From contig SCRD01000008.1 of the NCBI GenBank assembly GCA_004298155.1, forward strand, positions 372,001 to 436,000: a DNA stretch of 64,000 nucleotides. Reading direction: 5' to 3'. The position numbers were made by a program, and so were the translations under genes. The notes below the pieces were generated by a model. That model was not told where the DNA came from, searched no databases, and saw only the letters and a list, made by a program, of their open reading frames with translations. Position 1 is the first letter of the stretch, and each line of letters opens with the position of its first letter. This DNA is from Acidobacteriota bacterium. GTDB lineage: Bacteria; Acidobacteriota; Terriglobia; UBA7540. Shown in pieces: positions 1 through 64,000 of this stretch.

Positions 1-1724
1 CGGTGCTTCCTTTTGATCCTTTCGGGCAAGGCGAACGGCAACAGTTTCTGGATCCTCGTACCGGCAAGAGCCATTTTGGACCGACGGGTGAACACGACCA
101 GGCGGGCCGTCCCATGCTGCTGTTCGGCTCGCAATTTGAGCAGTACCGCACCTGGGACGGCATCCGCGCCGTCGATTATCTCCTCACGCGGCCGGAAGTT
201 GATCCGGAGCGCATTGGCTGCACGGGACAATCGGGCGGGGGAACCATGACGATGTGGCTGGCAGCGCTCGAACCCCGCATTAAAGTGGCCGTGACTTCAG
301 ACGGGCAGAATGAAAATCTTGCCGGGCCGTCCTACGCTCCCCCAGGTGCGGTGGACGACGCTGAACAGAACATCGTGGGCAGCCTTCCAGAAGGCATTGA
401 CCGCGGCGACCTTTTCCTGGCGTTTGCACCCAAGCCGCAGCTCATTATGTATTCCCGCACTGACTCCGGCCTGACTTATTCGCCAACGTACGTAGAGGGA
501 ACCACAGAGATTTATAACGAGGCCCTGGCCGGATACAAGCTGATGGGCGCTGCCGACAAGGTAAAGCTTTTCGGTTCACCGCTGCCTCATGCCTATGACT
601 TTTTCAATCGACGGGAAGCCTACAGGTGGTTTAACCGCTGGATGGGCAATGAAGATGCAGGAACCGGGGAAGCTAAGTTTGAAAATTCCCCTCCAGACGC
701 CTTGCAGTGTACCAGCACCGGGCAGGTGCTGACTTCGTTGGGCGGCCGCTCCATTATCGACCTGAACACAGACCGTCTGCGGCAGGTTGCGCAGGCGAGT
801 CAACCAGCCGGCACGCCGACTGAAGCGAAGGCAGCGCGCGAACGTGCGCGGGAGACCCTCAGCCAACTTCTGGGCCTTCCTGCCGTCCGAGCACCGCTGA
901 ATCCACGAACCATTTCGTCAAACGTCTGGATGGACGGGATCGCCGTCGATGAGTTCCTGTTTTATTCCGAGCCTCTGGTGCGAGTAACGGGCTGGTTTCT
1001 GAGGCCGGCGAAGGGTGGTCCCTCGTTCCCGACAGTTGTTTTTATTTCAGAAGGAGGCAGGAACCATATCTTGTATGAAACGTCGAGCATCAGCCGTCTG
1101 GTGCGAAAGGGCGTTGCTGTTTGTGCCATTGACCTTCGCGGGCTGGGAGTTTCCACTCCGCGCAATCCTTCCGCTGGGCCGCTATTCTATCAGGACGTGC
1201 CTCTTGACGAGCGTTACGCCTGGGCGTGTTTCTGTCTCGGCAAGCCGTTCCTGGGCCAGCGGGTTTGGGACATTATCCGCTGCCTCGATTACCTCCAAAC
1301 CAGGCGCGACGTGGACCCGCGCCGCATCCTTGGCCTCGGTGAAGGAGGCGCCGCGATTGCTCTGCTCCTTTCTGCAGTGCTGGATGAGCGCCTTCACTCC
1401 GTGCTGTTTGACCGCCCGATTGCCACGTACGCGTCAATCGTGGAATCGAAAGCGTACTCTCTTAACCTCGCCTGGTTTCTGTTCGATATCCTTCGGCACT
1501 TCGACTTGCCCAATCTTACGGCGCTGCTGGCCCCGCGGCCGTGCTGGGTGCTTAACGCCACCAACTCGCAAGGGGGGGCCCTTGCCGAGTCAGAGGTATC
1601 GTCGCTTTACAGGCAAGCCGTTCGGTCGTTCAGCCAATACGGCGCCGCTGAAAGGATTCGGTTCCTGGTTCGCCCGGAGCAGGAAAGCGAGGCTGTCTTC
1701 CAGGACTGGCTTGGGACGGCTTAG
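1..1724 (+). CDS. Two-domain alpha/beta hydrolase (acetylxylan esterase-like), 5' end outside window
   Basis: The reading frame is open from the first bases, and its first residues (LPFDPFGQGER) match the interior of acetylxylan-esterase-like hydrolases, so the true start lies upstream of the window. About 573 residues are visible. The first hydrolase domain spans roughly residues 1-220 and has a nucleophile elbow GCTGQSGGG near residue 75. A second hydrolase-like domain spans roughly residues 325-573. It has the matching strand-turn ILGLGEGG, but glycine sits where the nucleophile serine should be, so this half may be non-catalytic. Such proteins usually act on esterified polysaccharides or peptides in the periplasm, but the substrate cannot be read from the sequence. 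The signal peptide, if any, is off the window. The downstream neighbour is on the opposite strand. The family is fairly sure; the specificity is not. Confidence 0.75.
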   Translation, partial: VLPFDPFGQGERQQFLDPRTGKSHFGPTGEHDQAGRPMLLFGSQFEQYRTWDGIRAVDYLLTRPEVDPERIGCTGQSGGGTMTMWLAALEPRIKVAVTSDGQNENLAGPSYAPPGAVDDAEQNIVGSLPEGIDRGDLFLAFAPKPQLIMYSRTDSGLTYSPTYVEGTTEIYNEALAGYKLMGAADKVKLFGSPLPHAYDFFNRREAYRWFNRWMGNEDAGTGEAKFENSPPDALQCTSTGQVLTSLGGRSIIDLNTDRLRQVAQASQPAGTPTEAKAARERARETLSQLLGLPAVRAPLNPRTISSNVWMDGIAVDEFLFYSEPLVRVTGWFLRPAKGGPSFPTVVFISEGGRNHILYETSSISRLVRKGVAVCAIDLRGLGVSTPRNPSAGPLFYQDVPLDERYAWACFCLGKPFLGQRVWDIIRCLDYLQTRRDVDPRRILGLGEGGAAIALLLSAVLDERLHSVLFDRPIATYASIVESKAYSLNLAWFLFDILRHFDLPNLTALLAPRPCWVLNATNSQGGALAESEVSSLYRQAVRSFSQYGAAERIRFLVRPEQESEAVFQDWLGTA

Positions 1725-1792
1725 GAATTGGCAGGCCTGGCTCGTGGCAACGCGCCAGGGGATCAAGCAGATCATTTGCGCTGAAGTGACTC

Positions 1793-2398
1793 TTACTGCG
1801 TCCTGGGGGTATGCGCCAGCATTCCTTCAAGGCGCGCTTTCACTTCAGGCCATTCGGAGTCAATGATGCTGAAATAGACGGTGTGCCGGATGCGGCCCGT
1901 CCATGTCAGCATGTGGTTGCGCAGGGTCCCTTCTTCTTTGGCGCCCAGGCGCAGAATAGCTTCGCGTGAGCGCTGGTTCAGCGAGTCCGTTTTGAATTCC
2001 ACCCGGATGCATCCAAACTTCTCGAAAGCGTGACGCAGCATCAGGTATTTGGCTTCAGTATTTGCGGCGGTCCGCTGCCAGTTCTTGGCGAGCCAGGTAG
2101 CGCCGATTTCCACGCGAAGATTAGAAATGTCGATGTTCAGGTAGCGGGTGCTCCCGATCACCTTCCCGCTAGCCTGGTCAATGGTGGCGAATGGCAGTGA
2201 TGTCCCCTGTGCCTGTTCGGCGAGCGCCTTCTCGATGTAGGCGCGCATGTCCTCCGGTGTTCTCACATTGTTCGTGGTCCAATGCCACAACTCGAAGCTA
2301 AGGCCGGCTTCACACAACTGAGCGTGGTGAGAAAGGCTGAGCGGCTCCAGGCGGACCCCTCGCCCTTCCAGCGTGATGGGATGTATTACCGTGGTCAT
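1793..2398 (-). CDS. GNAT family N-acetyltransferase (RimJ/RimL-like)
   Basis: A 201-residue protein with the layout of RimJ/RimL-type acetyltransferases. It opens with the strand GRGVRLEPLSLSH. The central strand is IGSTRYLNI. The cofactor-binding region around residues 110-150 includes AKYLMLRHAFE and the conserved segment VEFKTDSLNQRSREAILRLG. Family members transfer acetyl from acetyl-CoA to a protein N-terminus or a small amine; the acceptor is unknown. The ATG lies two bases after the stop of the TIM-barrel gene on the same strand, so the two are probably cotranscribed. No signal peptide is visible, so it should be cytosolic although its partner is exported. Closest relatives are often annotated as ribosomal-protein-alanine acetyltransferase-like, which I would not take literally. 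Confidence 0.85.
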   Translation of the reverse strand: MTTVIHPITLEGRGVRLEPLSLSHHAQLCEAGLSFELWHWTTNNVRTPEDMRAYIEKALAEQAQGTSLPFATIDQASGKVIGSTRYLNIDISNLRVEIGATWLAKNWQRTAANTEAKYLMLRHAFEKFGCIRVEFKTDSLNQRSREAILRLGAKEEGTLRNHMLTWTGRIRHTVYFSIIDSEWPEVKARLEGMLAHTPRTQ

Positions 2399-2400
2399 AT

Positions 2401-3306
2401 TTACGCTGCCGCCTCATATTCCCACAGTTTGCGATAATAGCGCATCAGCCGGACCGGTTCACAGCTTTCCGGAATTTCTGCAAAAGTAAAGCGATTGTAG
2501 CCCACGCTTCGGAACAGCGCAAAGAGCTCGCCGTAAGGATACTCGGGATCCCAAAGCTCGTGGATATGGCAGCTTCGCAGCCAGGGGCCGATCAGATCGA
2601 AATTCTGTCTTACGGAACCGCCCACAACGTCCGGAGGATTTGAGTTCCAGCAGATCCCGATCGCGGGGTGGTCGGCGACAGTCATGATGCGGTAAATGCT
2701 CTGAGGCAATTGCGTTCCCTCTCCGTGAACCTCCAGCCAGATTTCGACCCCATTGTCGCGCGCGATGTCGCCGCATTTTGAGAGAGCGCGGCCGATCTGG
2801 TCGAGCGTTTTCTCATGAGGCACTTTGGGCGGGAACCCATTTGGCCTTACTTTAACGCCGATCGCGCCCACATCGTGCGCCAGTTCGCAGAATTCCCGGG
2901 CCGTCTGGATGTTTTGTTTCACCTCGGCTGGGTCAGGCGATTGGAACGAGCATGTTGACCCCAGGCTGGCCAGCTTGACGCCCGAATCAGAAAATTTCTT
3001 CCGCACTTCCGCGCGCTGGGCCTTCGTGAGTGTTGGCTCAACGCCGTGCTTGTGCGTGGTGCGCAACTCAGCCCCTTCAAAGCCGGTGGCTTCACAATTT
3101 TTGATGAGGGTATCCACGTCCCAATCCCTGGCCAGATTGTAAGTCACCAGTCCCAGCTTAAAATCCCTGGGGGCCTGAGGGTCGACATTCTGCTTCGGCA
3201 ACCGGCGGGTATGCGCCACGGTGCTGGCAGCGGAACCTGTTGCCCCCATTGTCGCAAGGCCAATGAGCCCGTTCTTCAAAAACGACCGGCGACCTGTGTC
3301 TGGCAT
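2401..3306 (-). CDS. Tat-exported sugar phosphate isomerase/epimerase-like TIM-barrel protein
   Basis: A 301-residue protein of the xylose-isomerase-like TIM-barrel (AP endonuclease 2) superfamily. The N-terminus GRRSFLKNGLIG is a twin-arginine signal followed by a hydrophobic, Ala/Gly-rich stretch to about residue 28, so export of the folded protein is expected. The barrel carries candidate metal ligands in the family positions: Glu in IWLEVHGEG, Asn/Asp after GICWNSNPPD, His in SCHIHELWD, and Glu in FTFAEIPES near the end. The ATG is preceded by a strong AGGAGG ribosome site. It is divergent from trpG/pabA, with 62 bases between them, and sits two bases upstream of the acetyltransferase gene. 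Acidobacteria and Planctomycetes carry many such Tat-exported barrels; the sugar substrate is not inferable. Confidence 0.85.
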   Translation of the reverse strand: MPDTGRRSFLKNGLIGLATMGATGSAASTVAHTRRLPKQNVDPQAPRDFKLGLVTYNLARDWDVDTLIKNCEATGFEGAELRTTHKHGVEPTLTKAQRAEVRKKFSDSGVKLASLGSTCSFQSPDPAEVKQNIQTAREFCELAHDVGAIGVKVRPNGFPPKVPHEKTLDQIGRALSKCGDIARDNGVEIWLEVHGEGTQLPQSIYRIMTVADHPAIGICWNSNPPDVVGGSVRQNFDLIGPWLRSCHIHELWDPEYPYGELFALFRSVGYNRFTFAEIPESCEPVRLMRYYRKLWEYEAAA

Positions 3307-3334
3307 TGTTCTTATCCTCCTGTTTGTGACAGCG

Positions 3335-3340
3335 TATAAT
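3335..3340 (+). promoter_or_regulatory. Candidate -10 box of trpG/pabA promoter
   Basis: A perfect TATAAT lies 28 bases before the ATG at 3369, in the short divergent gap. No convincing -35 box stands at the right distance, so this is a partial match only. Confidence 0.35.
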
Positions 3341-3368
3341 GAATCGTTTGGGAGCTTAAAGCAAGCGC

Positions 3369-3932
3369 ATGATTCTCGTTATCGATAACTACGATTCGTT
3401 TACTTACAACCTGGTTCAGTATTTTGGTGAGCTGGGCGCTCAACTGGAAGTGCGCCGCAATGACCAGATCACACTTGAAGAGATCGAGCGCATGTCGCCT
3501 GAACGCATTGTGATCTCGCCAGGCCCCAAGACCCCTTCCGAGGCAGGCATATGCCTTGATGTCATTCTGAATTTTTCCGGTCGCGTGCCGATTCTGGGAG
3601 TTTGCCTGGGCCATCAGGCCATTGGGCAGGCCTTCGGAGGAAAAGTAATCCGGGCGCCGGAAATTATGCACGGCAAGACCAGTGTGATTTCCCATGACGG
3701 CAAGACCATCTTTGCCGGATTGCCAAATCCTTTCCCAGCCACCCGCTACCATTCGCTCATCGTTGACCGTGGCAGCCTTCCTGACTGCCTGGCTGTTTCC
3801 GCCACGTCGCCCGATGGGCTCATCATGGGCCTTCGCCATAAGGAGTTGAAAGTGGAAGGTGTCCAGTTTCACCCGGAATCAGTCCTTACTGACGCAGGCA
3901 TGCAGTTGCTGGCCAATTTCTTAAAGGTTTAA
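3369..3932 (+). CDS. trpG: Anthranilate/aminodeoxychorismate synthase glutamine amidotransferase subunit
   Basis: A 187-residue class I glutamine amidotransferase. It starts with the classic [17 protein letters not shown]. It carries the oxyanion segment [12 protein letters not shown], the nucleophile elbow [10 protein letters not shown] (Cys), and the catalytic pair GVQFHPES (His and Glu). It supplies ammonia from glutamine to chorismate for anthranilate or 4-amino-4-deoxychorismate, and many bacteria use one subunit for both (TrpG/PabA). The large subunit TrpE/PabB is not next to it. trpD lies about 5 kb away on the other strand, so the trp genes are dispersed here. Length is normal for the family. 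The choice between trpG and pabA cannot be made from this sequence. Confidence 0.92.
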
Positions 3933-4139
3933 CGTGTGGCAGCCTGACCGTGCCATTGGTCTTGCGGGCAGGGAGGCCGGACGGTGGACTGCCCTGGGCC
4001 AGGGCCGCAGATTGGTCGCGTTATGTTCTTTATTCCCGGGGCCGTGCTTATCGATATGGGGTGGAAGAAAGTTTACAACCTTTCTCAAAAGCGATAATGT
4101 GGTCTGCTCAAGCCGAGACTTGCCCGTGGAGGTAGCTTA

Positions 4140-5840
4140 ATGGCTTCGCAACCTGTTTATGACGTGATTGTAGTGGGGTCGGGCGCCGCAGGAGGCATCG
4201 CCTGCCATGTGCTGGCTGCCAAGGGCTTGAATGTATTGTGCCTGGAGGCGGGCCGCAGGATTGAATCCGCAAAGGACTTCCACACTCACATGTTCCCTTA
4301 CGAGTGGGCCTACCGCGGCAATGGAAAACCCGGCGAGTACGGCAAACTTCCGCAGGGCATGGGCTGGAAGATCAAGGAGTGGACCGACCACCTTTATACG
4401 ATTCCTGACCAGGACCCTTATGCGCTGGCTCCCGGAGCGAAATTCACCTGGACACGGATGCGCGTGCTTGGGGGGCGCACTAACTGTTGGGGACGGGGCT
4501 GTGACCGCTTCGGGCCTCTGGATTTTAAGGCAAAAAGCCTTCAGGATGGGTGGGGCGAAGATTGGCCTATCAGTTACGATGACGTTGCTCCTTACTACGA
4601 CGCGGTTGAAGAATTTATTGGTGTAGCAGGCGGTGCGACAAGCGTTTACAACACTCCGAGCGGGAAGAATCTTCTTCCACCTTTCAACCCCCGTTGCGGC
4701 GAATGGCTGATCAAGAAGGGAGCCGGAAAGCTTGGCATTAAGGTCCTGCCCAAGCCACTGGCCGTCCTGAGCAAGCCTTACCACGGCCGTCCCGAGTGCC
4801 ATTACTGCGGGGGATGCAACTGGGGGTGCGAGGTGGCGGCGCGTTACGGCAGCGTTGATTCCGTTTTTCCGAACCTCGAGGGCCGGCCGAATTTCACTTT
4901 GAGGACCAATGCGGCTGTGCACACCGTGCTGATGGACCGCGCAACGGGAAAGGCACGGGGTGTTACTTATATCGACGCAGAGAACAAGCAGGAATATGAG
5001 GTTTATGGAAAATCAGTAGTGCTGGCTGCCTCCATGGTGGAGTCTATCCGAATTCTCTTCAATTCGCGGAACAGGGATTTCCCCAGCGGCCTGGCGAACT
5101 CCAGCGGCACGCTGGGCCGCTATCTGACCGAACACGTGGCTTTCAATGACATCGAGGGTTTTTTCCCGCAGCTCGCGGGTCGGCCAAGCACCAATGACGA
5201 CGGGCCGGGCGAATCCAGCCTTTATATTCCAAGATATAACTACGGCCACAAGGACACAAAAAAATATTTGCGTGGATGGCGGTTTGATTTCTTCACCGGC
5301 TGCGGCATGGGGCCCGGCCCGGGCGCTGGTATGCCGGGTTTCGGCTCCGCCTACAAGAAGAAGATCAAGGAACTGTACCCGACGGGATTTTCCATCGGGG
5401 GTTACGGCGAAGGGCTTGCATTCGATTGGAACTATGTGGAGATCGACCCCGGCGGCCTGCGCGATCGACTCGGCATCCCCCAGGTGCGCTTCCATACCAA
5501 CGCCGAATACCCGGAGGCCTTTGCCATCCGGGATGAAATGTACGGGCAAATGGAAGAGATAATGAAAGCCTCGGGTGCTGAAATTTTTCCGTACAAAAAA
5601 GAGGCGCCTTATCCGTTGGGAAGCGTTACCCACGAGGCTGGCGGCGCGCGAATGGGAGGCGATCCGAAAACCTCGGTCCTCGATAAGTGGAATCGATGCC
5701 ACGACGTGAAAAATGTCATCGTCGCGGACGCAGCTTGCTTTGTTACTCACCCAGAAAAGCAGATTACTCATACCCTGATGGCGCTTGCTTACAGGGCCTG
5801 TGATCATCTGGCGGAAGAATTCCGTCAGGGGAACGTCTAG
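4140..5840 (+). CDS. GMC family oxidoreductase (gluconate/glucose dehydrogenase large-subunit type)
   Basis: A 566-residue FAD-dependent GMC oxidoreductase. The ADP-binding motif is VVGSGAAGG near residue 12. The GMC signature segment follows with WTRMRVLGGRTNCWGRG. A ferredoxin-like cysteine run, CHYCGGCNWGC, sits near residue 220. The C-terminal half has SVTHEAGGARMG and ends in the family motif ITHTLMALAYRACDH. It should oxidise a sugar or polyol hydroxyl group and pass electrons to a membrane partner. The ATG has a GGAGG site seven bases upstream. No signal peptide is seen; these enzymes are commonly carried through Tat by their small subunit, whose gene follows directly. No cytochrome c subunit gene is beside it. 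The exact substrate is unknown. Confidence 0.9.
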   Translation: MASQPVYDVIVVGSGAAGGIACHVLAAKGLNVLCLEAGRRIESAKDFHTHMFPYEWAYRGNGKPGEYGKLPQGMGWKIKEWTDHLYTIPDQDPYALAPGAKFTWTRMRVLGGRTNCWGRGCDRFGPLDFKAKSLQDGWGEDWPISYDDVAPYYDAVEEFIGVAGGATSVYNTPSGKNLLPPFNPRCGEWLIKKGAGKLGIKVLPKPLAVLSKPYHGRPECHYCGGCNWGCEVAARYGSVDSVFPNLEGRPNFTLRTNAAVHTVLMDRATGKARGVTYIDAENKQEYEVYGKSVVLAASMVESIRILFNSRNRDFPSGLANSSGTLGRYLTEHVAFNDIEGFFPQLAGRPSTNDDGPGESSLYIPRYNYGHKDTKKYLRGWRFDFFTGCGMGPGPGAGMPGFGSAYKKKIKELYPTGFSIGGYGEGLAFDWNYVEIDPGGLRDRLGIPQVRFHTNAEYPEAFAIRDEMYGQMEEIMKASGAEIFPYKKEAPYPLGSVTHEAGGARMGGDPKTSVLDKWNRCHDVKNVIVADAACFVTHPEKQITHTLMALAYRACDHLAEEFRQGNV

Positions 5841-5904
5841 GCCCCGGAAACAGGTCAAGTTGACAGGTGGCGATCGCAAGGCATCACGACCAAAGGTGAA
5901 GGCA

Positions 5905-6549
5905 ATGGACGAAAAACTGATCGGAAGACGGCGGGCCCTGAAGTATTTTGGACTGCTCAGCGCATCCGCGGCAGGCGTTGAGTTCCTTGCGAATTGGCTG
6001 CCTGGTGGAAGGGAAACTCTCGCGGCCTCCCCGCTCGCCGGACTGGTGCCGATAACCGGGGTTTCGCAAGCAATGCCGGCTTCAACCGGACCCTACGTGC
6101 CGCAATTTTTCAAGCCGGAAGAGTTCCGCACCGTTGGAATACTGACGGAGATGATTATTCCTACTGACGACCAGCCCGGTGCAAAAGAAGCCAGGGTGGC
6201 CGACTATATCGATTTTGTTGTCTATTCTGCAGCAGAGTTTGAGCCGTCAATGCAAAAGCAGTGGATCGACGGGCTTGGGTTGCTCAACGAGTTGAGCGGC
6301 AAGAAATACGGAAACTCTTTTTCGGATCTTTCGCCGTCCCAAAGAGAAGAACTGCTAACAGAGATGAGCGCCCCCGAACACAACCCGAAAGCCGGACACC
6401 CCGGATTTGATTTCTACATGCTGTTGAAAAGCATGACGCTTGAATCTTTCTTCACGTCGAAGGTGGGGTTGATCGATTTTCTGGAATACAAGGGGCTTGC
6501 TTTCCTGACAGAGTTTCCGGGCTGCACGCATCCCGAACACCAGACGTGA
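5905..6549 (+). CDS. Gluconate 2-dehydrogenase subunit 3 family protein (Tat signal)
   Basis: A 214-residue small subunit partner of the preceding GMC enzyme. The frame is open further upstream to 5785, but that stretch overlaps the GMC gene. The ATG at 5905 follows an AGGTGA-like site and begins a clear twin-arginine signal, IGRRRALKYFGLLSASAAG, so I chose it. The mature part contains the family pattern, with ILTEMIIPTDDQPGAKEARV early and a C-terminal helix region (FYMLLKSMTLESFFTSKVG). The subunit is thought to chaperone the FAD subunit through Tat and anchor the complex in the periplasm. The spacing of 64 bases to the GMC gene supports one operon. The electron-accepting cytochrome subunit must be encoded elsewhere or be absent. 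Confidence 0.87.
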   Translation: MDEKLIGRRRALKYFGLLSASAAGVEFLANWLPGGRETLAASPLAGLVPITGVSQAMPASTGPYVPQFFKPEEFRTVGILTEMIIPTDDQPGAKEARVADYIDFVVYSAAEFEPSMQKQWIDGLGLLNELSGKKYGNSFSDLSPSQREELLTEMSAPEHNPKAGHPGFDFYMLLKSMTLESFFTSKVGLIDFLEYKGLAFLTEFPGCTHPEHQT

Positions 6550-6612
6550 CGGGCTGCCGCTTTTCAAGCCAAAGACAATTCAGCAAATGATTGCGGGGCT
6601 TTGGAGCGCCTT

Positions 6613-8808
6613 GTGCCTCAACGACTAAGAACATTCGCCGCAACCTTTGTCAGCCTTTCCACTTTTATTGCAATCTTGTTTTTGACAGGTCCTTCCGCGC
6701 TGGGGCAGAAGAAGCCTCTTACGCCCGAACTGGTAACGAACGATGACCAGGTGGTTACGCCATCCATCAGGAGCATTATATGGCGGCCCGCTCACGACGA
6801 GGTCAGTTACGTCCGGGAAGATTCCGGCGAAGGATTGTGGCTTTATGATGTCGCCAGCCGCAAAGCCCATCGCCTGGAGCTTCCTGCCAGTGCGGACCCC
6901 GCCACTTATCAATGGTCGCCCGACGGCAGCAAAATACTCTTCAAGGGCGGCAACGACCTCTGGGTGTTTGACCTCCAGAGCAGCGAGGCGAAGCGGCTTA
7001 CGAACGATTCTGAGAAGGAAGAAGAACCAACCTTTTCACCTGCCGGCGATGCCGTCGCCTTCGTCAAGCAGAACAATATCTATACGATTTCATTGAAGAC
7101 TGGTAAGACCACGCAGCTTACCAGGGACGGATCGGAATGGGTGCACAACGGGACGCTCGACTGGGTTTACAAAGAGGAGTTGGCGGACCGCGCCACAGGA
7201 CGGTCCTACGAATGGTCGCCTGACGGGAATGAGATTGCATACCTGAAGCTCGATGACCTGCACGTCCCGCGATATCCCCTGATCAACTTTCTCGGCCGGC
7301 ACGTTGAGTTCGACATCCAGCGCTTTCCCCAGCCTGGAGATCCCAACCCCAATGCATCTCTCCACGTGGTTCCGGCTGCGGGCGGCCTCATCAGAACCTG
7401 GGAGCCTAAAAATTCCATCTTCCCTGTTGAGTATTTTGCTCCACGGTTCACCTGGACGCCCGATTCAAAATCCGTTTGCTTCCTTACCTTGAATCGCGAC
7501 CAGACGGGTGAGGCTGTACATCTCTGGAATGTGGATTCAGGGGCCGACCGTACCCTGCTCGAAGAGCATGACAAGTATTGGATTAATTCCCTGAATCCAC
7601 CCGAATTTCTCCGTGACGGACGCTTCTTGTGGCTTTCCGAGCGCGATGGCTGGATGCATCTCTATCTCTACAATATGGACGGCAAGCTGCAGGCGAGGGT
7701 CACCAGCAGCGATTGGATGATCGACCGCCCCCTGTTCTCTGACCTCCCCATGTTCCAGACAGGGGGCAATTCGGGCTGGGTTTATTTCCTTTCAACACAA
7801 ACTGACCCGCGCCAACGGCAGATTTATCGTGTTCATCTCGACGGCACTGGCCTGGAAAGGGTTTCGAAGCTGTCCGGTACCCACGTTTTCCACCTTTCGG
7901 CAGATGGCCGGTTCTACGTCGACACGTTTTCCGATTTCCAGACACCGCCCAAGACCCGCGTCTACCAATCAAACGGCGAAGAGGTCGCCATGCTCGATAA
8001 TCCCGCAAATCATCTGGACGAATACAAACTCGGCGGGACCGAATTTGTCACGCTCGCAGCTCCTGGCGGGGTGGAACTCTATGCGCGCATGGTGAAGCCA
8101 CCGGATTTTGATCCGCACAAGAAGTATCCGGTTATCGTAAAGGTTTACGGCGGCCCCGAAGTGCAGATGGTGACGAATTCCTGGGGAGTAACTTCGCTTG
8201 AGGATCAGCTTTTCGCCGAGCACGGTTACGTGCTTTGGATCCTGGACAATCGCGGATCGTGGGGGCGCGGCCACGCCTGGGAAAGCGCTATTTTCGAGCA
8301 TATGGGACGGCAGGAACTGAAAGACCAGCTAACGGGTCTTGATTACCTGAAGTCGCTTCCGTATGTCGATTCCACTCGCATGGGCATCTGGGGCTGGTCG
8401 TACGGCGGATACATGACCCTCTACACTTTGACGCACGCACCCGATGTTTTTAAGTGTGGGGCGGCCGGAGGGCCTGTCGTCGACTGGAAATTTTATGACA
8501 GCATTTATACCGAGCGGTACATGCGGACGCCGGATATGAATCCTGACGGTTACCAGGAATCGTCACCGCTCGAAGCGGCAGGGAACTTGACCGCCAACCT
8601 TCTGCTGATGCACGGTGTGGACGATGACAACGTCCACCTGCAGAACACCATTAACTTCATTCAAGCTCTGGTGCGCAACGGCAAATCGTACCAGCTTTAT
8701 CTTCAACCGGGCGAAAAGCACGGCTTCAGCGCCTATTCCGCGCGGCTCTACCTTCTCAACAGGCTGTTACAGTTTTTTGATGAGAACCTGCATCCGGCGG
8801 TGCAATGA
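6613..8808 (+). CDS. Dipeptidyl peptidase IV (S9 family serine peptidase), secreted
   Basis: An S9B peptidase of about 731 residues. A hydrophobic signal segment ends near SALGQKK. Residues about 50-470 form the DPP4 N-terminal beta-propeller, with repeats such as YQWSPDGSKILFKG and EPTFSPAGDAVAFV. The catalytic alpha/beta hydrolase domain holds the nucleophile elbow GIWGWSYGGYMT, the Asp in GVDDDNVHLQN, and the His in GEKHGFSAYS. The propeller Glu pair region DWVYKEEL, which binds the substrate amino terminus, is also present. It should cleave X-Pro or X-Ala dipeptides from peptides outside the cytoplasm. The TTG at 6601 is possible, but GGAG at 6603-6606 lies six bases before the GTG at 6613, which I prefer. 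It is convergent with trpD. Confidence 0.93.
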   Translation: MPQRLRTFAATFVSLSTFIAILFLTGPSALGQKKPLTPELVTNDDQVVTPSIRSIIWRPAHDEVSYVREDSGEGLWLYDVASRKAHRLELPASADPATYQWSPDGSKILFKGGNDLWVFDLQSSEAKRLTNDSEKEEEPTFSPAGDAVAFVKQNNIYTISLKTGKTTQLTRDGSEWVHNGTLDWVYKEELADRATGRSYEWSPDGNEIAYLKLDDLHVPRYPLINFLGRHVEFDIQRFPQPGDPNPNASLHVVPAAGGLIRTWEPKNSIFPVEYFAPRFTWTPDSKSVCFLTLNRDQTGEAVHLWNVDSGADRTLLEEHDKYWINSLNPPEFLRDGRFLWLSERDGWMHLYLYNMDGKLQARVTSSDWMIDRPLFSDLPMFQTGGNSGWVYFLSTQTDPRQRQIYRVHLDGTGLERVSKLSGTHVFHLSADGRFYVDTFSDFQTPPKTRVYQSNGEEVAMLDNPANHLDEYKLGGTEFVTLAAPGGVELYARMVKPPDFDPHKKYPVIVKVYGGPEVQMVTNSWGVTSLEDQLFAEHGYVLWILDNRGSWGRGHAWESAIFEHMGRQELKDQLTGLDYLKSLPYVDSTRMGIWGWSYGGYMTLYTLTHAPDVFKCGAAGGPVVDWKFYDSIYTERYMRTPDMNPDGYQESSPLEAAGNLTANLLLMHGVDDDNVHLQNTINFIQALVRNGKSYQLYLQPGEKHGFSAYSARLYLLNRLLQFFDENLHPAVQ

Positions 8809-8889
8809 TTGGCACTTCAGCCATCGATCCGGGCGCGGCTGGAAGTTGTGTCATCTGGCGATGCCAAGCGGGGCCTCGGACAATTAGCG

Positions 8890-9942
8890 CTACCGCCGAT
8901 GTTTGTCAGTAAATTCCACCAGGGCACGCAGCGTCCATTCGGCTTTTCCGGAATCAATCGACTCGGCTGCCACGGCGACGCCTTCGCGAAAGTTGCCTGC
9001 CATGCCCGCTGCCACCAGCGCCGCTGAGGAATTAGCCAGGATGCAATCCCGCAACGGATTTTTCTCTCCATCAAGTATATGAACCAGAAGACGCGCGTTC
9101 TGTTCCGGGTCCCCACCGGCGAGCGTTTCGCCCGCGGCGCGCGGAAGCCCGAAATCTTCCGGCTGCACGTGGCGCGTTTCAGTCCGCCCGGCACCGTACT
9201 CGGAAAGCTTGGTCGATCCCGCGATAGTGATTTCATCCAGGCCGTCTGATCCTGCCACCACGATTGCGCGGCGCGTTCCCACCGTCCCCAGGGCTTCGGC
9301 CATCATTTCCGTCCGGGCCTCGTCGTAAACTCCTGTCAACTGGTGGCGCGCTTCCAGGGGATTGGTCACGGGCCCCAGCATATTGAAAATCGTTTTGCTT
9401 TTGATGCTCTGGCGCGCGCCCATAACGTGTTTCATGGCTTGATGAAGGTGCGGCGCGAAAAGGAACACCATGCCAACCTTGTCAAGGCAGTCTGGAATGT
9501 GGCTGAGAGGCAGGTCGATCGCCACCCCAAGCGCTTCCAGCACGTCGGCACTGCCGCAACGGCTTGAAATGGAGCGGTTGCCGTGCTTGGCGACAGGCAC
9601 GCCGCATCCGGCTACCACCAGCGCCGTCGCGGTTGAGACGTTTGCCGTGCCTCGCCTGTCGCCGCCGGTGCCGCAGGTGTCAAGAAGCGCCTGCGAGTCG
9701 ATGAATTTCTCCACGCGTACTCCAGCGTCCGCCAGGACCTGCCGGGCGTGGGCGCGCATGACCTCCGCAAAACCCACCAGCTCCGCAGTGGTCTCGCCCT
9801 TTTCGCGCAGAGCGAGCAGCAGGGCCACGATATGCTCATACGGCGTGCGTCCGGAAAGCAACCTTTCCATCACCGCATGAGCTTCCTGGCGTTCCAGGCT
9901 TTCGCCCAGCTTCAGTTTTTCAACGGCTTCAGCAATTCCCAT
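8890..9942 (-). CDS. trpD: Anthranilate phosphoribosyltransferase
   Basis: A 350-residue enzyme that joins anthranilate to phosphoribosyl pyrophosphate in the second step specific to tryptophan synthesis. The glycine-rich PRPP-binding motif DTCGTGGDRRGTANVST is intact near residue 90, followed by KHGNRSISSRCGSADVLEALG. The anthranilate-binding segment KTIFNMLGPVTNP and the late GSDGLDEI are also conserved. Length and domain order, with a small helical N-terminal domain and a larger alpha/beta domain, are normal. It stands alone: trpE, trpC, trpF, trpB and trpA are not beside it, and the amidotransferase gene is about 5 kb away. The ATG at 9942 has no strong ribosome site. Confidence 0.97.
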   Translation of the reverse strand: MGIAEAVEKLKLGESLERQEAHAVMERLLSGRTPYEHIVALLLALREKGETTAELVGFAEVMRAHARQVLADAGVRVEKFIDSQALLDTCGTGGDRRGTANVSTATALVVAGCGVPVAKHGNRSISSRCGSADVLEALGVAIDLPLSHIPDCLDKVGMVFLFAPHLHQAMKHVMGARQSIKSKTIFNMLGPVTNPLEARHQLTGVYDEARTEMMAEALGTVGTRRAIVVAGSDGLDEITIAGSTKLSEYGAGRTETRHVQPEDFGLPRAAGETLAGGDPEQNARLLVHILDGEKNPLRDCILANSSAALVAAGMAGNFREGVAVAAESIDSGKAEWTLRALVEFTDKHRR

Positions 9943-10076
9943 GATGGTTGAAAACGGTCCTTACAAGCGGTGTGGCAATTCTTCCCCGGCCACACCCCCC
10001 AAAATGCCGGACTGAAGGCTGCCCCTGATGAATCCGGGCCACGGTCGCCAGGGCGGTAGCGGCAAAACCTGAGCGT

Positions 10077-10313
10077 CTAATCATTGTAAAGGACCAGGTC
10101 TCCGCATGCGTAGTTGTGTGTCTGCCGGCAATCAGGATTTTCACAGCTTAAGCTCTTTCGCCTCACCTGGTTGACAGAAGCAGAATTTTCTCGGGTGCCA
10201 ATCTGATAAAAGCTTGCCGCCAATGGCGCCGCTCCTATGCCCGGAACATACTCATCCTCGACCGGAATCCTTTCTCCGCAGCTCTTGCAGTTCACACCAA
10301 TCTTCTGGAACAC
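10077..10313 (-). CDS. Small zinc-ribbon-like hypothetical protein
   Basis: A 78-residue protein beginning VNCKSCGERIPVEDEYVP, with a second cysteine pair in LSCENPDCRQTHNY. The two pairs, CxxC and CxxxxC, spaced about 35 residues apart, suggest one structural zinc site. The GTG start is well supported: GGAGG on the minus strand (10323-10327) stands nine bases upstream. I recognise no named family and assign no function; similar small ribbon proteins occur in acidobacterial genomes as orphans. It lies between trpD and sucC without an obvious operon. Confidence 0.6.
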   Translation of the reverse strand: MFQKIGVNCKSCGERIPVEDEYVPGIGAAPLAASFYQIGTRENSASVNQVRRKSLSCENPDCRQTHNYACGDLVLYND

Positions 10314-10633
10314 TGCAGCGTTCCTCCATGTAATTTGTATTCAGCAATGCCGGATCCTCGTTTGTCTTTTCTGCATGAAGTAGACCGCCTGCGGCATTCA
10401 CACTCGTCAGGAGACGTTTAGCCGGCTCAATTCGAGTCGCCTTGCTATCAGGGCCTATTGTTTGATTTTCCGGCCCACATTGCATATACTGGCAAATTCT
10501 GCGGACATCGCTTCGCTTTATTGTACGATGGAACTGCATTGTGTTGTGGAAGTTTGGGCCACGAAGCCCGCAGCATCATTCAATTGCCGGTTTTGCCAGT
10601 CTTCCGACATTCAGTTTACCGTGTTGACCAGCT
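10314..10633. other. Intergenic region before sucC
   Basis: A gap of 320 bases. It holds the ribosome site of the small zinc-ribbon gene on the minus strand and presumably the sucC promoter. A 95-codon minus-strand frame here has no recognisable features. I see no RNA gene or strong repeat. Confidence 0.4.
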
Positions 10634-11794
10634 ATGAAGATCCACGAATATCAAGCCAAACAGATTCTTGCGCGATTTGGCGTTTCGGTCCCCAGGGGTG
10701 AAGTTGCTTACACACCGGAAGAGGCCCGCGAAATCGCCACGCGCCTGGGCGGTACGGTGGTGGTGAAAGCGCAGATCCACGCCGGAGGCAGAGGCAAGGC
10801 TGGTGGCGTCAAGCTGGCCCGCTCCGCGGCAGAAGCCGAAAACATCGCCAACGAGATGCTTGGCAAGAAGCTGGTCACGGTGCAGACCGGGCCCGATGGC
10901 CGTATTGTCCGGCGGCTATTGATTGAGGAAGGCCTCGACATCGCGCACGAGTTTTACCTGGGCATTGTGATCGACCGCATGACAGCTTCACCTGTCTTTA
11001 TGGCATCGAGTGAAGGCGGAGTTGAGATCGAGATCGTCGCCGCCGAGCATCCGGAGAAACTTTTGAAGGAAACCATTAATCCGGCGGTTGGCCTCCAGCC
11101 GTTTCAGGCCCGCAAGATCGCCTTCGGACTGGGGATTGACGCGCTCCTGGTAAACGAGGCCGCCAAATTTTTTGCGGCGCTCTACCGTGCGTTCCAGTCG
11201 AGCGATGCGTCGATGGCGGAGATCAATCCGTTCGTGTTGACGCGCGACGGGCGCCTGCTGGCGCTCGACGCCAAGATGAATTTTGACGACAATGCGCTCT
11301 TCCGGCACAAGGATATTCGCGAATTGCGCGACCTGGACGAAGAAGACCCGCTGGAAGTAAAAGCCTCGAATTACAACTTGAATTACATCCGCCTTGACGG
11401 CAACGTTGGATGCATGGTGAACGGCGCGGGCCTTGCCATGGCCACCATGGATATTATCCAGTATGCAGGGGGCCAGCCGGCCAACTTCCTGGATGTGGGC
11501 GGAGGCGCCAACGAGGAGCAGGTCCGCCGTGGCTTTGAGATTATTCTGGGCGATCCCAACGTGCGCGCGGTGCTCATTAATATTTTCGGAGGCATCATGC
11601 GCTGTGACATTGTGGCCAGCGGCGTGGTGGCTGCCGCAAAGAGCCTGGGGATTAAGGTCCCCGTGGTTGTTCGCCTGGAAGGCACCAACGTCGAACTCGG
11701 CCAGAAGATCCTGCAGGATTCTGGCCTGCGATTCACCGTGGCCAATGGCATGAAGGACGCGGCGGAAAAAGTGGTCGCGCAGGTGAAAGGCTGA
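10634..11794 (+). CDS. sucC: Succinyl-CoA ligase [ADP/GDP-forming] subunit beta
   Basis: A 386-residue beta subunit that, with SucD, interconverts succinyl-CoA and succinate while making ATP or GTP in the citric acid cycle. It starts with [17 protein letters not shown]. The ATP-grasp segment is [20 protein letters not shown]. The metal-binding region is [20 protein letters not shown]. The C-terminal ligase domain carries [17 protein letters not shown] and [13 protein letters not shown]. Length is normal. sucD follows, but the pair is unusually separated by 346 bases that hold a truncated four-helix-bundle gene. No strong ribosome site precedes the ATG. Confidence 0.97.
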
Positions 11795-11826
11795 GAAATT
11801 GGGGATTTGTGATTGAGTGATCGGGC

Positions 11827-11840
11827 GATTGAGTGATTGA
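11827..11840 (+). repeat. Left inverted repeat flanking the S23 fragment
   Basis: GATTGAGTGATTGA, part of a run of similar GATTGAGTGA-type units from 11811 to 11844. Its inverted partner, with one mismatch, lies at 12113-12126, just before sucD. Confidence 0.6.
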
Positions 11841-12134
11841 GTGACCGGGACGTTTGCGGCAAACTACCGCGGTGTTTGCAGAGCGCGTTCGAAGGCCGAG
11901 TTCATAGCTAAGATGGGAGTGGTTCTTGAAGAAGCAGACGAGACGTTCTTCTGGCTTGAACTTCTGGTTGTGGCCGAAGTTGTTCCGAAGCCCAAGTTGG
12001 AAGGGCGGTTGGCTGAGACGAGTGAACTCGTGCGGGTTTTCTCCGCCCCGAGGCAGGCGGCCCTGACGCGTCCGCTTAAAAGTTCGGCATCGAAACTCAA
12101 CGGAGTGGCTGTTCAATCGCTCAATCTCAGGTAG
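11841..12134 (+). pseudogene. Truncated four-helix bundle (S23/IVP-like) protein between sucC and sucD
   Basis: The 97 codons from a GTG at 11841 contain the hallmark of the larger S23-like four-helix-bundle family: NYRGVCRARSKAEFIAKMG, then VLEEADETFFWLELL. Full-length relatives are about 120 residues and have some 45 residues before the matching (S)GTSVxANYR segment. Here that part is missing: the homology starts at GTFAANYR, directly after a run of short GATTGAGTGA-type repeats, and a TGA immediately precedes the GTG. This is therefore either a 5'-deleted remnant or a shortened protein. Its stop at 12134 is only six bases before the sucD ATG and overlaps an AGGTAGG sequence, so it could still couple translation to sucD. 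The function of the family outside 23S rRNA intervening sequences is unknown. Confidence 0.65.
12113..12126 (-). repeat. Right inverted repeat flanking the S23 fragment
   Basis: TCAATCGCTCAATC, the reverse complement of the left copy at 11827-11840 with 13 of 14 positions matching. The two copies bracket the S23 fragment inside the suc operon. Confidence 0.6.
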
Positions 12135-12140
12135 GCAATT

Positions 12141-13025
12141 ATGGCAATACTTGTCAATGAGAATACACGCCTCCTGGTTCAGGGCATCACTGGCCGCGAG
12201 GGCACTTTCCACACGCAGCAGGCCGTCGTCTACGGGACCAAGGTGGTTGCGGGAATGACGCCAGGCAAAGGCGGCTCGAAGGTCGATGGCATCCCGGTGT
12301 TCAACACCGTGCGCGAAGCGAAGAAAACCACCGGAGCTAACGCTTCGGTGATTTTTGTTCCTCCGCCATTCGCCGCGGACGCCATCATGGAAGCAGCGGA
12401 CGCGGGCATTCCTCTTGTAGTCGCAATCACGGAAGGCATTCCGACGCTGGATATGGTCAACGTCACCCGTTTTCTGGCCGAAACCGGCACGCGCCTGATC
12501 GGACCCAATTGTCCCGGAATCATTTCTCCCGGCAAATGCAAGGTTGGCATCATGCCCGGCTCGATTCATCGGCCTGGGAATGTGGGAGTGATTTCGCGCA
12601 GTGGAACTTTAACTTATGAGGCCGTCGGACAGCTCACCGCCCTTGGCATCGGGCAGTCTACCTGCATCGGTATCGGTGGTGATCCGATTATCGGCACTTC
12701 CTTCATTGACGCGCTCAAGTTGATGAATGAGGACAGAGAGACGCACGGCATCGTCATCATCGGAGAGATTGGCGGCACCGGCGAGGAACTGGCGGCCGGC
12801 TTCATCAAAGCAAATGTCAGGAAGCCGGTTGTGGGATTTATCGCTGGCCGCACCGCTCCCCCCGGGCGCCGCATGGGCCATGCCGGTGCCATCATTTCCG
12901 GCGGCAAGGGCACTGCGGCAGACAAGATTGCGGCTTTTAAGGCTGCAGGCATCCTCGTGGCTGAGAGTCCTGCGCTGATCGGCGAAACCATGGCGCGCGC
13001 TCTTCAGGGCAAAGCAAGCGCGTAG
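12141..13025 (+). CDS. sucD: Succinyl-CoA ligase [ADP/GDP-forming] subunit alpha
   Basis: A 294-residue alpha subunit. The CoA-binding Rossmann domain begins [21 protein letters not shown] and continues with [11 protein letters not shown]. The phosphohistidine region appears as [17 protein letters not shown], with the active-site His in GHAGA, and [19 protein letters not shown] is strongly conserved. It forms the phosphohistidine intermediate and binds CoA, in complex with SucC. The ATG lies six bases after an AGG core that overlaps the stop of the S23 fragment. Length is normal. ndk follows 27 bases later, giving a suc-ndk run that links substrate-level NTP formation to nucleotide exchange. 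Confidence 0.97.
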
Positions 13026-13052
13026 CAGAATTGCATCAGGAGAAATCAGGCA

Positions 13053-13466
13053 TTGGAACGCACACTTACCATCATCAAACCTGACGCCGTTGCGGCGGGA
13101 CACGTTGGCGACATTATCAGGATTTTCGAATCCAACAAACTTACGATTAAGGCGGCCCGACTGGTCTCCCTTACCAGAAAAGAGGCTGAAGGCTTCTATG
13201 CCGTACACCGTGGCAAAGGATTTTTTGAAAGCCTGACAGGTTTTATGAGCTCCGGGCCGGCCCTTGCGATGGTGCTCGAGGGCGAGGACGCCATCGCGCG
13301 ACTGAGAAAATTGATGGGCGCCACCAACCCAGCCAACGCAGATGCGGGCACCATCCGTAAACTTTACGCCCGTGACATTGAGCACAACGCCGTTCATGGC
13401 TCGGACGCGCCAGAAACCGCAGCCTTTGAGATATCCTATTTCTTCCCCGGTATCGAACTCCTGTAA
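13053..13466 (+). CDS. ndk: Nucleoside diphosphate kinase
   Basis: A 137-residue enzyme that equilibrates nucleoside di- and triphosphates through a phosphohistidine. It begins [12 protein letters not shown], and the active site is [12 protein letters not shown] near the C-terminus, with the catalytic His. The start is a TTG, supported by AGGAGA at 13038-13043, nine bases upstream, and by the match to the usual family N-terminus. It follows sucD by 27 bases. The pairing is sensible because NDK can convert the ATP or GTP made by succinyl-CoA ligase. Length is normal and no residue looks missing. Confidence 0.96.
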
Positions 13467-13860
13467 CCGCTACTCCATGAGATGTGGGCAGCCCACCGCT
13501 TCAGGTGCCTCTCCGCCCTGCGCGGGGTGGGAGGCCAGACAACTACAGTTGCGCCCAAGATCCGCTGAGTTAAGCCTGCTTGACGTTTTTCCCGCAGGAT
13601 AAGCCTTTATCTCAACGATTTCTGTGCATTTAAATTGCAGGCCCCATCCGGCGCGACTGAGGGCCGGAAGCTGAGCGATTCCTCGATCGAAAGCCGATTG
13701 CAGAGAGATGTTGAATTCATTTCGTTTTACTAATATATTATTGACTCGCTGTTTAACCAGAGCGCCGTTGTATAAGCCATTTCTATTTTTGCGAAGGACT
13801 CCATGGTGGAATTGTCCTGCGCCATGAACATCCCTCTTCGCCGCGATAGGTAAGACGAGC
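13467..13860. other. Intergenic region after ndk
   Basis: A gap of 394 bases with a locally A/T-rich stretch (about 13715-13770). I find no convincing gene. A 148-codon minus-strand frame here shows no family features. A G/C-rich imperfect hairpin at about 13509-13531 could help terminate the suc-ndk transcript. Confidence 0.3.
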
Positions 13861-14109
13861 ATGACGGATTGGGCAAATCTAGCGCTTGCATTTCTGTGTG
13901 GCCTTGTTGTTGGCATTGCATTCTCCGTGTTCTTTTTCGGTGCCCGAATCAGGTTCTACAAAGAGTACATTGAACATCGCCTGGCCTCCATTAATCGCCT
14001 TCATTTTCAAGGGGGGGCAATGCCGCACAAGCCCGGAGTGTCGTTTTGGAAATCAGTCCGCAGCCGGGGATCCAAGGTTGACAAAAGCTCAAAATCCAAA
14101 CAAGATTGA
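13861..14109 (+). CDS. Small single-pass membrane protein, hypothetical
   Basis: An 82-codon frame. Residues 6-28 (LALAFLCGLVVGIAFSVFFF) form one hydrophobic helix followed by Arg and Lys. The rest is basic and polar, ending in a Lys/Ser-rich tail (KVDKSSKSKQD). This is the look of a small inner-membrane protein with a cytosolic basic tail. It could be a real small gene, but there is no strong ribosome site and I recognise no family. Nothing in the neighbourhood indicates a role. Confidence 0.4.
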   Translation: MTDWANLALAFLCGLVVGIAFSVFFFGARIRFYKEYIEHRLASINRLHFQGGAMPHKPGVSFWKSVRSRGSKVDKSSKSKQD

Positions 14110-14259
14110 CTGTTGAATCGGCCGCGAGAATTCTTAAGCGAAGGCCCGCACAGTGGCGTTCAACCGTCTTCCTTTCACCTATTTGTCATTTATTAGCGAA
14201 TTCTGCCGCGAAGGACACTACGCAATTTGAAACATTTGGGTTAAAATGGACTTTAAAGT

Positions 14260-14673
14260 ATGGATTCAATTAACCAATCGAAGGGTAGCAGCCTTGCTAT
14301 CATCCTGTTCGCGCACGGCAGCGCGGTGGAGGAAGCCAACGAAGGAGTCCGCGAGCTGGCCCGCAGGATCCAGGTTCAGGGCGCTTACCGGTATGTCCGC
14401 GCGTCATTTCTGGGCCCCGGCCAACCGGAGCTGGGGCCGGCCATTGCCGAAGCAGTTGGGGAGGGCTTTGATCGCATCATTGTGGCTCCCTATTTTCTGA
14501 CGTTAGGCACCCATCTCCGGCGCGACCTTCCCAGGCTTGTGATGGCAGAAAAAGAGAAGTACCCGAATATTGATATCCAGGTTGGCTGGTCGCTTGAGGG
14601 CCATCCCGCAATGGCTTCTCTGGTTCTCAGCAGGATTCGAGAAGTTACGGAAGGGGTCAGGGTAAGCCGGTGA
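14260..14673 (+). CDS. CbiX/SirB-type sirohydrochlorin chelatase-like protein
   Basis: A 137-residue single-domain member of the CbiX family. It has the N-terminal ILFAHGSAVEEAN, where the His is the usual metal or acid-base residue. RASFLGPGQPELGPAI and IIVAPYFLTLGTHLRRDLP follow and are typical of small CbiX/SirB chelatases. Family members insert cobalt, nickel or iron into sirohydrochlorin. The second active-site His of many members corresponds to the one in LGTHLRRD. The stop codon overlaps the GTG of the next gene (GTGA), so translation is probably coupled to the flavin reductase. Which metal is used cannot be told. Confidence 0.82.
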   Translation: MDSINQSKGSSLAIILFAHGSAVEEANEGVRELARRIQVQGAYRYVRASFLGPGQPELGPAIAEAVGEGFDRIIVAPYFLTLGTHLRRDLPRLVMAEKEKYPNIDIQVGWSLEGHPAMASLVLSRIREVTEGVRVSR

Positions 14674-15380
14674 GTCATTCCCGCCACGAAGCTTTTCTGC
14701 GTGACGTCACGTACACCAACGAGCGAACGAAGCATTTCAAGTTCCAGATCTCGAACGGGCACTGCTTTGAGTTTCGCCCGGGCCAGTTCATTTCACTGGA
14801 TATCGAATTGGACGGCCGAAAGGTCCGCCGGCCCTATTCCATTGCTTCCGCGCCGCGAGCCGACAACGGATTTGATCTTTGCCTGAACATGCTTCCGGAA
14901 GGGCGGGTTTCCTCCTGGCTTTTCAATCTGAAGCCGGGTGACAAGATCGGCTTTTCCGGCCCCTTCGGATTTTTCTCTCTTCACGAACCGCTTGATCCCG
15001 TATTGGCCTTTATCGCCACGGGGACCGGCATAGCGCCCATTCGCGCCATGCTCCAACAGCTTTATAGCCGTCCGCATGACTCCGAGGTATGGCTCATCTT
15101 TGGTGTGCGCCAGGAACGTGACATCCTTTACCGTGAAGAGTTTGAGGTGATGGCTAAAGAACATCCCGATTTCCACTTTGTTCCCACACTCAGCCGTCCT
15201 GAGCCTGGCTGGAGCGGCCACACCGGTTACGTCCAGCAGCAGGTTGTCCGCTATCTGGCGGGGAAGAAAGGCCTCCACGCGTACCTCTGCGGGCTGCGCA
15301 AGATGATTGAGGACGTGACACAGGAGTTCCGCACGATGGGCTGCGATCCCAGGGCGCTCAGCTACGAGAAGTATGATTAG
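14670..15380 (+). CDS. FAD-dependent oxidoreductase of the ferredoxin-NADP reductase family
   Basis: A 236-residue flavoprotein with the two domains of ferredoxin-NADP(+) reductase. The FAD-binding motif is VRRPYSIASAPR near residue 52. The nicotinamide-binding motif is IATGTGIAPIRAML near residue 113, followed by LCGLRKMIEDV. No iron-sulfur cysteine cluster is present, so it needs a separate electron partner. The GTG start overlaps the cbiX-like stop by four bases. Carbonic anhydrase follows about 107 bases later. A role in reducing ferredoxin or a tetrapyrrole-linked step is possible, but the only firm statement is the family. Confidence 0.88.
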   Translation: MSHSRHEAFLRDVTYTNERTKHFKFQISNGHCFEFRPGQFISLDIELDGRKVRRPYSIASAPRADNGFDLCLNMLPEGRVSSWLFNLKPGDKIGFSGPFGFFSLHEPLDPVLAFIATGTGIAPIRAMLQQLYSRPHDSEVWLIFGVRQERDILYREEFEVMAKEHPDFHFVPTLSRPEPGWSGHTGYVQQQVVRYLAGKKGLHAYLCGLRKMIEDVTQEFRTMGCDPRALSYEKYD

Positions 15381-15487
15381 CTTTGCCCGGCGGCAGTACG
15401 GACGGATCTTTAAGGGGCCTGCGGCTTTGTCTCTGTCTGCTTGTTCAGTCGCCATTTTGGAGGCCCGTCTGCCGGAGACGATTTATT

Positions 15488-16120
15488 ATGACTGCTACAC
15501 ATCAAAATTTTGATTCAGCCCCAATTCATGCTGAGGGAATAGCCGGCGAAATCTGGGCTGACCTCATGGAGGGCAACCAGCGTTTCCAGTCCGGCAGGCC
15601 GGTCCAGAGGCAACTGGTTGCGCGGCGCACGGAACTCGCCAGCCAACAGAGCCCGCCGGCCATCATTCTGGCGTGCTCTGACAGCCGGGTGTGCCCAAGC
15701 CTGATCTTCGATAAGAACCTGGGCGACCTATTTGTTATTCGGACGGCGGGCAACGTTGCAGATCCGGTTGCGCTGGGCAGCATCGAGTTTGCAGCGGAGT
15801 ATTTGCGGTCCAGGGTCCTCGTGATCATGGGACATGAGAAGTGCGGAGCTGTGGAAGCGGCTGCCTCAGGCAGTCAGGCTGCCTCGCCGAACCTGGAATC
15901 GATCGTCGCCAAGGTCCGTCCCGCCATCGACATGGTCAAGGGCAAAGCCGACGGAGACGGGTTGTTGCGGTTGGCCGAGCGGGCCAACGTCCACATAAGT
16001 GCAGCCGACATTTTGTCCAAAAGCCCCTTGCTCCAAAAGAAAGTTTCGGATGGAGATATTGCTCTTATCAAGGCCATCTATCACCTGAGCACAGGCCAGG
16101 TCATCCGCCTGACTGATTAG
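15488..16120 (+). CDS. Beta-class carbonic anhydrase
   Basis: A 210-residue beta carbonic anhydrase, which hydrates carbon dioxide to bicarbonate. The zinc ligands are visible: the Cys, Asp and Arg of LACSDSRV, and the His and Cys of MGHEKCGAVEAA. The segment FVIRTAGNVADPVALGSIEF between them is typical. The frame is open further upstream, but the ATG at 15488 starts a normal-length protein. No signal peptide is seen, so it should be cytosolic. Bicarbonate from such an enzyme would serve PEP carboxylase, whose gene lies about 39 kb away in this window. Whether it shares a transcript with the reductase is uncertain. Confidence 0.92.
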   Translation: MTATHQNFDSAPIHAEGIAGEIWADLMEGNQRFQSGRPVQRQLVARRTELASQQSPPAIILACSDSRVCPSLIFDKNLGDLFVIRTAGNVADPVALGSIEFAAEYLRSRVLVIMGHEKCGAVEAAASGSQAASPNLESIVAKVRPAIDMVKGKADGDGLLRLAERANVHISAADILSKSPLLQKKVSDGDIALIKAIYHLSTGQVIRLTD

Positions 16121-16278
16121 AACGGCCTCGCCGGCCAGGCCTCCCCATCAAAGCGCGCTTTACTCCATATCGCTCCGATACCCCGATGTTCTTCCTCTAG
16201 AAACGGCATGACGCTCCTGTTTCCAAAGCCTCAAGAATTTGCGATACTTGCAGCTATCCTGCATCGAGGTCCTGAACC

Positions 16279-17796
16279 ATGAAAAGAAAAACCATTGCTG
16301 GATTGCTGGCCCTGATCGGCTGCTTTTTGTTTGCGTTTGTTCTTACAGTGCGGCCGGACGCAGCGGAGGCAGCGTCACGACTCGGCCCGTTTGAAAATCA
16401 CCAGGACGTGGGGACCGTCCTTCATCCCGGATCGGTGAAATACAGCGCCTCCGCCCGAACCTACGCGATTTCCGGCAGCGGAGAAAACATGTGGCTTTCA
16501 AACGACGATTTCCAGTTTGTCTGGAAACGCGTTTCGGGCGACGTCACGCTGGCTGCGGACATTGCATTTGAGGGCGCTGGCGGCAACCCGCATCGCAAGG
16601 CCGTACTGATGATTCGGCAGAGCCTCGGTCCGGATTCAGTTTATGCCGATATTGCGCGGCACGGTGTAGGACTCACGTCGCTGCAGTGGCGGGAAGAAAA
16701 AGGCGGCACGACACACGAGGTACAGGCCAACATCAACGCTCCGGCGCGCCTGCGGATTGAAAAGCGCGGCGATTACTTCTACATGTATCTCGGCGAGGGC
16801 GATGATCTCAGGTTCGTTGCGGGCTCGCCGTTGATCCAACTGAAGGCGCCGTTTTATGTGGGTCTAGGCGTCTGTTCGCACGACAAGGATCGCATGGAGA
16901 CGGCAGTCTTTTCAAACGTTGATCTTGAAGTTTCGCCGCCCGCGCCGTCAGCGCAAACGGCGCTCTACAGCACGCTGGAAACGGTCTCGATTGAATCGGG
17001 CGACCGGCGCGAGGTTTACACAACAGAGGGCCGGATTGAAGCGCCCAACTGGACCCCGGACGGCAAGCTGCTGCTTTTTAACCGCGAGGGCCAGCTTGAA
17101 AGGATCCCCGTGGAGGGCGGCCATCCCGAACCGCTGGATACCGGGTTTGCCACGCGCTGCAACAATGACCATGGCATTTCGCCCGGCGGCGGAACGCTCG
17201 CCATCAGTGACAGCTCGCAGGATGGGCACGAGTCGCTCATTTACGTCGTTCCGCTGGCGGGCGGCACGCCACGCCGCGTCACCAGCAAGTCGCCTTCTTA
17301 TTTCCACGGGTGGTCGCCCGATGGCAGAACGATTGCTTTCTGCGGCGAGCGTGGCGGAAAGTTTGATGTCTACACCATTCCCGCAGCGGGCGGGGAAGAG
17401 TTGCAGCTAACCAAAGATGCAGGCCACAATGACGGTCCGGAATATTCTCCCGATGGCAAGTACATCTACTTCAATTCCAGCCGCTCGGGCATCGAGCAGA
17501 TCTGGCGCATGCACCCGGACGGCACCGGCCAGGAGCGCGTGACGAACGACAACACCAATGACTGGTTCCCGCATTTTTCGCCAGACGGCAAGTGGATGGT
17601 GTTTCTTTCTTACCCGGCCGACGTCACCGGCCACCCTGAAAACAAGAACGTGACGCTGCGCCTGATGTCGACGAGCGACGGTGAGATAAGGCCACTCGCG
17701 CGTTTGTTCGGCGGGCAGGGAACTATCAATGTTGCCTCCTGGTCGCCCGACAGCCAGCAGGTAGCTTTTGTCAGCTACCACCTGCTACCGCAATAA
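16279..17796 (+). CDS. Secreted PD40/TolB-like beta-propeller protein with N-terminal jelly-roll domain
   Basis: A 505-residue protein with a clear signal peptide ([20 protein letters not shown]). Residues about 35-215 resemble the DUF1349/concanavalin-like fold, with repeated strands around [15 protein letters not shown] and [17 protein letters not shown]. Residues about 245-500 are PD40 propeller blades: [66 protein letters not shown]. It has no peptidase domain, so it is not a truncated S9 enzyme. Proteins of this layout are abundant in Acidobacteria and are usually called TolB-like or biopolymer transporter-related, but a true Tol-Pal role is doubtful. It probably binds polysaccharide or protein in the periplasm. 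Confidence 0.82.
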
Positions 17797-17940
17797 GCGG
17801 GACCCCTGCGTTTGCGATGTGTGCGTTGCCGTCTGACCCCTGCCCGTAGCCCGCTCCGCGATTCATAGAGCGAAAAAAGAGGCGCTCGCCGCCAGACAAC
17901 CACACAAGCCCTCCGGCCAGCTCGCGGGTCCGCGGCGCGG

Positions 17941-18444
17941 CTACTTCGGCTGGGGCAGAAGTGATGAGAGTTTTACGGCCGTGTCCCAGTCCACTACGCC
18001 CGACGGCTCCAGCCCGTTGGCGGCTTGGAAGGCTTTCAGCGCGTCGCGCGTCGGCACGCCAACGAGTCCATTGATCGGGCCGCTGTAGACGCCCGCCTCG
18101 GCCAGCGCCTGCTGGATCTCTTTCCTGCCGTCCGGCGTCGTGTTGAGCCAGCCTAGGAGCGCGACGCTCATCGCGGGCTCGGCTCGCAGGTACACGGGCA
18201 CGCCGGGGACGGGGGGCAGCGACGGCATGAGCGCGCCAGCCGTCCAAATATCGAGCTCCCCTGCTTGCTCCGGCAGGCCACGCGCCTGCTGGAACCGCTT
18301 CAGGGCGGCAACGGCATTCGCATCCCAGCTAGTGGTTGGCGGGGTGTCCAGATAGCCCAGGTTCGCCAGCGCCTGCTGGATTTCCCCAATCCCCTCGGGC
18401 GCGCGCGCGCGCGCCAGCCAGTAGCCGGGCCCCAGGGGCCGCAT
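17941..18444 (-). CDS. Protein with two peptidoglycan-binding-like repeats, start unclear
   Basis: The frame has 167 codons from the ATG at 18444 and contains two copies of a PG_binding_1-like unit. The first runs GIGEIQQALANLGYL...VAALKRFQQARGLP, the second GRKEIQQALAEAGVYSG...DALKAFQAANGLEPSG. The same frame stays open upstream to about 18582 without ATG, GTG or TTG. It there encodes a coding-looking stretch, LRLFYDVENGTYLIHVVG, followed by a Pro-rich linker, so the gene may be 5'-truncated or damaged by a frameshift next to the phosphatase gene. There is no signal peptide on the visible part. PG-binding repeats normally direct enzymes to the cell wall; no catalytic domain is present here. 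Confidence 0.5.
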   Translation of the reverse strand: MRPLGPGYWLARARAPEGIGEIQQALANLGYLDTPPTTSWDANAVAALKRFQQARGLPEQAGELDIWTAGALMPSLPPVPGVPVYLRAEPAMSVALLGWLNTTPDGRKEIQQALAEAGVYSGPINGLVGVPTRDALKAFQAANGLEPSGVVDWDTAVKLSSLLPQPK

Positions 18445-18575
18445 CCTCAGGAACTTAGCAGGGGCCGGTTTAGGCGTCGGGGGCCGGGGCGGCTCGCGAT
18501 AGGGCAGGCCGACGACGTGGATCAGGTAGGTACCGTTTTCGACGTCGTAAAACAGCCTCAGGGCGCCCAGAAGCG

Positions 18576-20624
18576 CTAGCGCTCACTCTGGGGAGTTGTA
18601 GCGGGGGAAAGCGTCCAGGGTTTGCCGTCGAACTGGCTGTGAGGAGTTGCGCCGAGCAACTTGAGCACCGTGGGTGCGACGTCCATGATGCTGGGCCCGG
18701 AGGAATCGAGCTTGCGGTTGATAAAAAGGACCGCGCTGGTGTCTTTGGGGTCAGAGGCGCAATGGTCGCCGCTCCATTTGCGCGTGTTGGGAACCACAAT
18801 GCCGGGCGGAATGGCCCCGAGCGAAGTCTCCCAGGAAGTTCGATAACCGGGCAGGAAATTAAGCTGGAGATCGGGCGCTTCATTGGCGTAAGCGCCGTGG
18901 TCGATATCATGGCCCAGCGAAACGTCTTCAAGCACGGGCTTGTTGGTGCGTGGGTCGTGGTAAGCCAGAAGCCTGGTGCGGATTTCTTCTTCCACCTGGC
19001 GGGCCTGCTGCCCGGGCTCGATGATGCCGTAGCGCTCGCGCCCATAAATGTTCAGATATATCTGGCCCAGGCCCAGCGCGTAGGCTTTGGTCCGGCTCCA
19101 ATCAACATTGGGGAAGAAGTTGGCGTGGCTATAAAGATTTTCCAGGCTGTACTCTTTATCCTGCGCCTCCGGATTCTTGAGGACCATGTAGCCGTTCTTC
19201 ACCAGCCAGGTGTTCGTATTAAAGCCGTAGTTGAAGGCGTGGAAACCGTGGTCGGAAACGACGATCAGGGTTCCGCCGGGTTTCATACTCTTTTCAACCT
19301 CGCCGACCACTTTGTCCGCCGCCTGGTACACCTGCAGGATAGCGTCACCGTATTTCCGGGCAAGCACGGGATCATAGCGGGGGCTCGAGGGATCGGTCAG
19401 GCGCCAGAACATGTGCTGGACGCTGTCCGTGCTGGTGTAGACGGCCACCATCAGGCTGGGAGGATTGTTCTGGAGCTGGTCCAGTAACATCTTGGTCAGC
19501 GTATCCATGGTGCGGAACATATCCTCGAGAAAGACGCCTTCGTCGATGCGCTCCTCGTTCAGTCCCCAGGTGTCATGCCACCAGCCGAGCGTTTTGAAGT
19601 CTCCCCACTTCCCGGCCAGCTCTTTGCTCCAGCCGGCGGGATAAGTAACCGGCAAGGCAGGGTCCTTCGGGTCGATGTTCAGCGGCGACATGTAAATTCG
19701 CAGGTTGGGCGACGATTCAAGAACATAGAACCGGCTGATGGAGCGGACCGAGAGGAACATGTTGATCGGAAACTTTTCGTTGAACCAGTTGCTCCAGTGC
19801 CCGCTGGCAACCGTTTCCGTCTGGCCGTCCAGTTGAATGGTCACCGAGTTGCCATCCGGCGACAATTGAAATTCCACCGGGATCGAAATGCGCCTGTCCT
19901 CGTCCGTCGTGGGATCAACCGGCCCTGAGATTTTGGTTTTGGCGCTGCGCCCGTTCATTTCAAGATGAACAAGCTTCCCGCCGAATTCGGTGCTGCCGGC
20001 CTCTTTCGCGGGCAGATTGGAACCGAAGTAGAAAAACGTGCCCCAGGTTCCACGGACATCCGGAACACCCAGGCCGGCCATCAACTTGCCGCCCGGCACC
20101 GGCGACGGCGGGAATTCCAGCGGCATCCTCAGCACCGTGGTCTTGTATCCGGCATCGGCAGCCTCCTCATAGAAAGGAGTTCCGTGCCGTTGGTTGGTGA
20201 CCTTGGGGCCCTTGATGGGGACCAGGCCGAAAAGGAATTTGGGCTTTTCGTTGGCCACCAGCCCGATCCGGGGAAGATAAGTCTGGGGATCGCGTGCGAG
20301 GAAGTCGTAGATGCCCGTCCCGCCTGGATTCAAGCCCGTCGCGAATGCTGCCCAAGCCACGGGCGATTCCGGAGGGTTCGTCGTTTCGAGCTTTGTGAAC
20401 GTGCCTGTCTGCGCCAGCCGCGCAAGGTTCGGCAGCTTGCCTTCCTGCATCCACTTGGCCGCAAGGTCCGGCGACATGCCGTCGAAGCCCAGAACGACAA
20501 CTTGATTGGTGACTGGAAGAGTAGTTTTGCGGCGGCACGCAGAAGAAGCAAGGGCAAGGACAACCATTGCGAGCGCCAGTGCAGGAATTCCAGAAGGTAA
20601 CCTGAGTTTTGTTTGCCGGCCCAA
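18576..20624 (-). CDS. Alkaline phosphatase superfamily (type I phosphodiesterase/nucleotide pyrophosphatase) protein, probable lipoprotein
   Basis: A 682-residue protein. The N-terminal hydrophobic segment ends in ALASSAC, a weak lipobox, so a lipoprotein or secreted protein is likely. The alkaline phosphatase fold is shown by VVVLGFDGMSPDLAAKW, the nucleophile region ESPVAWAAFATGLNPGG, the Asp/His pair in TSTDSVQHMFWRL, and metal ligands in VVSDHGFHAFNYG and SLGHDIDHGAYAN. Such enzymes hydrolyse phosphomonoesters or phosphodiesters in the periplasm; the substrate is open. The start in this frame is a TTG without a clear ribosome site, and an ATG at codon 20 is an alternative that would cut into the signal. 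The end of the gene abuts the PG-binding-like frame. Confidence 0.85.
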   Translation of the reverse strand: MGRQTKLRLPSGIPALALAMVVLALASSACRRKTTLPVTNQVVVLGFDGMSPDLAAKWMQEGKLPNLARLAQTGTFTKLETTNPPESPVAWAAFATGLNPGGTGIYDFLARDPQTYLPRIGLVANEKPKFLFGLVPIKGPKVTNQRHGTPFYEEAADAGYKTTVLRMPLEFPPSPVPGGKLMAGLGVPDVRGTWGTFFYFGSNLPAKEAGSTEFGGKLVHLEMNGRSAKTKISGPVDPTTDEDRRISIPVEFQLSPDGNSVTIQLDGQTETVASGHWSNWFNEKFPINMFLSVRSISRFYVLESSPNLRIYMSPLNIDPKDPALPVTYPAGWSKELAGKWGDFKTLGWWHDTWGLNEERIDEGVFLEDMFRTMDTLTKMLLDQLQNNPPSLMVAVYTSTDSVQHMFWRLTDPSSPRYDPVLARKYGDAILQVYQAADKVVGEVEKSMKPGGTLIVVSDHGFHAFNYGFNTNTWLVKNGYMVLKNPEAQDKEYSLENLYSHANFFPNVDWSRTKAYALGLGQIYLNIYGRERYGIIEPGQQARQVEEEIRTRLLAYHDPRTNKPVLEDVSLGHDIDHGAYANEAPDLQLNFLPGYRTSWETSLGAIPPGIVVPNTRKWSGDHCASDPKDTSAVLFINRKLDSSGPSIMDVAPTVLKLLGATPHSQFDGKPWTLSPATTPQSER

Positions 20625-20863
20625 GCGTAAATTCTAATATTCCAGAGCCAGAACGTCGAGGCATTTCTGGCACAGGCTGCCCACGAACCAATGGATGTTG
20701 CCGCGAAAGGACATGGATTTATCCGTGCCGCAGGGGCAGTTCGTAGCTGGTAGCGCAGCCCGCCGCCTCTGCGGTCTGCAGTTTTTTTAAAATGGGTTAC
20801 GACGCTGGCGAAAAACCGCAGACCCCAAACCCGGAGGCCCTCGCTACTTGCTACTTGCTGCCA

Positions 20864-21556
20864 CTACTTCAAGCGGGAGAAAGAGCGATCGAGGGTGAAG
20901 GACAGCGTGGCAATTGCTTTCTCCGTATAATCGGCAAGCGCTTCGCGATAGAAATTGAGGCTGCGTTCACGGATAGACGTTTCCGGCTCATTCGGAAACA
21001 CCACGTGGTTTGTTTCGTGGAGAATGATGCTCAGCAGCCGGAGGCGAAACTGCCTGGCGTGGAATTCTTCCAGGCGGCTGCCTTCCAGGAATTTTGCGTC
21101 CAGCGCCGTATCGCTTAAAGGAAGGGCCTGCCAGGTGAGAATCTGTTCGACGGCGATGTCTAATTCGCCAGCCTGCTCGCCTCCAAAGGCATCATGGGCC
21201 ATGGTAAAGGGGGCCTCGCTGACGGCTGCGTGCCGGTGCCCCAGGCATCCGCAGATGTTGGTTCGGTGGAGCTGGATGACCACCAGTTGAGGCGCTCGGA
21301 AAAGGGCCTCATCGTAGGATTCCCGGCACCGGGCAGGCACTTCAATCCAGTCGTGTTCCAGCGCGCGCGCTACCTCCGCGGCGCGCCCACCGTCTCGCAC
21401 GCGATGAGCAATCACATAAAGCGGGCGTGAGCGGTCAGGGAATGAAGCTGGCAGATAGCGGCGTCCACTCAGCCACTCGCGCCACCGGACGACTCGAGGG
21501 CGCGATTCGAGGTAGTTCCAGATCGCCGCCTTCAAATCTGATTTTTCAGGGCACAT
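20864..21556 (-). CDS. Hypothetical protein with HETNH zinc-metallopeptidase-like motif
   Basis: About 230 residues from the ATG at 21556, which has GAGG just upstream; an ATG 39 bases earlier (21595) is also in frame. The protein has no signal peptide. Its most striking part is ILHETNHVVFPNEPE near residue 180, an HExxH-type zinc motif (HETNH). A Glu-rich helix follows (NFYREALADYTEKAIATL) and could supply a third ligand. Upstream there is a conserved-looking RPLYVIAHRVRDGG segment and a Cys/His-containing CGCLGHRHAAVSEAP. I do not recognise the family. A cytosolic metallopeptidase or a metal-binding protein is possible but unproven. The gene is monocistronic as far as can be seen. Confidence 0.55.
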   Translation of the reverse strand: MCPEKSDLKAAIWNYLESRPRVVRWREWLSGRRYLPASFPDRSRPLYVIAHRVRDGGRAAEVARALEHDWIEVPARCRESYDEALFRAPQLVVIQLHRTNICGCLGHRHAAVSEAPFTMAHDAFGGEQAGELDIAVEQILTWQALPLSDTALDAKFLEGSRLEEFHARQFRLRLLSIILHETNHVVFPNEPETSIRERSLNFYREALADYTEKAIATLSFTLDRSFSRLK

Positions 21557-22084
21557 ACAACCTCGATGCTCCTGAATCGATTTGCCAGGTTTCATCTGCC
21601 GAAATGCGGGCCGCCGCCGCCCGACTCCGGCAACTTATCACTGCTGAGGGCCCTCTAGTTTTCCCAACGCTGGTTCCTATGCAAGAGCTTTGCTCCCGGC
21701 GTCCACTGCCTATCCTATGCTATAAATCCTGCCCGGCGCCAAAGGAAATGTTGATGATGAGAATTTACGAATGTGCAGGTTCGGGCCAGCCGGCGTATCG
21801 CACTCCTCACCGGCTTATGCAGCGAGGCTGATTGACCGTGGGAATTTTTGCAGCTAGGCCGATAACTTCCATCGAGGTGAAATTGCTTCAGGCGCTATGG
21901 CGGCAGGCATCAGGCAAACTGGCGCCGCGCAAAGGTGAGGGATTGATCGCAGTAGTTTCGCCAGGGAAGAGACAACGGTTCGCGAAGGGATGACGTGGAC
22001 GGAGTTCTCTTGTAACCTGCGGCGAGTGTTGAGGCGGGATGGTTGCAGGGGCACGCCTTAACGTGCCCCTGCGTTGGTGTGGCA
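21557..22084. other. Intergenic region with a terminator-like hairpin
   Basis: A gap of 528 bases between the HETNH gene and the first TonB receptor, both on the minus strand. A 134-codon plus-strand frame here has no protein-like features. The only clear structure is the hairpin at 22045-22072. Confidence 0.4.
22045..22072 (-). terminator. Perfect 11-bp hairpin downstream of the first TonB receptor
   Basis: GCAGGGGCACG, six-base loop CCTTAA, then CGTGCCCCTGC, starting 13 bases past the receptor stop. No run of T follows on the minus strand, so it may act as a factor-assisted terminator or a stabilising 3' hairpin. Confidence 0.55.
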
Positions 22085-25000
22085 TTAGAAGAACAGCTTG
22101 AGGCCGAACTCAAACTGCCGCTCGTCGATGCCTTCTCTTGCCAGGTTCGTCACGCTGCTGACCGACATAAAGCTACCGGGATCAGTCACAACGTGAGTGA
22201 CGGGATCAAAGGCATTGGCGTCACCCAGAGAATTATCCGGGACGTCAAAATGCGGTGTGTTGGTGAAGTTGAACGAGTCCATCCTGAATTGAAGTCTAAA
22301 GCGCTCCGATAGGCGGAAGTCTCGTTGAATTGAGAAGTCGTAGTTACCGATACCAGACCCGCGAAGCAGGTTATAGCCCGTCGTACCCAGGCGAGCTGCG
22401 TCCGGATTACCGAAGGCGAAGGGATCGTAGAAGTAGGCATTGGGGTCTATGGTCCCAATACGAGTGATACTGGATTTGACCTGGTCGGCCGTCTGGTTGC
22501 TTCCCGGTGTACTGAAGCCGGAGCCGTTCGAGTAAATGGAGAAGGGCGGACCCGAGATAAAGCTTGCCAGGCCGCTCAACTGCCATCCGCCGGCGATGAA
22601 ACTGCCGACGCCGCCGCCAGACATCCACCTCTTGCCTTTGCCGAACGGCAACTCCCAGACATGCATGATTTCGAGGTTCTGCGTGCGGTCGTAATCTGTG
22701 ACGGTCTGGTTGAGGTACATCAGGTTGAAGACCTGCAGCTTCTCATCGCCCGGGCTGCCGTCGCTGTTGTCAATGTTGGAGATCGCCTTGCTATAGGTAT
22801 AGTTCACCTGCAACATCAGCCCGCCCGCGAAGCGCCGGCTGAGGACGGCCTGGAGAGAATCATAGTGCCCGGAGCCGACCGGAGAAATATTGATGGTAGG
22901 CGCAGTCCGGCCATATTGCGCGAAGAGGGGCTGGCCTGCGGAGCCTGCTCCGATGACTTGCCCCGCGTTGATGTCAAGAAAGCCCAGCAGCCGCGTCTGC
23001 CGTGTGGCCACGTAGCCAACCTGCCCGGTGAAGCCCCACTTGAGTTGCTTCTGGAGGGTCAGGTTCCACGATTGGACATATCCGCGGTCAAATTTCTTTG
23101 AGGGATATCCCGCATAAGCAACGTCCAGAGGAATGGGAAGCACGCCATTGCCAAGGTTGGGAGCGGCAATGGCAGGGATGCCCAGCGCCAGTGAACGATA
23201 GGGAAGCAGTCCATCCTGCCCGCCTGCTGGAAGAGTGTTGGTGTTATGCGTGGGGACAGATATTGGAAAGTTATTGCGGTTGGGCTCCATTGCCTCGTAG
23301 GGGTCGACGGTCATGCCATAACCGGCCCGAATGACAAAGGTGTCCGAGGCTCGATAAGCGAATCCAAAGCGCGGCGAGAAGAGTCTCTTGCTGATATCGA
23401 CACCACAGCTGGAGGGCACGCTGCCAAACCCGCAGAGTTGGATGGTGTTATTGGATGGTTCGTAGACCTCGATTCCCCGGCCGAGGTCGGGGCGGGTGGG
23501 CATGGGATAATACTCCCAGCGCACGCCATAATTAAGGGTCAACTTCTTATTGACGTTCCACCGGTCCTGAGCATACAGGGAATAGAGGTTCGCGCGCTCC
23601 TGGTAAACCTCTGGAATCTGGAAGTTCCTTCCCATGGCATCCGGCAGGCCGAGTAAGAATGAAGCGATCCCGTTGTAACGCGATGTGTCCGTGGTGCCAT
23701 TGCAAGCGCCACCGGCGGCAGGCGCTGTGCAGTTCGACGTGACGCCCTCACCAAAATGAAATCCACCCTGGGCGCCATAACCGCCGGAAAGGTCTTCCGC
23801 CTGCGTCTGGTTGAGGGTCTGGGTGTACCAGTTGACGCCAAATCGGACGCTGTGGGGACCTTTGATCCAGTTGAAGTTGGCTACAACCTGCTTTTGCGGA
23901 TCGTGTCGGTAGTACGGCATGAAGTTATCCACCTGGCCGATCGTGTCAAATCCGGAGATGTCAAACTCCGGCCAGCCGCTTTCAAATGACCGCGTGCCGT
24001 TAGTACCGGGGATCCCCAGCACGTCACTGCCGATATTCGTTCCGAGATCATTTTGCACTGAGCTGGTGCCTTGCTTAGCCCATCCAAAATGAGCGTCCAG
24101 AAGGAAATTTGGACTAAACGTGTAGGTTCCCATGACGGTCATCCGGTAAGTATTCCCCGAGCCCTTGCCAGGGTTCCCTCCCTGCCCAAAGGAAGGTCCG
24201 CCGCCAGCCACACCGAAGGCCGTCGGAGTGATATTGATGTAATGAAGCATCCCAAAAGTTCCAATGAGATTGAACTTCGAATTGACATTGTAGTTAATCT
24301 TGGTGTCCACCTGATTGCGGTGGAACACGCGGACGCCGTTCGTAAAGAAATCGCGCTTAAGCCCTCCACGGTCGGGAAAGGGGACATAAGTAAGAATCTT
24401 TTCGGCGATGGGGTCGAGGCGCGATGTGGGAATCATGTTCAGGCACTGCGCGCTTGCACAGGCGGCATTGTAATGAGCAGTATCTGCAGGATTATTGGTC
24501 GCAAAAAACTGCGTCCTGCCTGAACCGTCCGCGTTCCCCGTCAGCGGGTCATAGATGTCTGTCCCTGAGTGGGACAAATCACCGTTGCGGATCGATTGAG
24601 TGGCGACGGTCCGGAATGTTTGCGCGTAAAAATTGTTGAAGAGGCCCTCGTAGCTGCCGAAGAAAAAGAGCTTGTTCTTCACAATAGGACCGCCGGCCGA
24701 GCCGCCGAAGTCATTGTAGATGTACTTCGGCTTGTTGCCGACGTTGGCACTCGCGCCGTCAAAGAGCATGGGCCACGCCTTAAGGTGATTGTCATTGTGG
24801 TACTCAAAGAGGTCTCCGTGAAACTGGTTGGTACCGCTCTTGGTTTCCACATTGATGGCGGCGCCGCCGGCGAACCCCTCTTCCGCCTCGAAGCTGTCCG
24901 TTACCACGTTCACCTGCTGTATGGAGTCGAGCGTCGGGACGTAGGAATTGACGTGCGGCAACTGGATGTTGTAGGTGCTCACGCCGTCAATCTGGGTGTT

Positions 25001-25624
25001 GTTCTGGTTATTGCTGGTCCCGTTGACGTTGAACGAGAGCGAGCGGGCCGGATTGGTCGGGTAAGAATGGCTGTTAGATGGCGGGCTGAAACCTGGCTCC
25101 GCGCGATAAATCTGCTGATAGTTTCGTCCGAGCGGAACGGGCAGGTTTGAAAGCGCTGGAGTGTCAATGTTGGCGTGGACCTCAGAAGTATCGGTCTGGA
25201 GGACCGGCCGCGCACCCGTGACCTCCACGGTCTGCGTGACCGCGCCTAAAGTGAGGGTGACGTCCGCGCGCCCTACGGCGTTGATGGTGACGGATACGTC
25301 CGTCTGCCTGTAAGTCTGGAATCCCTGTTTTGTGACTTGGATAGTGTAAATTCCGGCGACGATGGTCGAGAACGTGTAGTCGCCTGAACTATTGGTTGTG
25401 GCTACTGTGGAAATGCTGGTGCCCTGGTCGGTGATGGTGATCTTTGCTCCGGGCACAGCGGCGCCGCTCGGGTCGGTGACATGGCCAACCAGCGTGCCAT
25501 ACAGGACCTGTGCTATCCCGGCCCGAGGAACTGCCAGAATCGCCGCAAAAACGATACCGGCGAATACCACACCGCAAACGAGGGTCGAAACCTTCTTTGA
25601 ACAGTTAGAGTCGTTCCCGCGCAT
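22085..25624 (-). CDS. Oar-type TonB-dependent outer-membrane receptor with carboxypeptidase-regulatory-like domain
   Basis: 1179 residues. A signal segment is followed by a carboxypeptidase-regulatory-like beta-sandwich at about residues 38-130 (GTLVGHVTDPSGAAVPGAKI, SGDYTFSTIVAGIYTIQV). A plug-like region with SFNVNGTSNNQNNTQIDGV and NVETKSGTNQFHGDLFEY follows. A very long beta-barrel ends in FEFGLKLFF, with the terminal Phe needed for outer-membrane assembly. The ATG has AGGAGG nine bases upstream. Acidobacteria carry many such receptors, thought to import large glycans, peptides or other polymers with energy from TonB-ExbBD; the substrate is unknown and no SusD-like partner is adjacent. 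The neighbouring receptor at 26580-29861 has the same layout but is clearly diverged. Confidence 0.92.
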   Translation of the reverse strand: MRGNDSNCSKKVSTLVCGVVFAGIVFAAILAVPRAGIAQVLYGTLVGHVTDPSGAAVPGAKITITDQGTSISTVATTNSSGDYTFSTIVAGIYTIQVTKQGFQTYRQTDVSVTINAVGRADVTLTLGAVTQTVEVTGARPVLQTDTSEVHANIDTPALSNLPVPLGRNYQQIYRAEPGFSPPSNSHSYPTNPARSLSFNVNGTSNNQNNTQIDGVSTYNIQLPHVNSYVPTLDSIQQVNVVTDSFEAEEGFAGGAAINVETKSGTNQFHGDLFEYHNDNHLKAWPMLFDGASANVGNKPKYIYNDFGGSAGGPIVKNKLFFFGSYEGLFNNFYAQTFRTVATQSIRNGDLSHSGTDIYDPLTGNADGSGRTQFFATNNPADTAHYNAACASAQCLNMIPTSRLDPIAEKILTYVPFPDRGGLKRDFFTNGVRVFHRNQVDTKINYNVNSKFNLIGTFGMLHYINITPTAFGVAGGGPSFGQGGNPGKGSGNTYRMTVMGTYTFSPNFLLDAHFGWAKQGTSSVQNDLGTNIGSDVLGIPGTNGTRSFESGWPEFDISGFDTIGQVDNFMPYYRHDPQKQVVANFNWIKGPHSVRFGVNWYTQTLNQTQAEDLSGGYGAQGGFHFGEGVTSNCTAPAAGGACNGTTDTSRYNGIASFLLGLPDAMGRNFQIPEVYQERANLYSLYAQDRWNVNKKLTLNYGVRWEYYPMPTRPDLGRGIEVYEPSNNTIQLCGFGSVPSSCGVDISKRLFSPRFGFAYRASDTFVIRAGYGMTVDPYEAMEPNRNNFPISVPTHNTNTLPAGGQDGLLPYRSLALGIPAIAAPNLGNGVLPIPLDVAYAGYPSKKFDRGYVQSWNLTLQKQLKWGFTGQVGYVATRQTRLLGFLDINAGQVIGAGSAGQPLFAQYGRTAPTINISPVGSGHYDSLQAVLSRRFAGGLMLQVNYTYSKAISNIDNSDGSPGDEKLQVFNLMYLNQTVTDYDRTQNLEIMHVWELPFGKGKRWMSGGGVGSFIAGGWQLSGLASFISGPPFSIYSNGSGFSTPGSNQTADQVKSSITRIGTIDPNAYFYDPFAFGNPDAARLGTTGYNLLRGSGIGNYDFSIQRDFRLSERFRLQFRMDSFNFTNTPHFDVPDNSLGDANAFDPVTHVVTDPGSFMSVSSVTNLAREGIDERQFEFGLKLFF

Positions 25625-25997
25625 AGGTTCTTTCCTCCTGGAACTGTTACTTCGTGGAATTGTAATTTAACTTGCTTGCCGAAGATAGAGCGGAGAAAGC
25701 ACGAGCACGCGGACAGGGGTATGGAGCAGTGCCTTCAGTCCACCCTTCCCTTGTTAATTTTGAGGACTAGACTACCCGTACCCGACGCTTGATGACCAAG
25801 ACCCGACGCATGACTACCAGTGATGTATCGACTTTTACCAGTGGGCGGGTCACGTGTCAAGCTGTTTTTTCAAGCCGCGAAAGTATTTTTTCAAAGTCAT
25901 TTTCCTCACTGGCTGAAAGGAAAGGCCCTTCGTTTCGTTGGAGCCCCACGTTTGGTGAAAATGACTGTCTCCACACTATCCATCTCCATCCTGAAAT
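25625..25997. other. Upstream region of the first TonB receptor
   Basis: A region of 373 bases without a gene. It holds the receptor ribosome site and, at 25780-25843, two direct-repeat pairs each spaced by 21 bases. Otherwise I see nothing certain. Confidence 0.4.
25780..25843. repeat. Direct repeats at 21-bp spacing upstream of a TonB receptor gene
   Basis: ACCCGACGC occurs at 25780-25788 and 25801-25809, and TACCAGTG at 25815-25822 and 25836-25843. Both pairs are exactly 21 bases apart, two helical turns, about 150-220 bases before the receptor ATG. This spacing suits a regulator binding one face of the helix. Confidence 0.45.
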
Positions 25998-26297
25998 TTA
26001 TTTCCTGAGCATTAGGGGCATCAGGACAAAAGCCAGCAGCGTCAGGAGTGGAAGCGGGGCCGAGACGGCTTTAAATTCCGTCATGTACGGCCAAAGCAAA
26101 CTTACCGCCAGCAACAAAACCAGGATGCTTAAAACTATCCAGATGATGTAAGCCGTCGCATACGAGAGGTACGCAAGGGGAAGATACAGCAACGCTTCGG
26201 GTAGTGACCTTCCGGTATAGCACAGACTGCATTCGGCCCTGCGCGGCGATGTCATAAAGCTACGATGCCTGTCCGCTCCGAACCATCCGGATCGCAC
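25998..26297 (-). pseudogene. Fragment of a GT87/DUF2029-type membrane glycosyltransferase
   Basis: This 99-codon frame contains, from about residue 29, LPEALLYLPLAYLSYATAYI followed by a second long hydrophobic helix and a third (LPLLTLLAFVLMPLML). The first part closely resembles the loop-helix pattern P(F)EALLFxPLAYLSYxxAYxxW in GT87/DUF2029 polyprenyl-phosphate-mannose-dependent transferases. Full proteins have about 400 residues and around ten helices; only some 70 residues are left here, without the catalytic N-terminal part, so this looks like a relic. It lies alone between two TonB receptors on the same strand. The family is assigned from one short pattern, so confidence is limited. 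Confidence 0.42.
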
Positions 26298-26520
26298 GGT
26301 AGAATGCAGGAAAGTCAGCCGACCCCTCCAGCGCGTCGTCTTTGGCGCGCCAGAAGAGCATCAGGTGGAAAAGCAGCAGGAAAGGGAAGAAGGCAAAAAA
26401 AACGGACGCAGATTCCTTTTCTTCATAAAAGGTGAAACTACTTTAGGATCAGGAATGGCGGGTGTCAAGCAGACTGAGTCCGCGGATGGAGGAGAGGAAT
26501 AAATGGGGTGAGCCCGTCTG

Positions 26521-26553
26521 CGCCCGTTCGGTGGGAGTGCCACCGGACGGGCG
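26521..26553 (-). terminator. 14-bp hairpin downstream of the second TonB receptor
   Basis: CGCCCGTTCGGTGG, loop GAGTG, then CCACCGGACGGGCG; 13 of 14 positions pair and the other is a wobble. It starts 27 bases past the stop codon of the receptor. No clear T run follows. Confidence 0.6.
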
Positions 26554-26579
26554 CGGAGCGGATCAGGAGCGTCTCTGCG

Positions 26580-29500
26580 TTAGAAGCGATATTTCAACGC
26601 GACCTGGATGATCCTTGGGTCGTTTGCACTCTGGATCAAACCAAAAGTTGAATCCGTAAAGTAGTTGTCCGGGTTCTGGAAGTTAGCGTGGTTCAATACA
26701 TTGAAGAAGTCGAACCGCAACTCCACGCGTTGTCGCTCTGTGATGTTGAAGTACCGGCTTACAGCCGTGTCGATATCAAAGTAGCCGGGCCCTGAAAGCG
26801 AATCCAAACCTGCGTTGCCGTAGGTGCCGGGCGGACTGAGGGCGAAGGCGGTCGGCGACAGCCATTGCAGGGTGTTGGTATTCCGGACGTAGGGAGCCGC
26901 GATGGCGTCAGGCCGGTCCAGCCCGACTCCGCTCATGGAGTTGTCGATTCCATCATAAGGACCGTACCACGATCCCGTGTGGTATGCGACAATCGGAGAG
27001 ATCTGCCAATTCCCAGCGAGTGCGTTTGTCCAGGCATTCGAGAAATGGGGTGTCTGAGCAATGACCGTCAAATTGAAGATTTGGCGGAGGTCAAATCCGC
27101 AGTTCCCTCTTTCACCGCGCCGATTGAACGGGTTCTGGGTCAAGGAGCCGCCCAAATCGCCCTGAAAGTCTCCGTCACTTATGCAGTGGGAATAGGTGTA
27201 ATTGGCCAGGACAGTGTAGTGATCGCTGAATCGATGCTGAACCTTAAGTAACAGTGACTCATAGGTTCCGTTTGCGCCTGCATCGAGCTGGTAGATGTCG
27301 GAAATTTTGGAACCTGTGATGGGGTTGATGAGATACAGGAATCGTCGCTGATCTATGTTGTCGAGCGTCGAGCATGGTGAGCCGCCGCACGTCCCAGGAA
27401 TGAAAATCCCGGGGTTGATGTCCGCACCGGTCCAGATGTGGGTGGACTTGTTGCCCATGTAGCTCGCCTCAAACAACCAGTTGTTGGCTAACTGCAATTG
27501 ATAGCTGAGGTTCCACTGATGGACATACATCGGCTGTGAATCCAGAGGATAGCTGTAGTAACTGCTACCGGAGGGGAAGACAGCATCTTTCGTGGGCGGA
27601 TAAGGCAGTGGAAAGGGATTGCCGCCCGGATAACCCTGGAAGGGATTCGTCAAACCCCCTACCGGGCTGTTGATATTGATGACGCTTCCCCACGGAGCTC
27701 CCTGGGTCTGGTCCTCGAAATAGGCCGTCGGAACTGTATCATAGAAAAGACCATAGCCGGCGCGGATCACCTGCCGGCCGCTACCAGTGGGGTCCCAGAC
27801 GATTCCCACCCTTGGCTGAATCGCCGCCCACTTGCGGTTCGTGTACGGGCGAGGCACGCCGGGATCACCAGGGTAGGTCAGGCCCGGAGGAGCATTGTCG
27901 TATTGCGTGGTGGTTGTGCCTGCTGTGAACGCGGCGATACTGAAATGATCCACAGAATTGTTCCTTTCAGTCACCGACAGGTTAGGCTCCCACCGCACTC
28001 CGAGGTTGACGTTTAGCCGCCTGCTGAATTGGATGTTATCGTTGAAATATGTGCCAACGGAATTCTGCCGCCCGTTGTATTGTGTCGTGTTTCCCTGATC
28101 GAAAAAGCTGGGCGTACCCAGAAGGAAATCCAGCAGACCGTCGTTGGTATTCTGCCCGTTGAACTGGAAGCCCCCGTTCGCGTAGGCGGTGTTGTTGTAC
28201 GGGTACTGGTAATGGATCCAGTCCACCCCCGTTGACATATGGTTCCTGCCGCGCATCATGTCCACGTCATCCGCAATTTCCGCCACATTATTCTTGAACA
28301 GCGCATCGGCGCAGGTCCCGCAGCCGATATTAAAATAGCCGGAAATTGATAGATCGATAGCGTTGGGCGTAGCTTGGAACAGGTTTGCGCCGAAATCCGC
28401 AAGGTTCTTCATGTCAGGTGCCGCCCCGCGCGTAATGGCCAGCCGTGTCCACGCAAGATGGAGAGAATTGAGCGTGTTGGGAGAGATTGAGTAAGTGTCA
28501 CCTATCGTAGCTGACTGGGCACGGTCAAGAACTCCGCGTTGGGTCGTTACCAGGAAATTGCCGCCAAAAGCGGCAGGACTTTTGTAATCCGAAAAAAAGT
28601 ACCGACCAAATATGGTGTTCTTCGCGCTCTTGTTCCAGTCTACGCGGGAAATATATTGGTTTTCGCTCTGCGGTTCCGGAATTGCATAGGTGATCTTGCC
28701 GCAGGGGTTGTTGGAAACGGGCACGTCTTTGAGCAAATTCAGCGCTACCTGATTGTACCGGGCGGGGTCAACCGAATCATTGGCAAACGGCTGTCCTGTC
28801 GACGGGTCGATGATCGTGCGGGCCGTTCCGCTGGACTGGCAGGCCGCAGATTCAAGCGCGCTCCAGTCGCCGTTCAGTGCAGCCGGAGTGGGAACATAGG
28901 TGATGGAAGAAGGTGGGGCCGTTCGGATGCGGGTTCCTTGATAACCGAAAAAGAAGAAAAGCTTGCCCTTCTCGACCGGCCCTCCGATCGTGCCTCCAAA
29001 CTGATTCCTTTTCAGGGTGTCCTGAGTCGCAGCGAAGAAGTTGCGGGCATTGAGGGCGCCGTTACGAAGGAACTCAAACGCGTCGCCGTGAAACTGATTG
29101 GTGCCGGATTTGGTCACCACATCAACCTGGGCGCCGGGATGAAGTCCCCACTTGGCTGAGAGGCTGCTGGTTTGAACGCTGAATTCCTGAATGGCGTCAG
29201 GAAAGGGGAAAGGAAGATTGATGTTCGAAAAGTTGTCCATGTGCGTGGCGCCGTCCAGACGATAGCTCGTCGCACTGGACTGCCCACCCGCAACCGAAAT
29301 GCTGTCGGAACTGAAATAATTCTTGCTGGTCTTGATGTCGGTCAAATTGGGGTTCACAGTGTTGGTTGCCGCACCCATCAGCATGATCAGATCAGTCGCC
29401 TGGCGACCATTCAGAGGCAGATCAAGAATACGCCTGTCGTCCATAACCTGGCCGACTGAGGTGGTCTGTGCCTGCAGCATATTGGCGTTTGCAGTCACAT

Positions 29501-29861
29501 TGACCTGCTGCCTAACCTCGCCAACGTGCAGGGTGACGTTGATGGTAACGCTGTTGTTCACCTGAAGAACAATTCCTGACTGGACGTAACTGTTGAAGCC
29601 TGAAGCTTCCACTTCGAGCCGGTAGGGGCCGACCGGCAGGTCAGGGAGCGTGTAGTTCCCATTTGGGCCGCTGATGGTTGTCCGCACCAGCCCGGTGTTT
29701 GTCTGCACAGCCCTTACCGTTACATTGGGCACAACCGCGCCACTCGTATCGGAAACCTGGCCTGAAATCTGTGTGCCTGACTGCCCTTGGGCCCGGAGCA
29801 GAGTGGTTGGTGCGCCGAGTAGAAGTCCTAACAACAATAAAATGCATCCCGCGACTTTCAT
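26580..29861 (-). CDS. Oar-type TonB-dependent outer-membrane receptor with carboxypeptidase-regulatory-like domain
   Basis: 1093 residues with the same architecture as the preceding receptor. A signal peptide (CILLLLGLLLGAPTTLLRAQ) comes first. The carboxypeptidase-regulatory-like domain spans about residues 30-115 (QISGQVSDTSGAVVPNVTV, GNYTLPDLPVGPYRLEVE). The plug region has LDLPLNGRQATDLIMLMGA and DVVTKSGTNQFHGDAFEFL. The barrel ends in VALKYRF with a terminal Phe. An AAGGAGG site precedes the ATG. The LNGR plug motif is common in this acidobacterial receptor class. Substrate unknown; no transport or hydrolase partner is adjacent. Two diverged copies in a row suggest an old duplication or independent recruitment. 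Confidence 0.92.
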   Translation of the reverse strand: MKVAGCILLLLGLLLGAPTTLLRAQGQSGTQISGQVSDTSGAVVPNVTVRAVQTNTGLVRTTISGPNGNYTLPDLPVGPYRLEVEASGFNSYVQSGIVLQVNNSVTINVTLHVGEVRQQVNVTANANMLQAQTTSVGQVMDDRRILDLPLNGRQATDLIMLMGAATNTVNPNLTDIKTSKNYFSSDSISVAGGQSSATSYRLDGATHMDNFSNINLPFPFPDAIQEFSVQTSSLSAKWGLHPGAQVDVVTKSGTNQFHGDAFEFLRNGALNARNFFAATQDTLKRNQFGGTIGGPVEKGKLFFFFGYQGTRIRTAPPSSITYVPTPAALNGDWSALESAACQSSGTARTIIDPSTGQPFANDSVDPARYNQVALNLLKDVPVSNNPCGKITYAIPEPQSENQYISRVDWNKSAKNTIFGRYFFSDYKSPAAFGGNFLVTTQRGVLDRAQSATIGDTYSISPNTLNSLHLAWTRLAITRGAAPDMKNLADFGANLFQATPNAIDLSISGYFNIGCGTCADALFKNNVAEIADDVDMMRGRNHMSTGVDWIHYQYPYNNTAYANGGFQFNGQNTNDGLLDFLLGTPSFFDQGNTTQYNGRQNSVGTYFNDNIQFSRRLNVNLGVRWEPNLSVTERNNSVDHFSIAAFTAGTTTTQYDNAPPGLTYPGDPGVPRPYTNRKWAAIQPRVGIVWDPTGSGRQVIRAGYGLFYDTVPTAYFEDQTQGAPWGSVININSPVGGLTNPFQGYPGGNPFPLPYPPTKDAVFPSGSSYYSYPLDSQPMYVHQWNLSYQLQLANNWLFEASYMGNKSTHIWTGADINPGIFIPGTCGGSPCSTLDNIDQRRFLYLINPITGSKISDIYQLDAGANGTYESLLLKVQHRFSDHYTVLANYTYSHCISDGDFQGDLGGSLTQNPFNRRGERGNCGFDLRQIFNLTVIAQTPHFSNAWTNALAGNWQISPIVAYHTGSWYGPYDGIDNSMSGVGLDRPDAIAAPYVRNTNTLQWLSPTAFALSPPGTYGNAGLDSLSGPGYFDIDTAVSRYFNITERQRVELRFDFFNVLNHANFQNPDNYFTDSTFGLIQSANDPRIIQVALKYRF

Positions 29862-30069
29862 AGTTAAAGCCAGCCTCCTTCATTTATTCCGCACGGCTAA
29901 CCCATGTTCCGACGGTATGCTGCGTATTCCCTCGTAGGCAGGGGCCGGTTACAGCAATCGAAAAACTAAATCTTCCTGGATTTTCCCCAGTGCTTGAAAA
30001 TATACACTATATCCGGGTAAAGACGAGCACATTTTTCTCCAGATGGCCACACAGTGTTCGCACGGCGGA

Positions 30070-30097
30070 TTGCCTCCTCGCCTGGCCGTAGTATACT
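30070..30097 (+). promoter_or_regulatory. Candidate promoter of the fluoride riboswitch-crcB transcript
   Basis: TTGCCT (30070-30075), a 16-base spacer, then TATACT (30092-30097). Transcription would start near 30104, about 11 bases before the riboswitch P1 stem. The -10 is good and the -35 moderate. Confidence 0.5.
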
Positions 30098-30110
30098 GAA
30101 GAGGAGAAAA

Positions 30111-30191
30111 ATGAGGCGATGGAGTTCGCCGGAACCGTCCTGAAAAGGACTGATGACTCCTGGCCGCCAGCGGGCGATCAGGAGTTTTTTT
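30111..30191 (+). promoter_or_regulatory. Fluoride riboswitch (crcB motif)
   Basis: P1 is GGCGA (30115-30119) paired with TCGCC (30126-30130) around the loop TGGAGT. The second stem is GTCCT/AGGAC (30137-30150) with a GAAA loop, followed by TGATGACTCC, which is the conserved 3' segment. GGAGT in the P1 loop (30121-30125) can pair with ACTCC (30156-30160) to form the ligand-dependent pseudoknot known for this class. The same ACTCC is the left arm of a terminator, giving the usual on-switch: fluoride stabilises the pseudoknot and lets RNA polymerase read into crcB. An apparent ATG at 30119 lies inside the aptamer and is not a gene start. Confidence 0.93.
30156..30191 (+). terminator. Riboswitch-controlled intrinsic terminator
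   Basis: ACTCCTG (30156-30162) pairs with CAGGAGT (30179-30185) around a G/C-rich middle, followed directly by a run of T to 30191. Its left arm overlaps the pseudoknot strand of the fluoride aptamer. Confidence 0.88.
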
Positions 30192-30226
30192 ATGCAACAT
30201 GCTGGCGTGCGGAAAGGCGACAAGGT

Positions 30227-30601
30227 TTGAGAATCTTCCTGTTGATATTGTTTGGCTCCCTGGGTACTCTCGCGCGGTACGCCATCGGCGGCCTGGTACA
30301 GCACCGCGCCGGCTCTGCCTTCCCGGCGGGCACGCTGGCAGTGAATCTGGCGGGCTGTTTCCTGCTGGGCGGTGTGGGTGAATACGCCCTCCAGCACCTC
30401 TCAATTCCTCCTGACTGGCGCATCGGCATCACCGTCGGATTTTTCGGGGCCTTCACCACCTTTTCAAGCTTTACCTATGAGAGCTCGCGCATGCTTGAAG
30501 AAGGCGCCTGGATGAAGATGATCGTTTACGTCGGCGTCAGCGTGGTGGGCGGACTGTTCCTTACTGTTACAGGAATTCATCTGGCTGACCTTATGTCATA
30601 G
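30227..30601 (+). CDS. crcB: Fluoride exporter CrcB/Fluc
   Basis: A 124-residue four-helix membrane protein with the family motifs GSLGTLARYAIGG, GTLAVNLAGCFLLGG and GFFGAFTTFSSFTYES. It forms the dual-topology fluoride channel that lowers cytosolic fluoride. The longest frame begins at 30119, but that ATG is in the riboswitch aptamer. The TTG at 30227, with a weak GAAAGG upstream, gives the normal N-terminus (LRIFLLILFGSLG) and length. Expression is predicted to be switched on by fluoride through the riboswitch just upstream. The DUF190 gene follows nine bases later in the same operon, a pairing seen in many fluoride-resistance loci. Confidence 0.95.
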   Translation: MRIFLLILFGSLGTLARYAIGGLVQHRAGSAFPAGTLAVNLAGCFLLGGVGEYALQHLSIPPDWRIGITVGFFGAFTTFSSFTYESSRMLEEGAWMKMIVYVGVSVVGGLFLTVTGIHLADLMS

Positions 30602-30610
30602 GAGGCTACC

Positions 30611-30967
30611 GTGGATCACCAACGATTCGAGGGCGAGCGGACCCTCATGCGAATCCACATCGGAGAGTCGGACCGCTGGCAAAGCAAACCGCTTTACCAG
30701 GCGATTGTCGAACTGTTCCGCCACGAGGGATTTTCAGGCGTCACGGTGCTGCGCGGAGTGGGCGGTTACGGGTCCAGCAGCCGCGGACGCGGGCTTTACC
30801 ACACTACCAACATTCTACGGCTTTCTCAGGACCTGCCGATTGTCATCGAGGTGGTCGAGTATTCCGAGCGGATTGAAAAAATCCTTCCCCGGCTGGATGA
30901 GATGGTGGCTGGAGGTCTTATCACTCTCGAGAAGGTCCGCGTGATCCTCTACCGCTCCGCAAAATGA
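30611..30967 (+). CDS. DUF190 domain protein, fluoride-operon partner
   Basis: A 118-residue PII-like DUF190 protein with GERTLMRIHIGESDRWQSKP, VTVLRGVGGYGSSSRGRG and LPIVIEVVEYSERIEKILP. The GTG start has a strong GGAGG five bases upstream, and the gene begins nine bases after crcB, so both should be translated from the riboswitch-controlled mRNA. DUF190 proteins resemble trimeric PII signalling proteins and recur next to crcB. A role in sensing or gating is often suspected but not established. No signal peptide, so cytosolic. Confidence 0.9.
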   Translation: MDHQRFEGERTLMRIHIGESDRWQSKPLYQAIVELFRHEGFSGVTVLRGVGGYGSSSRGRGLYHTTNILRLSQDLPIVIEVVEYSERIEKILPRLDEMVAGGLITLEKVRVILYRSAK

Positions 30968-31353
30968 GCGGCAGGCCCGGGCATGGTTGCCAGGGGGTGC
31001 CACGGCAGACCAAACCTTGCGGTCGCTGATCGGCCTCATTCACCGCTGTGTGCTGGGGACCCTGCATGAACGTTTCTCCACTGATCCATCGCCGCTAAAA
31101 AACAGATGAGTTTGAGTTGACCTGATGCGCCGCGCAGTGTTCTTGTAAAGGAGTGCAGCGTACGGGTGCAGTGCTATTGAAATAGTTGACATATCCCGCG
31201 CCATTAATGTCATGCTGAGCGAAGCGAAGCATCCCTGTATTTCTCTCAAGATAAATGCCGAGACCCTTCGCTATGCTCAGGGTGGCATGCCACCGAATTT
31301 GTCGCGGTTTTTTGTTACACGACCCTGGCAGGGCAGGCACAAGTCTACTAGCA
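30968..31353. other. Intergenic region with an extragenic palindrome
   Basis: A gap of 386 bases between the fluoride operon and the MFS gene. It contains the imperfect inverted repeat at 31210-31289. Frames reading through it, including an N-terminal extension of the MFS gene, look like translated repeat, not protein. Confidence 0.45.
31210..31289. repeat. Imperfect inverted repeat (REP-like)
   Basis: The left arm TCATGCTGAGCGAAGCGAAG and the right arm CTTCGCTATGCTCAGGGTGG form an imperfect palindrome separated by about 36 bases. GCTGAGCGAAGCGAAG-type units are common extragenic repeats in soil-bacterium genomes. Confidence 0.6.
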
Positions 31354-32583
31354 ATGAAAAGTCTGGAACCAACTGGACCGCCGCCGGTGAAGTGGCTCAA
31401 TCGAAATGTTGTGGGCATGGGCCTGACCAGTCTGCTTTCTGACGTCAGCCATGAAATGGCCACGGCGGTGCTGCCGGGCTTCCTGACGGCAATGGGAATT
31501 TCCGCCGCAGCGCTGGGGCTGATTGAAGGCGTGGCGGACGGTGTGTCCAGTTTCGTCAAGCTTGCTGCGGGATGGCTTTCCGACCGCGCCGGGCGCCGCA
31601 AGCCGATTGCCGTGGGCGGCTATTTCATCACCGGAAGTTCCACAGCGCTCTTCGCTCTGGCCGCCGGCTGGCCGCTGGTGTTATTCGGGCGCGCTCTGGG
31701 ATGGTTCGGCCGGGGCATCCGCTCGCCGGCAAGGAACGCCATTCTGGCGGCATCGGTCCCGCCGGAATCGCGCGGCAAGGCGTTTGGATTCGAGCGCGCG
31801 GGCGATACCGTGGGAGCCATCCTCGGTCCGCTCATCGCCGTAGCTTTGCTGGCGCATTTTCAACCCCGCGCCGCCAATCCCTCCGCTCCTTTTCGCGCCA
31901 TCTTCCTGCTCACGCTGGTTCCTGGCCTCGCCTGCGGAATCGTGTTTGCTCTGCTGGTCCGGGAAAAGCCCATTCCCGGCACGCCCGCAAAATTCCTCTC
32001 CGCAATTAGACAATTGCCAAAGAGCTTCCGGCGCTTTCTTGTGGGCGTGGGAGTTTTTGGCATGGGCGACTTTGCGCACACGCTGATGATTCTTGCGGCC
32101 ACGCAGCTTCTAATGCCCGCGCATGGCATGGCGCGCGCCGCGGAAATTGCCGCGCTGCTCTATGTGGGGCACAACATCGTCTATGCAGCGGCCTCGTATC
32201 CTGTGGGAGCGCTATCTGACCGGCTTGGCCGCCGCGGCCTGCTGGCGGCCGGATACCTGGTGGGCGCGCTCGCGGCTGCCGGCCTCATCGCGGCCTTTGC
32301 CTGGCAACTCGATTCAATTTCTTATCTGGCCATCGTGTTCGCGGTTGGCGGATTTTATATGGCGTTTGAAGAAGCCCTGGAAGGAACATTCACCGCAGAC
32401 CTTGTCGGGCCGGAAATTCGCGGCACCGCTTACGGCCTGCTGGGCGCTGTAAACGGAATCGGCGACCTCGCCGCCAGCGTCGTGGTCGGTGGCCTGTGGA
32501 CTCTGGCTTCTCCCGCCGCGGCCTTTGCCTATGCAGCGTGCCTGATGCTCACCGGCGCCGTGCTCGTCTACCGCCTCCGTTGA
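31354..32583 (+). CDS. MFS transporter
   Basis: A 409-residue major facilitator with about twelve membrane helices. The loop 2-3 signature is GWLSDRAGRRKPIAVGGY, and the mirrored one in the second half is GALSDRLGRRGLLAAGY. The conserved ARNAILAASVPPESRGKAFGFERAGDTVGA resembles exporters of the drug or metabolite efflux type. The frame is open upstream to 31255, but that part is translated repeat. The ATG at 31354 gives the usual N-terminus (WLNRNVVGMGLTSLLSDVSHEM). Substrate unknown; it could equally be an importer. It stands directly before the RAYT/REP block, which begins right after its stop. Confidence 0.88.
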   Translation: MKSLEPTGPPPVKWLNRNVVGMGLTSLLSDVSHEMATAVLPGFLTAMGISAAALGLIEGVADGVSSFVKLAAGWLSDRAGRRKPIAVGGYFITGSSTALFALAAGWPLVLFGRALGWFGRGIRSPARNAILAASVPPESRGKAFGFERAGDTVGAILGPLIAVALLAHFQPRAANPSAPFRAIFLLTLVPGLACGIVFALLVREKPIPGTPAKFLSAIRQLPKSFRRFLVGVGVFGMGDFAHTLMILAATQLLMPAHGMARAAEIAALLYVGHNIVYAAASYPVGALSDRLGRRGLLAAGYLVGALAAAGLIAAFAWQLDSISYLAIVFAVGGFYMAFEEALEGTFTADLVGPEIRGTAYGLLGAVNGIGDLAASVVVGGLWTLASPAAAFAYAACLMLTGAVLVYRLR

Positions 32584-32663
32584 GGCCCCGGCGGCGTGCA
32601 ATGCCGTTGCCTGCAGCCCTTGCCAATCAGCGGCTTGATTCGCCGCGCCGGGTGAGGGGTTCC

Positions 32664-32696
32664 CGTAGCGCGGTCCTTTACGGGCCGCGGCCCTTG
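32664..32696 (+). repeat. Palindromic repeat, left direct copy flanking RAYT
   Basis: CGTAGCGCGGTCCTTTACGG and the adjoining CCGCGGCCCTTG. The second copy, in the same orientation, is at 33526-33558 with 30 of 33 positions identical. The core GCGGxCC...GGGCCGC can fold back on itself. Confidence 0.7.
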
Positions 32697-32798
32697 TGGT
32701 GTCTCCATCACCCTGATCATTGCTTGAAACGGCAGAGTGGGTAGCGCAGACCGCCGTGGCCGCGGTCTGCGGCTTTTGTGCTCGTTTGTTCAAAAATC

Positions 32799-32873
32799 CG
32801 CGGCTGGCGCAGACGCTTGCCTTGTAGGGTCTGCGTTCTCGCGAAGCGAGAGGCATTTAGTTGTTTTCATCCC
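32799..32873 (+). repeat. REP element copy A (plus orientation)
   Basis: Begins CGCGGCTGGCGCAGACGCTT, contains CTTGTAGGGTCTGCG, GCGAAGCGAG and ends TTAGTTGTTTTCATCC. The inverted copy at 33918-33992 shares almost the whole length. It overlaps the last codons of the RAYT gene. Confidence 0.75.
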
Positions 32874-33418
32874 ACCCGATCCATTGCAATCAGAGTGCTG
32901 TCCTCTAAAAAATAAAAGCGCCAGCTTGACCATGACCATTCACCCGGCGAGCTGACCAGCCTTCGCGCCACGGGATTGTGGTGCATGTAATCCAGCTTTT
33001 CCAGTTGCTTCTTTTCGCTGTAGATGCCGTAGGGGTAAAACCGCCGCTGCCAGAGGCGGTGGTGCGATTCATCATGGACCGCCGGCGGCAGCGCCAGACG
33101 CGCCAGCATCTTCCGGCGCCATTTTCTGTCCTGATTTTCGCGCAACTCCTTCAGGATGCTGGTAGCGGTGCGGCTCTTGAGGCGCTGGATAATCCGGCTG
33201 GTGGCTTCCGCCGACTCCGGCTTGAGCAGCAGATGGAAGTGGTCCGGCATGAGCACCCAGCCGATCAGCAGAGAGCCGGTGGCTTTCCGAGCCTCGGCCA
33301 GCGTGTCCGCAAAGCAGCGGCAGAAACGTTCGGAGCGAAACAGCGGCGCGCGGCGGTACACGCTTGAGGTGATGAATTGCAGTTCTCCCGGAATGTATGG
33401 GAACCTTGGCGATGGCAT
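32867..33418 (-). CDS. REP-associated tyrosine transposase (RAYT, Y1/IS200-like)
   Basis: A 183-residue transposase of the Y1_Tnp/RAYT class. It begins YIPGELQFITSSVYRRAPLF. The HUH motif MPDHFHLLLKP is intact. The C-terminal half has the RAYT pattern HRLWQRRFYPYGIYSEKKQL, with the candidate catalytic Tyr, then LDYMHHNPVARRLV and EWSWSSWRFY. RAYTs are single-copy relatives of IS200 transposases that bind and probably cleave REP hairpins as single strands. Copies of a 50-75-base palindromic repeat lie on both sides of this gene. The gene appears intact; its stop lies within or next to the left REP copy. Confidence 0.92.
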   Translation of the reverse strand: MPSPRFPYIPGELQFITSSVYRRAPLFRSERFCRCFADTLAEARKATGSLLIGWVLMPDHFHLLLKPESAEATSRIIQRLKSRTATSILKELRENQDRKWRRKMLARLALPPAVHDESHHRLWQRRFYPYGIYSEKKQLEKLDYMHHNPVARRLVSSPGEWSWSSWRFYFLEDSTLIAMDRVG

Positions 33419-33455
33419 GGCTCCGTACCATATATCTAGGGGCCCATCAAGACCA

Positions 33456-33508
33456 GTCCCTTCGGGACTACGCAGACACTACAAAGCAAGCGTCTGCGCC
33501 AGCCCCGC
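33456..33508 (-). repeat. REP element copy B (minus orientation)
   Basis: Read on the minus strand it begins GCGGGGCTGGCGCAGACGCT, contains CTTTGTAGTGTCTGCG, and ends in GTCCCGAAGGGAC. It shares the core of copy A but has a different hairpin tip. Confidence 0.7.
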
Positions 33509-33525
33509 TTTGCGGGGAGGGATTT

Positions 33526-33558
33526 CGTAGCGCGGCCCTTCACGGGCCGCGGCTCTTG
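33526..33558 (+). repeat. Palindromic repeat, right direct copy flanking RAYT
   Basis: CGTAGCGCGGCCCTTCACGG followed by GCCGCGGCTCTTG; a direct copy of 32664-32696 on the other side of the transposase gene. Confidence 0.7.
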
Positions 33559-33597
33559 CATCCCGCAATCCGGGGTCCTGGTCGGGGTGGATCGTAG

Positions 33598-33616
33598 GGG
33601 AGGGCTCTGCCCTCCC
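33598..33616. repeat. Perfect 8-bp hairpin
   Basis: GGGAGGGC, loop TCT, GCCCTCCC. One of several palindromes in the RAYT neighbourhood. Confidence 0.6.
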
Positions 33617-33815
33617 GCTGTTTGGCTCAGGATGAATCTAATTCTGTGATCGCATACATCCCATACTCCGTGACGTATGCGCCACCCGCGAAGGCTGATC
33701 TGGGCAAAAATGTGCTATACAAATACGTGGCTGGCGCAGAGGCGGTTTCAGTCTCTGCGATCCCCAACGGACTGGATTGGCAGGTGGCGCGGCAGCGGCT
33801 GAACATGGGCGCCAC

Positions 33816-33873
33816 GTGGCACGGCCATCGTGGTCCCGGCTGGGCGAGGTCACGAGCGGGACGCCCGTGCCAC
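33816..33873. repeat. Inverted repeat GTGGCACGG/CCGTGCCAC
   Basis: Perfect 9-bp outer arms at 33816-33824 and 33865-33873, with further partial pairing inside (GTCCCG...CGGGAC). It has the form of an extragenic palindrome. Confidence 0.6.
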
Positions 33874-33917
33874 AAGTGCTGCCCGTGACGCTTGACTGGC
33901 ATCGCGATGGACCGCTT

Positions 33918-33992
33918 GGAATGAAAACAACCAAGTGGCCCTCGCTTCGCGAAACCACAGATACTACAAGACAAACATCTGCGCCAGCCGCG
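33918..33992 (-). repeat. REP element copy C (minus orientation)
   Basis: On the minus strand it begins CGCGGCTGGCGCAGATGTTT, contains CTTGTAGTATCTGTGG and GCGAAGCGAGGG, and ends TGGTTGTTTTCATTCC. This matches copy A over about 75 bases, in inverted orientation, on the far side of the RAYT gene. Confidence 0.75.
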
Positions 33993-34129
33993 AGAATTCT
34001 ACAATTTGAGTTGGCCTTACTTGGCTTGCACGAGTCCACCAGGTGCTTCCTCGTTGCAGTTCCAGATGTTATTGACTAGAATTCCCTTGCGCTTTTCTCC
34101 GCAGGCGTTCGCGCATCGGGGGTCTTGTC

Positions 34130-34360
34130 TTGGCTGCATCTCTGACAGAATTTGTGGAAGCTCTTCAGAATTTAATCACGAAATTTGAAAACGACAAGGC
34201 GTACTACCTTTCAAAAAATTATCCAGAGACGCAGGCCCGCATTGGCTTCATCGACCCGCTCTTCCGGGCGTTGGGCTGGGACATTGAGAATCAGGTGGGG
34301 CTTTCGCTCGGGTGGTTGTCTTTCGGGCCAATTGGAGCTACCTTACAGTCCATCGTCTGA
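34130..34360 (+). pseudogene. N-terminal remnant of a type IIG / Eco57I-like restriction-modification protein
   Basis: The 76 codons from a TTG at 34130 read LTEFVEALQNLITKFENDKA, then YPETQARIGFIDPLFRALGW and DIENQ. This is the typical opening of large type IIG or Eco57I-like R-M enzymes: a helix, then NExxxRxxFIDPFFxxLGWDV. Full proteins have about 1000 residues with nuclease and methyltransferase domains. Here homology ends near codon 60 (about 34310), and the frame stops at 34360, shortly before the helicase gene opens in another frame. It is a deletion remnant or a short leftover domain. The helicase ATG follows 53 bases after the stop. Confidence 0.65.
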
Positions 34361-34412
34361 GACTGACCGGAAATCCCGGGCAGTAAATCCTTCGATCGAC
34401 TTCGGCCATCAG

Positions 34413-37400
34413 ATGAAACAATACAACCTCAACAACCTCGTAGGTTCGCTCAGAAATTCTCTCCTCAGCTACATGTGTTCTTCTCTTCCAGTTGGGAATC
34501 ACAGCACCCAGGAGAAGCTCGGCGAGGAGTTTTACAAGCGCTGGGAAGCAACCACATTTAAAGGCCCGTTCTTAGAAGGTATTCCTATATACCCCAAGAC
34601 TGTACCGCCCAAACAAATGTTCTCCGGCGACCCGGGATCGCCCGAGCGCGCAGAAAGATTCGCCAGCCTTATAACGCCTAGATTCAATGCAGACGACTTC
34701 GCAGATCGCCTACTTCGAAATGGGAAGCCCGAGCGTGTCGTAGAAAATTGCAGAGCAGATGAGTTGCGACAGTTATGGGAAAGACAGCTTTATGAACACC
34801 AGTACCGCGCGTTTAAAGTTGCTACCGAAGGGCGAAATCTCGCCGTAGCCACCGGCACCGGCAGCGGAAAAACAGAGTGCTTCATGCTTCCACTCCTTTA
34901 TTCATTGCTGACGGAGCCGGAGGAGGTTCGACGGCAGCCTGCGGTGCGAGCACTGCTCCTGTATCCAATGAACGCTCTCGTCGAGGACCAGATGCGTCGG
35001 CTGAGGACTCTCCTATGTTGGATCAACGGGCAGAGTGAACTGGCCGGCGGCGGTGACGCCAGGCTCACACGGCGAGTCACGTTCGGCAGGTACGTCGGAA
35101 CGACTCGGCTGAGCCCGAAGGATCCGTCTCGTGATCGATCTGACCCGGCGGGACATATCGCCGAACTTGGTGAAATGCTTTATCGGGAGGACATGCAGCA
35201 AACCCCTCCCGACATCCTTATCACAAACTTTTCCATGCTGGAATACATGCTCCTGCGAAACGACGACAAGCGCCTATTTTCAAAACCGGAACTGTTCCGC
35301 TTCCTAGTGCTCGATGAGGTACATTCCTATCGTGGAACACAAGGGATGGAAGTGGCGTGCCTTTTGCGCCGTCTCGATGACCTGTTGCATCGGAAAGCAA
35401 ACGGTCATGAAGTCCATTATCAGCGGATCGGGCTAAGTGCCACGCTGCCAAGTGACGCCTCTAGCCGCAAGCAGCTTGCTAAGTTCGTCTCAGACCTTTT
35501 CGGCACCGAATTTCGGGAAGACTCTCTCATCGCGGAGCCGGAAATTCAACCGGGCCGCCAAATCCTCGCAGGGCACTGGCCCGGGCTCGGACAGGATCTG
35601 ATCGAGCTTTCCCAGACAGCTCCCACGCTATGGGCGGAATTTGGCCTGGAGGGAGCCAAAGAAAGGCGCGAGGACATTCCTGAAGGCGAATGGGAAACGT
35701 TGGCGGTGACGCTTGAGTCGGCTGAAACTGCGCCGGGAGAGGATTTTGAGCGCAATGAGCGGCTAGGACGTATTCTCAAAACTAGTCCCATTTACGCCAC
35801 GCTTGGCTCGATGATTCATCAAAGGAAGGTGAACGATTTCGGCGAGGTCGCCATGAATCTGTTCGGTGGCAAGCTGGACGCGCACCAAACAGAAAGAGCG
35901 CTCGGAATTCTTTTGCAACTGATCTGCGCTGGCGCCATTGATGGCTCCGGGTTGCTGCCACTACGCGCGCACTTCTTTGTAAAGGAACAGAGGGAGGCGC
36001 AGTTGTGCATATCCCCAGCGCACACCCCGGCTGCCGAAAGAGAAACAGACGGATGGTGGAAGCGAGCCTACATGGTTCACCACACGCGCTGCGATGACTG
36101 CGATTCGCTGGTCTTTCCTGTCATGCTTTGCCGACGTTGCGGCTTCGTCCTGCTTGAGGCGTGGCTCCGCAATGGGAACTACTTTCCCGAGCCTGATGGC
36201 CTGATGCCCGAGGGCTCCTTTAATCGGGTTCTTTTCCGCCCATCGCGAAGCGTCCCGGGCTACCTGCTGAATAAATTCACCGGCGATCCGCCGGAGGACA
36301 CGCAAATATGCGAATTCGAGATATGCCTCCGGTGCGGCCAGCAGACCGTACTCGGACCGAACGGCGAAGCTGTCACGACATCCCACGCGTGCGGCAAGGC
36401 CAAATTTGTTCGCGTGGTTCAGTGGTCTGCGCCCGCATCGAACGTTCGAATCACCAGATGCCCACACTGTGACCAGCAGTACTACAAAGGGCAGGAAGTT
36501 GTCACCGCTCCTATGCTCTCCCCCTACGGGGCGGCCACCGTTATGCTGGAGGAGGTTAAGCGATTCCTCGACGCACCGTTAGAGCACTCGATTAACAAGG
36601 TCCTCTGCTTCTCGGACAGCCGCCAGCAGGCAGCAAAGATCGCACGCCGACTAGGCCGCACCAATGAAGACTTCGTCTTCCGCCAGCTTGCCTATGACAC
36701 ACTTCGGCAGGCGCCCGGACAGCAACTCACAACCCGCCCACTTGTGGAGAAAATCATTGACAAGTTGCGCGACGATATCGGCCTTGCAGCGTTATTCTGT
36801 GATGAACGTGCGGAGTTTGCCCGCGATACTGACCTGCTTCGTAGACGAGTGTCTACGCTGCTCTTCAGGGAATTCTGCACAGAGTTCCAGACGCTGGAGC
36901 GCCTGGGTATGGTGCGAGTTCGCTATCCCATAGAACTCGTTGCCAGTGGGGCGCAAGCGGTGTCGCAGCATTGGGTGGGACAAAAGCTGATGGCGTCTGA
37001 GCACGAGGCACTGTTTGCAGCATTTCTCGACTGGCATTTCCGGCTGAACCGCTGGGCGGTTACGGCCGCCACCCTCCAGACCCAAATCGAACACAAGGAT
37101 TTGGGCGACCGGTATGGTTACCGAGAAAAAACTGTGGCCCTTTGGAGCGCAGGCTTAGGCGGGCCACTCGGCTTCTGCATGGGGAAGCGCGACTCGCGCA
37201 GCCGAAGGTTCAACTTCTATATACGTGTCTGCCGGAAATTCCCAGTCCTGCAAGGTATCGCCGACCTGGAAGGCTTCAATAAGCTCGCGGAAATAATATG
37301 GAAGCAAACAATCGCCAAGCCTGCTTTCCTGACGCGACAGAGTGAGCGCGGCGGCCCCGATCCAGACAAGCCCTTTGTCATCATCCGCGGCAGTGAACCC

Positions 37401-39476
37401 GAGAAGTTCGAGCTGAAGCTCAACTTTGAGTCTTTTATGTGGGAACTCGCCGGCTCCGAAAATCAGCTCTATCGTTGCAACTACTGTGGCTACGTTGCGG
37501 CCTTCAATGTCCATAGCGTCTGCCCGATGAGGGACTGCGGCGGTGAGTTGCGGTCGGTGACCCTCAACCAGATTACACGAGACCTCTTCTCCCCATCCGG
37601 CCACTATATCCATCTGATCACTGAACGCGAACCGAAACCCATCTGGGTTGAGGAACACACGGCCCAGTTGTCGCCGACGCGGCGCTCGGAAATCGAACGC
37701 GAGTTCCGCAGGGACGAGGTTGGCAGCCTCGATGTAATCTCAGGATCGACAACTTTTGAGTTGGGCGTGGACCTCGGCGAAATAAATAGCATCATGCTCG
37801 CTAATCTCCCTCCGGAAATTTCCAACTATCGCCAGCGGGCAGGCCGTGCAGGCCGGAGGCCGGGCATGCTCCCTTTTATCCTTGGATACGTACGCGAGCG
37901 GCCTCACGACAAGTATTTCTGGTCCGACCTTGAGAAATTCATCGCTGGACCACTTCGGGTTCCGCGGCTGGCGAATCCGAGCCGCGAGATCGTTCTTCGC
38001 CATGCGAATGCGATACTGTATGCATACCTTTTGGATATGTACCCTGCCAAGTGTCCTCTACAAGGGCCGCCGTGCCTGGAATTTACCAACTTCTGCCTAA
38101 ACCCGATTCAAAAAGCGAAAGCTAAAGCTGCGGCCCACGGTGGCCCTCTTAGCGACTCCCTTAGGGCGCTCCTAAGAATTAATCCAGGTCTTAGACTCAC
38201 GACCGAGGAATGCGCCGACCAGTTTTTCAAGACATTGGAGTTCCATGCGTCGCGAAATTTCACAGAACGCGCTGACGACCACTCGATAGATGTTTTAAGC
38301 GATTTCGGGATTCTCCCCAGTTATAGCTTTCCGATCTACGTCGATGAGCTCGTACTGTATCAGAAGCCGCCCTCGGAACCGCCGCGATGCAACTTGAAAC
38401 TCCAGCGTGACAGGCGAATCGGTCTTCGAGAGTACTTTCCAGGAAGGTTGATCGAAGCCGACAAGTGGGTGCTGCAATCTGTAGGCGTAAGAGCAGGCTT
38501 TGAGAGGCGAACAATTTTGGTCTGCGGTAAGTGCGGTCGCGTTCACTCCGACTTGCACCACGGGCCGTGCTCCAACGTGGATTGCGCGGGCCAATGCGAC
38601 GAGCTGCGGGCCATTGTCCCGAAGGGAGGCTTCCTCGGACAGGTTCCCCTTAAGCCGCCGCCGCCCGACTCGGAGCTGTTTGAGCAGCAGGTAAGCGAGG
38701 TAATCTTTGACCCTGCGTCAGACCCCGAGCCAATTCCAGAGAGGAGAGGACGTTTCCTTTTAGCAGCTCGCCAATCTGCTTCTGACATGGCGAACGCAAG
38801 AATGCGAATCTTCAGCCCGCGGCCTTCCAATCCCAAAGGCCTCCAGCTCGTTGAGTCGGACGAAACAGACATCGCAGATAACGCCAGGATGCCCCTGCGC
38901 TGCTTGATGCTGCCAGGCAGAAGTGCAAGCTCAGCGCAGGCATCCCCAAAAGATTTCTATCTTATGCACGAGTTCACGACGGACATTCTCAGGATGCGCT
39001 TTGCAGGGGAATCGGCACCCTACTTGCTATCGTCGCCGCTTTACTGTCGCCTTGCCGAGTCTGGCGACGGCGACGATCGGGTGAAAGCTCAAGCGATTTT
39101 CCGCTACACCTTGGGTCAAGCTCTGGCTACCGCCGCCAGCCGGCGACTCCAGATTGACCCCGCAGAGATGGACTTCACGCTCCGGTCTATTCCTGGCGAA
39201 GTCGCGCTGAATACGGAATTCATCCTTTTTGACACAGCTCCGGGAGGCGCAGGCTATGCCAGCCGCTGCGGAGACGACGGCGAACTTCAGGCCATATTTT
39301 ACGAAGCGGTCCAACTTCTGCAAAAGTGTAAGTGTGCTGATAGTTGCTATAGCTGTTTACGCAGTTACAGCAATCAATGGATGCACGCCCGACTCAACCG
39401 CACGTTCGTTCTTGACGGTTTGCAAGAATTCCTCGGCCAAAACTGGGCGAAGACGCCCGGACCGTCGATGCGATGA
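34413..39476 (+). CDS. Giant DEAD/DEAH-box helicase with DUF1998-type zinc module, defence-associated
   Basis: 1687 residues from the ATG at 34413. The frame is open to 34185, but those codons lie out of frame over the R-M remnant and look non-protein. The SF2 helicase core has Walker A ATGTGSGKTE (about residue 148), DEVH (301-304), SAT (about 341) and motif VI QRAGRAGR (1141-1148). Cysteine pairs lie between and after the helicase motifs: CDDCD/CRRCG near 556, CPHCDQQYY, CNYCGYV and CGKCGRVH. The C-terminus has DTAPGGAGYASRCG and CKCADSCYSCLRSYSNQW, the DUF1998/MZB-type end. This layout matches large helicases such as DruE of Druantia and the helicase plus DUF1998 parts of DISARM, but no other system gene is adjacent except the R-M remnant upstream. 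It probably unwinds or moves on DNA in phage defence; this is inferred from the family. Confidence 0.85.
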   Translation: MKQYNLNNLVGSLRNSLLSYMCSSLPVGNHSTQEKLGEEFYKRWEATTFKGPFLEGIPIYPKTVPPKQMFSGDPGSPERAERFASLITPRFNADDFADRLLRNGKPERVVENCRADELRQLWERQLYEHQYRAFKVATEGRNLAVATGTGSGKTECFMLPLLYSLLTEPEEVRRQPAVRALLLYPMNALVEDQMRRLRTLLCWINGQSELAGGGDARLTRRVTFGRYVGTTRLSPKDPSRDRSDPAGHIAELGEMLYREDMQQTPPDILITNFSMLEYMLLRNDDKRLFSKPELFRFLVLDEVHSYRGTQGMEVACLLRRLDDLLHRKANGHEVHYQRIGLSATLPSDASSRKQLAKFVSDLFGTEFREDSLIAEPEIQPGRQILAGHWPGLGQDLIELSQTAPTLWAEFGLEGAKERREDIPEGEWETLAVTLESAETAPGEDFERNERLGRILKTSPIYATLGSMIHQRKVNDFGEVAMNLFGGKLDAHQTERALGILLQLICAGAIDGSGLLPLRAHFFVKEQREAQLCISPAHTPAAERETDGWWKRAYMVHHTRCDDCDSLVFPVMLCRRCGFVLLEAWLRNGNYFPEPDGLMPEGSFNRVLFRPSRSVPGYLLNKFTGDPPEDTQICEFEICLRCGQQTVLGPNGEAVTTSHACGKAKFVRVVQWSAPASNVRITRCPHCDQQYYKGQEVVTAPMLSPYGAATVMLEEVKRFLDAPLEHSINKVLCFSDSRQQAAKIARRLGRTNEDFVFRQLAYDTLRQAPGQQLTTRPLVEKIIDKLRDDIGLAALFCDERAEFARDTDLLRRRVSTLLFREFCTEFQTLERLGMVRVRYPIELVASGAQAVSQHWVGQKLMASEHEALFAAFLDWHFRLNRWAVTAATLQTQIEHKDLGDRYGYREKTVALWSAGLGGPLGFCMGKRDSRSRRFNFYIRVCRKFPVLQGIADLEGFNKLAEIIWKQTIAKPAFLTRQSERGGPDPDKPFVIIRGSEPEKFELKLNFESFMWELAGSENQLYRCNYCGYVAAFNVHSVCPMRDCGGELRSVTLNQITRDLFSPSGHYIHLITEREPKPIWVEEHTAQLSPTRRSEIEREFRRDEVGSLDVISGSTTFELGVDLGEINSIMLANLPPEISNYRQRAGRAGRRPGMLPFILGYVRERPHDKYFWSDLEKFIAGPLRVPRLANPSREIVLRHANAILYAYLLDMYPAKCPLQGPPCLEFTNFCLNPIQKAKAKAAAHGGPLSDSLRALLRINPGLRLTTEECADQFFKTLEFHASRNFTERADDHSIDVLSDFGILPSYSFPIYVDELVLYQKPPSEPPRCNLKLQRDRRIGLREYFPGRLIEADKWVLQSVGVRAGFERRTILVCGKCGRVHSDLHHGPCSNVDCAGQCDELRAIVPKGGFLGQVPLKPPPPDSELFEQQVSEVIFDPASDPEPIPERRGRFLLAARQSASDMANARMRIFSPRPSNPKGLQLVESDETDIADNARMPLRCLMLPGRSASSAQASPKDFYLMHEFTTDILRMRFAGESAPYLLSSPLYCRLAESGDGDDRVKAQAIFRYTLGQALATAASRRLQIDPAEMDFTLRSIPGEVALNTEFILFDTAPGGAGYASRCGDDGELQAIFYEAVQLLQKCKCADSCYSCLRSYSNQWMHARLNRTFVLDGLQEFLGQNWAKTPGPSMR

Positions 39477-39531
39477 TGCCACGGCGAAGAACACTCGCGG
39501 GACGGGGCCGGAGTTGAACAAGCGTAGGCAT

Positions 39532-39584
39532 CGCGGCTGGGGCAGACATTGATGTTTAACATCTGCGGTCAGCGAAGCTGAGGG
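39532..39584 (+). repeat. REP element copy D (plus orientation, degenerate)
   Basis: Begins CGCGGCTGGGGCAGACATTG, continues TTTAACATCTGCGG and AGCGAAGCTGAGG. It starts 56 bases after the helicase stop and is inverted relative to copy C, so the R-M remnant and helicase are bracketed by inverted copies. Confidence 0.6.
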
Positions 39585-39671
39585 GGAGAATGGAGTGCCG
39601 TCAGAATCTCCCCGCGCGAAATTGCATCGACGATGGCAATGGAACGGCTGGTAGCGATGAACGTCAAGGCT

Positions 39672-39708
39672 CTCTTGCTTCGCGAGGTAGCAGCACTACA
39701 AGGCGAGG
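39672..39708 (-). repeat. REP element copy E (minus orientation, degenerate)
   Basis: CTCTTGCTTCGCGAGGTAGC then AGCACTACAAGGCGAGG resembles the half of copy C that reads CTCGCTTCGCGAAACCACAG and ATACTACAAG. Weak but in the expected order. Confidence 0.4.
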
Positions 39709-39811
39709 ATCCACCATCCGCCTGAAAGGGCGCGCGATTCGTATTGGCAATAGCCCGTGCGTTATTCCAGTACTTCATCCTTCGGGTTGGGTACTGTCCT
39801 TCTTTCGAATT

Positions 39812-39859
39812 GTAGAGGCGAGTTTACCTCGCCATTTGGCGGCGTAAAGCCGCCTCTAC
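39812..39859. repeat. 48-base near-palindrome
   Basis: The outer arms GTAGAGGCG and CGCCTCTAC are perfect, and the inner arms AGTTTACCTCGCC and GGCGGCGTAAAGC match at 10 of 13 positions around an ATTT loop. The form is that of a mobile extragenic palindrome; it could fold into a long hairpin in either strand. Confidence 0.75.
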
Positions 39860-40359
39860 GCTCAAATCAGGACACCACCCGGGATTGAGCGGACTTAGCG
39901 CCGACCGCCGGCCGCGCGGGTGCTGGAGTTCAACAAACACAAGCATCGTGGAACGCGGGCGCCACGCCCGTGAGCGCCGATGGGCAGGCCCGTCCTGAGC
40001 GGACCGAACGGGATGCTCAATGCCACAGGTGGAGGGAAACGCCCTGATAGTTGTCCGGAGGCTATTTTTCTCCCCACGGCCGAGGGCCGAAAGAGGGGAA
40101 GGGCAGTCATCTTTCTTCTGAGTAGGCCTTATAACATAGGCTACATACAGGTCGCAATAAGCCCCAAATGGGACGTTTGGGATTTTTGTCCCACAAAAAA
40201 TGTGATTTCGTAAGTCACAGATAATAAATAACTTGTCGAATTTATACAACGCGAAAATTGATTCAGATCAAGAAATCTGTTTATTTCTGGAACAGTGGGT
40301 AAAAATTACAAAAAGGCGGTTTGTTGGTTCCGGCGTGCGGGCGGTTGGCGCTCGGAGCA

Positions 40360-41049
40360 CTATTCGTCTTCGCCGCTGAAGATATAAATCCCGCCCATGT
40401 GGACTTTGAGTGAGATGTCCTGCGTCCCCGTAGCGTTCCAGAAGAGAACCTTCTTGCTGAACCCTGCGTCGTTCTCTCCGTGCAGGTCGCTCTGGACGTT
40501 GCCCAGCCAGGTTTTGGCGCGCACCGACCTCAGCCGACCGACCGAGGGGACGTCGATTTCCACCTGTCCGTAATTCACCGTAATTGTTTCCTGTCCCGCA
40601 ACTCCGCGGACGGTAACATCTCCATCCACGCACTTGATGACCAGGTTGCAGTCGTAGGGCATATGAATATGGAAATCTACGGAAAGGTTGGATTCGCCGT
40701 GAAAGGGACGCCACGGCCTGCGGGGTGGATATAAGGTGTAGAGGTGGAGCATCTCATCCTGGCCATCCAGCAGAACCTGGATCCGCTGGTATTGTTGCTC
40801 GGCCGCCTCCCTGGAACTGGCGTGCACAACTTTCTCCGCCTCGATCTCCACGTGCGGGTCATCCCAGCCGGTGATGTAAATGTCGCCAGTGCGCACCTCC
40901 ATGGTGAAAGTCGCGGATGAAAACAGACGGCGGTTGTAATGTGAGGTCTGCCGGAATTCGTCGGCGCGGGCGGGCAGCGCAAAAAAAACCAGGCTGCAAA
41001 AGGCCACGAGCAAAACGTGCTGAAATGTTTTCGCGTGAAATTTCCGCAT
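40360..41049 (-). CDS. DUF4097-like beta-helix protein, exported
   Basis: About 229 residues from the ATG at 41049. The frame can start 14 codons earlier at a TTG that overlaps the TPR gene stop, but that would put a long polar stretch before the signal peptide (FQHVLLVAFCSLVFFALPARA). The mature part has short repeated strands of the DUF4097/putative auto-adhesin type: TFTMEVRTGDIYITGWDDP, NLVIKCVDGDVTVRGVAG, ITVNYGQVEIDVPSVGRL and DISLKVHMGGIYIFSG. Such proteins are predicted right-handed beta-helices at the cell surface or in the periplasm, with unknown role. It directly follows the TPR gene and is probably cotranscribed with it. Confidence 0.78.
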   Translation of the reverse strand: MRKFHAKTFQHVLLVAFCSLVFFALPARADEFRQTSHYNRRLFSSATFTMEVRTGDIYITGWDDPHVEIEAEKVVHASSREAAEQQYQRIQVLLDGQDEMLHLYTLYPPRRPWRPFHGESNLSVDFHIHMPYDCNLVIKCVDGDVTVRGVAGQETITVNYGQVEIDVPSVGRLRSVRAKTWLGNVQSDLHGENDAGFSKKVLFWNATGTQDISLKVHMGGIYIFSGEDE

Positions 41050-41087
41050 GGGTTCTTCTGCTGCACTGGCCTTCGCGTCACACTGCT

Positions 41088-42035
41088 TCAATGTGGCAGC
41101 GCCGGAGATTCCTCCGGCTGGCTCGTCTGGCTCTTGAGCGTCTCCACGACCAGTTCTTCCCTTTTGGCTTCCAGCGTTTTTCCCAGCTGGTTATAGACAC
41201 TGGCAAGCGTGGCGTGGGCGTCAATGTCACCAGGCGCGAGAGCGACGACCGTCTTGAGCTCGGCCTCGGCACTGGACCATTGCTTCCGGGCCAGATAAAC
41301 CCTGGCCAGTCCGTTATAGGCCTGGTAAGCAAGCGGCTTGATTTCGGTTCCGCGACGGTAAAGCACCTCAGCCGAATCAAGTTTTCCTTCTGCAAGCTCC
41401 GCGTCGCCCGCGCTCCAGTAAACGTCGTAGAACTCCGGATTGACGCCCAGCTCTTCCCGGTACTCACTGAGCGCTGACTTATTGTCACCCTGGCTGGCGT
41501 CAATTTTCCCCAGGTTGTAGTGCACCAGGGGCAAGCCGGGTGAAATCGTCAGCGCCTGCCTCAACTGCGCGATGGCCTGCGCGTCATCTCCTTGCTCCCG
41601 GTAGGCGATCCCGAGCATCAGGCGCGCCTTGGCGTTCCGTGGGCTCACGCCGAGGAAGTTTTCAAGCATTCTTGCCGCTTCGGTGTAGTCGTCTCTCTGC
41701 ATGTCGAGCAGGGCAAGGTCGTAGTAGTTCTGAGGGATCGTAGGGTCCAGCCGGATTGATTTCTGAAAGCTCTCGCGGGCTTCATCCTCCAGCCCGTTCT
41801 TTGACTGGGCCACTGCCAGCAAGTGCATGAGGACGGCGGATTCCGGGAACTCCTGGACCGCCCGGCGGGCATCTGCCAATGCAGATCCAATGTTGCCGGT
41901 TGAGATCTCCCAGCCGATCTCCTGGACTATGTCGGTTTGCTTATCCTGCGCGCGGAGAAGCGGCGCCTGACTGAGAACCAGAAAAGCAAAAATTATTGCG
42001 CGAAATGGCGCAAGGCGCTCCCAACAGTTCACCAT
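41088..42035 (-). CDS. Exported tetratricopeptide repeat protein
   Basis: 315 residues from the ATG at 42035, chosen because GGGAG stands four bases upstream and a signal peptide begins there (FRAIIFAFLVLSQAPLLRAQ); a longer frame starts at 42116. Residues about 35-290 form seven or so TPR units, for example SAVLMHLLAVAQSKNGLEDE, YYDLALLDMQRDDYTEAARM, KARLMLGIAYREQGDDAQA, VHYNLGKIDASQGDNKSAL, AYNGLARVYLARKQWSSAE and AHATLASVYNQLGKTLEAK. It would act as a protein-protein scaffold in the periplasm. Its stop overlaps the alternative TTG start of the DUF4097-like gene. Confidence 0.85.
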   Translation of the reverse strand: MVNCWERLAPFRAIIFAFLVLSQAPLLRAQDKQTDIVQEIGWEISTGNIGSALADARRAVQEFPESAVLMHLLAVAQSKNGLEDEARESFQKSIRLDPTIPQNYYDLALLDMQRDDYTEAARMLENFLGVSPRNAKARLMLGIAYREQGDDAQAIAQLRQALTISPGLPLVHYNLGKIDASQGDNKSALSEYREELGVNPEFYDVYWSAGDAELAEGKLDSAEVLYRRGTEIKPLAYQAYNGLARVYLARKQWSSAEAELKTVVALAPGDIDAHATLASVYNQLGKTLEAKREELVVETLKSQTSQPEESPALPH

Positions 42036-42516
42036 TTTGCTCCCTTCTGGGCATGTTAGGCAGGGTCGGCCAGCGAAGTCAAATGCCTCAGAGCAGGCGC
42101 GAAGTGCGGGCTGCAAGTGTTCGATTGGGCTGCGCGCCCAGAACTGTTACAGCAGGGAACGGGGTTGCAAGACGCGGGCCTGCGATCGCCGCGCGCGCGA
42201 ATAGAGCCCGGCGCGGCGTACGAAATCGCGTGTGGGAAAATCCGTGCGGTGATAGGATGGACGCTTCTCGAAGCCGTTGTCGGCGTGGTTTTTTCGGCGG
42301 CTTCGGAAAGAATTCACACAGCTTGTTTCCATTCGGTATAATCTATCGCTCTGGCGAGATGGACCGTTACGCTCTCAGCGGGCTTGCCAGTCTGTAACTG
42401 GCGTGCCGGCTCGAATAATCTGAGGCAGGGATATGGCATAGCCGGTTCGCGCTTACGGGGAAGACATCCAGGGCAAACCCTTTGCGCGGCCAGACATAAA
42501 TGCAGAAGAGGCTCAC
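42036..42516. other. Divergent promoter region between TPR and sugar porter genes
   Basis: A region of 481 bases without a clear gene. It should hold promoters for both divergent genes. A small hairpin (GCCAGT/ACTGGC, 42386-42402) lies in the leader of the sugar porter gene. Nothing else is certain. Confidence 0.4.
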
Positions 42517-44295
42517 ATGACAACACTCAAATTCAAGCCCGCAACGTACAACCGGTTCCTGAAGTTCGTGGCAGGTCTTGGCGGGCTTCTGTACGGCATT
42601 GACGTGGGCATCATCGCTGCGGCCTTGCCTTATCTGGAAGCCACGTCGGGGCTAACGGCGGGGCAGATTTCATTTGTCGTTGCCGCCGTGCTGCTGGGCA
42701 CTGTGATCTCCACCTTGTTCGCCGGCGTACTGGCGGACGGAATGGGCCGCAAGCGCCTGATGATCCTGAGCGGAGCGTTGTTTGCCGCCAGTATTCCTAT
42801 TATTGCGCTTTCGCAAAGCTACGAGTTGTTGATTATTGGCCGACTGTGCCAGGGCATCAGCGCCGGCTTGATCGGCGTTGTCGTTCCGCTCTACCTGGCC
42901 GAGTGCCTGTCGCCGGAGGACCGCGGGCAGGGTACCGCTATGTTCCAGTGGCTGCTCACCATCGGCATCGTGGCGGCGGCCAGCATTGGCATGTACTTCA
43001 GTTTCCGGGTTGATGAAGTTGCCAAGCTGGGTAATCCGCAGATGCTTTTTACTTATAAAGATTACGCCTGGCGCAGCATTTTCTGGGTTTCGCTGCCGCC
43101 GGGGCTGATCTTCGTCCTGGGCGGCTTCCTGGTAGCGGAATCGCCGCGTTGGCTCTTTCGACGCGGGCAAAAGCAGCATGCTCTCGACGCGCTTTTGCGC
43201 TCGCGTACGCCGGACCAGGCCAGGATGGAACTGGAAGAGATGGAAAACAATCAGGCCGTGGAGGCCGCGAAGGCCGAGGGCAGGCGCGTTGGCGAGAACC
43301 TGTTGCAGCGCAAATACGTGCTTCCTTTTATTCTGGCCTGCGTAATTCTGGCTCTGAACCAGACGACCGGCATTAATTCAATCATCGGGTACAATACAGC
43401 CATCCTCATCCAGAGCGGTTTGTCGGACGTGGCGGCGCACTGGGGTTACATCCTGTTCACTATAGTCCAGGCGCTGGCCACTGTGATCGGCATGGTGCTG
43501 GTGGATCGCAAAGGGCGTACGTTTCTGCTTTCGCTCGGTACAGCCGGCATCGTCGTGGCCTTATGCGCCACGGCGTTCCTGTTTCATCGCGGCGAACGGA
43601 ACCGCGTGGACGTGAGCCAGGCCGTTCAGTCTATGGTCGGCGGCAATTCGAGCTTGAGCGTGCACTATACGCCGGAGCTTCAGCAGGAATGGCTGAAGGC
43701 GGTTGGTGACACCCGCCTGGCCGGACTGCCGACCACACTCACCATCATTTACTCATTCGGGGATTTCAGCGCTGTAACGCCCGCAATGGCCTCGAATCAA
43801 CCGCTCTCAACCCCTGTGCAGTTGAGCCGGGCAGACTGCGTTCCCGGCAACAAGGTAGTCGCCTTTTTCTCTGACCCCTTTGGCAATCTCAGCCAGGCCA
43901 AAATAGCTCCCCTCCGCATAGAACATGCACTGATTACGCCATTGCCTGGCCGGGGACATGGCTGGCTCGTCGCCCTGACGCTATTTATTTTTGCCACTTT
44001 TTACGCTCTGGGACCCGGCATCTGCGTCTGGCTGGCCTTGTCGGAACTGATGCCGACCCGCATCCGGTCAAACGGTATGAGCATCGCGCTGGTCATCAAC
44101 GAAGCAGTTGCCACATTCCTGGCGGCCATCTTCCTGCCCGCTGTGGGCCGTTATGGCTATACGACAATGTTTCTGCTTTTCGCTGGCTTCACGGTCTTCT
44201 ACTTCATCACGGTAACTTTCTTCCTCCCAGAAACGAAGGGCAAGACGCTGGAGGAAATCGAGACCTTCTTTTCCAAGGCTGAAGCTAAAGCCTGA
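42517..44295 (+). CDS. Sugar porter family MFS transporter
   Basis: 592 residues, longer than the usual 450-500 because of an inserted loop of roughly 100 residues between helices in the second half (about 370-470). Sugar porter motifs are intact: GLGGLLYGIDVGIIAAALPYL at the start, ADGMGRKRLMILSGALF, GRLCQGISAGLIGVVVPLYL with LAE, NQTTGINSIIGYNTAI, and PETKGKTLEEIE at the end. It probably carries a hexose or related sugar by proton symport across the inner membrane. The ATG lies 15 bases after an AGAGG-like sequence, which is not a strong site. The inserted loop might be an extracytoplasmic domain. No sugar-catabolism gene is adjacent, so the substrate is open. Confidence 0.9.
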   Translation: MTTLKFKPATYNRFLKFVAGLGGLLYGIDVGIIAAALPYLEATSGLTAGQISFVVAAVLLGTVISTLFAGVLADGMGRKRLMILSGALFAASIPIIALSQSYELLIIGRLCQGISAGLIGVVVPLYLAECLSPEDRGQGTAMFQWLLTIGIVAAASIGMYFSFRVDEVAKLGNPQMLFTYKDYAWRSIFWVSLPPGLIFVLGGFLVAESPRWLFRRGQKQHALDALLRSRTPDQARMELEEMENNQAVEAAKAEGRRVGENLLQRKYVLPFILACVILALNQTTGINSIIGYNTAILIQSGLSDVAAHWGYILFTIVQALATVIGMVLVDRKGRTFLLSLGTAGIVVALCATAFLFHRGERNRVDVSQAVQSMVGGNSSLSVHYTPELQQEWLKAVGDTRLAGLPTTLTIIYSFGDFSAVTPAMASNQPLSTPVQLSRADCVPGNKVVAFFSDPFGNLSQAKIAPLRIEHALITPLPGRGHGWLVALTLFIFATFYALGPGICVWLALSELMPTRIRSNGMSIALVINEAVATFLAAIFLPAVGRYGYTTMFLLFAGFTVFYFITVTFFLPETKGKTLEEIETFFSKAEAKA

Positions 44296-44305
44296 AAACG
44301 GAAAC

Positions 44306-44329
44306 GGCCTGGGATTTAAACCCCAGGCC
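44306..44329. terminator. Bidirectional terminator between convergent genes
   Basis: GGCCTGGG, loop ATTTAAAC, CCCAGGCC, then ATTTCCC. It lies between the sugar porter stop and the stop of the FecR gene, so it can serve both directions. Confidence 0.75.
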
Positions 44330-44363
44330 ATTTCCCTTCATCCTCACGGAATTACTTGTTGAT

Positions 44364-47039
44364 CTAGCGCCGATGGTTCCCACCGCCGCCACCGCCACCA
44401 TTACTGTGCCCCCCACCGCCGCCATTACCGTAGCTGCCGCCTGAGCTGTGCGAAGGCGCCGAGTACGACTCATGAGAACCTCCCCCGGAATTTCCATGAA
44501 AGCTCGGAGAAGATCCTCCTCGAGGGCCCTGACTATAGCTTGGAGCCGAACGTTCCTGATAGCTCGGCCTGGAGCCGCCGTATCCTCCATACGACGGTGA
44601 ACGTGGCCCGCTGACGATCGGTTGGTTCAACTGTAACGGCGGGCGCGAATAATTGCCCGGGTTGTTGGAACCCGGCCGGCTCTCATAGCGGGGCTGGGAA
44701 TAACCCTGGGTCCTTGATCCACCGTTATAAAACCCACCCCCGCCCCGCTCCGGTGGGGCTTCTCTTTGCGGCTGAAAGCGGTTCCAGTCGGCAGAGTTCC
44801 TATTGCTGCCCTGGGGCACTGCCCGGGAATTGTTGTTGAAGCGCTCCTGGTTCTGTGGAGCAGGTTGCGGGGCGGATTGAGGAGTAAAGCGGCGGAATCC
44901 GTTGTTGTTCTGCTGGATGGGCGCCGCCGAATTACCTCCTCGGTTGAATCTCTGTGAGTTCTGATTTTGAACCGTACCTGGTCCCTGCGGCGCCGTGCCC
45001 GAGAAGCGCCGCCAGTTGGTCTGGGGTTGTCCTGAGCTGGGAGAAATATTCTGTTGTGGCGCCGGATTTTCACGGACTCCCCGGCCCGAGTTTTGAGGTC
45101 CCTGATTGCCACGCGGTTGTGCCGCCGGCGAACCGCTCCCAAACGAGCGGAAGCCGGACTGGCTCGGTTGCGCGTTGCGTCCGACGCCTGGGTTCACGTT
45201 CTGTCGCTGCTGAGGATTTTCCTGGACGACGGGGGCTGAGTTCTGCCGCCCCTGGTTGCCGCGGGCCTGCTCTGCAGGAGCGCCGCTCCCGAATTGACGG
45301 TAGTTGGGCCGGCTTGCCTGGGCGCTGCTTACCGCACCAGCCCTGCCGTTTTCGCGCCCTTGCTGGTTCCCACGGACGATAGGAGCCGGGTTTTGCCTTG
45401 CCGAATTGTCCTGGTTCTGCGGTCCGGCCTGTCGAGACATCTGGAATCCGCGGTTGGCATTGTTGCTGGTTGCCTGCCGGTTGGCGCCAGGCGCCTGGGT
45501 GTTATGTGTTTCTACCATGCGGCGGATCGAAGCCTCCTGGTTGTTGAAGGAGTGATTGCTGTTGGGTACTGCCACCGTCCGCCGAGTATAGAACTGGGTG
45601 TTGTTGGCCCGGTTTCTTGTCGCTGCTGAGACATTTGGCGCCCGGTTGACGACGCGGAGGCTTTCGTGTGTCGGCACCACTGGCAGCGTGCCGTGAACAA
45701 CGCTGGCGTTCCGGAGCATCGCCGAGGTCACAACCTCGTGGTTGCGGGGTACTGCCTCGCGCCCGAACCTGTTCGAAGGCATCGTGACAACCGCGCGACG
45801 AACGTGGGAGTTGCTATCCAATTCTGCAAGGTTTGAGCCGCCGTAGCCTCCCCTTCCGCGGCCGTAACCATGCCCGTGATTGCCGCCACGGCCGTAATAA
45901 TTATTTATGTTAGTGTTATTTATATTGTAATTGTTGATATTGATGGCCGTAAACGAACGGTTGCCTCCGTATCCCCACCAGCGGCGGAATTCGTCACCGG
46001 GACCAAGCGGGCACCAGCCGATTGATTGGTACCCGTAGCCAAACCCAAATGAAAAGTGGTAGTACCCATAACCGAAGCCGATAAAGGCCACATAAGCCGG
46101 CGCCCACAGCGGGCGGTAGAAGGGCGTGACATAACCCGGCCACCAGCACCAGCTGCTGCCATAATAGAACCAGCGGCCATAGTGGTACGGCGCCCAGCCC
46201 CACGGATCATAGGAAACCCAGGTCCAGCCGTAAAAAGGCTCCCAGACCCAGCGGCCGTAGTTGTACGGCACCCATCCAGCGTTCACGTAAGGTGTCCAGC
46301 ACCAGTCGTAACCGGGGACATATGTCCAGCGGCCATAGGTATCCAGGTCCTGCGCGCCGGTATAATACTGGTTCACGTGGCCGTAGCTTTGCGCGCGGTT
46401 AATGACGCCGTTGCGCTCTCTGTTCCAGTTGTCCCAGGAGTCGAGCTGGCGTGCATCGGCGATTTGATATTGCGGATTCTGGGTGCCCTCGACCGTAATC
46501 TGCTGGCCCGCGCTGACGTTTGTCGAGCCCTGCGGCGTGGAAACCTGCGCCTGGCCATCGCGGACCGTAACCAACGAGAGTTCGTCGGAGTTGACGTCGA
46601 TGCGGTAAGTGCCTTGCTGCAGGGGTTGAACAGCAACGTTGGGCGTGTCCACCTCGGAATTCGCCTGGTTATTCCCGAATACCGCCAGGTCTACCGTGCC
46701 TCGCGCCACCTGGAGCTGAATGCGGGAATTATTCAGGTCGGCGATCTTGACTTCAGCGTTATCCGCCAACCGCAGGACGTTCGAGTAGTCAAGCTGCGCC
46801 TCGGCGTGCGAACCGGGACCAGTGGCAATCGTGTCGCCTGGAACCAGAGGTGTGTTTACGGTCACGGCCACCCACTCGCTTGAATCGCCCCGCTCCATTG
46901 AAACGTCGCCTTTGATCAGACTGACGCGTGCCACTCCGGTGGAAGTTTCAGCTTGCCCCTGGCCGAACAATGGAAGGCCGGCCAGAGCCAGCGCTGTTAC
47001 CATGATGCCTACCATCAACTTGATCTGTTGTGCTCTCAT
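44364..47039 (-). CDS. FecR-domain protein with Tyr/Trp-rich repeats and long low-complexity tail
   Basis: 891 residues. A signal peptide (VGIMVTALALAGLPLFGQ) precedes a FecR-like beta domain (about 35-190: GDVSMERGDSSEWVAVTVNT, LDYSNVLRLADNAEVKIADL). From about 225 to 345 there are repeats rich in Tyr, Trp and Gly, such as GWVPYNYGRWVWEPFYGWTW, of the type labelled DUF6600. Residues about 400-891 are a low-complexity Gln/Asn/Arg/Gly/Ser-rich region ending in a Gly/His-rich tail. It is probably periplasmic or on the cell surface. The gene is preceded by a sigma-54-type promoter (47096-47112) and three palindromic sites, just downstream of the NtrC-type regulator gene. A function in envelope stress or surface structure is only a guess. 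Confidence 0.82.
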   Translation of the reverse strand: MRAQQIKLMVGIMVTALALAGLPLFGQGQAETSTGVARVSLIKGDVSMERGDSSEWVAVTVNTPLVPGDTIATGPGSHAEAQLDYSNVLRLADNAEVKIADLNNSRIQLQVARGTVDLAVFGNNQANSEVDTPNVAVQPLQQGTYRIDVNSDELSLVTVRDGQAQVSTPQGSTNVSAGQQITVEGTQNPQYQIADARQLDSWDNWNRERNGVINRAQSYGHVNQYYTGAQDLDTYGRWTYVPGYDWCWTPYVNAGWVPYNYGRWVWEPFYGWTWVSYDPWGWAPYHYGRWFYYGSSWCWWPGYVTPFYRPLWAPAYVAFIGFGYGYYHFSFGFGYGYQSIGWCPLGPGDEFRRWWGYGGNRSFTAININNYNINNTNINNYYGRGGNHGHGYGRGRGGYGGSNLAELDSNSHVRRAVVTMPSNRFGREAVPRNHEVVTSAMLRNASVVHGTLPVVPTHESLRVVNRAPNVSAATRNRANNTQFYTRRTVAVPNSNHSFNNQEASIRRMVETHNTQAPGANRQATSNNANRGFQMSRQAGPQNQDNSARQNPAPIVRGNQQGRENGRAGAVSSAQASRPNYRQFGSGAPAEQARGNQGRQNSAPVVQENPQQRQNVNPGVGRNAQPSQSGFRSFGSGSPAAQPRGNQGPQNSGRGVRENPAPQQNISPSSGQPQTNWRRFSGTAPQGPGTVQNQNSQRFNRGGNSAAPIQQNNNGFRRFTPQSAPQPAPQNQERFNNNSRAVPQGSNRNSADWNRFQPQREAPPERGGGGFYNGGSRTQGYSQPRYESRPGSNNPGNYSRPPLQLNQPIVSGPRSPSYGGYGGSRPSYQERSAPSYSQGPRGGSSPSFHGNSGGGSHESYSAPSHSSGGSYGNGGGGGHSNGGGGGGGNHRR

Positions 47040-47095
47040 TCCCCACCTCCGGGCTCAGCCGCTTCCTTCGCTGAACGTTGCCCAGCTTCGGTTGA

Positions 47096-47112
47096 GGCAC
47101 GATGATTGCCAA
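47096..47112 (-). promoter_or_regulatory. Candidate sigma-54 promoter of the FecR gene
   Basis: On the minus strand TTGGCAATCATCGTGCC has the invariant GG and GC exactly ten bases apart, as in the -24/-12 consensus TGGCAC-N5-TTGC. It ends 57 bases before the ATG at 47039. Confidence 0.6.
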
Positions 47113-47198
47113 AACATCAGGAATGGGGTTTGTAATCTTCAGATAAATAAGGGCTTACAAAGAGAGGCGAAGCTTATGTCAAGTTCGGGAATAACTTT

Positions 47199-47214
47199 TG
47201 GCTGATATCAGCCT
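47199..47214. promoter_or_regulatory. Enhancer-like palindromic site 1
   Basis: TGGCTGATATCAGCCT; GGCTGATATCAGCC is a perfect 14-base palindrome. One of three related sites upstream of the sigma-54-type promoter. Confidence 0.6.
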
Positions 47215-47218
47215 ACTT

Positions 47219-47234
47219 TGGTGGTTTTCAGCCA
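47219..47234. promoter_or_regulatory. Enhancer-like palindromic site 2
   Basis: TGGTGGTTTTCAGCCA, related to sites 1 and 3 by the shared TGG...(A/T)(T)...AGCC ends. Centre about 20 bases from site 1. Confidence 0.55.
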
Positions 47235-47256
47235 CCGGTGAGAGAGGTTGAAGTTT

Positions 47257-47273
47257 TGGTTGATTTTAAGCCA
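47257..47273. promoter_or_regulatory. Enhancer-like palindromic site 3
   Basis: TGGTTGATTTTAAGCCA, the third related site, ending 15 bases before the last codon of the response-regulator gene. Centre about 38 bases from site 2. Confidence 0.55.
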
Positions 47274-47288
47274 GTGTTGGCAGGGACC

Positions 47289-48689
47289 TCATGATTCCTG
47301 CTGGTCCGGCACGCCGATTTTGGACAATCGATAACGCAGCGCGTTGCGCGAAAGCCCGAGAAGGCGAGCTGCCTGGCTCTTGTTGCCGCCGGCCCGCTGC
47401 AACGCTTCCTGGATCAGCTTGTCTTCGAACTGCTCGAGTGTCAGTCCTTCCGGAAGCAATGGCACTACGGAGCCGTTCGCAGCCACGGCGGGCGCGTCGA
47501 GGCCGGGGCGGCTTCCCGATGGCCTGGCAATATCGAGCCGAATGTCTCCTACGCCGACCCTCGGCCCTGTAGTCATCACGAGGGCGCGCTCAATGATGTT
47601 CTCCAGCTCGCGAACGTTTCCGGGCCAATGGAAATCCACAAGCAATTTCATTGCTTCGGGCGTGATGCCTTCAATCGTCTTGCCGGAGCTTTCCGAGAAG
47701 CGCTTGATGAAGTGATCAACGAGATACGGAATGTCTTCCTTATGCTCGCGTAACGGCGGTATCGAAATGGGCACGACGTTAAGTCTGTAATAAAGGTCCT
47801 CGCGAAACGTCCCCTGTTCAAGCGCGGCCCGGAGGTCCTGATTGGTGGCGGCTACCACGCGAACGTCCACTTTAATGGTTTTGGTGGCGCCCAGCCGCTC
47901 AAATTCGCGCTCCTGCAGCACACGCAACAACTTGACCTGCAGGCTACCTGGCATGTCGCCGATTTCGTCGAGGAAGATGGTGCCTTTGTCGGCCAGCTCG
48001 AACTTGCCGGGCTTTGCGGCGATGGCGCCGGTGAAGGCGCCTTTCTCGTAGCCGAAAAGTTCACTTTCCAGCAGATTTTCCGGAATGGCCGTGCAGTTGA
48101 TCTTGATGAACGGTCCGTTCACGCGGCGCGAATGCTGGTGAATGGCGCGGGCGATCATGTCTTTTCCAACCCCGCTTTCACCGCCCAGCAGGACCGTTGC
48201 GTTGGTAGGCGCCACCTGTTCTACTGCAGCCAGGATCTCCTGCATGCCAGGGCTATTGGCTACGATGTTGTCAAACTGGTATCGATGGCCGAGCGCCTCC
48301 TTAAGCTGGCGGTTTTCTTCCTGCAGCCGCCTCACCTCAAGTTCTTTGCGGACGATCAGCTTGATTTCTTCAATAGAAAACGGCTTCAGCACAAAATCGC
48401 TGGCGCCGTCTTTCATTGCTTCCACGGCAGTTTCAACCGTGCCGTAAGCGGTCATCATCACCACGGGAATTGAAGCATTTGCGCGCTTCACCGCCTGTAG
48501 AAATTCCAGCCCGCTCATTCCAGGCAACTTCACGTCGCTCAGCACCAGGTCAATCCTGTCGCTCGCCAGGACCTTCAGACCATTCTCGGCGGTTGTGGCG
48601 GTGCGGATTGCATAGCCATCGTCGGCCAGGTTCAGCTCCAGCAACCTGAGCATTTTGGGTTCGTCTTCGACAATCAGGATGGTTGCCAT
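47289..48689 (-). CDS. Sigma-54-dependent response regulator (NtrC/AtoC family)
   Basis: 466 residues in the classic three-part order. The receiver domain (1-120) has the phospho-acceptor Asp in [12 protein letters not shown]. The AAA+ domain (about 140-380) has Walker [12 protein letters not shown], the sigma-54 contact motif GAFTGA, Walker [21 protein letters not shown] and the arginine-finger region. A Fis-type helix-turn-helix at the end reads [20 protein letters not shown] and [11 protein letters not shown]. It would activate sigma-54 promoters when phosphorylated by the sensor kinase encoded 62 bases upstream. The gene for the FecR protein, with a sigma-54-type promoter and three palindromic sites, lies directly downstream on the same strand, so it is the likely target. 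Confidence 0.95.
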
Positions 48690-48751
48690 TGCGGAATCAA
48701 CGATCCATTACAACCAGCAACACGGCGTCGTCCAGGGCATGGCCCTATACG

Positions 48752-50005
48752 TTATTCTGCCGGGAGAAACACACGGAAACAAGCTCCGCTTCCCGAACAC
48801 GGTTCCACGCGAATCCAGCCGCTGTGGTCGTCTACGATTTTTGAAACTATCGAAAGTCCCAGCCCCACTCCGTTGCTCTTGGTGGTGAAGAAGGGATTGA
48901 AAATCTGCTCGCGCAATTCCGGCGGCACTCCGGGGCCGGTGTCGGAAAAGGCGACTTCCACGCCGCGCCGGCCATCGCTGAATTCCTTTGAAACTTCAAC
49001 GCGGAGCTTTCCGCCCGCAGACTCCATGGCTTCGTAGGCATTGAAAATGAGGTTCTTGAAGACCTGCTCGGTGAGCTCAGCATCCACCGGCACGGCTGGG
49101 ATCTCCGGCGAGTAGGCGCGCTCCACCGCCACTCTGGAACTTGGCCAATGCTCCTGGGCGGCTTTGAGCGCGTGCTCCACAATCTGTGAAATGTCTTCAG
49201 GCCGCTTCTTAAGCTCCAGCGGTTTAGCAAAACTCAGAAAACGGCTGACCAGGGAATTCAGCCTGTTCACTTCGCTTGAAATGTATCCGGCCAGCTCTCT
49301 GGCCACGGGATCTTCCATGGGGAGTTTCCGACCAAGCGTTTCAGCAGATCCTTTGATGACGCCCAGCGGATTGCGAATTTCATGGGCAAGCCCTGCAGTC
49401 AACTGCCCCAGCGCTGCCAGCCGCTCCGACCGGCGCGCTTCCGCCTGCGCCTGTTCCAGCTGCTTGTTGGTCTCCCTCAGTTGCTCGGCCACTTGCCGAT
49501 AGCGCTCAGCCTGCAACCGGCTTTCCATCACAAAGCGGTTCACCAGCATCGCGGCCAGAAAGAAAAAGAGGATGCGGATAGCAAGTTCTTTGGCGCCGCT
49601 TGGCGTCAGCGTGTACTCCTGCAACGCAGGGATGAGAAAGGAGCAGTAGGCGACGGACGTCAGGGCGGTCCAGCCCAGTGTCCCCCACGGCCCGGAATAC
49701 ATGGCGGCAGTCACAACGGGAATGTAGTAGATCAGATAATAGCTCGAGTTGATGCTCGGTTGGACGCCGCCCGTGTGGGAGATGAGCAATGTCGCCAACC
49801 CGATCTTGATCAGGATGCTGTATGTCTCCCCGCGCCTTCCTGCCCAGCCGATGAAGCTGCGCTCAAATACCTGAAAGATTCCGATAGACAGTAGAACAAG
49901 CTGGGCGTGAATCTCAGAAACCGGATTGAGCACTGCCAGGCTGGCCAGGAACACCAGCAGCAGCACATCCATCCACGCAAATTTTATCCCGCGTTCTTCA
50001 GGCAT
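48752..50005 (-). CDS. Membrane sensor histidine kinase
   Basis: 417 residues. About six hydrophobic segments fill residues 10-150, with no large periplasmic domain, so it may sense a membrane or intracellular signal. A coiled-coil linker (QVAEQLRETNKQLEQAQAEA) leads to the dimerisation/phosphotransfer helix, with the His in LAHEIRNPLGVIKGSAETL. The ATP-binding domain has NLIFNAYEAM (N box), FSDTGPGVPPELREQIFNPF (G1 and F) and GVGLGLSIV (G2). It should phosphorylate the sigma-54-dependent regulator encoded just downstream, with which it shares an operon. The signal is unknown. Confidence 0.93.
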   Translation of the reverse strand: MPEERGIKFAWMDVLLLVFLASLAVLNPVSEIHAQLVLLSIGIFQVFERSFIGWAGRRGETYSILIKIGLATLLISHTGGVQPSINSSYYLIYYIPVVTAAMYSGPWGTLGWTALTSVAYCSFLIPALQEYTLTPSGAKELAIRILFFFLAAMLVNRFVMESRLQAERYRQVAEQLRETNKQLEQAQAEARRSERLAALGQLTAGLAHEIRNPLGVIKGSAETLGRKLPMEDPVARELAGYISSEVNRLNSLVSRFLSFAKPLELKKRPEDISQIVEHALKAAQEHWPSSRVAVERAYSPEIPAVPVDAELTEQVFKNLIFNAYEAMESAGGKLRVEVSKEFSDGRRGVEVAFSDTGPGVPPELREQIFNPFFTTKSNGVGLGLSIVSKIVDDHSGWIRVEPCSGSGACFRVFLPAE

Positions 50006-50955
50006 CTTACAGGCTCTACCGGCTCCAATTTAGCACGGCAGGAGAATGTTTCACCAAGCCGTTTGTAGTCTTTCCGTTTGCGGAACACGACAATCTCCAT
50101 ACCAAGAGGAAAAGTTTGGCAGAAAATAGGCCAATGAGTTCCAACATGCCTGCGCATCCTTAAACCCAACGCCTCGCCGCTGAAGATTGTTGTGGAGAAT
50201 CTCGCTTGCAACGTCAAGTCCTGGTCAAGTTTCTCATAAGACCTGTGTTTGCAACAGAAGATAGTTATCTTGGCACAAGAATAGGTTGACAGCCAATCAC
50301 GCAGTGTGACATATTCACCAACAATATGTAGGGAGGGGGGCTCGGGAATCTTACCTTCCAATACCCCCGTGTGTTGTTCAACACGGTTCCCGGCCCCCAC
50401 AATCTGTCGCTTCAGTCCAGCGACTCGCTTTGATTCAGCAAGAAAATCGCACCTGAACCGAACCATTTGGCTACGGCCTCTCCGTATAGAACTTCAGTCG
50501 AGATTGGGGACGAGTGTGGGCTAGTCGATTATACCTAACATACTCATTCTAAATATCTTGATTGCTTGGGTTGCGCGTGGTACTAGAGTACTAGTACCTT
50601 CGTACCTTGACGGTCATTAACTAATTAGGTAAAAAGGAGTCGTCAGGATGCATGAGGGGGGCAGGGAGTTGATCCTCCAATATCCTCTGTAAGTTTCCCG
50701 CAGGATCTCCCGCCTATTACCCGCAGACTAAGAATGTCGATTCCTTGCCCCTCTGCAGTTCTTCCTGACTCACTTGGCCGGCAAGCTCAAATCCGGACAA
50801 TCTGATCAGCAGCCAGTAGCCAACACTCTACATCAAGCAGGTGGAAATTCGATGTGCGTTCACCAAATCGTGCTGGCGGATTTCCATTTTCGCTCGCGCG
50901 GGTACGCCAAAATGAAGTAGAATGTATGGTTTGTGACCCCCGTGTGCATAGAGCC
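50006..50955. other. Long intergenic region between sensor kinase and LysR genes
   Basis: About 950 bases. A 160-codon minus-strand frame (49984-50466) overlaps the kinase start and has no recognisable domain, so I do not call it. The region also holds a perfect inverted repeat at 50579-50598 and a 14-codon frame at 50648-50692 with a GGAG site eight to nine bases upstream. No RNA gene is recognised. Confidence 0.4.
50579..50598. promoter_or_regulatory. Perfect inverted repeat, operator candidate
   Basis: GGTACTAG, spacer AGTA, CTAGTACC. Eight-base perfect arms about 360 bases before the LysR start, in an otherwise empty region. It could bind a dimeric regulator. Confidence 0.4.
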
Positions 50956-51882
50956 ATGGATTACGACCAGTTAGCGAGTTTCATTCAGGTCGCCAAATTG
51001 CAGAGCTTTTCCCGGGCGGCGGAGAAGATCTACCGCACACAGCCAGCGATCAGCGCCCAAGTGCGTTTACTCGAGCAGGAGTGCGGGGAAAAGCTTTTTG
51101 ACCGCAGCGGCAAGAAAGTGCAGCTGACGCCCGCGGGTGAAATCCTGCTGCGCTATGCGGAGCAGCTCCTGGCCTTGCAGAAAGAGGCGCTCCAGGCGAT
51201 TGCAGAACTTAACCTGACACCACGCGGCAAACTTTACCTCGGGGCCAATGAGGCCACCTGCCTTTACCTCCTGCCCCAGACCTTCGCGCATTTCCGGCAG
51301 CTTTATCCGCTGGTGCAGATCAGCATCTATCGCAACTTCAGCCACAAAATTTTGCAGAAGGTGCAGGAAGGCGCCGTCGATCTGGGCATCGTGACGCTGC
51401 CCCAGAATGCGAACAATATTGAGGTGATTCCGGTGTTCCGTGATGAGGTCCAGGTGGTCGTTCCCAAGGAGCATCCGCTAGCCAAGAATAAGAGTGTGAC
51501 GATAGAAGAAGTGGCCCAACATCCCCTGATTCTCCCCAAGACCGGCCACACACGCGTGGTCATTGACCGCCTGCTGCGCGACTTTCGTGACCATCTTCAG
51601 ATTTCGATGGAGCTGGCGAGTGTCGAGACGCAGAAAAAATTTGTCAGCGCGGGCCTGGGCATTTCATTGATCAACCGGGCTTATGTGGAGCCGGAAGTGG
51701 CCGCTGGTGTGCTTAGGCTGATTCCGCTGGAAGGCCAGAAGCTGTATCGGGAGCTTGGTTTGATTTATCGCCGTGACCGGTACCTGTCATTGCCGGCCAA
51801 GGTGTTTTTACAAGCCGTGCAGGATGCCGCCAAAGCCGCGCAACCCAAAGCTGCCATCACGATGAAATCGAAGACTCGCTAA
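50956..51882 (+). CDS. LysR-family transcriptional regulator
   Basis: 308 residues from the ATG at 50956, chosen because it gives the normal LysR N-terminus; a longer frame starts at 50854. The winged helix-turn-helix is LASFIQVAKLQSFSRAAEKI followed by TQPAISAQVRLLEQECGEKL. The remainder is the two-lobed periplasmic-binding-protein-like effector domain (KLYLGANEATCLYLLPQTF, EGAVDLGIVTLPQ, VSAGLGISLINRAY). The helix-turn-helix and effector parts resemble the CysB/Cbl or CbbR-type branch, but the effector cannot be named. Aspartate kinase lies about 70 bases downstream on the same strand, so it might regulate lysC or be autoregulated from the upstream region. Confidence 0.92.
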   Translation: MDYDQLASFIQVAKLQSFSRAAEKIYRTQPAISAQVRLLEQECGEKLFDRSGKKVQLTPAGEILLRYAEQLLALQKEALQAIAELNLTPRGKLYLGANEATCLYLLPQTFAHFRQLYPLVQISIYRNFSHKILQKVQEGAVDLGIVTLPQNANNIEVIPVFRDEVQVVVPKEHPLAKNKSVTIEEVAQHPLILPKTGHTRVVIDRLLRDFRDHLQISMELASVETQKKFVSAGLGISLINRAYVEPEVAAGVLRLIPLEGQKLYRELGLIYRRDRYLSLPAKVFLQAVQDAAKAAQPKAAITMKSKTR

Positions 51883-51952
51883 GGGGCAGAGGCTCGTAGG
51901 GCTCCGCTCAAACGGTTGAGCAGGTCTCTGTTTGTCCGCAGGTGACGAACTG

Positions 51953-53383
51953 GTGAAAGTGAAAGATAACCCGGGCAAGAGTAAACGGCCGCTGATTGTC
52001 ATGAAATTCGGCGGCACTTCCGTCGGCAGCCCGGAACGCATGCAGGGGGTGGCGGAGATTCTGGAAGGGTACTCCAGGCACTCCGATGTGGTTGCTGTGG
52101 TGTCCGCGATGGGCGGGGCCACCAACATGCTGATTCGCGCCGCCACTCAGGCCAGCCAGGGGCAGGAGGAGCCCTGGAAAGGTTCGCGACATGAGCTTGC
52201 GCACCGCCATCGCGAGGTGGCAGACCGGTCGCTTTCCGCAGCCGAGCAGGCGAGCGTGCTCCCCCGGCTGGCTGAACAGGTGAAACATTTTGAGGACCTT
52301 TGCTCGGGATTCACGTTGCTTCGCGAAATCACGCCTCGCGGCATGGACACCCTTTCGAGCCTGGGTGAAGTGATGTCGGCCACGCTGGTGTCTGCAATCC
52401 TGCGGTCGCGGGGGTTGAAGTCCGAGGCCGTGGACGCCATGGAGTGCATCGTTACCGATGACAATTTCGGCAATGCCAGTCCGCTGTTTGAGGAGACTGC
52501 CGCCAAGACGCAGGAGAAGCTTGGGCCTCTGCTGAAAAGCGGCATCCTTCCCGTCGTTACAGGTTTCCGCGCGGCTACCAAGGAAGGCGTTTGCACTACA
52601 CTTGGCCGCGGTGGCTCTGATTTCAGCGCCACCATCCTTGGCGCGGCGCTGCATGCTGATGAGGTCTGGATATGGACGGACGTGGATGGTGTGATGACGG
52701 CCGATCCGCGCCTTGTGCCGGAGGCGCGCATTCTTCCTGAAATTTCCTACCGGGAAGCGATAGAACTCTCATACTTCGGCGCCAAGGTGCTTCACCCCAA
52801 AACGATTCTGCCGGTGATGCAGAAGAAAATTCCTGTCTGGATCAAGAATAGTTTTAACCCGTCGTGCCCGGGAACCTGCATTGTGCCGGCCGCGAAGAAT
52901 GGCCAGGTTGGCATCAAGGCGATAACCTCCGTGAAAGAGGCCGTATTGATCACCCTGAGCGGCAGGAACACCGTTACCTTCCCTCAGCTTGCCGCCCGCG
53001 TGTTTAATTGTCTTTACCTGGAAGGCGTCTCTACGTTGATGGTCACACAATCCTCGGCGGACAATGTGCTGTGTTTTGCCATTCACCAGGCGGACCTGCC
53101 GCGAGTGAAGTCGCAACTCGAGAAAGCCTTTGAGCTTGAAATGCTTCACGATTACGTGGGCCTCCTCGATGTGATGCCCAAGGTGGCCATTGTGGTGACG
53201 GTGGGCGAAAAGATGAAAGGCACGCCGGGTATTTCCGGACGCGCCTTCGGTGCGCTCGGCCGGAAGGGGATCAACGTTATTGCGATCGCCCAAGGCTCTT
53301 CGGAGCTGAGCATTTCATTCGCAATCAAGTCCTCTGACATTAAGGAGGCCGTCAAGGCGATCCACGAGGAATTTCAGCTTTAG
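51953..53383 (+). CDS. lysC: Aspartate kinase
   Basis: About 476 residues. The GTG at 51953 has AGGTGA upstream, so I prefer it; a TTG at 51932 is in frame. It phosphorylates aspartate, the entry to lysine, threonine and methionine synthesis. The amino-acid kinase domain opens with [15 protein letters not shown] and contains [16 protein letters not shown] and [15 protein letters not shown]. Two ACT domains at the end ([19 protein letters not shown] and [20 protein letters not shown]) are the usual sites of feedback control. Lacks a homoserine dehydrogenase domain. The threonine synthase gene follows, so this is an aspartate-family cluster. Confidence 0.95.
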
Positions 53384-53525
53384 TGGGGGCCGGGTAGATA
53401 CGGCCATCTGCTGTGAGGCTGGCCGTGGGCGATTGGCAGAAACAATCCCACAGTCAGAACGGGCCGATGATCATAGCAGCCGGTCCTCAGGGCAGGGAAC
53501 ATCGCCTGGCCCTCTAGAAAGTCGC

Positions 53526-54818
53526 ATGGCTGTTACATACTTGCAATGTATCGAAGAAGCCTGTGCCCGCAGGCAGGATCCCAGGAAAAAGATGCATCAG
53601 TGCGCCTGGTGCGGCGGCCTGCTCGAAGTCAAGTACGAATTTGGCATTTCGGATCCCGCAGCCCTGCGATCGACCTGGCACCAGAGGCGGCTGAGTGGCG
53701 AGCCCATCGACCGCAGCGGCGTCTGGCGCTTCCGTGAGCTGTTGCCCTTCATCGGACAGGACGACCGTGTCATTTCGCTTTCAGAGGGTTCAACGCCTCT
53801 GGTGGGGACGCGGCGCGCCGGCTGGTGGGCCGGGCCTGTGCACCTCACTATTAAGCATCAGGGCATTAATCCGACCGGATCGTTCAAAGACCTGGGCATG
53901 ACCGCCTGCATGACGCGGGCCGCTTCGCTGGGCGTCCGAATGGTCGCTTGCGCGTCGACTGGAAACACATCTTCTTCGATGGCGGCCTATGCGGGCCGCG
54001 CGGGAATGAAGGCCGTACTTTTTGTTCCTTACCGCCAGATCTCCGCCGCCAAGCTGGCACAAGCCCTGGATTTCGGGGCCGTCGTCATTGAAATTGGCGA
54101 CACCTTTGATGAAGCTTTCCAGTTGTTGCGCCAGGTCGCTACGGAAATGGACTTCTATCTGGTGAATTCCATCAACCCTTTCCGCATTGAGGGTCAGAAG
54201 ACCATTGTGGCCGAGATGATGGAACAGCGCGCGTGGCGGCCCCCAGACTACATCGTGGTGCCTGGTGGAAACCTCGGGAACGCCTCGGCCATCGGCAAAG
54301 GGCTGCGGGAACTAAAAGAGATGGGGTTTATCGAGAAGGTCCCGAAGGTTGTAGTGATCCAGGCCGCCGGCGCGGCACCGTTCTTCCGCACTCTGCAGGC
54401 TGGATCTCAAGACCTAATTCCGGTGGAGAAGCCTGACACTGAAGCGACGGCCATTCGCATTGGCCGGCCTGCAAACTGGAAGAAGGCCCGCCGCGTGCTG
54501 GAGTGGACCGGAGGCTTCTGCGAGTCTGTGACGGACGAGGAGATCTTTCAAGGCAAAGCCGCGCTTGCCGAAGATGGCGTGGGATGCGAGCCCGCTTCCG
54601 CCGCCACAGTTGCCGGCATCCGCAAGCTGGTGCGCGCCGGAAAGATTGAGCGCCACGCAGACATCATAGCCGTCCTGACCGGCCATCAACTGAAAGACAC
54701 GGATTATGTAATTCGCCACCGCTCGGCGGCAGAGCAATCCCGCCAGCGGCTGCGCGTGGATGCCAACATGGACGCTTTACGAAAGGCGCTGGAGAGCGTG
54801 CTGATTGTTCCCGCATAA
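53526..54818 (+). CDS. thrC: Threonine synthase
   Basis: 430 residues from the ATG at 53526, which gives the usual N-terminus; a TTG at 53433 would add 31 unmatched residues. It converts O-phosphohomoserine to threonine with PLP. A zinc-ribbon-like start (CIEEAC...CAWCGGLLEV) is typical of the larger ThrC type. The PLP lysine is in NPTGSFKDLGM, with serine-rich phosphate contacts in ACASTGNTSSSMAAYAGRAG. VVPGGNLGNASAIGKGLREL and GCEPASAATVAG follow. The gene lies between lysC and ppc on the same strand; homoserine dehydrogenase and kinase are elsewhere. Confidence 0.95.
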   Translation: MAVTYLQCIEEACARRQDPRKKMHQCAWCGGLLEVKYEFGISDPAALRSTWHQRRLSGEPIDRSGVWRFRELLPFIGQDDRVISLSEGSTPLVGTRRAGWWAGPVHLTIKHQGINPTGSFKDLGMTACMTRAASLGVRMVACASTGNTSSSMAAYAGRAGMKAVLFVPYRQISAAKLAQALDFGAVVIEIGDTFDEAFQLLRQVATEMDFYLVNSINPFRIEGQKTIVAEMMEQRAWRPPDYIVVPGGNLGNASAIGKGLRELKEMGFIEKVPKVVVIQAAGAAPFFRTLQAGSQDLIPVEKPDTEATAIRIGRPANWKKARRVLEWTGGFCESVTDEEIFQGKAALAEDGVGCEPASAATVAGIRKLVRAGKIERHADIIAVLTGHQLKDTDYVIRHRSAAEQSRQRLRVDANMDALRKALESVLIVPA

Positions 54819-54853
54819 ATTGATCTTATAAAACGGAAGTGTGACGGACGCCA

Positions 54854-57550
54854 ATGGATGAAATTCTTCGCCGGGAAGTTCGCCTGCTGACCACACGGTT
54901 GGGGGCGTTGATACAGGAGCAGTGCGGCCGCAAGACTTTTGACGCGGTCGAAACTCTCCGCCAGCTCTCCAAGCGCCTTCGCCAGACCTCCGACCCTGAA
55001 CTGCTGGCCTCCAGCGACCGCGAAGTACGCAGCCTGCCGCTCGATCGTGCCGCGGACGTGGCGCATGCCTTCAGCCTTTTCTTTCACCTGGTCAATCTAT
55101 GCGAAGAGCGGCAGCGCGTCCGCCGCCTCCGCCACTACGACTCGGGGGATGTTGGCGCGCCAATGTCGTTGCGCGCCTCATTCAATCGGATGGAAAAGCA
55201 GAATATTCCGGTTGACGCTTTCGCCCGGCTGCTGCGGTCCATGCGGATTGAGCCGGTGCTGACCGCGCATCCCACCGAAGCCAAGCGCCGCAGCGTGTTC
55301 AATCATGTGTTGCGCATCGGCCAATCCCTTGAGGCGCTGGGCGGGTCAGAGGAGCACTCGATCGAAAAATCCGTTGACCCATGGATCGAGGCGCTTTGGC
55401 TGACGGAGGAAACCCGCGAACGCCCCATGACCCCGGAGCTGGAAGTCGAAAACTCACTGGTATTTCTCGAGCGGACGATCTATGACCTGGCAGGCATTTT
55501 CTGGGAGCGTTTTGTGCAGGAGATGGGCCGGTATGCGCCGCGCCTGAGGGATGAGCGACCTTGCATCCGGTTCGGTTCCTGGGTGGGAACGGACCGTGAC
55601 GGGAATCCCAACGTGACGGCAGAAACGAGCCTGAACGCCGCAGAACGCCTTCGCCACAGCATCCTGGATTACTATCGTCGCAGGCTGGACGATTTCCTCA
55701 GCGTGATTTCTTATCCCTGCTCGCGGCCGGCGCTCGAACGGAAGGTGCGTAAGGAAATCGACCGCGACATGAAGCGCTTTCCGGCCACGCGCGTCTTTGA
55801 AGGCGTTGACCAGCCCCTCGAGTGTTATCGTCGCAAGATCCGCATCATGAGGTGGAGGTTGGAACGAACGATCGACCGCGCACGTGGGGCTTATGCCGAC
55901 GTGAGTGAATTTGAGCGCGATGTTGAACTGATCGAGCGCGCGCTGGTGGAGCATCCCAGCCCGCGTGTGGCCCGCCTGGAGCCTGGACGCCTGCACACCG
56001 CCGTGCAGGTTTTTGGTTTCCACTCCGTCAGCCTGGATTTCCGGCAGCACTCTTCGCACGTGCGGTTGGCGGCTGAAGAGATCCTTCGTTCAGCGGGCCT
56101 GCCGTCGGCGCCCGGCGAGGCGCGCATTCAGTCCATTCACACACTGCTCGGTAAACTACCCCGCCGGGTAAAGCTTTCGGATGCCGCCCGGCACACCATT
56201 GAAGAGTTTGAAACACTTCGGCAGATCCAGTCTCACAACGGCGAAGAGGCTTCGCACCGGTACATCCTCAGTATGACCAGCAGCGCCGCCGATATCTGGG
56301 ACGTTGTGCTGCTGGGCTGGCAGGCTGGGCTGGTCAAGCCGCAAGGCGATGGCAGGCTTCAATCAACCTTTGATGCAATCCCGCTTTTTGAAACCGTAGA
56401 CGACCTGGAAGCCGGGCCCGGCATCCTGGAACAGCTCTTGAAAGACCGTCATTACCGCCGCCTGCTGCGCTCTCGCGGCAACTTCCAGGAAGTCATGCTG
56501 GGCTATTCCGATTCGGTTAAAGACGGCGGATACTTCGCGGCGAACTGGGCGCTGTTCCGTGCGCAGAAGCGGCTGTGTGAAGTGGCGAAAAAGCATAATA
56601 TCCGCCTTGGCCTGTTCCACGGCAAAGGCGGGACCATCGGCCGTGGCGGGGGGCAATCGCACCGCAGCATCCAGGCGCACCCTTACGCGGCGCCCGGCGG
56701 CCGCATGCGCATCACCGAACAGGGTGAAGTGATTTCACTGAAATATGCCAACCTGGAGATCGCTGAGCGGAACCTGGAGCAACTGGTTACTTCCGTGCTG
56801 GACACTCACATGCTGGCACCGAAGCATCTGCCGTATGAGAATCAGGCGGCCTCCTGGGAAGAATACGCGCAGGAGATTGCATCTGCCAGCTGTGACTTCT
56901 ACCGCAACCTTGTTTATGAAACCCCGGGCTTTGTTGAATTCTTCCGCGAGGCCACACCCATTGACCTTATCGAAAACCTCCGCCTGGGATCGCGGCCCAG
57001 CCGTCGCTCCAACACGCACGACCTCAGCCAGCTTCGTGCCATACCGTGGACGTTTGCGTGGACGCAGTCGAGACATTTCATCCCGGCGTGGTATGGCCTT
57101 GGGCACGGGCTGGAGAAGTTTCTGGCCGGCCACCTTCCCGACGGCCTCGACCTGCTGCGGCAGATGTACCGACACTGGCCCTTTTTCGCGGTCATTATTG
57201 ACAACGCGGAGGCTTCGCTCGCCAAGACCGACCTCTACATCGCGCGCCGCTATGAAGCTCTGTGCCACCCGGCAGATCTGCGGCAGCAGATTTCGAGCCG
57301 CATCGAGGAGGAGTACCAGCGCACGGTACGGTGCGTGCTCGAGATTACAGAGTCGAAACAGCTTTTGGAACGCCAGCCGGTGCTCGAGGAGTCCATCCGC
57401 CTGCGCAACCCGTACGTGGACCCGCTCAACTTCCTCCAAATCCGCTTCCTTGAAAAATGGCGCCGCGAACCTCGGCCCTCGCCGGAGCTTGTGCGCCTGC
57501 TCCAGATCACCGTGGGCGGCATCGCCTTCGGTATGAAGAGCACGGGGTAA
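54854..57550 (+). CDS. ppc: Phosphoenolpyruvate carboxylase
   Basis: 898 residues, the normal size. It adds bicarbonate to PEP to make oxaloacetate, refilling the citric acid cycle and feeding aspartate. The first catalytic His is in VLTAHPTEAKRRS (about residue 140). The glycine-rich loop FHGKGGTIGRGGGQSH (about residue 590), GYSDSVKDGGY and the C-terminal GGIAFGMKSTG are conserved, as is VGTDRDGNPNVTAE. The gene starts 35 bases after thrC, so lysC, thrC and ppc probably work together: ppc supplies the carbon skeleton of the amino acids made by the other two. A carbonic anhydrase in the window could supply bicarbonate. It is convergent with proC, with six bases between the stops. Confidence 0.97.
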   Translation: MDEILRREVRLLTTRLGALIQEQCGRKTFDAVETLRQLSKRLRQTSDPELLASSDREVRSLPLDRAADVAHAFSLFFHLVNLCEERQRVRRLRHYDSGDVGAPMSLRASFNRMEKQNIPVDAFARLLRSMRIEPVLTAHPTEAKRRSVFNHVLRIGQSLEALGGSEEHSIEKSVDPWIEALWLTEETRERPMTPELEVENSLVFLERTIYDLAGIFWERFVQEMGRYAPRLRDERPCIRFGSWVGTDRDGNPNVTAETSLNAAERLRHSILDYYRRRLDDFLSVISYPCSRPALERKVRKEIDRDMKRFPATRVFEGVDQPLECYRRKIRIMRWRLERTIDRARGAYADVSEFERDVELIERALVEHPSPRVARLEPGRLHTAVQVFGFHSVSLDFRQHSSHVRLAAEEILRSAGLPSAPGEARIQSIHTLLGKLPRRVKLSDAARHTIEEFETLRQIQSHNGEEASHRYILSMTSSAADIWDVVLLGWQAGLVKPQGDGRLQSTFDAIPLFETVDDLEAGPGILEQLLKDRHYRRLLRSRGNFQEVMLGYSDSVKDGGYFAANWALFRAQKRLCEVAKKHNIRLGLFHGKGGTIGRGGGQSHRSIQAHPYAAPGGRMRITEQGEVISLKYANLEIAERNLEQLVTSVLDTHMLAPKHLPYENQAASWEEYAQEIASASCDFYRNLVYETPGFVEFFREATPIDLIENLRLGSRPSRRSNTHDLSQLRAIPWTFAWTQSRHFIPAWYGLGHGLEKFLAGHLPDGLDLLRQMYRHWPFFAVIIDNAEASLAKTDLYIARRYEALCHPADLRQQISSRIEEEYQRTVRCVLEITESKQLLERQPVLEESIRLRNPYVDPLNFLQIRFLEKWRREPRPSPELVRLLQITVGGIAFGMKSTG

Positions 57551-57556
57551 TCATTT

Positions 57557-58435
57557 CTAAGTGTTATTGCTTTCCACAAGCTGGCGGGCTCGTGCGGCGG
57601 CGCGGACTACGGCTTTGATCAGCGTTACGCGTAGCCGGCCTTCTTCCAGTTCCATTAACCCGTCGATGGTGCAGCCCGCTGGCGTGGTAACTACGTCTTT
57701 CAGCTTGGCGGGATGCTCCCCCGTGTGGAGGACCATGGCGGAGGACCCCAGAAGCGTCTGGGCGGCAAGTTCAGTAGACAGGTCGCGCGGTACGCCGAGT
57801 TTCACTCCGGCCTCGGCCAGCGATTCAATAATCATGTAGACATAAGCAGGGCCTGAGGCCGAGAGCGCCGTAATGGCGTCCATGTGTTTTTCGTCCACGG
57901 CCACGGTGCGGCCCATAGCGGAAAAAATATTAAGAGCAACTTCCATGTCATGTACCGTGGCGTGCTTCCCGCCGGCCAGCGCGGTCATACCCTGCCGGAT
58001 GAGGCACGGCGTGTTCGGCATGGCGCGGATCACGCGCGCCGGATATCCCAGTTCACGCTCAATCATTGATGTGGTGACGGAGGCCGCGGCGGAGACGATC
58101 AGTACATCTTTCGAAAGCGACTTGCGGACTTCCTCAAGGAAGGCCTTTACCTGTTGTGGCTTCAAGGCAATGAGCACCAGGCTGGCGTCCTTCACCGCCT
58201 GGGTGTTGTCGGTGTGGGCCTTCACGCCATACTTGGCGCAAAGATAATCCGCGCGCGGCTGGTGTGCTACGGTGCATTCCACGCGGCCTGCGGGAACCGC
58301 CTGCGATTGCAGCATGGCGGAAAGCAGCCCCTCGCCGAGCTTGCCGGCGCCGATGAGCGCCAACTTCCTGATTTCATCCCGCGACTTCCTGGCAGCAGGC
58401 GCAGACGCGGCAACAGCCTCTGCGACTTTTTTCAT
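57557..58435 (-). CDS. proC: Pyrroline-5-carboxylate reductase
   Basis: 292 residues. It reduces pyrroline-5-carboxylate to proline with NAD(P)H, the last step of proline synthesis. The Rossmann motif IGAGKLGEGLLSAML lies near residue 30, after a short Ala-rich extension not needed by the family. NTPCLIRQGMTALAGG and the signature region ALSASGPAYVYMIIESLAEA, then TPAGCTIDGLMELE, are conserved. The start ATG has a GAGGAT sequence just upstream. Stops six bases from the ppc stop on the other strand. No other proline gene is nearby. Confidence 0.95.
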   Translation of the reverse strand: MKKVAEAVAASAPAARKSRDEIRKLALIGAGKLGEGLLSAMLQSQAVPAGRVECTVAHQPRADYLCAKYGVKAHTDNTQAVKDASLVLIALKPQQVKAFLEEVRKSLSKDVLIVSAAASVTTSMIERELGYPARVIRAMPNTPCLIRQGMTALAGGKHATVHDMEVALNIFSAMGRTVAVDEKHMDAITALSASGPAYVYMIIESLAEAGVKLGVPRDLSTELAAQTLLGSSAMVLHTGEHPAKLKDVVTTPAGCTIDGLMELEEGRLRVTLIKAVVRAAARARQLVESNNT

Positions 58436-58591
58436 GGCAATCCTCTCAGTTTGAAATGGACTCGCAGGCCTTATTGTAGCGCAGCGCCGGCTTCATGATG
58501 CTGCGTCCTTATGACGCGCGCGAAACGCAGGGTTTGGAAATCTGGCGGCCGGGGTCAGAGAATTTCAGACCGCGGGACATTCCCCGGAAGC

Positions 58592-58623
58592 CCACGGTCG
58601 AGCAAATCCCGGCTTGACCGTGG
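58592..58623. terminator. Hairpin downstream of ilvC
   Basis: CCACGGTCGAGC (58592-58603) and GCTTGACCGTGG (58612-58623) pair at 11 of 12 positions plus one wobble, 24 bases past the ilvC stop. No T run follows on the minus strand. Confidence 0.45.
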
Positions 58624-58647
58624 TACGCCTCGGCGGTCGTTTGCAGG

Positions 58648-59682
58648 TTACGTCCTGGCCTGTGCCTGGGCGGCCGTGGCTTCTTCCCTGGCGGTCTGGA
58701 TCCACGGCATCATCTTGCGCAGCTCGCTTCCCACCTTTTCAATCAGGCGTGCTGAAGCTTCTCCGCGCATGGCCATGAACTTTTGCCGGCCCGCCTCGTT
58801 TTCGTCCATCCACTCCTTGGCAAATTTGCCGTTCTGAATCTCTTCCAGGACTTTCTTCATTGATTCGCGGACGTGGTCATCAATTACCCGCGGGCCGCGC
58901 GTGTAATCGCCGTACTCCGCCGTGTCGCTCACGGAGTAGCGCATGTACTTGATGCCGCCCTGGTAGATCAGGTCAACGATAAGCTTCAGCTCGTGCAGGC
59001 ACTCGAAGTAGGCGATTTCCGGCTGGTATCCAGCTTTAACCAGCGTTTCGAAACCGGAGTTGATCAGCTCCGAAACGCCGCCGCAAAGAACGGTCTGCTC
59101 GCCGAAAAGATCGGTTTCGGTTTCTTCTTTAAAGGTGGTGCGGATAACGCCCGCCTTGAGGCTTCCGAGTCCCTTGGCATAGGCCAAAGCCGTCTGTTCG
59201 GCTTTCCCGGAGGGGTCCTGTTCAACGGCAAGCAGCGCCGGAACTCCAATACCTTCCGTGAAGAGTTCGCGCAGCCGGTGGCCGGGGCATTTGGGAGCGA
59301 TCATGATGACATCCACGTTCTTCGGAGGCTGGACAAACTTGTAGTGGATATTGAATCCATGAGCAAACAGTAGTGTCTTGCCAGCGGCCAGGTTGGGCTC
59401 AATCGCTTCCTTATAAAGCTTCGCCATGGGAGGATCGGGAACCAGCATGGCGATGAGGTCGCCGCGTTTGGCCGCCTCCGCCGGATCGTAAACTTCCAGT
59501 TTCTGTGCCTGGGCCTTAGCCCGCGATTGGCTCTTAGCCGGCAGGCCCACAATCACTTTCAGCCCGCTGTCTCGCAAATTCAGCGCGTGAGCGTGACCCT
59601 GGCTGCCGTAGCCGATCACCGCAACGGTTTTACCCGCCAGATTTTTTACGTCGCCGTCCTTTTCATAATAGGCTTTAGCCAT
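58648..59682 (-). CDS. ilvC: Ketol-acid reductoisomerase (class I)
   Basis: 344 residues from the ATG at 59682, which has AGGTGA four bases upstream; the open frame continues to 59922 but overlaps ilvN and reads as non-protein. It isomerises and reduces acetolactate in valine, leucine and isoleucine synthesis. The Rossmann motif [17 protein letters not shown] is intact. The catalytic metal-site residues appear in [12 protein letters not shown] (Asp and Glu), and [16 protein letters not shown] is conserved. Length fits the short class I form. The gene is last in ilvB-ilvN-ilvC. Confidence 0.97.
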
Positions 59683-59791
59683 AACGTCACCTGTTCCTTT
59701 AAAGGTTGGAATTTTAGACTTCTGATTGCAGACTGCGTCGGCGCGCCTGCCGGGTCTGGTGCCGCAAGTCTTCTGTTGCCGGATGCGCCCC

Positions 59792-60271
59792 TTATGACGC
59801 GGCGCCCACGAGTTCCATCTTCCGGTGCTGCTGGCTTGTTTTGACGCGCGAAAACGGAAGGAACGCCGGAGCGTCCATCCCGGCTTGTGTTTCGAGCGAT
59901 GCCCCTGACGGGACCTCCACAAGATATTTGCCGTGGCTGGCGAAAATTACCTTGCTCTCCGGAAAAGCCTTCTGGATGCGTTTGAGATTTTCAGAAGTTT
60001 CAGACGACTCGACAAAGATAAAAGTCGCGTCCTTTGAAGGTTCGTGCAGATAGAACGAAACACCCCGCACGCCGTCAGTCCCACGAAGGAAATTGAAAAT
60101 GTGATCGATTTCCGATTCCGGACTGTCAACCACCGCCATCAGAGAATAGACCTCTGGCTTGGCGCCCAGGGCCATGGTTTCAATCTCCAGCCCTTTGCGG
60201 CGAAAGATGTTCATCAGCCGGCAAAGCACGATGGGATCACGATCACTTTCAAGCGTCAACAGCCATTGCAT
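59792..60271 (-). CDS. ilvN: Acetolactate synthase small (regulatory) subunit
   Basis: 159 residues from the ATG at 60271, which has GGGAG six bases upstream; the open frame extends to 60343. The N-terminal ACT domain is visible as [20 protein letters not shown] with [13 protein letters not shown]. The family Asn/Gly contact region is altered: relatives often read N-x-P-G-V-L-x-R, here [11 protein letters not shown], which may weaken or change valine feedback. The C-terminal half contains [18 protein letters not shown] and no match I recognise strongly. It lies between ilvB and ilvC in the same orientation, which supports the assignment. Symbol ilvN or ilvH is equally justified. Confidence 0.78.
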
Positions 60272-60409
60272 AAAGAGCTCCCGATAGAATAAGTATACCG
60301 CCTTAGCGAACACTGGGGAAACCGGCAGCCGTGGCCTAGGCATTTCCCGGAGAACCCACGATTAAATCAATCCGCGATTTAACCCCGCCCACCCATCCTT
60401 CACGAATGA

Positions 60410-62155
60410 CTACATGGCCCACAGGTCATCCAGGACTTCCTCTTCAACCAGCGTCCGCGGCGGTTCAACCACCATCTCAGCGATGCTGGCTCCTGACGGA
60501 ACAATGGGATAGCAGTTTTCGGCCGGGTCCACCCAGAAGTCGATCAGGCGCGGCTCGCGGTCACTCAGGAAGTCGCTGACGGCGTCCTCCACGTCCGCCT
60601 GGTGTTCAACGCGGCTGGCGCGGATACCGTAGGATTCGGCCAGCTTGGAGAAGTCGGGTGAAAAGTTCAGGTCGATGTCGCAGTAGCGCTTTTCGAAAAA
60701 GATTTCCTGCCACTGCCGCACCATGCCGAGTGACCGGTTGTTGATCACCGCAATTTTTACCGGCACACGGTACTGCACCATCGTGGCCAGATCATTCAGC
60801 GTCATCTGGAATCCGCCGTCGCCAACAACGGCAATAACCTGACGGTCCGGGTAGGCCATCTGCGCGCCCAGAGCCGCAGGGAAACCGTAGCCCATGGTGC
60901 CAAGGCCGCTCGACGAAAGCCACGTGCGGGGATAGTGGAAGTCGTAGAACTGCGCCGCCCACATCTGATGCTGGCCGACGTCCACGGCGATGATGGCATC
61001 TTTGTCTGCATGCTCGGCGATCGATTCGACCACGTATTGTGGTTTTACAATCTTCGTATATCTGTTGTATCCCAGCGGGTGCTCGGCCCTCCAGGAATCA
61101 ATCCGTTTCAGCCAGTGCGTACGCTCGGCCGTAGCGGTTTTGCGCCCGGACCTTTTCAGCTCGTCAATCAGGGCCTGCAAGGTCTCTCGAGCGTCGCCCA
61201 CGAGCGCCAGGTCAACCTTTACGTTCTTGTTGACCTCAGAAGGATCCACGTCAAAATGGATTTTTTTAGCGTTGGTGGCAAATCCACTGATGCGGCCTGT
61301 AACGCGGTCGTCAAAGCGTGCTCCGACGGCGATCAGCAGGTCACTGTTGCTCACCGCCATATTAGTGGCGTAGGAACCGTGCATGCCCAGCATGCCCAGT
61401 GATAGGGGATGCCCGGAAGGGAAACTGCCCAGGCCCATCAGCGTGGTGGTCACGGGAATGTGGGTGATCTCGGCAAGTTCGCGCAGCAGTTCCGAGGCGT
61501 TGGCGGAAATGACTCCTCCGCCCGCGTAAAGCACCGGCTGCTGGCTGGCTCGGATCATCTCGCAGGCCCGCTGCATCTGCTCTCGGGTCCACTCGCCGGG
61601 CTTATCAACGCGATGCGATTCTTTGCTGGGCGGGTAGCTCGGCTCGGCCTTTTCGAGCAGCACACTCTTGGGAAGATCAACCAGCACGGGCCCTGGCCGC
61701 CCCGAAGCAGCAATCTCAAATGCCTGCTGGATCACATAGGGAATGTCGGCCGCCTTTTTCACCAGGAAGGCGCGTTTGGTGATGGGCAGCGCGATCCCGA
61801 CGGTGTCGGCTTCCTGAAATGCGTCTTTGCCAATTAAGTTCGCGGGCACCTGGCCGGTCAAGGCAACAACCGGGATGGAATCCATCATTGAGGAGGTAAG
61901 CGCCGTGATCATGTTGGTGGCGCCGGGACCGGAAGTAGAGAGGCAAACGCCCGGCTTTCCCGTCACTCGCGCATATCCATCGGCAGCGAAAGCCGCCGCC
62001 TGCTCGTGGCGCACCAATAGATGGTGTATTCCCGCGCTGTACATGGCGTCATAAAGGGGGAGCACGGCGCCGCCCGGCAGGCCGAAAATGACCTCCACCT
62101 TCTGCCGAACCAGGCTTTCCAGCAGGATTTCTGAACCTGAAAAAGTCTTAGCCAT
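60410..62155 (-). CDS. ilvB: Acetolactate synthase large subunit
   Basis: 581 residues, a ThDP-dependent enzyme that condenses two pyruvates, or pyruvate with 2-ketobutyrate, at the start of branched-chain amino-acid synthesis. The catalytic Glu is in LLVRHEQAAAFAADGYAR, followed by STSGPGATNMITAL. The FAD/central domain has VGARFDDRVTGRISGF. The ThDP/metal motif is GDGGFQMTLNDLATMVQY...NNRSLGMVRQW. Length is normal. It is first in a leftward ilvB-ilvN-ilvC run. The promoter in the 5' region overlaps a TetR-like operator (62221-62236). No ribosome site is obvious before the ATG. Confidence 0.96.
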   Translation of the reverse strand: MAKTFSGSEILLESLVRQKVEVIFGLPGGAVLPLYDAMYSAGIHHLLVRHEQAAAFAADGYARVTGKPGVCLSTSGPGATNMITALTSSMMDSIPVVALTGQVPANLIGKDAFQEADTVGIALPITKRAFLVKKAADIPYVIQQAFEIAASGRPGPVLVDLPKSVLLEKAEPSYPPSKESHRVDKPGEWTREQMQRACEMIRASQQPVLYAGGGVISANASELLRELAEITHIPVTTTLMGLGSFPSGHPLSLGMLGMHGSYATNMAVSNSDLLIAVGARFDDRVTGRISGFATNAKKIHFDVDPSEVNKNVKVDLALVGDARETLQALIDELKRSGRKTATAERTHWLKRIDSWRAEHPLGYNRYTKIVKPQYVVESIAEHADKDAIIAVDVGQHQMWAAQFYDFHYPRTWLSSSGLGTMGYGFPAALGAQMAYPDRQVIAVVGDGGFQMTLNDLATMVQYRVPVKIAVINNRSLGMVRQWQEIFFEKRYCDIDLNFSPDFSKLAESYGIRASRVEHQADVEDAVSDFLSDREPRLIDFWVDPAENCYPIVPSGASIAEMVVEPPRTLVEEEVLDDLWAM

Positions 62156-62220
62156 AAACCGTTAGACTCCGGAGTTAATATGATGTTGCCAAGTCACGTG
62201 TTTAATACTCAGATGACAGA

Positions 62221-62236
62221 TACCGACCAGTCGGTA
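62221..62236. promoter_or_regulatory. TetR-like operator upstream of ilvB
   Basis: TACCGACCAGTCGGTA, with perfect 7-bp arms and a two-base centre, a common TetR-family operator form. It overlaps the expected transcription start of the ilvB promoter, so binding should repress. Confidence 0.6.
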
Positions 62237-62239
62237 GGT

Positions 62240-62269
62240 AGAATACCATTGCTTTCTTGGCCGAGTCAA
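62240..62269 (-). promoter_or_regulatory. Candidate sigma-70 promoter of ilvBNC
   Basis: On the minus strand TTGACT (62264-62269), an 18-base spacer, then TATTCT (62240-62245). Transcription would start near 62233, inside the palindromic operator. Confidence 0.55.
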
Positions 62270-62355
62270 CTGGTATTTTACGCTTTTTGGCAGATTTCTT
62301 TTGAGCTCCTGCGCCGATCAAAGCGCCAGGCTATTTCCTAATCGAAGGATTGCCA

Positions 62356-63075
62356 TTAATGCAGGGACTGCGAGCTGTCGCGATCGACCGCCGGTAAACC
62401 CAGCCGTCGCCCACACTCCTCTAGAATTTCAGCCGTGCGGCTGGCGCCCACACGCGAGACCCCGAGAGTGCGAACTTCCAGCAATCTATCGAGATTACGA
62501 ATGCCTCCCGCGGCTTTCACCTGCACGTGTTCGGGTGAATGCCGGCGCATGAGCTTGAGATCTTCGATGGTAGCACCTCCCGGGCCATAGCCGGTCGAAG
62601 TCTTTACCCAGTCGACGCCCAGTTCACCGCAGATCTCGCAGAGCCTGATCTTGTGCTCGTCCCGCAGGTAACAGTTCTCGAAAATAACTTTCACCTTTTG
62701 CCCGCGGCCCTGCGTCACCTCGATCACGGCCCGAATATCCTGCCGTACGTAGTCCCAATCCTCGCTCAGAACTTTGCTGATGTTCACCACCATATCGAGC
62801 TCCTCGCCACCATCATCGAGCGCGCCCAGGGCTTCCGCAACTTTGGTAACCGTGGTGTGGCCGCCGTGCGGAAAGCCGACGGTGGTGCTCGCCTTTACCG
62901 TGCTCCCCTTCAGAATTTCGGCGCAGCGCCGCAGCGCGTAAGGCATCACGCAGACGCTCGCGCAGTCGTAATCGAGCGCCCGATGGCAGCCCTGTTCAAG
63001 CTCGCCCGCAGTCATCGCGGGATTCAGCAGGGAATGGTCGATCATTTTTGCGATGTCGGAATATGTATAGTCCAT
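62356..63075 (-). CDS. deoC: Deoxyribose-phosphate aldolase
   Basis: 239 residues. A class I aldolase that splits 2-deoxyribose 5-phosphate into glyceraldehyde 3-phosphate and acetaldehyde in deoxynucleoside breakdown. The Schiff-base Lys is in VDWVKTSTGYGPGGATIED. The other active-site segments are MVVNISKVLSEDWDYV and KVIFENCYLRDEHKI, and VQVKAAGGIRNLDRLLE near the end is typical. The start ATG has GGAGAGG just upstream. It is alone; no nucleoside phosphorylase or phosphopentomutase gene is beside it. It is divergent from the PIG-L deacetylase gene. Confidence 0.95.
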   Translation of the reverse strand: MDYTYSDIAKMIDHSLLNPAMTAGELEQGCHRALDYDCASVCVMPYALRRCAEILKGSTVKASTTVGFPHGGHTTVTKVAEALGALDDGGEELDMVVNISKVLSEDWDYVRQDIRAVIEVTQGRGQKVKVIFENCYLRDEHKIRLCEICGELGVDWVKTSTGYGPGGATIEDLKLMRRHSPEHVQVKAAGGIRNLDRLLEVRTLGVSRVGASRTAEILEECGRRLGLPAVDRDSSQSLH

Positions 63076-63159
63076 GAAGCCTCTCCCCAGGCATCCTCAA
63101 CCTTTCGAATGCGTTTGATGCTTGTAATTTGCCGCCTTGAGAGGAGTATAATTGGCCCC

Positions 63160-64000
63160 ATGCTACGGCGCAAATTCTTTGGCAGCCTGATCGCTGGAAG
63201 CGCGCTGGCTCCAGTGGCTGCGTCTACGCAGCCGTCCGTGGGGCAGCCAGTGCAGGAGCCCTATCTTGAGCGCCAGGCCTCTGGCCTTCCGCACAAAGGG
63301 AAAGTTCTTCTCGCAATCGAAGCGCACGCGGACGATATCTCACAGATGGCGGGCGGTACGGTGGCCAAGCTCATTGAGGAGGGGTATACGGGCTACCTGG
63401 TACGCGCCACCAACGATGACATGGGCGATTCGCCGGGGCTCGGCACACCGGGAACGATCGGCGAAAACGTGCTCCGCAATGAGCGCGATAATGCAAATGT
63501 TGCCCAAGCCCTGGGTTGCAAGCAGCGCTTTGACCTGAACTATAGCAACCATCGTATGGCGGATGTTTCTCTGAACGAGCTGATCTGTCGGCTGATTCTC
63601 ATTATCCGAATAGTCAGGGCTGATACCATGATCTGCTGGGATCCGTGGGCGCACGATGAAGAGAATCCCGATCATTATATGGTGGCCAGAGCGGTGGAAG
63701 CGGCTTGCTGGATGGCCGGCCGCGCACACGATTACCCCGAGCAATTCGCTGCTGGCCTCGAGCCGAAAGAGGTCCAGGATAAATACTATTTCGCTCGGCG
63801 GCCGGAGGTCACACGCGTGGTGGATATCAGTGCGCAGGTGGGTAAGAAAATAGCGGCGAACAAAGCCAATCAGGCACAGGGCCCGGGTGGCCGCCTTGGT
63901 TCACGCCTGCGGACAAGCCTGGCGAAACGAAATCTGCGTCTGCCCTTGCTAGGCAATGATGGTGACAGCGCCGATCGAAACTACATCAGGGAATTTGTCT
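63160..64000 (+). CDS. PIG-L family deacetylase, 3' end outside window
   Basis: An open frame from the ATG at 63160 runs to the window edge without a stop, so about 280 residues are seen. The first 25 residues look like a signal peptide of the kind RRKFFGSLIAGSALAPVAAS. The N-acetylglucosaminyl-phosphatidylinositol deacetylase (PIG-L/LmbE) fold follows, with the zinc motif AHADD in LLAIEAHADDISQMAGGT (relatives have AHPDD), GENVLRNERDNANVAQALG and the third zinc ligand region in DPWAHDEENPDHYMVARAVE. It should remove acyl or acetyl groups from a sugar amide in the periplasm; the substrate is unknown. The AHADD change is one residue from the usual Pro and leaves the His and Asp ligands in place. 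Confidence 0.82.
   Translation, partial: MLRRKFFGSLIAGSALAPVAASTQPSVGQPVQEPYLERQASGLPHKGKVLLAIEAHADDISQMAGGTVAKLIEEGYTGYLVRATNDDMGDSPGLGTPGTIGENVLRNERDNANVAQALGCKQRFDLNYSNHRMADVSLNELICRLILIIRIVRADTMICWDPWAHDEENPDHYMVARAVEAACWMAGRAHDYPEQFAAGLEPKEVQDKYYFARRPEVTRVVDISAQVGKKIAANKANQAQGPGGRLGSRLRTSLAKRNLRLPLLGNDGDSADRNYIREFV

What the first reader, a model, noticed from the sequence alone, without database searches (positions are those of the whole stretch)
34130..39476. Broken R-M N-terminus fused in tandem to a giant DUF1998-type helicase: possible deleted or minimal defence system
The first 60 or so codons at 34130 match the opening of type IIG/Eco57I-like restriction-modification proteins and then stop. 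A 1687-residue DEAH helicase with cysteine clusters and a DUF1998-like end begins 53 bases later. Large helicases of this type are known parts of Druantia and DISARM, which also include methyltransferases. No other partner is next to it. Either a larger defence island was cut down by a deletion that removed most of an R-M gene, or the helicase acts alone with a short R-M-derived DNA-recognition peptide. The second would be new.
Basis: partly seen in the sequence, partly recalled or inferred. Interest (0 to 1): 0.8.

Follow-up and report, generated by a model that had tools for sequence, protein, structure and literature searches.

The report
Defence helicase inside restriction gene remains
A large, intact phage-defence-type helicase gene sits between the broken start and the worn-down end of a restriction enzyme gene, and similar start and end scars flank other defence-type genes in related bacteria, which hints that this restriction gene is a recurrent site of gene turnover.

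Summary
Bases 34130-34306 are the first 58 codons of a type IIG (Eco57I-like) restriction-modification gene; DNA homology to an IIG gene of a same-family genome starts 83 bases upstream (34047) and stops at 34307. The ORF 34413-39476 (1687 aa) is an intact DruE-like helicase (DEAD, Helicase_C, MZB/DUF1998) without C-terminal nuclease or adjacent DruH.

The 'recognition peptide' reading fails: the stub lacks the nuclease motif, methylase and recognition domain, and neither the one full-length ortholog nor any other DruE-like locus examined has it. The 'deletion' reading is only partly right: worn IIG 3'-end sequence also lies downstream (39907-39963, clear; 39507-39537, weak). So the helicase lies inside the shell of an IIG gene, in a segment (about 32585-40115) that is empty in one relative and filled differently in another.

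Relatives show the same scars: IIG stub / PstI-type R-M / tail; stub / TIR gene / tail; IIG / other gene / tail; about nine loci, two of them outside the family. I judge the helicase a DruH-less relative of Druantia III-like DruE, and the IIG shell a recurrent site of gene turnover. Antiphage function is untested.

The parts
34047..34129 (+). upstream (possible promoter/leader) region of the former type IIG gene
   Evidence: part of the 261-bp, 73% identical DNA match to G014:C346
34130..34306 (+). type IIG restriction-modification gene stub, residues 1-58 (TTG start); homology ends at 34307
   Evidence: PADLOC REase_MTase_IIG 3.4e-13; 74% aa identity to G014; dN/dS 0.14, no stop or frameshift
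34307..34412 (+). junction and leader: no IIG homology; the stub frame stops at 34360
34413..39476 (+). DruE-like SF2 helicase, 1687 aa, intact, no C-terminal nuclease
   Evidence: PADLOC DruE1 4.2e-151; Pfam DEAD, Helicase_C, MZB; ortholog in G133, 39% identical over full length
34854..34874 (+). Walker A motif GTGSGKT (residues 148-154)
   Evidence: alignment, invariant in G133
35313..35324 (+). Walker B box DEVH (residues 301-304)
37833..37856 (+). helicase motif VI QRAGRAGR (residues 1141-1148)
39114..39359 (+). MZB (MrfA zinc-binding, former DUF1998) domain, residues 1568-1649; the protein ends 38 residues later
   Evidence: Pfam PF09369 1.6e-10
39507..39537 (+). weak relic of an IIG 3' end (ELNKRRHRG)
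   Evidence: E 0.065 and 0.69 with two tail profiles; 6.3 bits against a best of 5.0 in 2000 shuffles
39907..39963 (+). relic of an IIG 3' end (RVLEFNKHKHRGTRAP; IIG residues about 1002-1017)
   Evidence: best hit of a tail profile built without the window: E 5e-4, 16.6 bits, best hit in 475 kb of control DNA 7.4 bits
32867..33418 (-). REP-associated IS200-like (Y1) transposase gene, neighbour on the left within the accessory segment
   Evidence: Pfam Y1_Tnp 3.8e-10; inverted arms 32799-32890 / 33901-33992
32585..40115 (.). accessory segment that holds all of the above; absent in G014, replaced by about 11 kb of other sequence in G001

Best explanation
An intact, horizontally acquired DruE-like helicase gene (Druantia III-like in build, nuclease-less, without DruH) lies inside the remains of a type IIG restriction-modification gene. 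Shown: the 5' end of the IIG gene with its upstream region stands just before the helicase; at least one short worn relic of an IIG 3' end stands after it; the stretch is accessory; IIG genes of the same kind carry N-terminal stubs and extra 3' tails around other genes in relatives. Inferred: foreign genes replaced, or were inserted into, the IIG locus by recombination that left its conserved ends as scars, and the helicase may now be read from the former IIG promoter. Inferred for function: like DruE and MrfA, the protein uses ATP to load on single-stranded 3' DNA ends and unwind; with no nuclease of its own and no DruH beside it, it should need a partner encoded elsewhere, or serve in DNA repair. 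The IIG stub takes no part.
For: Stub identity and break at 34307. Helicase family and integrity. Tail relics downstream. Patchy distribution: one full-length ortholog (G133) among 200 relatives and about 800 class and phylum genomes drawn, none in the other genus or family genomes. Accessory site: G014 has the two flanking genes about 100 bp apart, G001 has 11 kb between them. Recurrent shell: G018:C169 stub - Eco57I-type methylase + BsuBI/PstI endonuclease - tail; G018:C422 stub/tail - TIR - tail; G027:C23, G027:C122, G024:C6 and G004:C162 IIG - gene - tail; G440 and G454 outside the family. DruE mechanism from papers: PMC13192584 (DruE loads on 3' ssDNA-containing DNA, nuclease domains apart), PMC13316683 (DruH and DruE act together; DruE homologs alone give no defence), PMC12458937 (Druantia III-like helicases most often lack a nuclease).
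Against: The downstream relics are short (57 and about 31 bases) and only one is clearly significant. Some IIG stubs in relatives (G009:C413, G011:C195) are followed by ordinary genes, so plain decay next to an unrelated helicase is possible. Two tails of one locus are sometimes closer to tails of other loci than to each other, so the recombination route is not settled. A DruH elsewhere in the genome was not excluded. The tree placing the helicase is a quick one with long branches.
Confidence: 0.7

Rival explanations
1. Chance neighbours: an IIG gene decayed to a stub and an unrelated helicase gene came to lie beside it; the downstream tail matches are accidental.
For: IIG stubs followed by ordinary genes occur in relatives (G009:C413, G011:C195). 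The second tail match is weak.
Against: The best tail hit in about 540 kb of window plus control DNA lies 431 bp behind the helicase, on the same strand, and stub-gene-tail or gene-tail arrangements recur in about nine other loci.
Confidence: 0.2
2. A functional IIG-helicase pair was cut down by one internal deletion.
For: The IIG start stands directly before the helicase on the same strand.
Against: No IIG gene of a relative has this helicase beside it; no other DruE-like helicase examined has an IIG N-terminus beside it; IIG 3' sequence lies behind, not before, the helicase.
Confidence: 0.06
3. The 76-residue frame is a working recognition peptide for the helicase.
For: The stub is still open and shows few amino-acid changes (dN/dS 0.14 against G014).
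Against: It holds neither the nuclease motif nor the recognition domain; it is absent beside the ortholog in G133; the low dN/dS largely reflects the time before the break.
Confidence: 0.02

Closest known systems
Druantia type III / III-like (DruH-DruE)
   Same: DruE-like helicase with the same N-terminal start, helicase core, cysteine clusters and MZB end; size close to the 1667-aa DruE of M. smegmatis (PMC13316683); lacks a nuclease, as most III-like helicases do (PMC12458937)
   Different: no DruH-like gene beside it; together with G133 it forms its own deep branch
MrfA/YprA repair helicase
   Same: same family of SF2 helicases, DEAD - Helicase_C - MZB order
   Different: twice as long; the genome has a separate MZB helicase of about 816 aa on contig C25
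Type IIG restriction-modification enzymes (Eco57I-like)
   Same: the stub and the tail relics derive from such a gene
   Different: methylase, specificity domain and nuclease motif are missing
R-M gene insertion with long target duplication (Kobayashi group; stated in PMC3031569)
   Same: genes standing between repeated pieces of DNA at an R-M locus
   Different: here the repeated piece is the 3' end of an IIG gene and the gene between the copies is often not an R-M gene

Membership tests
Druantia type III | DruE-like giant helicase with MZB/DUF1998 | tested here: met
   PADLOC DruE1 4.2e-151, DruE3 3.7e-130; Pfam domains
Druantia type III | adjacent DruH gene | tested here: not met
   no large ORF between the stub and the helicase or directly behind it; large partners of other DruE-like loci have no match in the window (best E 0.05); a distant DruH elsewhere in the genome is not excluded
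Druantia type III | C-terminal PLD nuclease domains | tested here: not met
   the protein ends 38 residues after MZB; III-like helicases often lack them (PMC12458937)
Druantia type III | antiphage activity | not testable with these tools
   needs an experiment
DISARM | DrmA helicase with a separate DrmB carrying DUF1998, plus a methylase | tested here: not met
   DrmA only 1.4e-15; MZB is in the same protein; no methylase beside it
Type IIG restriction-modification | nuclease, N6-methylase and specificity domain in one protein | tested here: not met
   only residues 1-58 plus short 3' relics remain

The most novel reading that the evidence does not exclude
In Acidobacteriota the conserved ends of type IIG restriction genes, above all the last 60 or so codons, act as a recombination platform: defence-type genes (TIR, PstI-type R-M, HNH-like, a DruE-like helicase and unknown genes) are swapped in and out between IIG ends, leaving stubs and tail copies as scars, much as displaced orphan tips are left by polymorphic toxins.
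Probability: 0.3. Interest if true: 0.75.

Novelty: new variant of a known kind. Interest (0 to 1): 0.5.

Why it matters
It separates two things that looked like one system. The helicase adds a deep, DruH-less branch to the DruE family. The IIG stub and tails point to a way in which defence genes may be exchanged at a fixed kind of genomic address, which can be tested by comparing strains. If the tail is a true recombination site, searching for IIG tails would find unknown defence genes.

Tried and rejected
Genome-contig and viral scans with the helicase alone confirmed no relative. PADLOC and Pfam had no informative match for the partners of other DruE-like loci. The 210-aa gene behind the G133 helicase has no match in the own genome or in the other loci held then. 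The leader 34307-34412 matched nothing useful. A sigma-70-like site at 34142 lies inside the stub and is near chance. The pattern GGAGTTNAACAANCNNANGCATCGNGG occurs only at the two relics in the own genome, but it was derived from them, so I do not count it as evidence. Single-sequence BLAST of tails against the window gave scores that control DNA can also reach; I rely on the profile instead. In-situ duplication against displacement of tails could not be decided. No structure was predicted: the protein exceeds the length limit and the question did not turn on it.

Full report
Setting. The window lies on contig C8 of a 5.2-Mb assembly. The relative G133, given as 'same class', corresponds to a record titled 'MAG: Acidobacteria bacterium isolate YF1.bin127' with a contig of equal length, so the window is most likely acidobacterial.

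The short frame. ORF 34130-34360 (+) encodes 76 aa. Its residues 10-56 match PADLOC's type IIG profile (3.4e-13), and it is 58% and 52% identical to the N-termini of two annotated plasmid N6-methylase proteins. Against the same-family genome G014 the match is 74% over 58 residues. At DNA level it runs without gaps from 34047 to 34307 (73%, 261 bp) and then drops to 3-7 identical bases of 15. The homology thus includes 83 bp before the start codon. The stub has no stop or frameshift (dN/dS 0.14 against G014), which suggests a fairly recent break. In an intact relative (L147) Pfam finds HSDR_N at residues 31-139, Eco57I at 463-692 and TaqI_C at 817-979. The conserved 'GRPDYSF...FFVEAKAP' stretch of the nuclease lies after residue 70 in the relatives, so the stub keeps neither catalytic residues nor a recognition domain.

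The helicase. ORF 34413-39476 encodes 1687 aa with DEAD, Helicase_C and MZB domains. PADLOC ranks DruE1 (4.2e-151) and the other DruE models far above DpdJ, BrxH and DrmA. By sequence its nearest solved chains are two large helicases (9tu7, 9wae) and MrfA/YprA. The full-length ortholog in G133 is 39% identical, with the motifs GTGSGKT, DEVH and QRAGRAGR conserved. On a tree of 44 DruE-like helicases the two form a separate, fully supported pair with a long stem (quick method, long branches). The protein ends 38 residues after MZB, so it lacks the C-terminal nucleases of Druantia III; PMC12458937 reports that Druantia III-like helicases most often have no nuclease. In published work DruE acts with DruH, and DruE homologs alone give no defence (PMC13316683); DruE of Druantia III engages DNA with single-stranded 3' ends (PMC13192584). 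No DruH-like gene lies beside this helicase, and the large partners of other DruE-like loci have no match in the window.

Distribution. Among 200 relatives only G133 has a full-length match. Wider draws of 399 class and 396 phylum genomes gave only more distant DruE-like hits. None of the DruE-like loci held at that point has an IIG N-terminus near the helicase, although flanks differ in length and G133 has only 1.4 kb upstream. IIG genes of relatives, in turn, have no such helicase beside them.

The site. In G014 the genes that flank the segment (an MFS gene, window 31392-32583, and a DUF4097-like gene, 40378-40986) are about 100 bp apart. In G001 about 11 kb of other sequence lies between them, and other relatives have 0.4-7 kb. 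Window 32585-40115 is therefore accessory. It also holds an IS200-like REP-associated transposase gene with inverted flanking arms.

IIG relics behind the helicase. BLAST with IIG C-termini gave weak matches at 39511-39537 and 39917-39964. A DNA profile of seven IIG 3' ends from other genomes ranked window positions 39910-39963 (E 0.0023) and 39492-39537 (E 0.065) first and second over the window plus control loci. A larger profile of 15 tails gave 39907-39963 at 16.6 bits (E 5e-4) against 7.4 bits for the best of 475 kb of control DNA; the second relic scored 6.4 bits (E 0.69). In 2000 block shuffles of the region the best score was 5.0. I take the first relic as established and the second as likely.

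The same scars elsewhere. G018:C169 reads stub (residues 1-90) - Eco57I-type methylase and BsuBI/PstI endonuclease (4.8e-62) - tail (988-1030). G018:C422 reads stub joined in frame to a tail - TIR gene - second tail. G027:C23, G027:C122, G024:C6 and G004:C162 read IIG - one gene - tail, and G018:C270 reads tail - DUF433 gene - tail. Outside the family, G440:C9 reads IIG - 281-aa gene - tail, and G454:C5 has two further tails among other genes. Stubs followed by ordinary genes also exist (G009:C413, G011:C195), so decay alone explains part of the pattern. Tails of one locus are about 75-88% identical to each other at DNA level and not always each other's best match, which leaves both duplication in place and serial displacement open. 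R-M genes that insert with long target duplications are known (PMC3031569). The few literature searches I ran found no description of IIG tails around other defence genes, which is weak evidence of novelty.

Verdict. The peptide reading is rejected and the single-deletion reading is unlikely. The best account is a DruE-like helicase lodged in the remains of an IIG gene. Its function, its partner and the recombination route are inferred, not shown.

Noticed in passing
window 32799-33992: REP-associated IS200-like transposase gene (32867-33418, -) with inverted repeat arms 32799-32890 / 33901-33992; similar copies elsewhere in this and related genomes.
   Followed up: partly
window 32585-40115; L133, L136, L138, L141: Variable site between an MFS gene and a DUF4097-like gene: about 100 bp in G014, about 11 kb in G001, other lengths in further relatives.
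   Followed up: partly
L171, L172, L149, L180, L181, L210, L211, L245, L246: Type IIG genes or stubs followed by one or more other genes (TIR, PstI-type R-M, HNH-like, DUF433, unknown) and then an extra copy of the IIG 3' end on the same strand.
   Followed up: partly
L094 5743-13661, L096 6501-14362: DruE-like helicase with a roughly 1000-aa partner (PADLOC and Pfam found nothing for the L094 one), lying next to genes that look by eye like CRISPR-Cas effector and Cas4/Cas1 genes.
   Followed up: no
L040 6385-7017: 210-aa gene overlapping the stop of the G133 helicase by four bases, without Pfam or PADLOC match and without a match in the window's genome; possible partner of that helicase.
   Followed up: partly
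L106 5017-9294: A weak IIG methylase-like match (25.6% identity) sits in a 1425-aa ORF directly before a DruE-like helicase.
   Followed up: no
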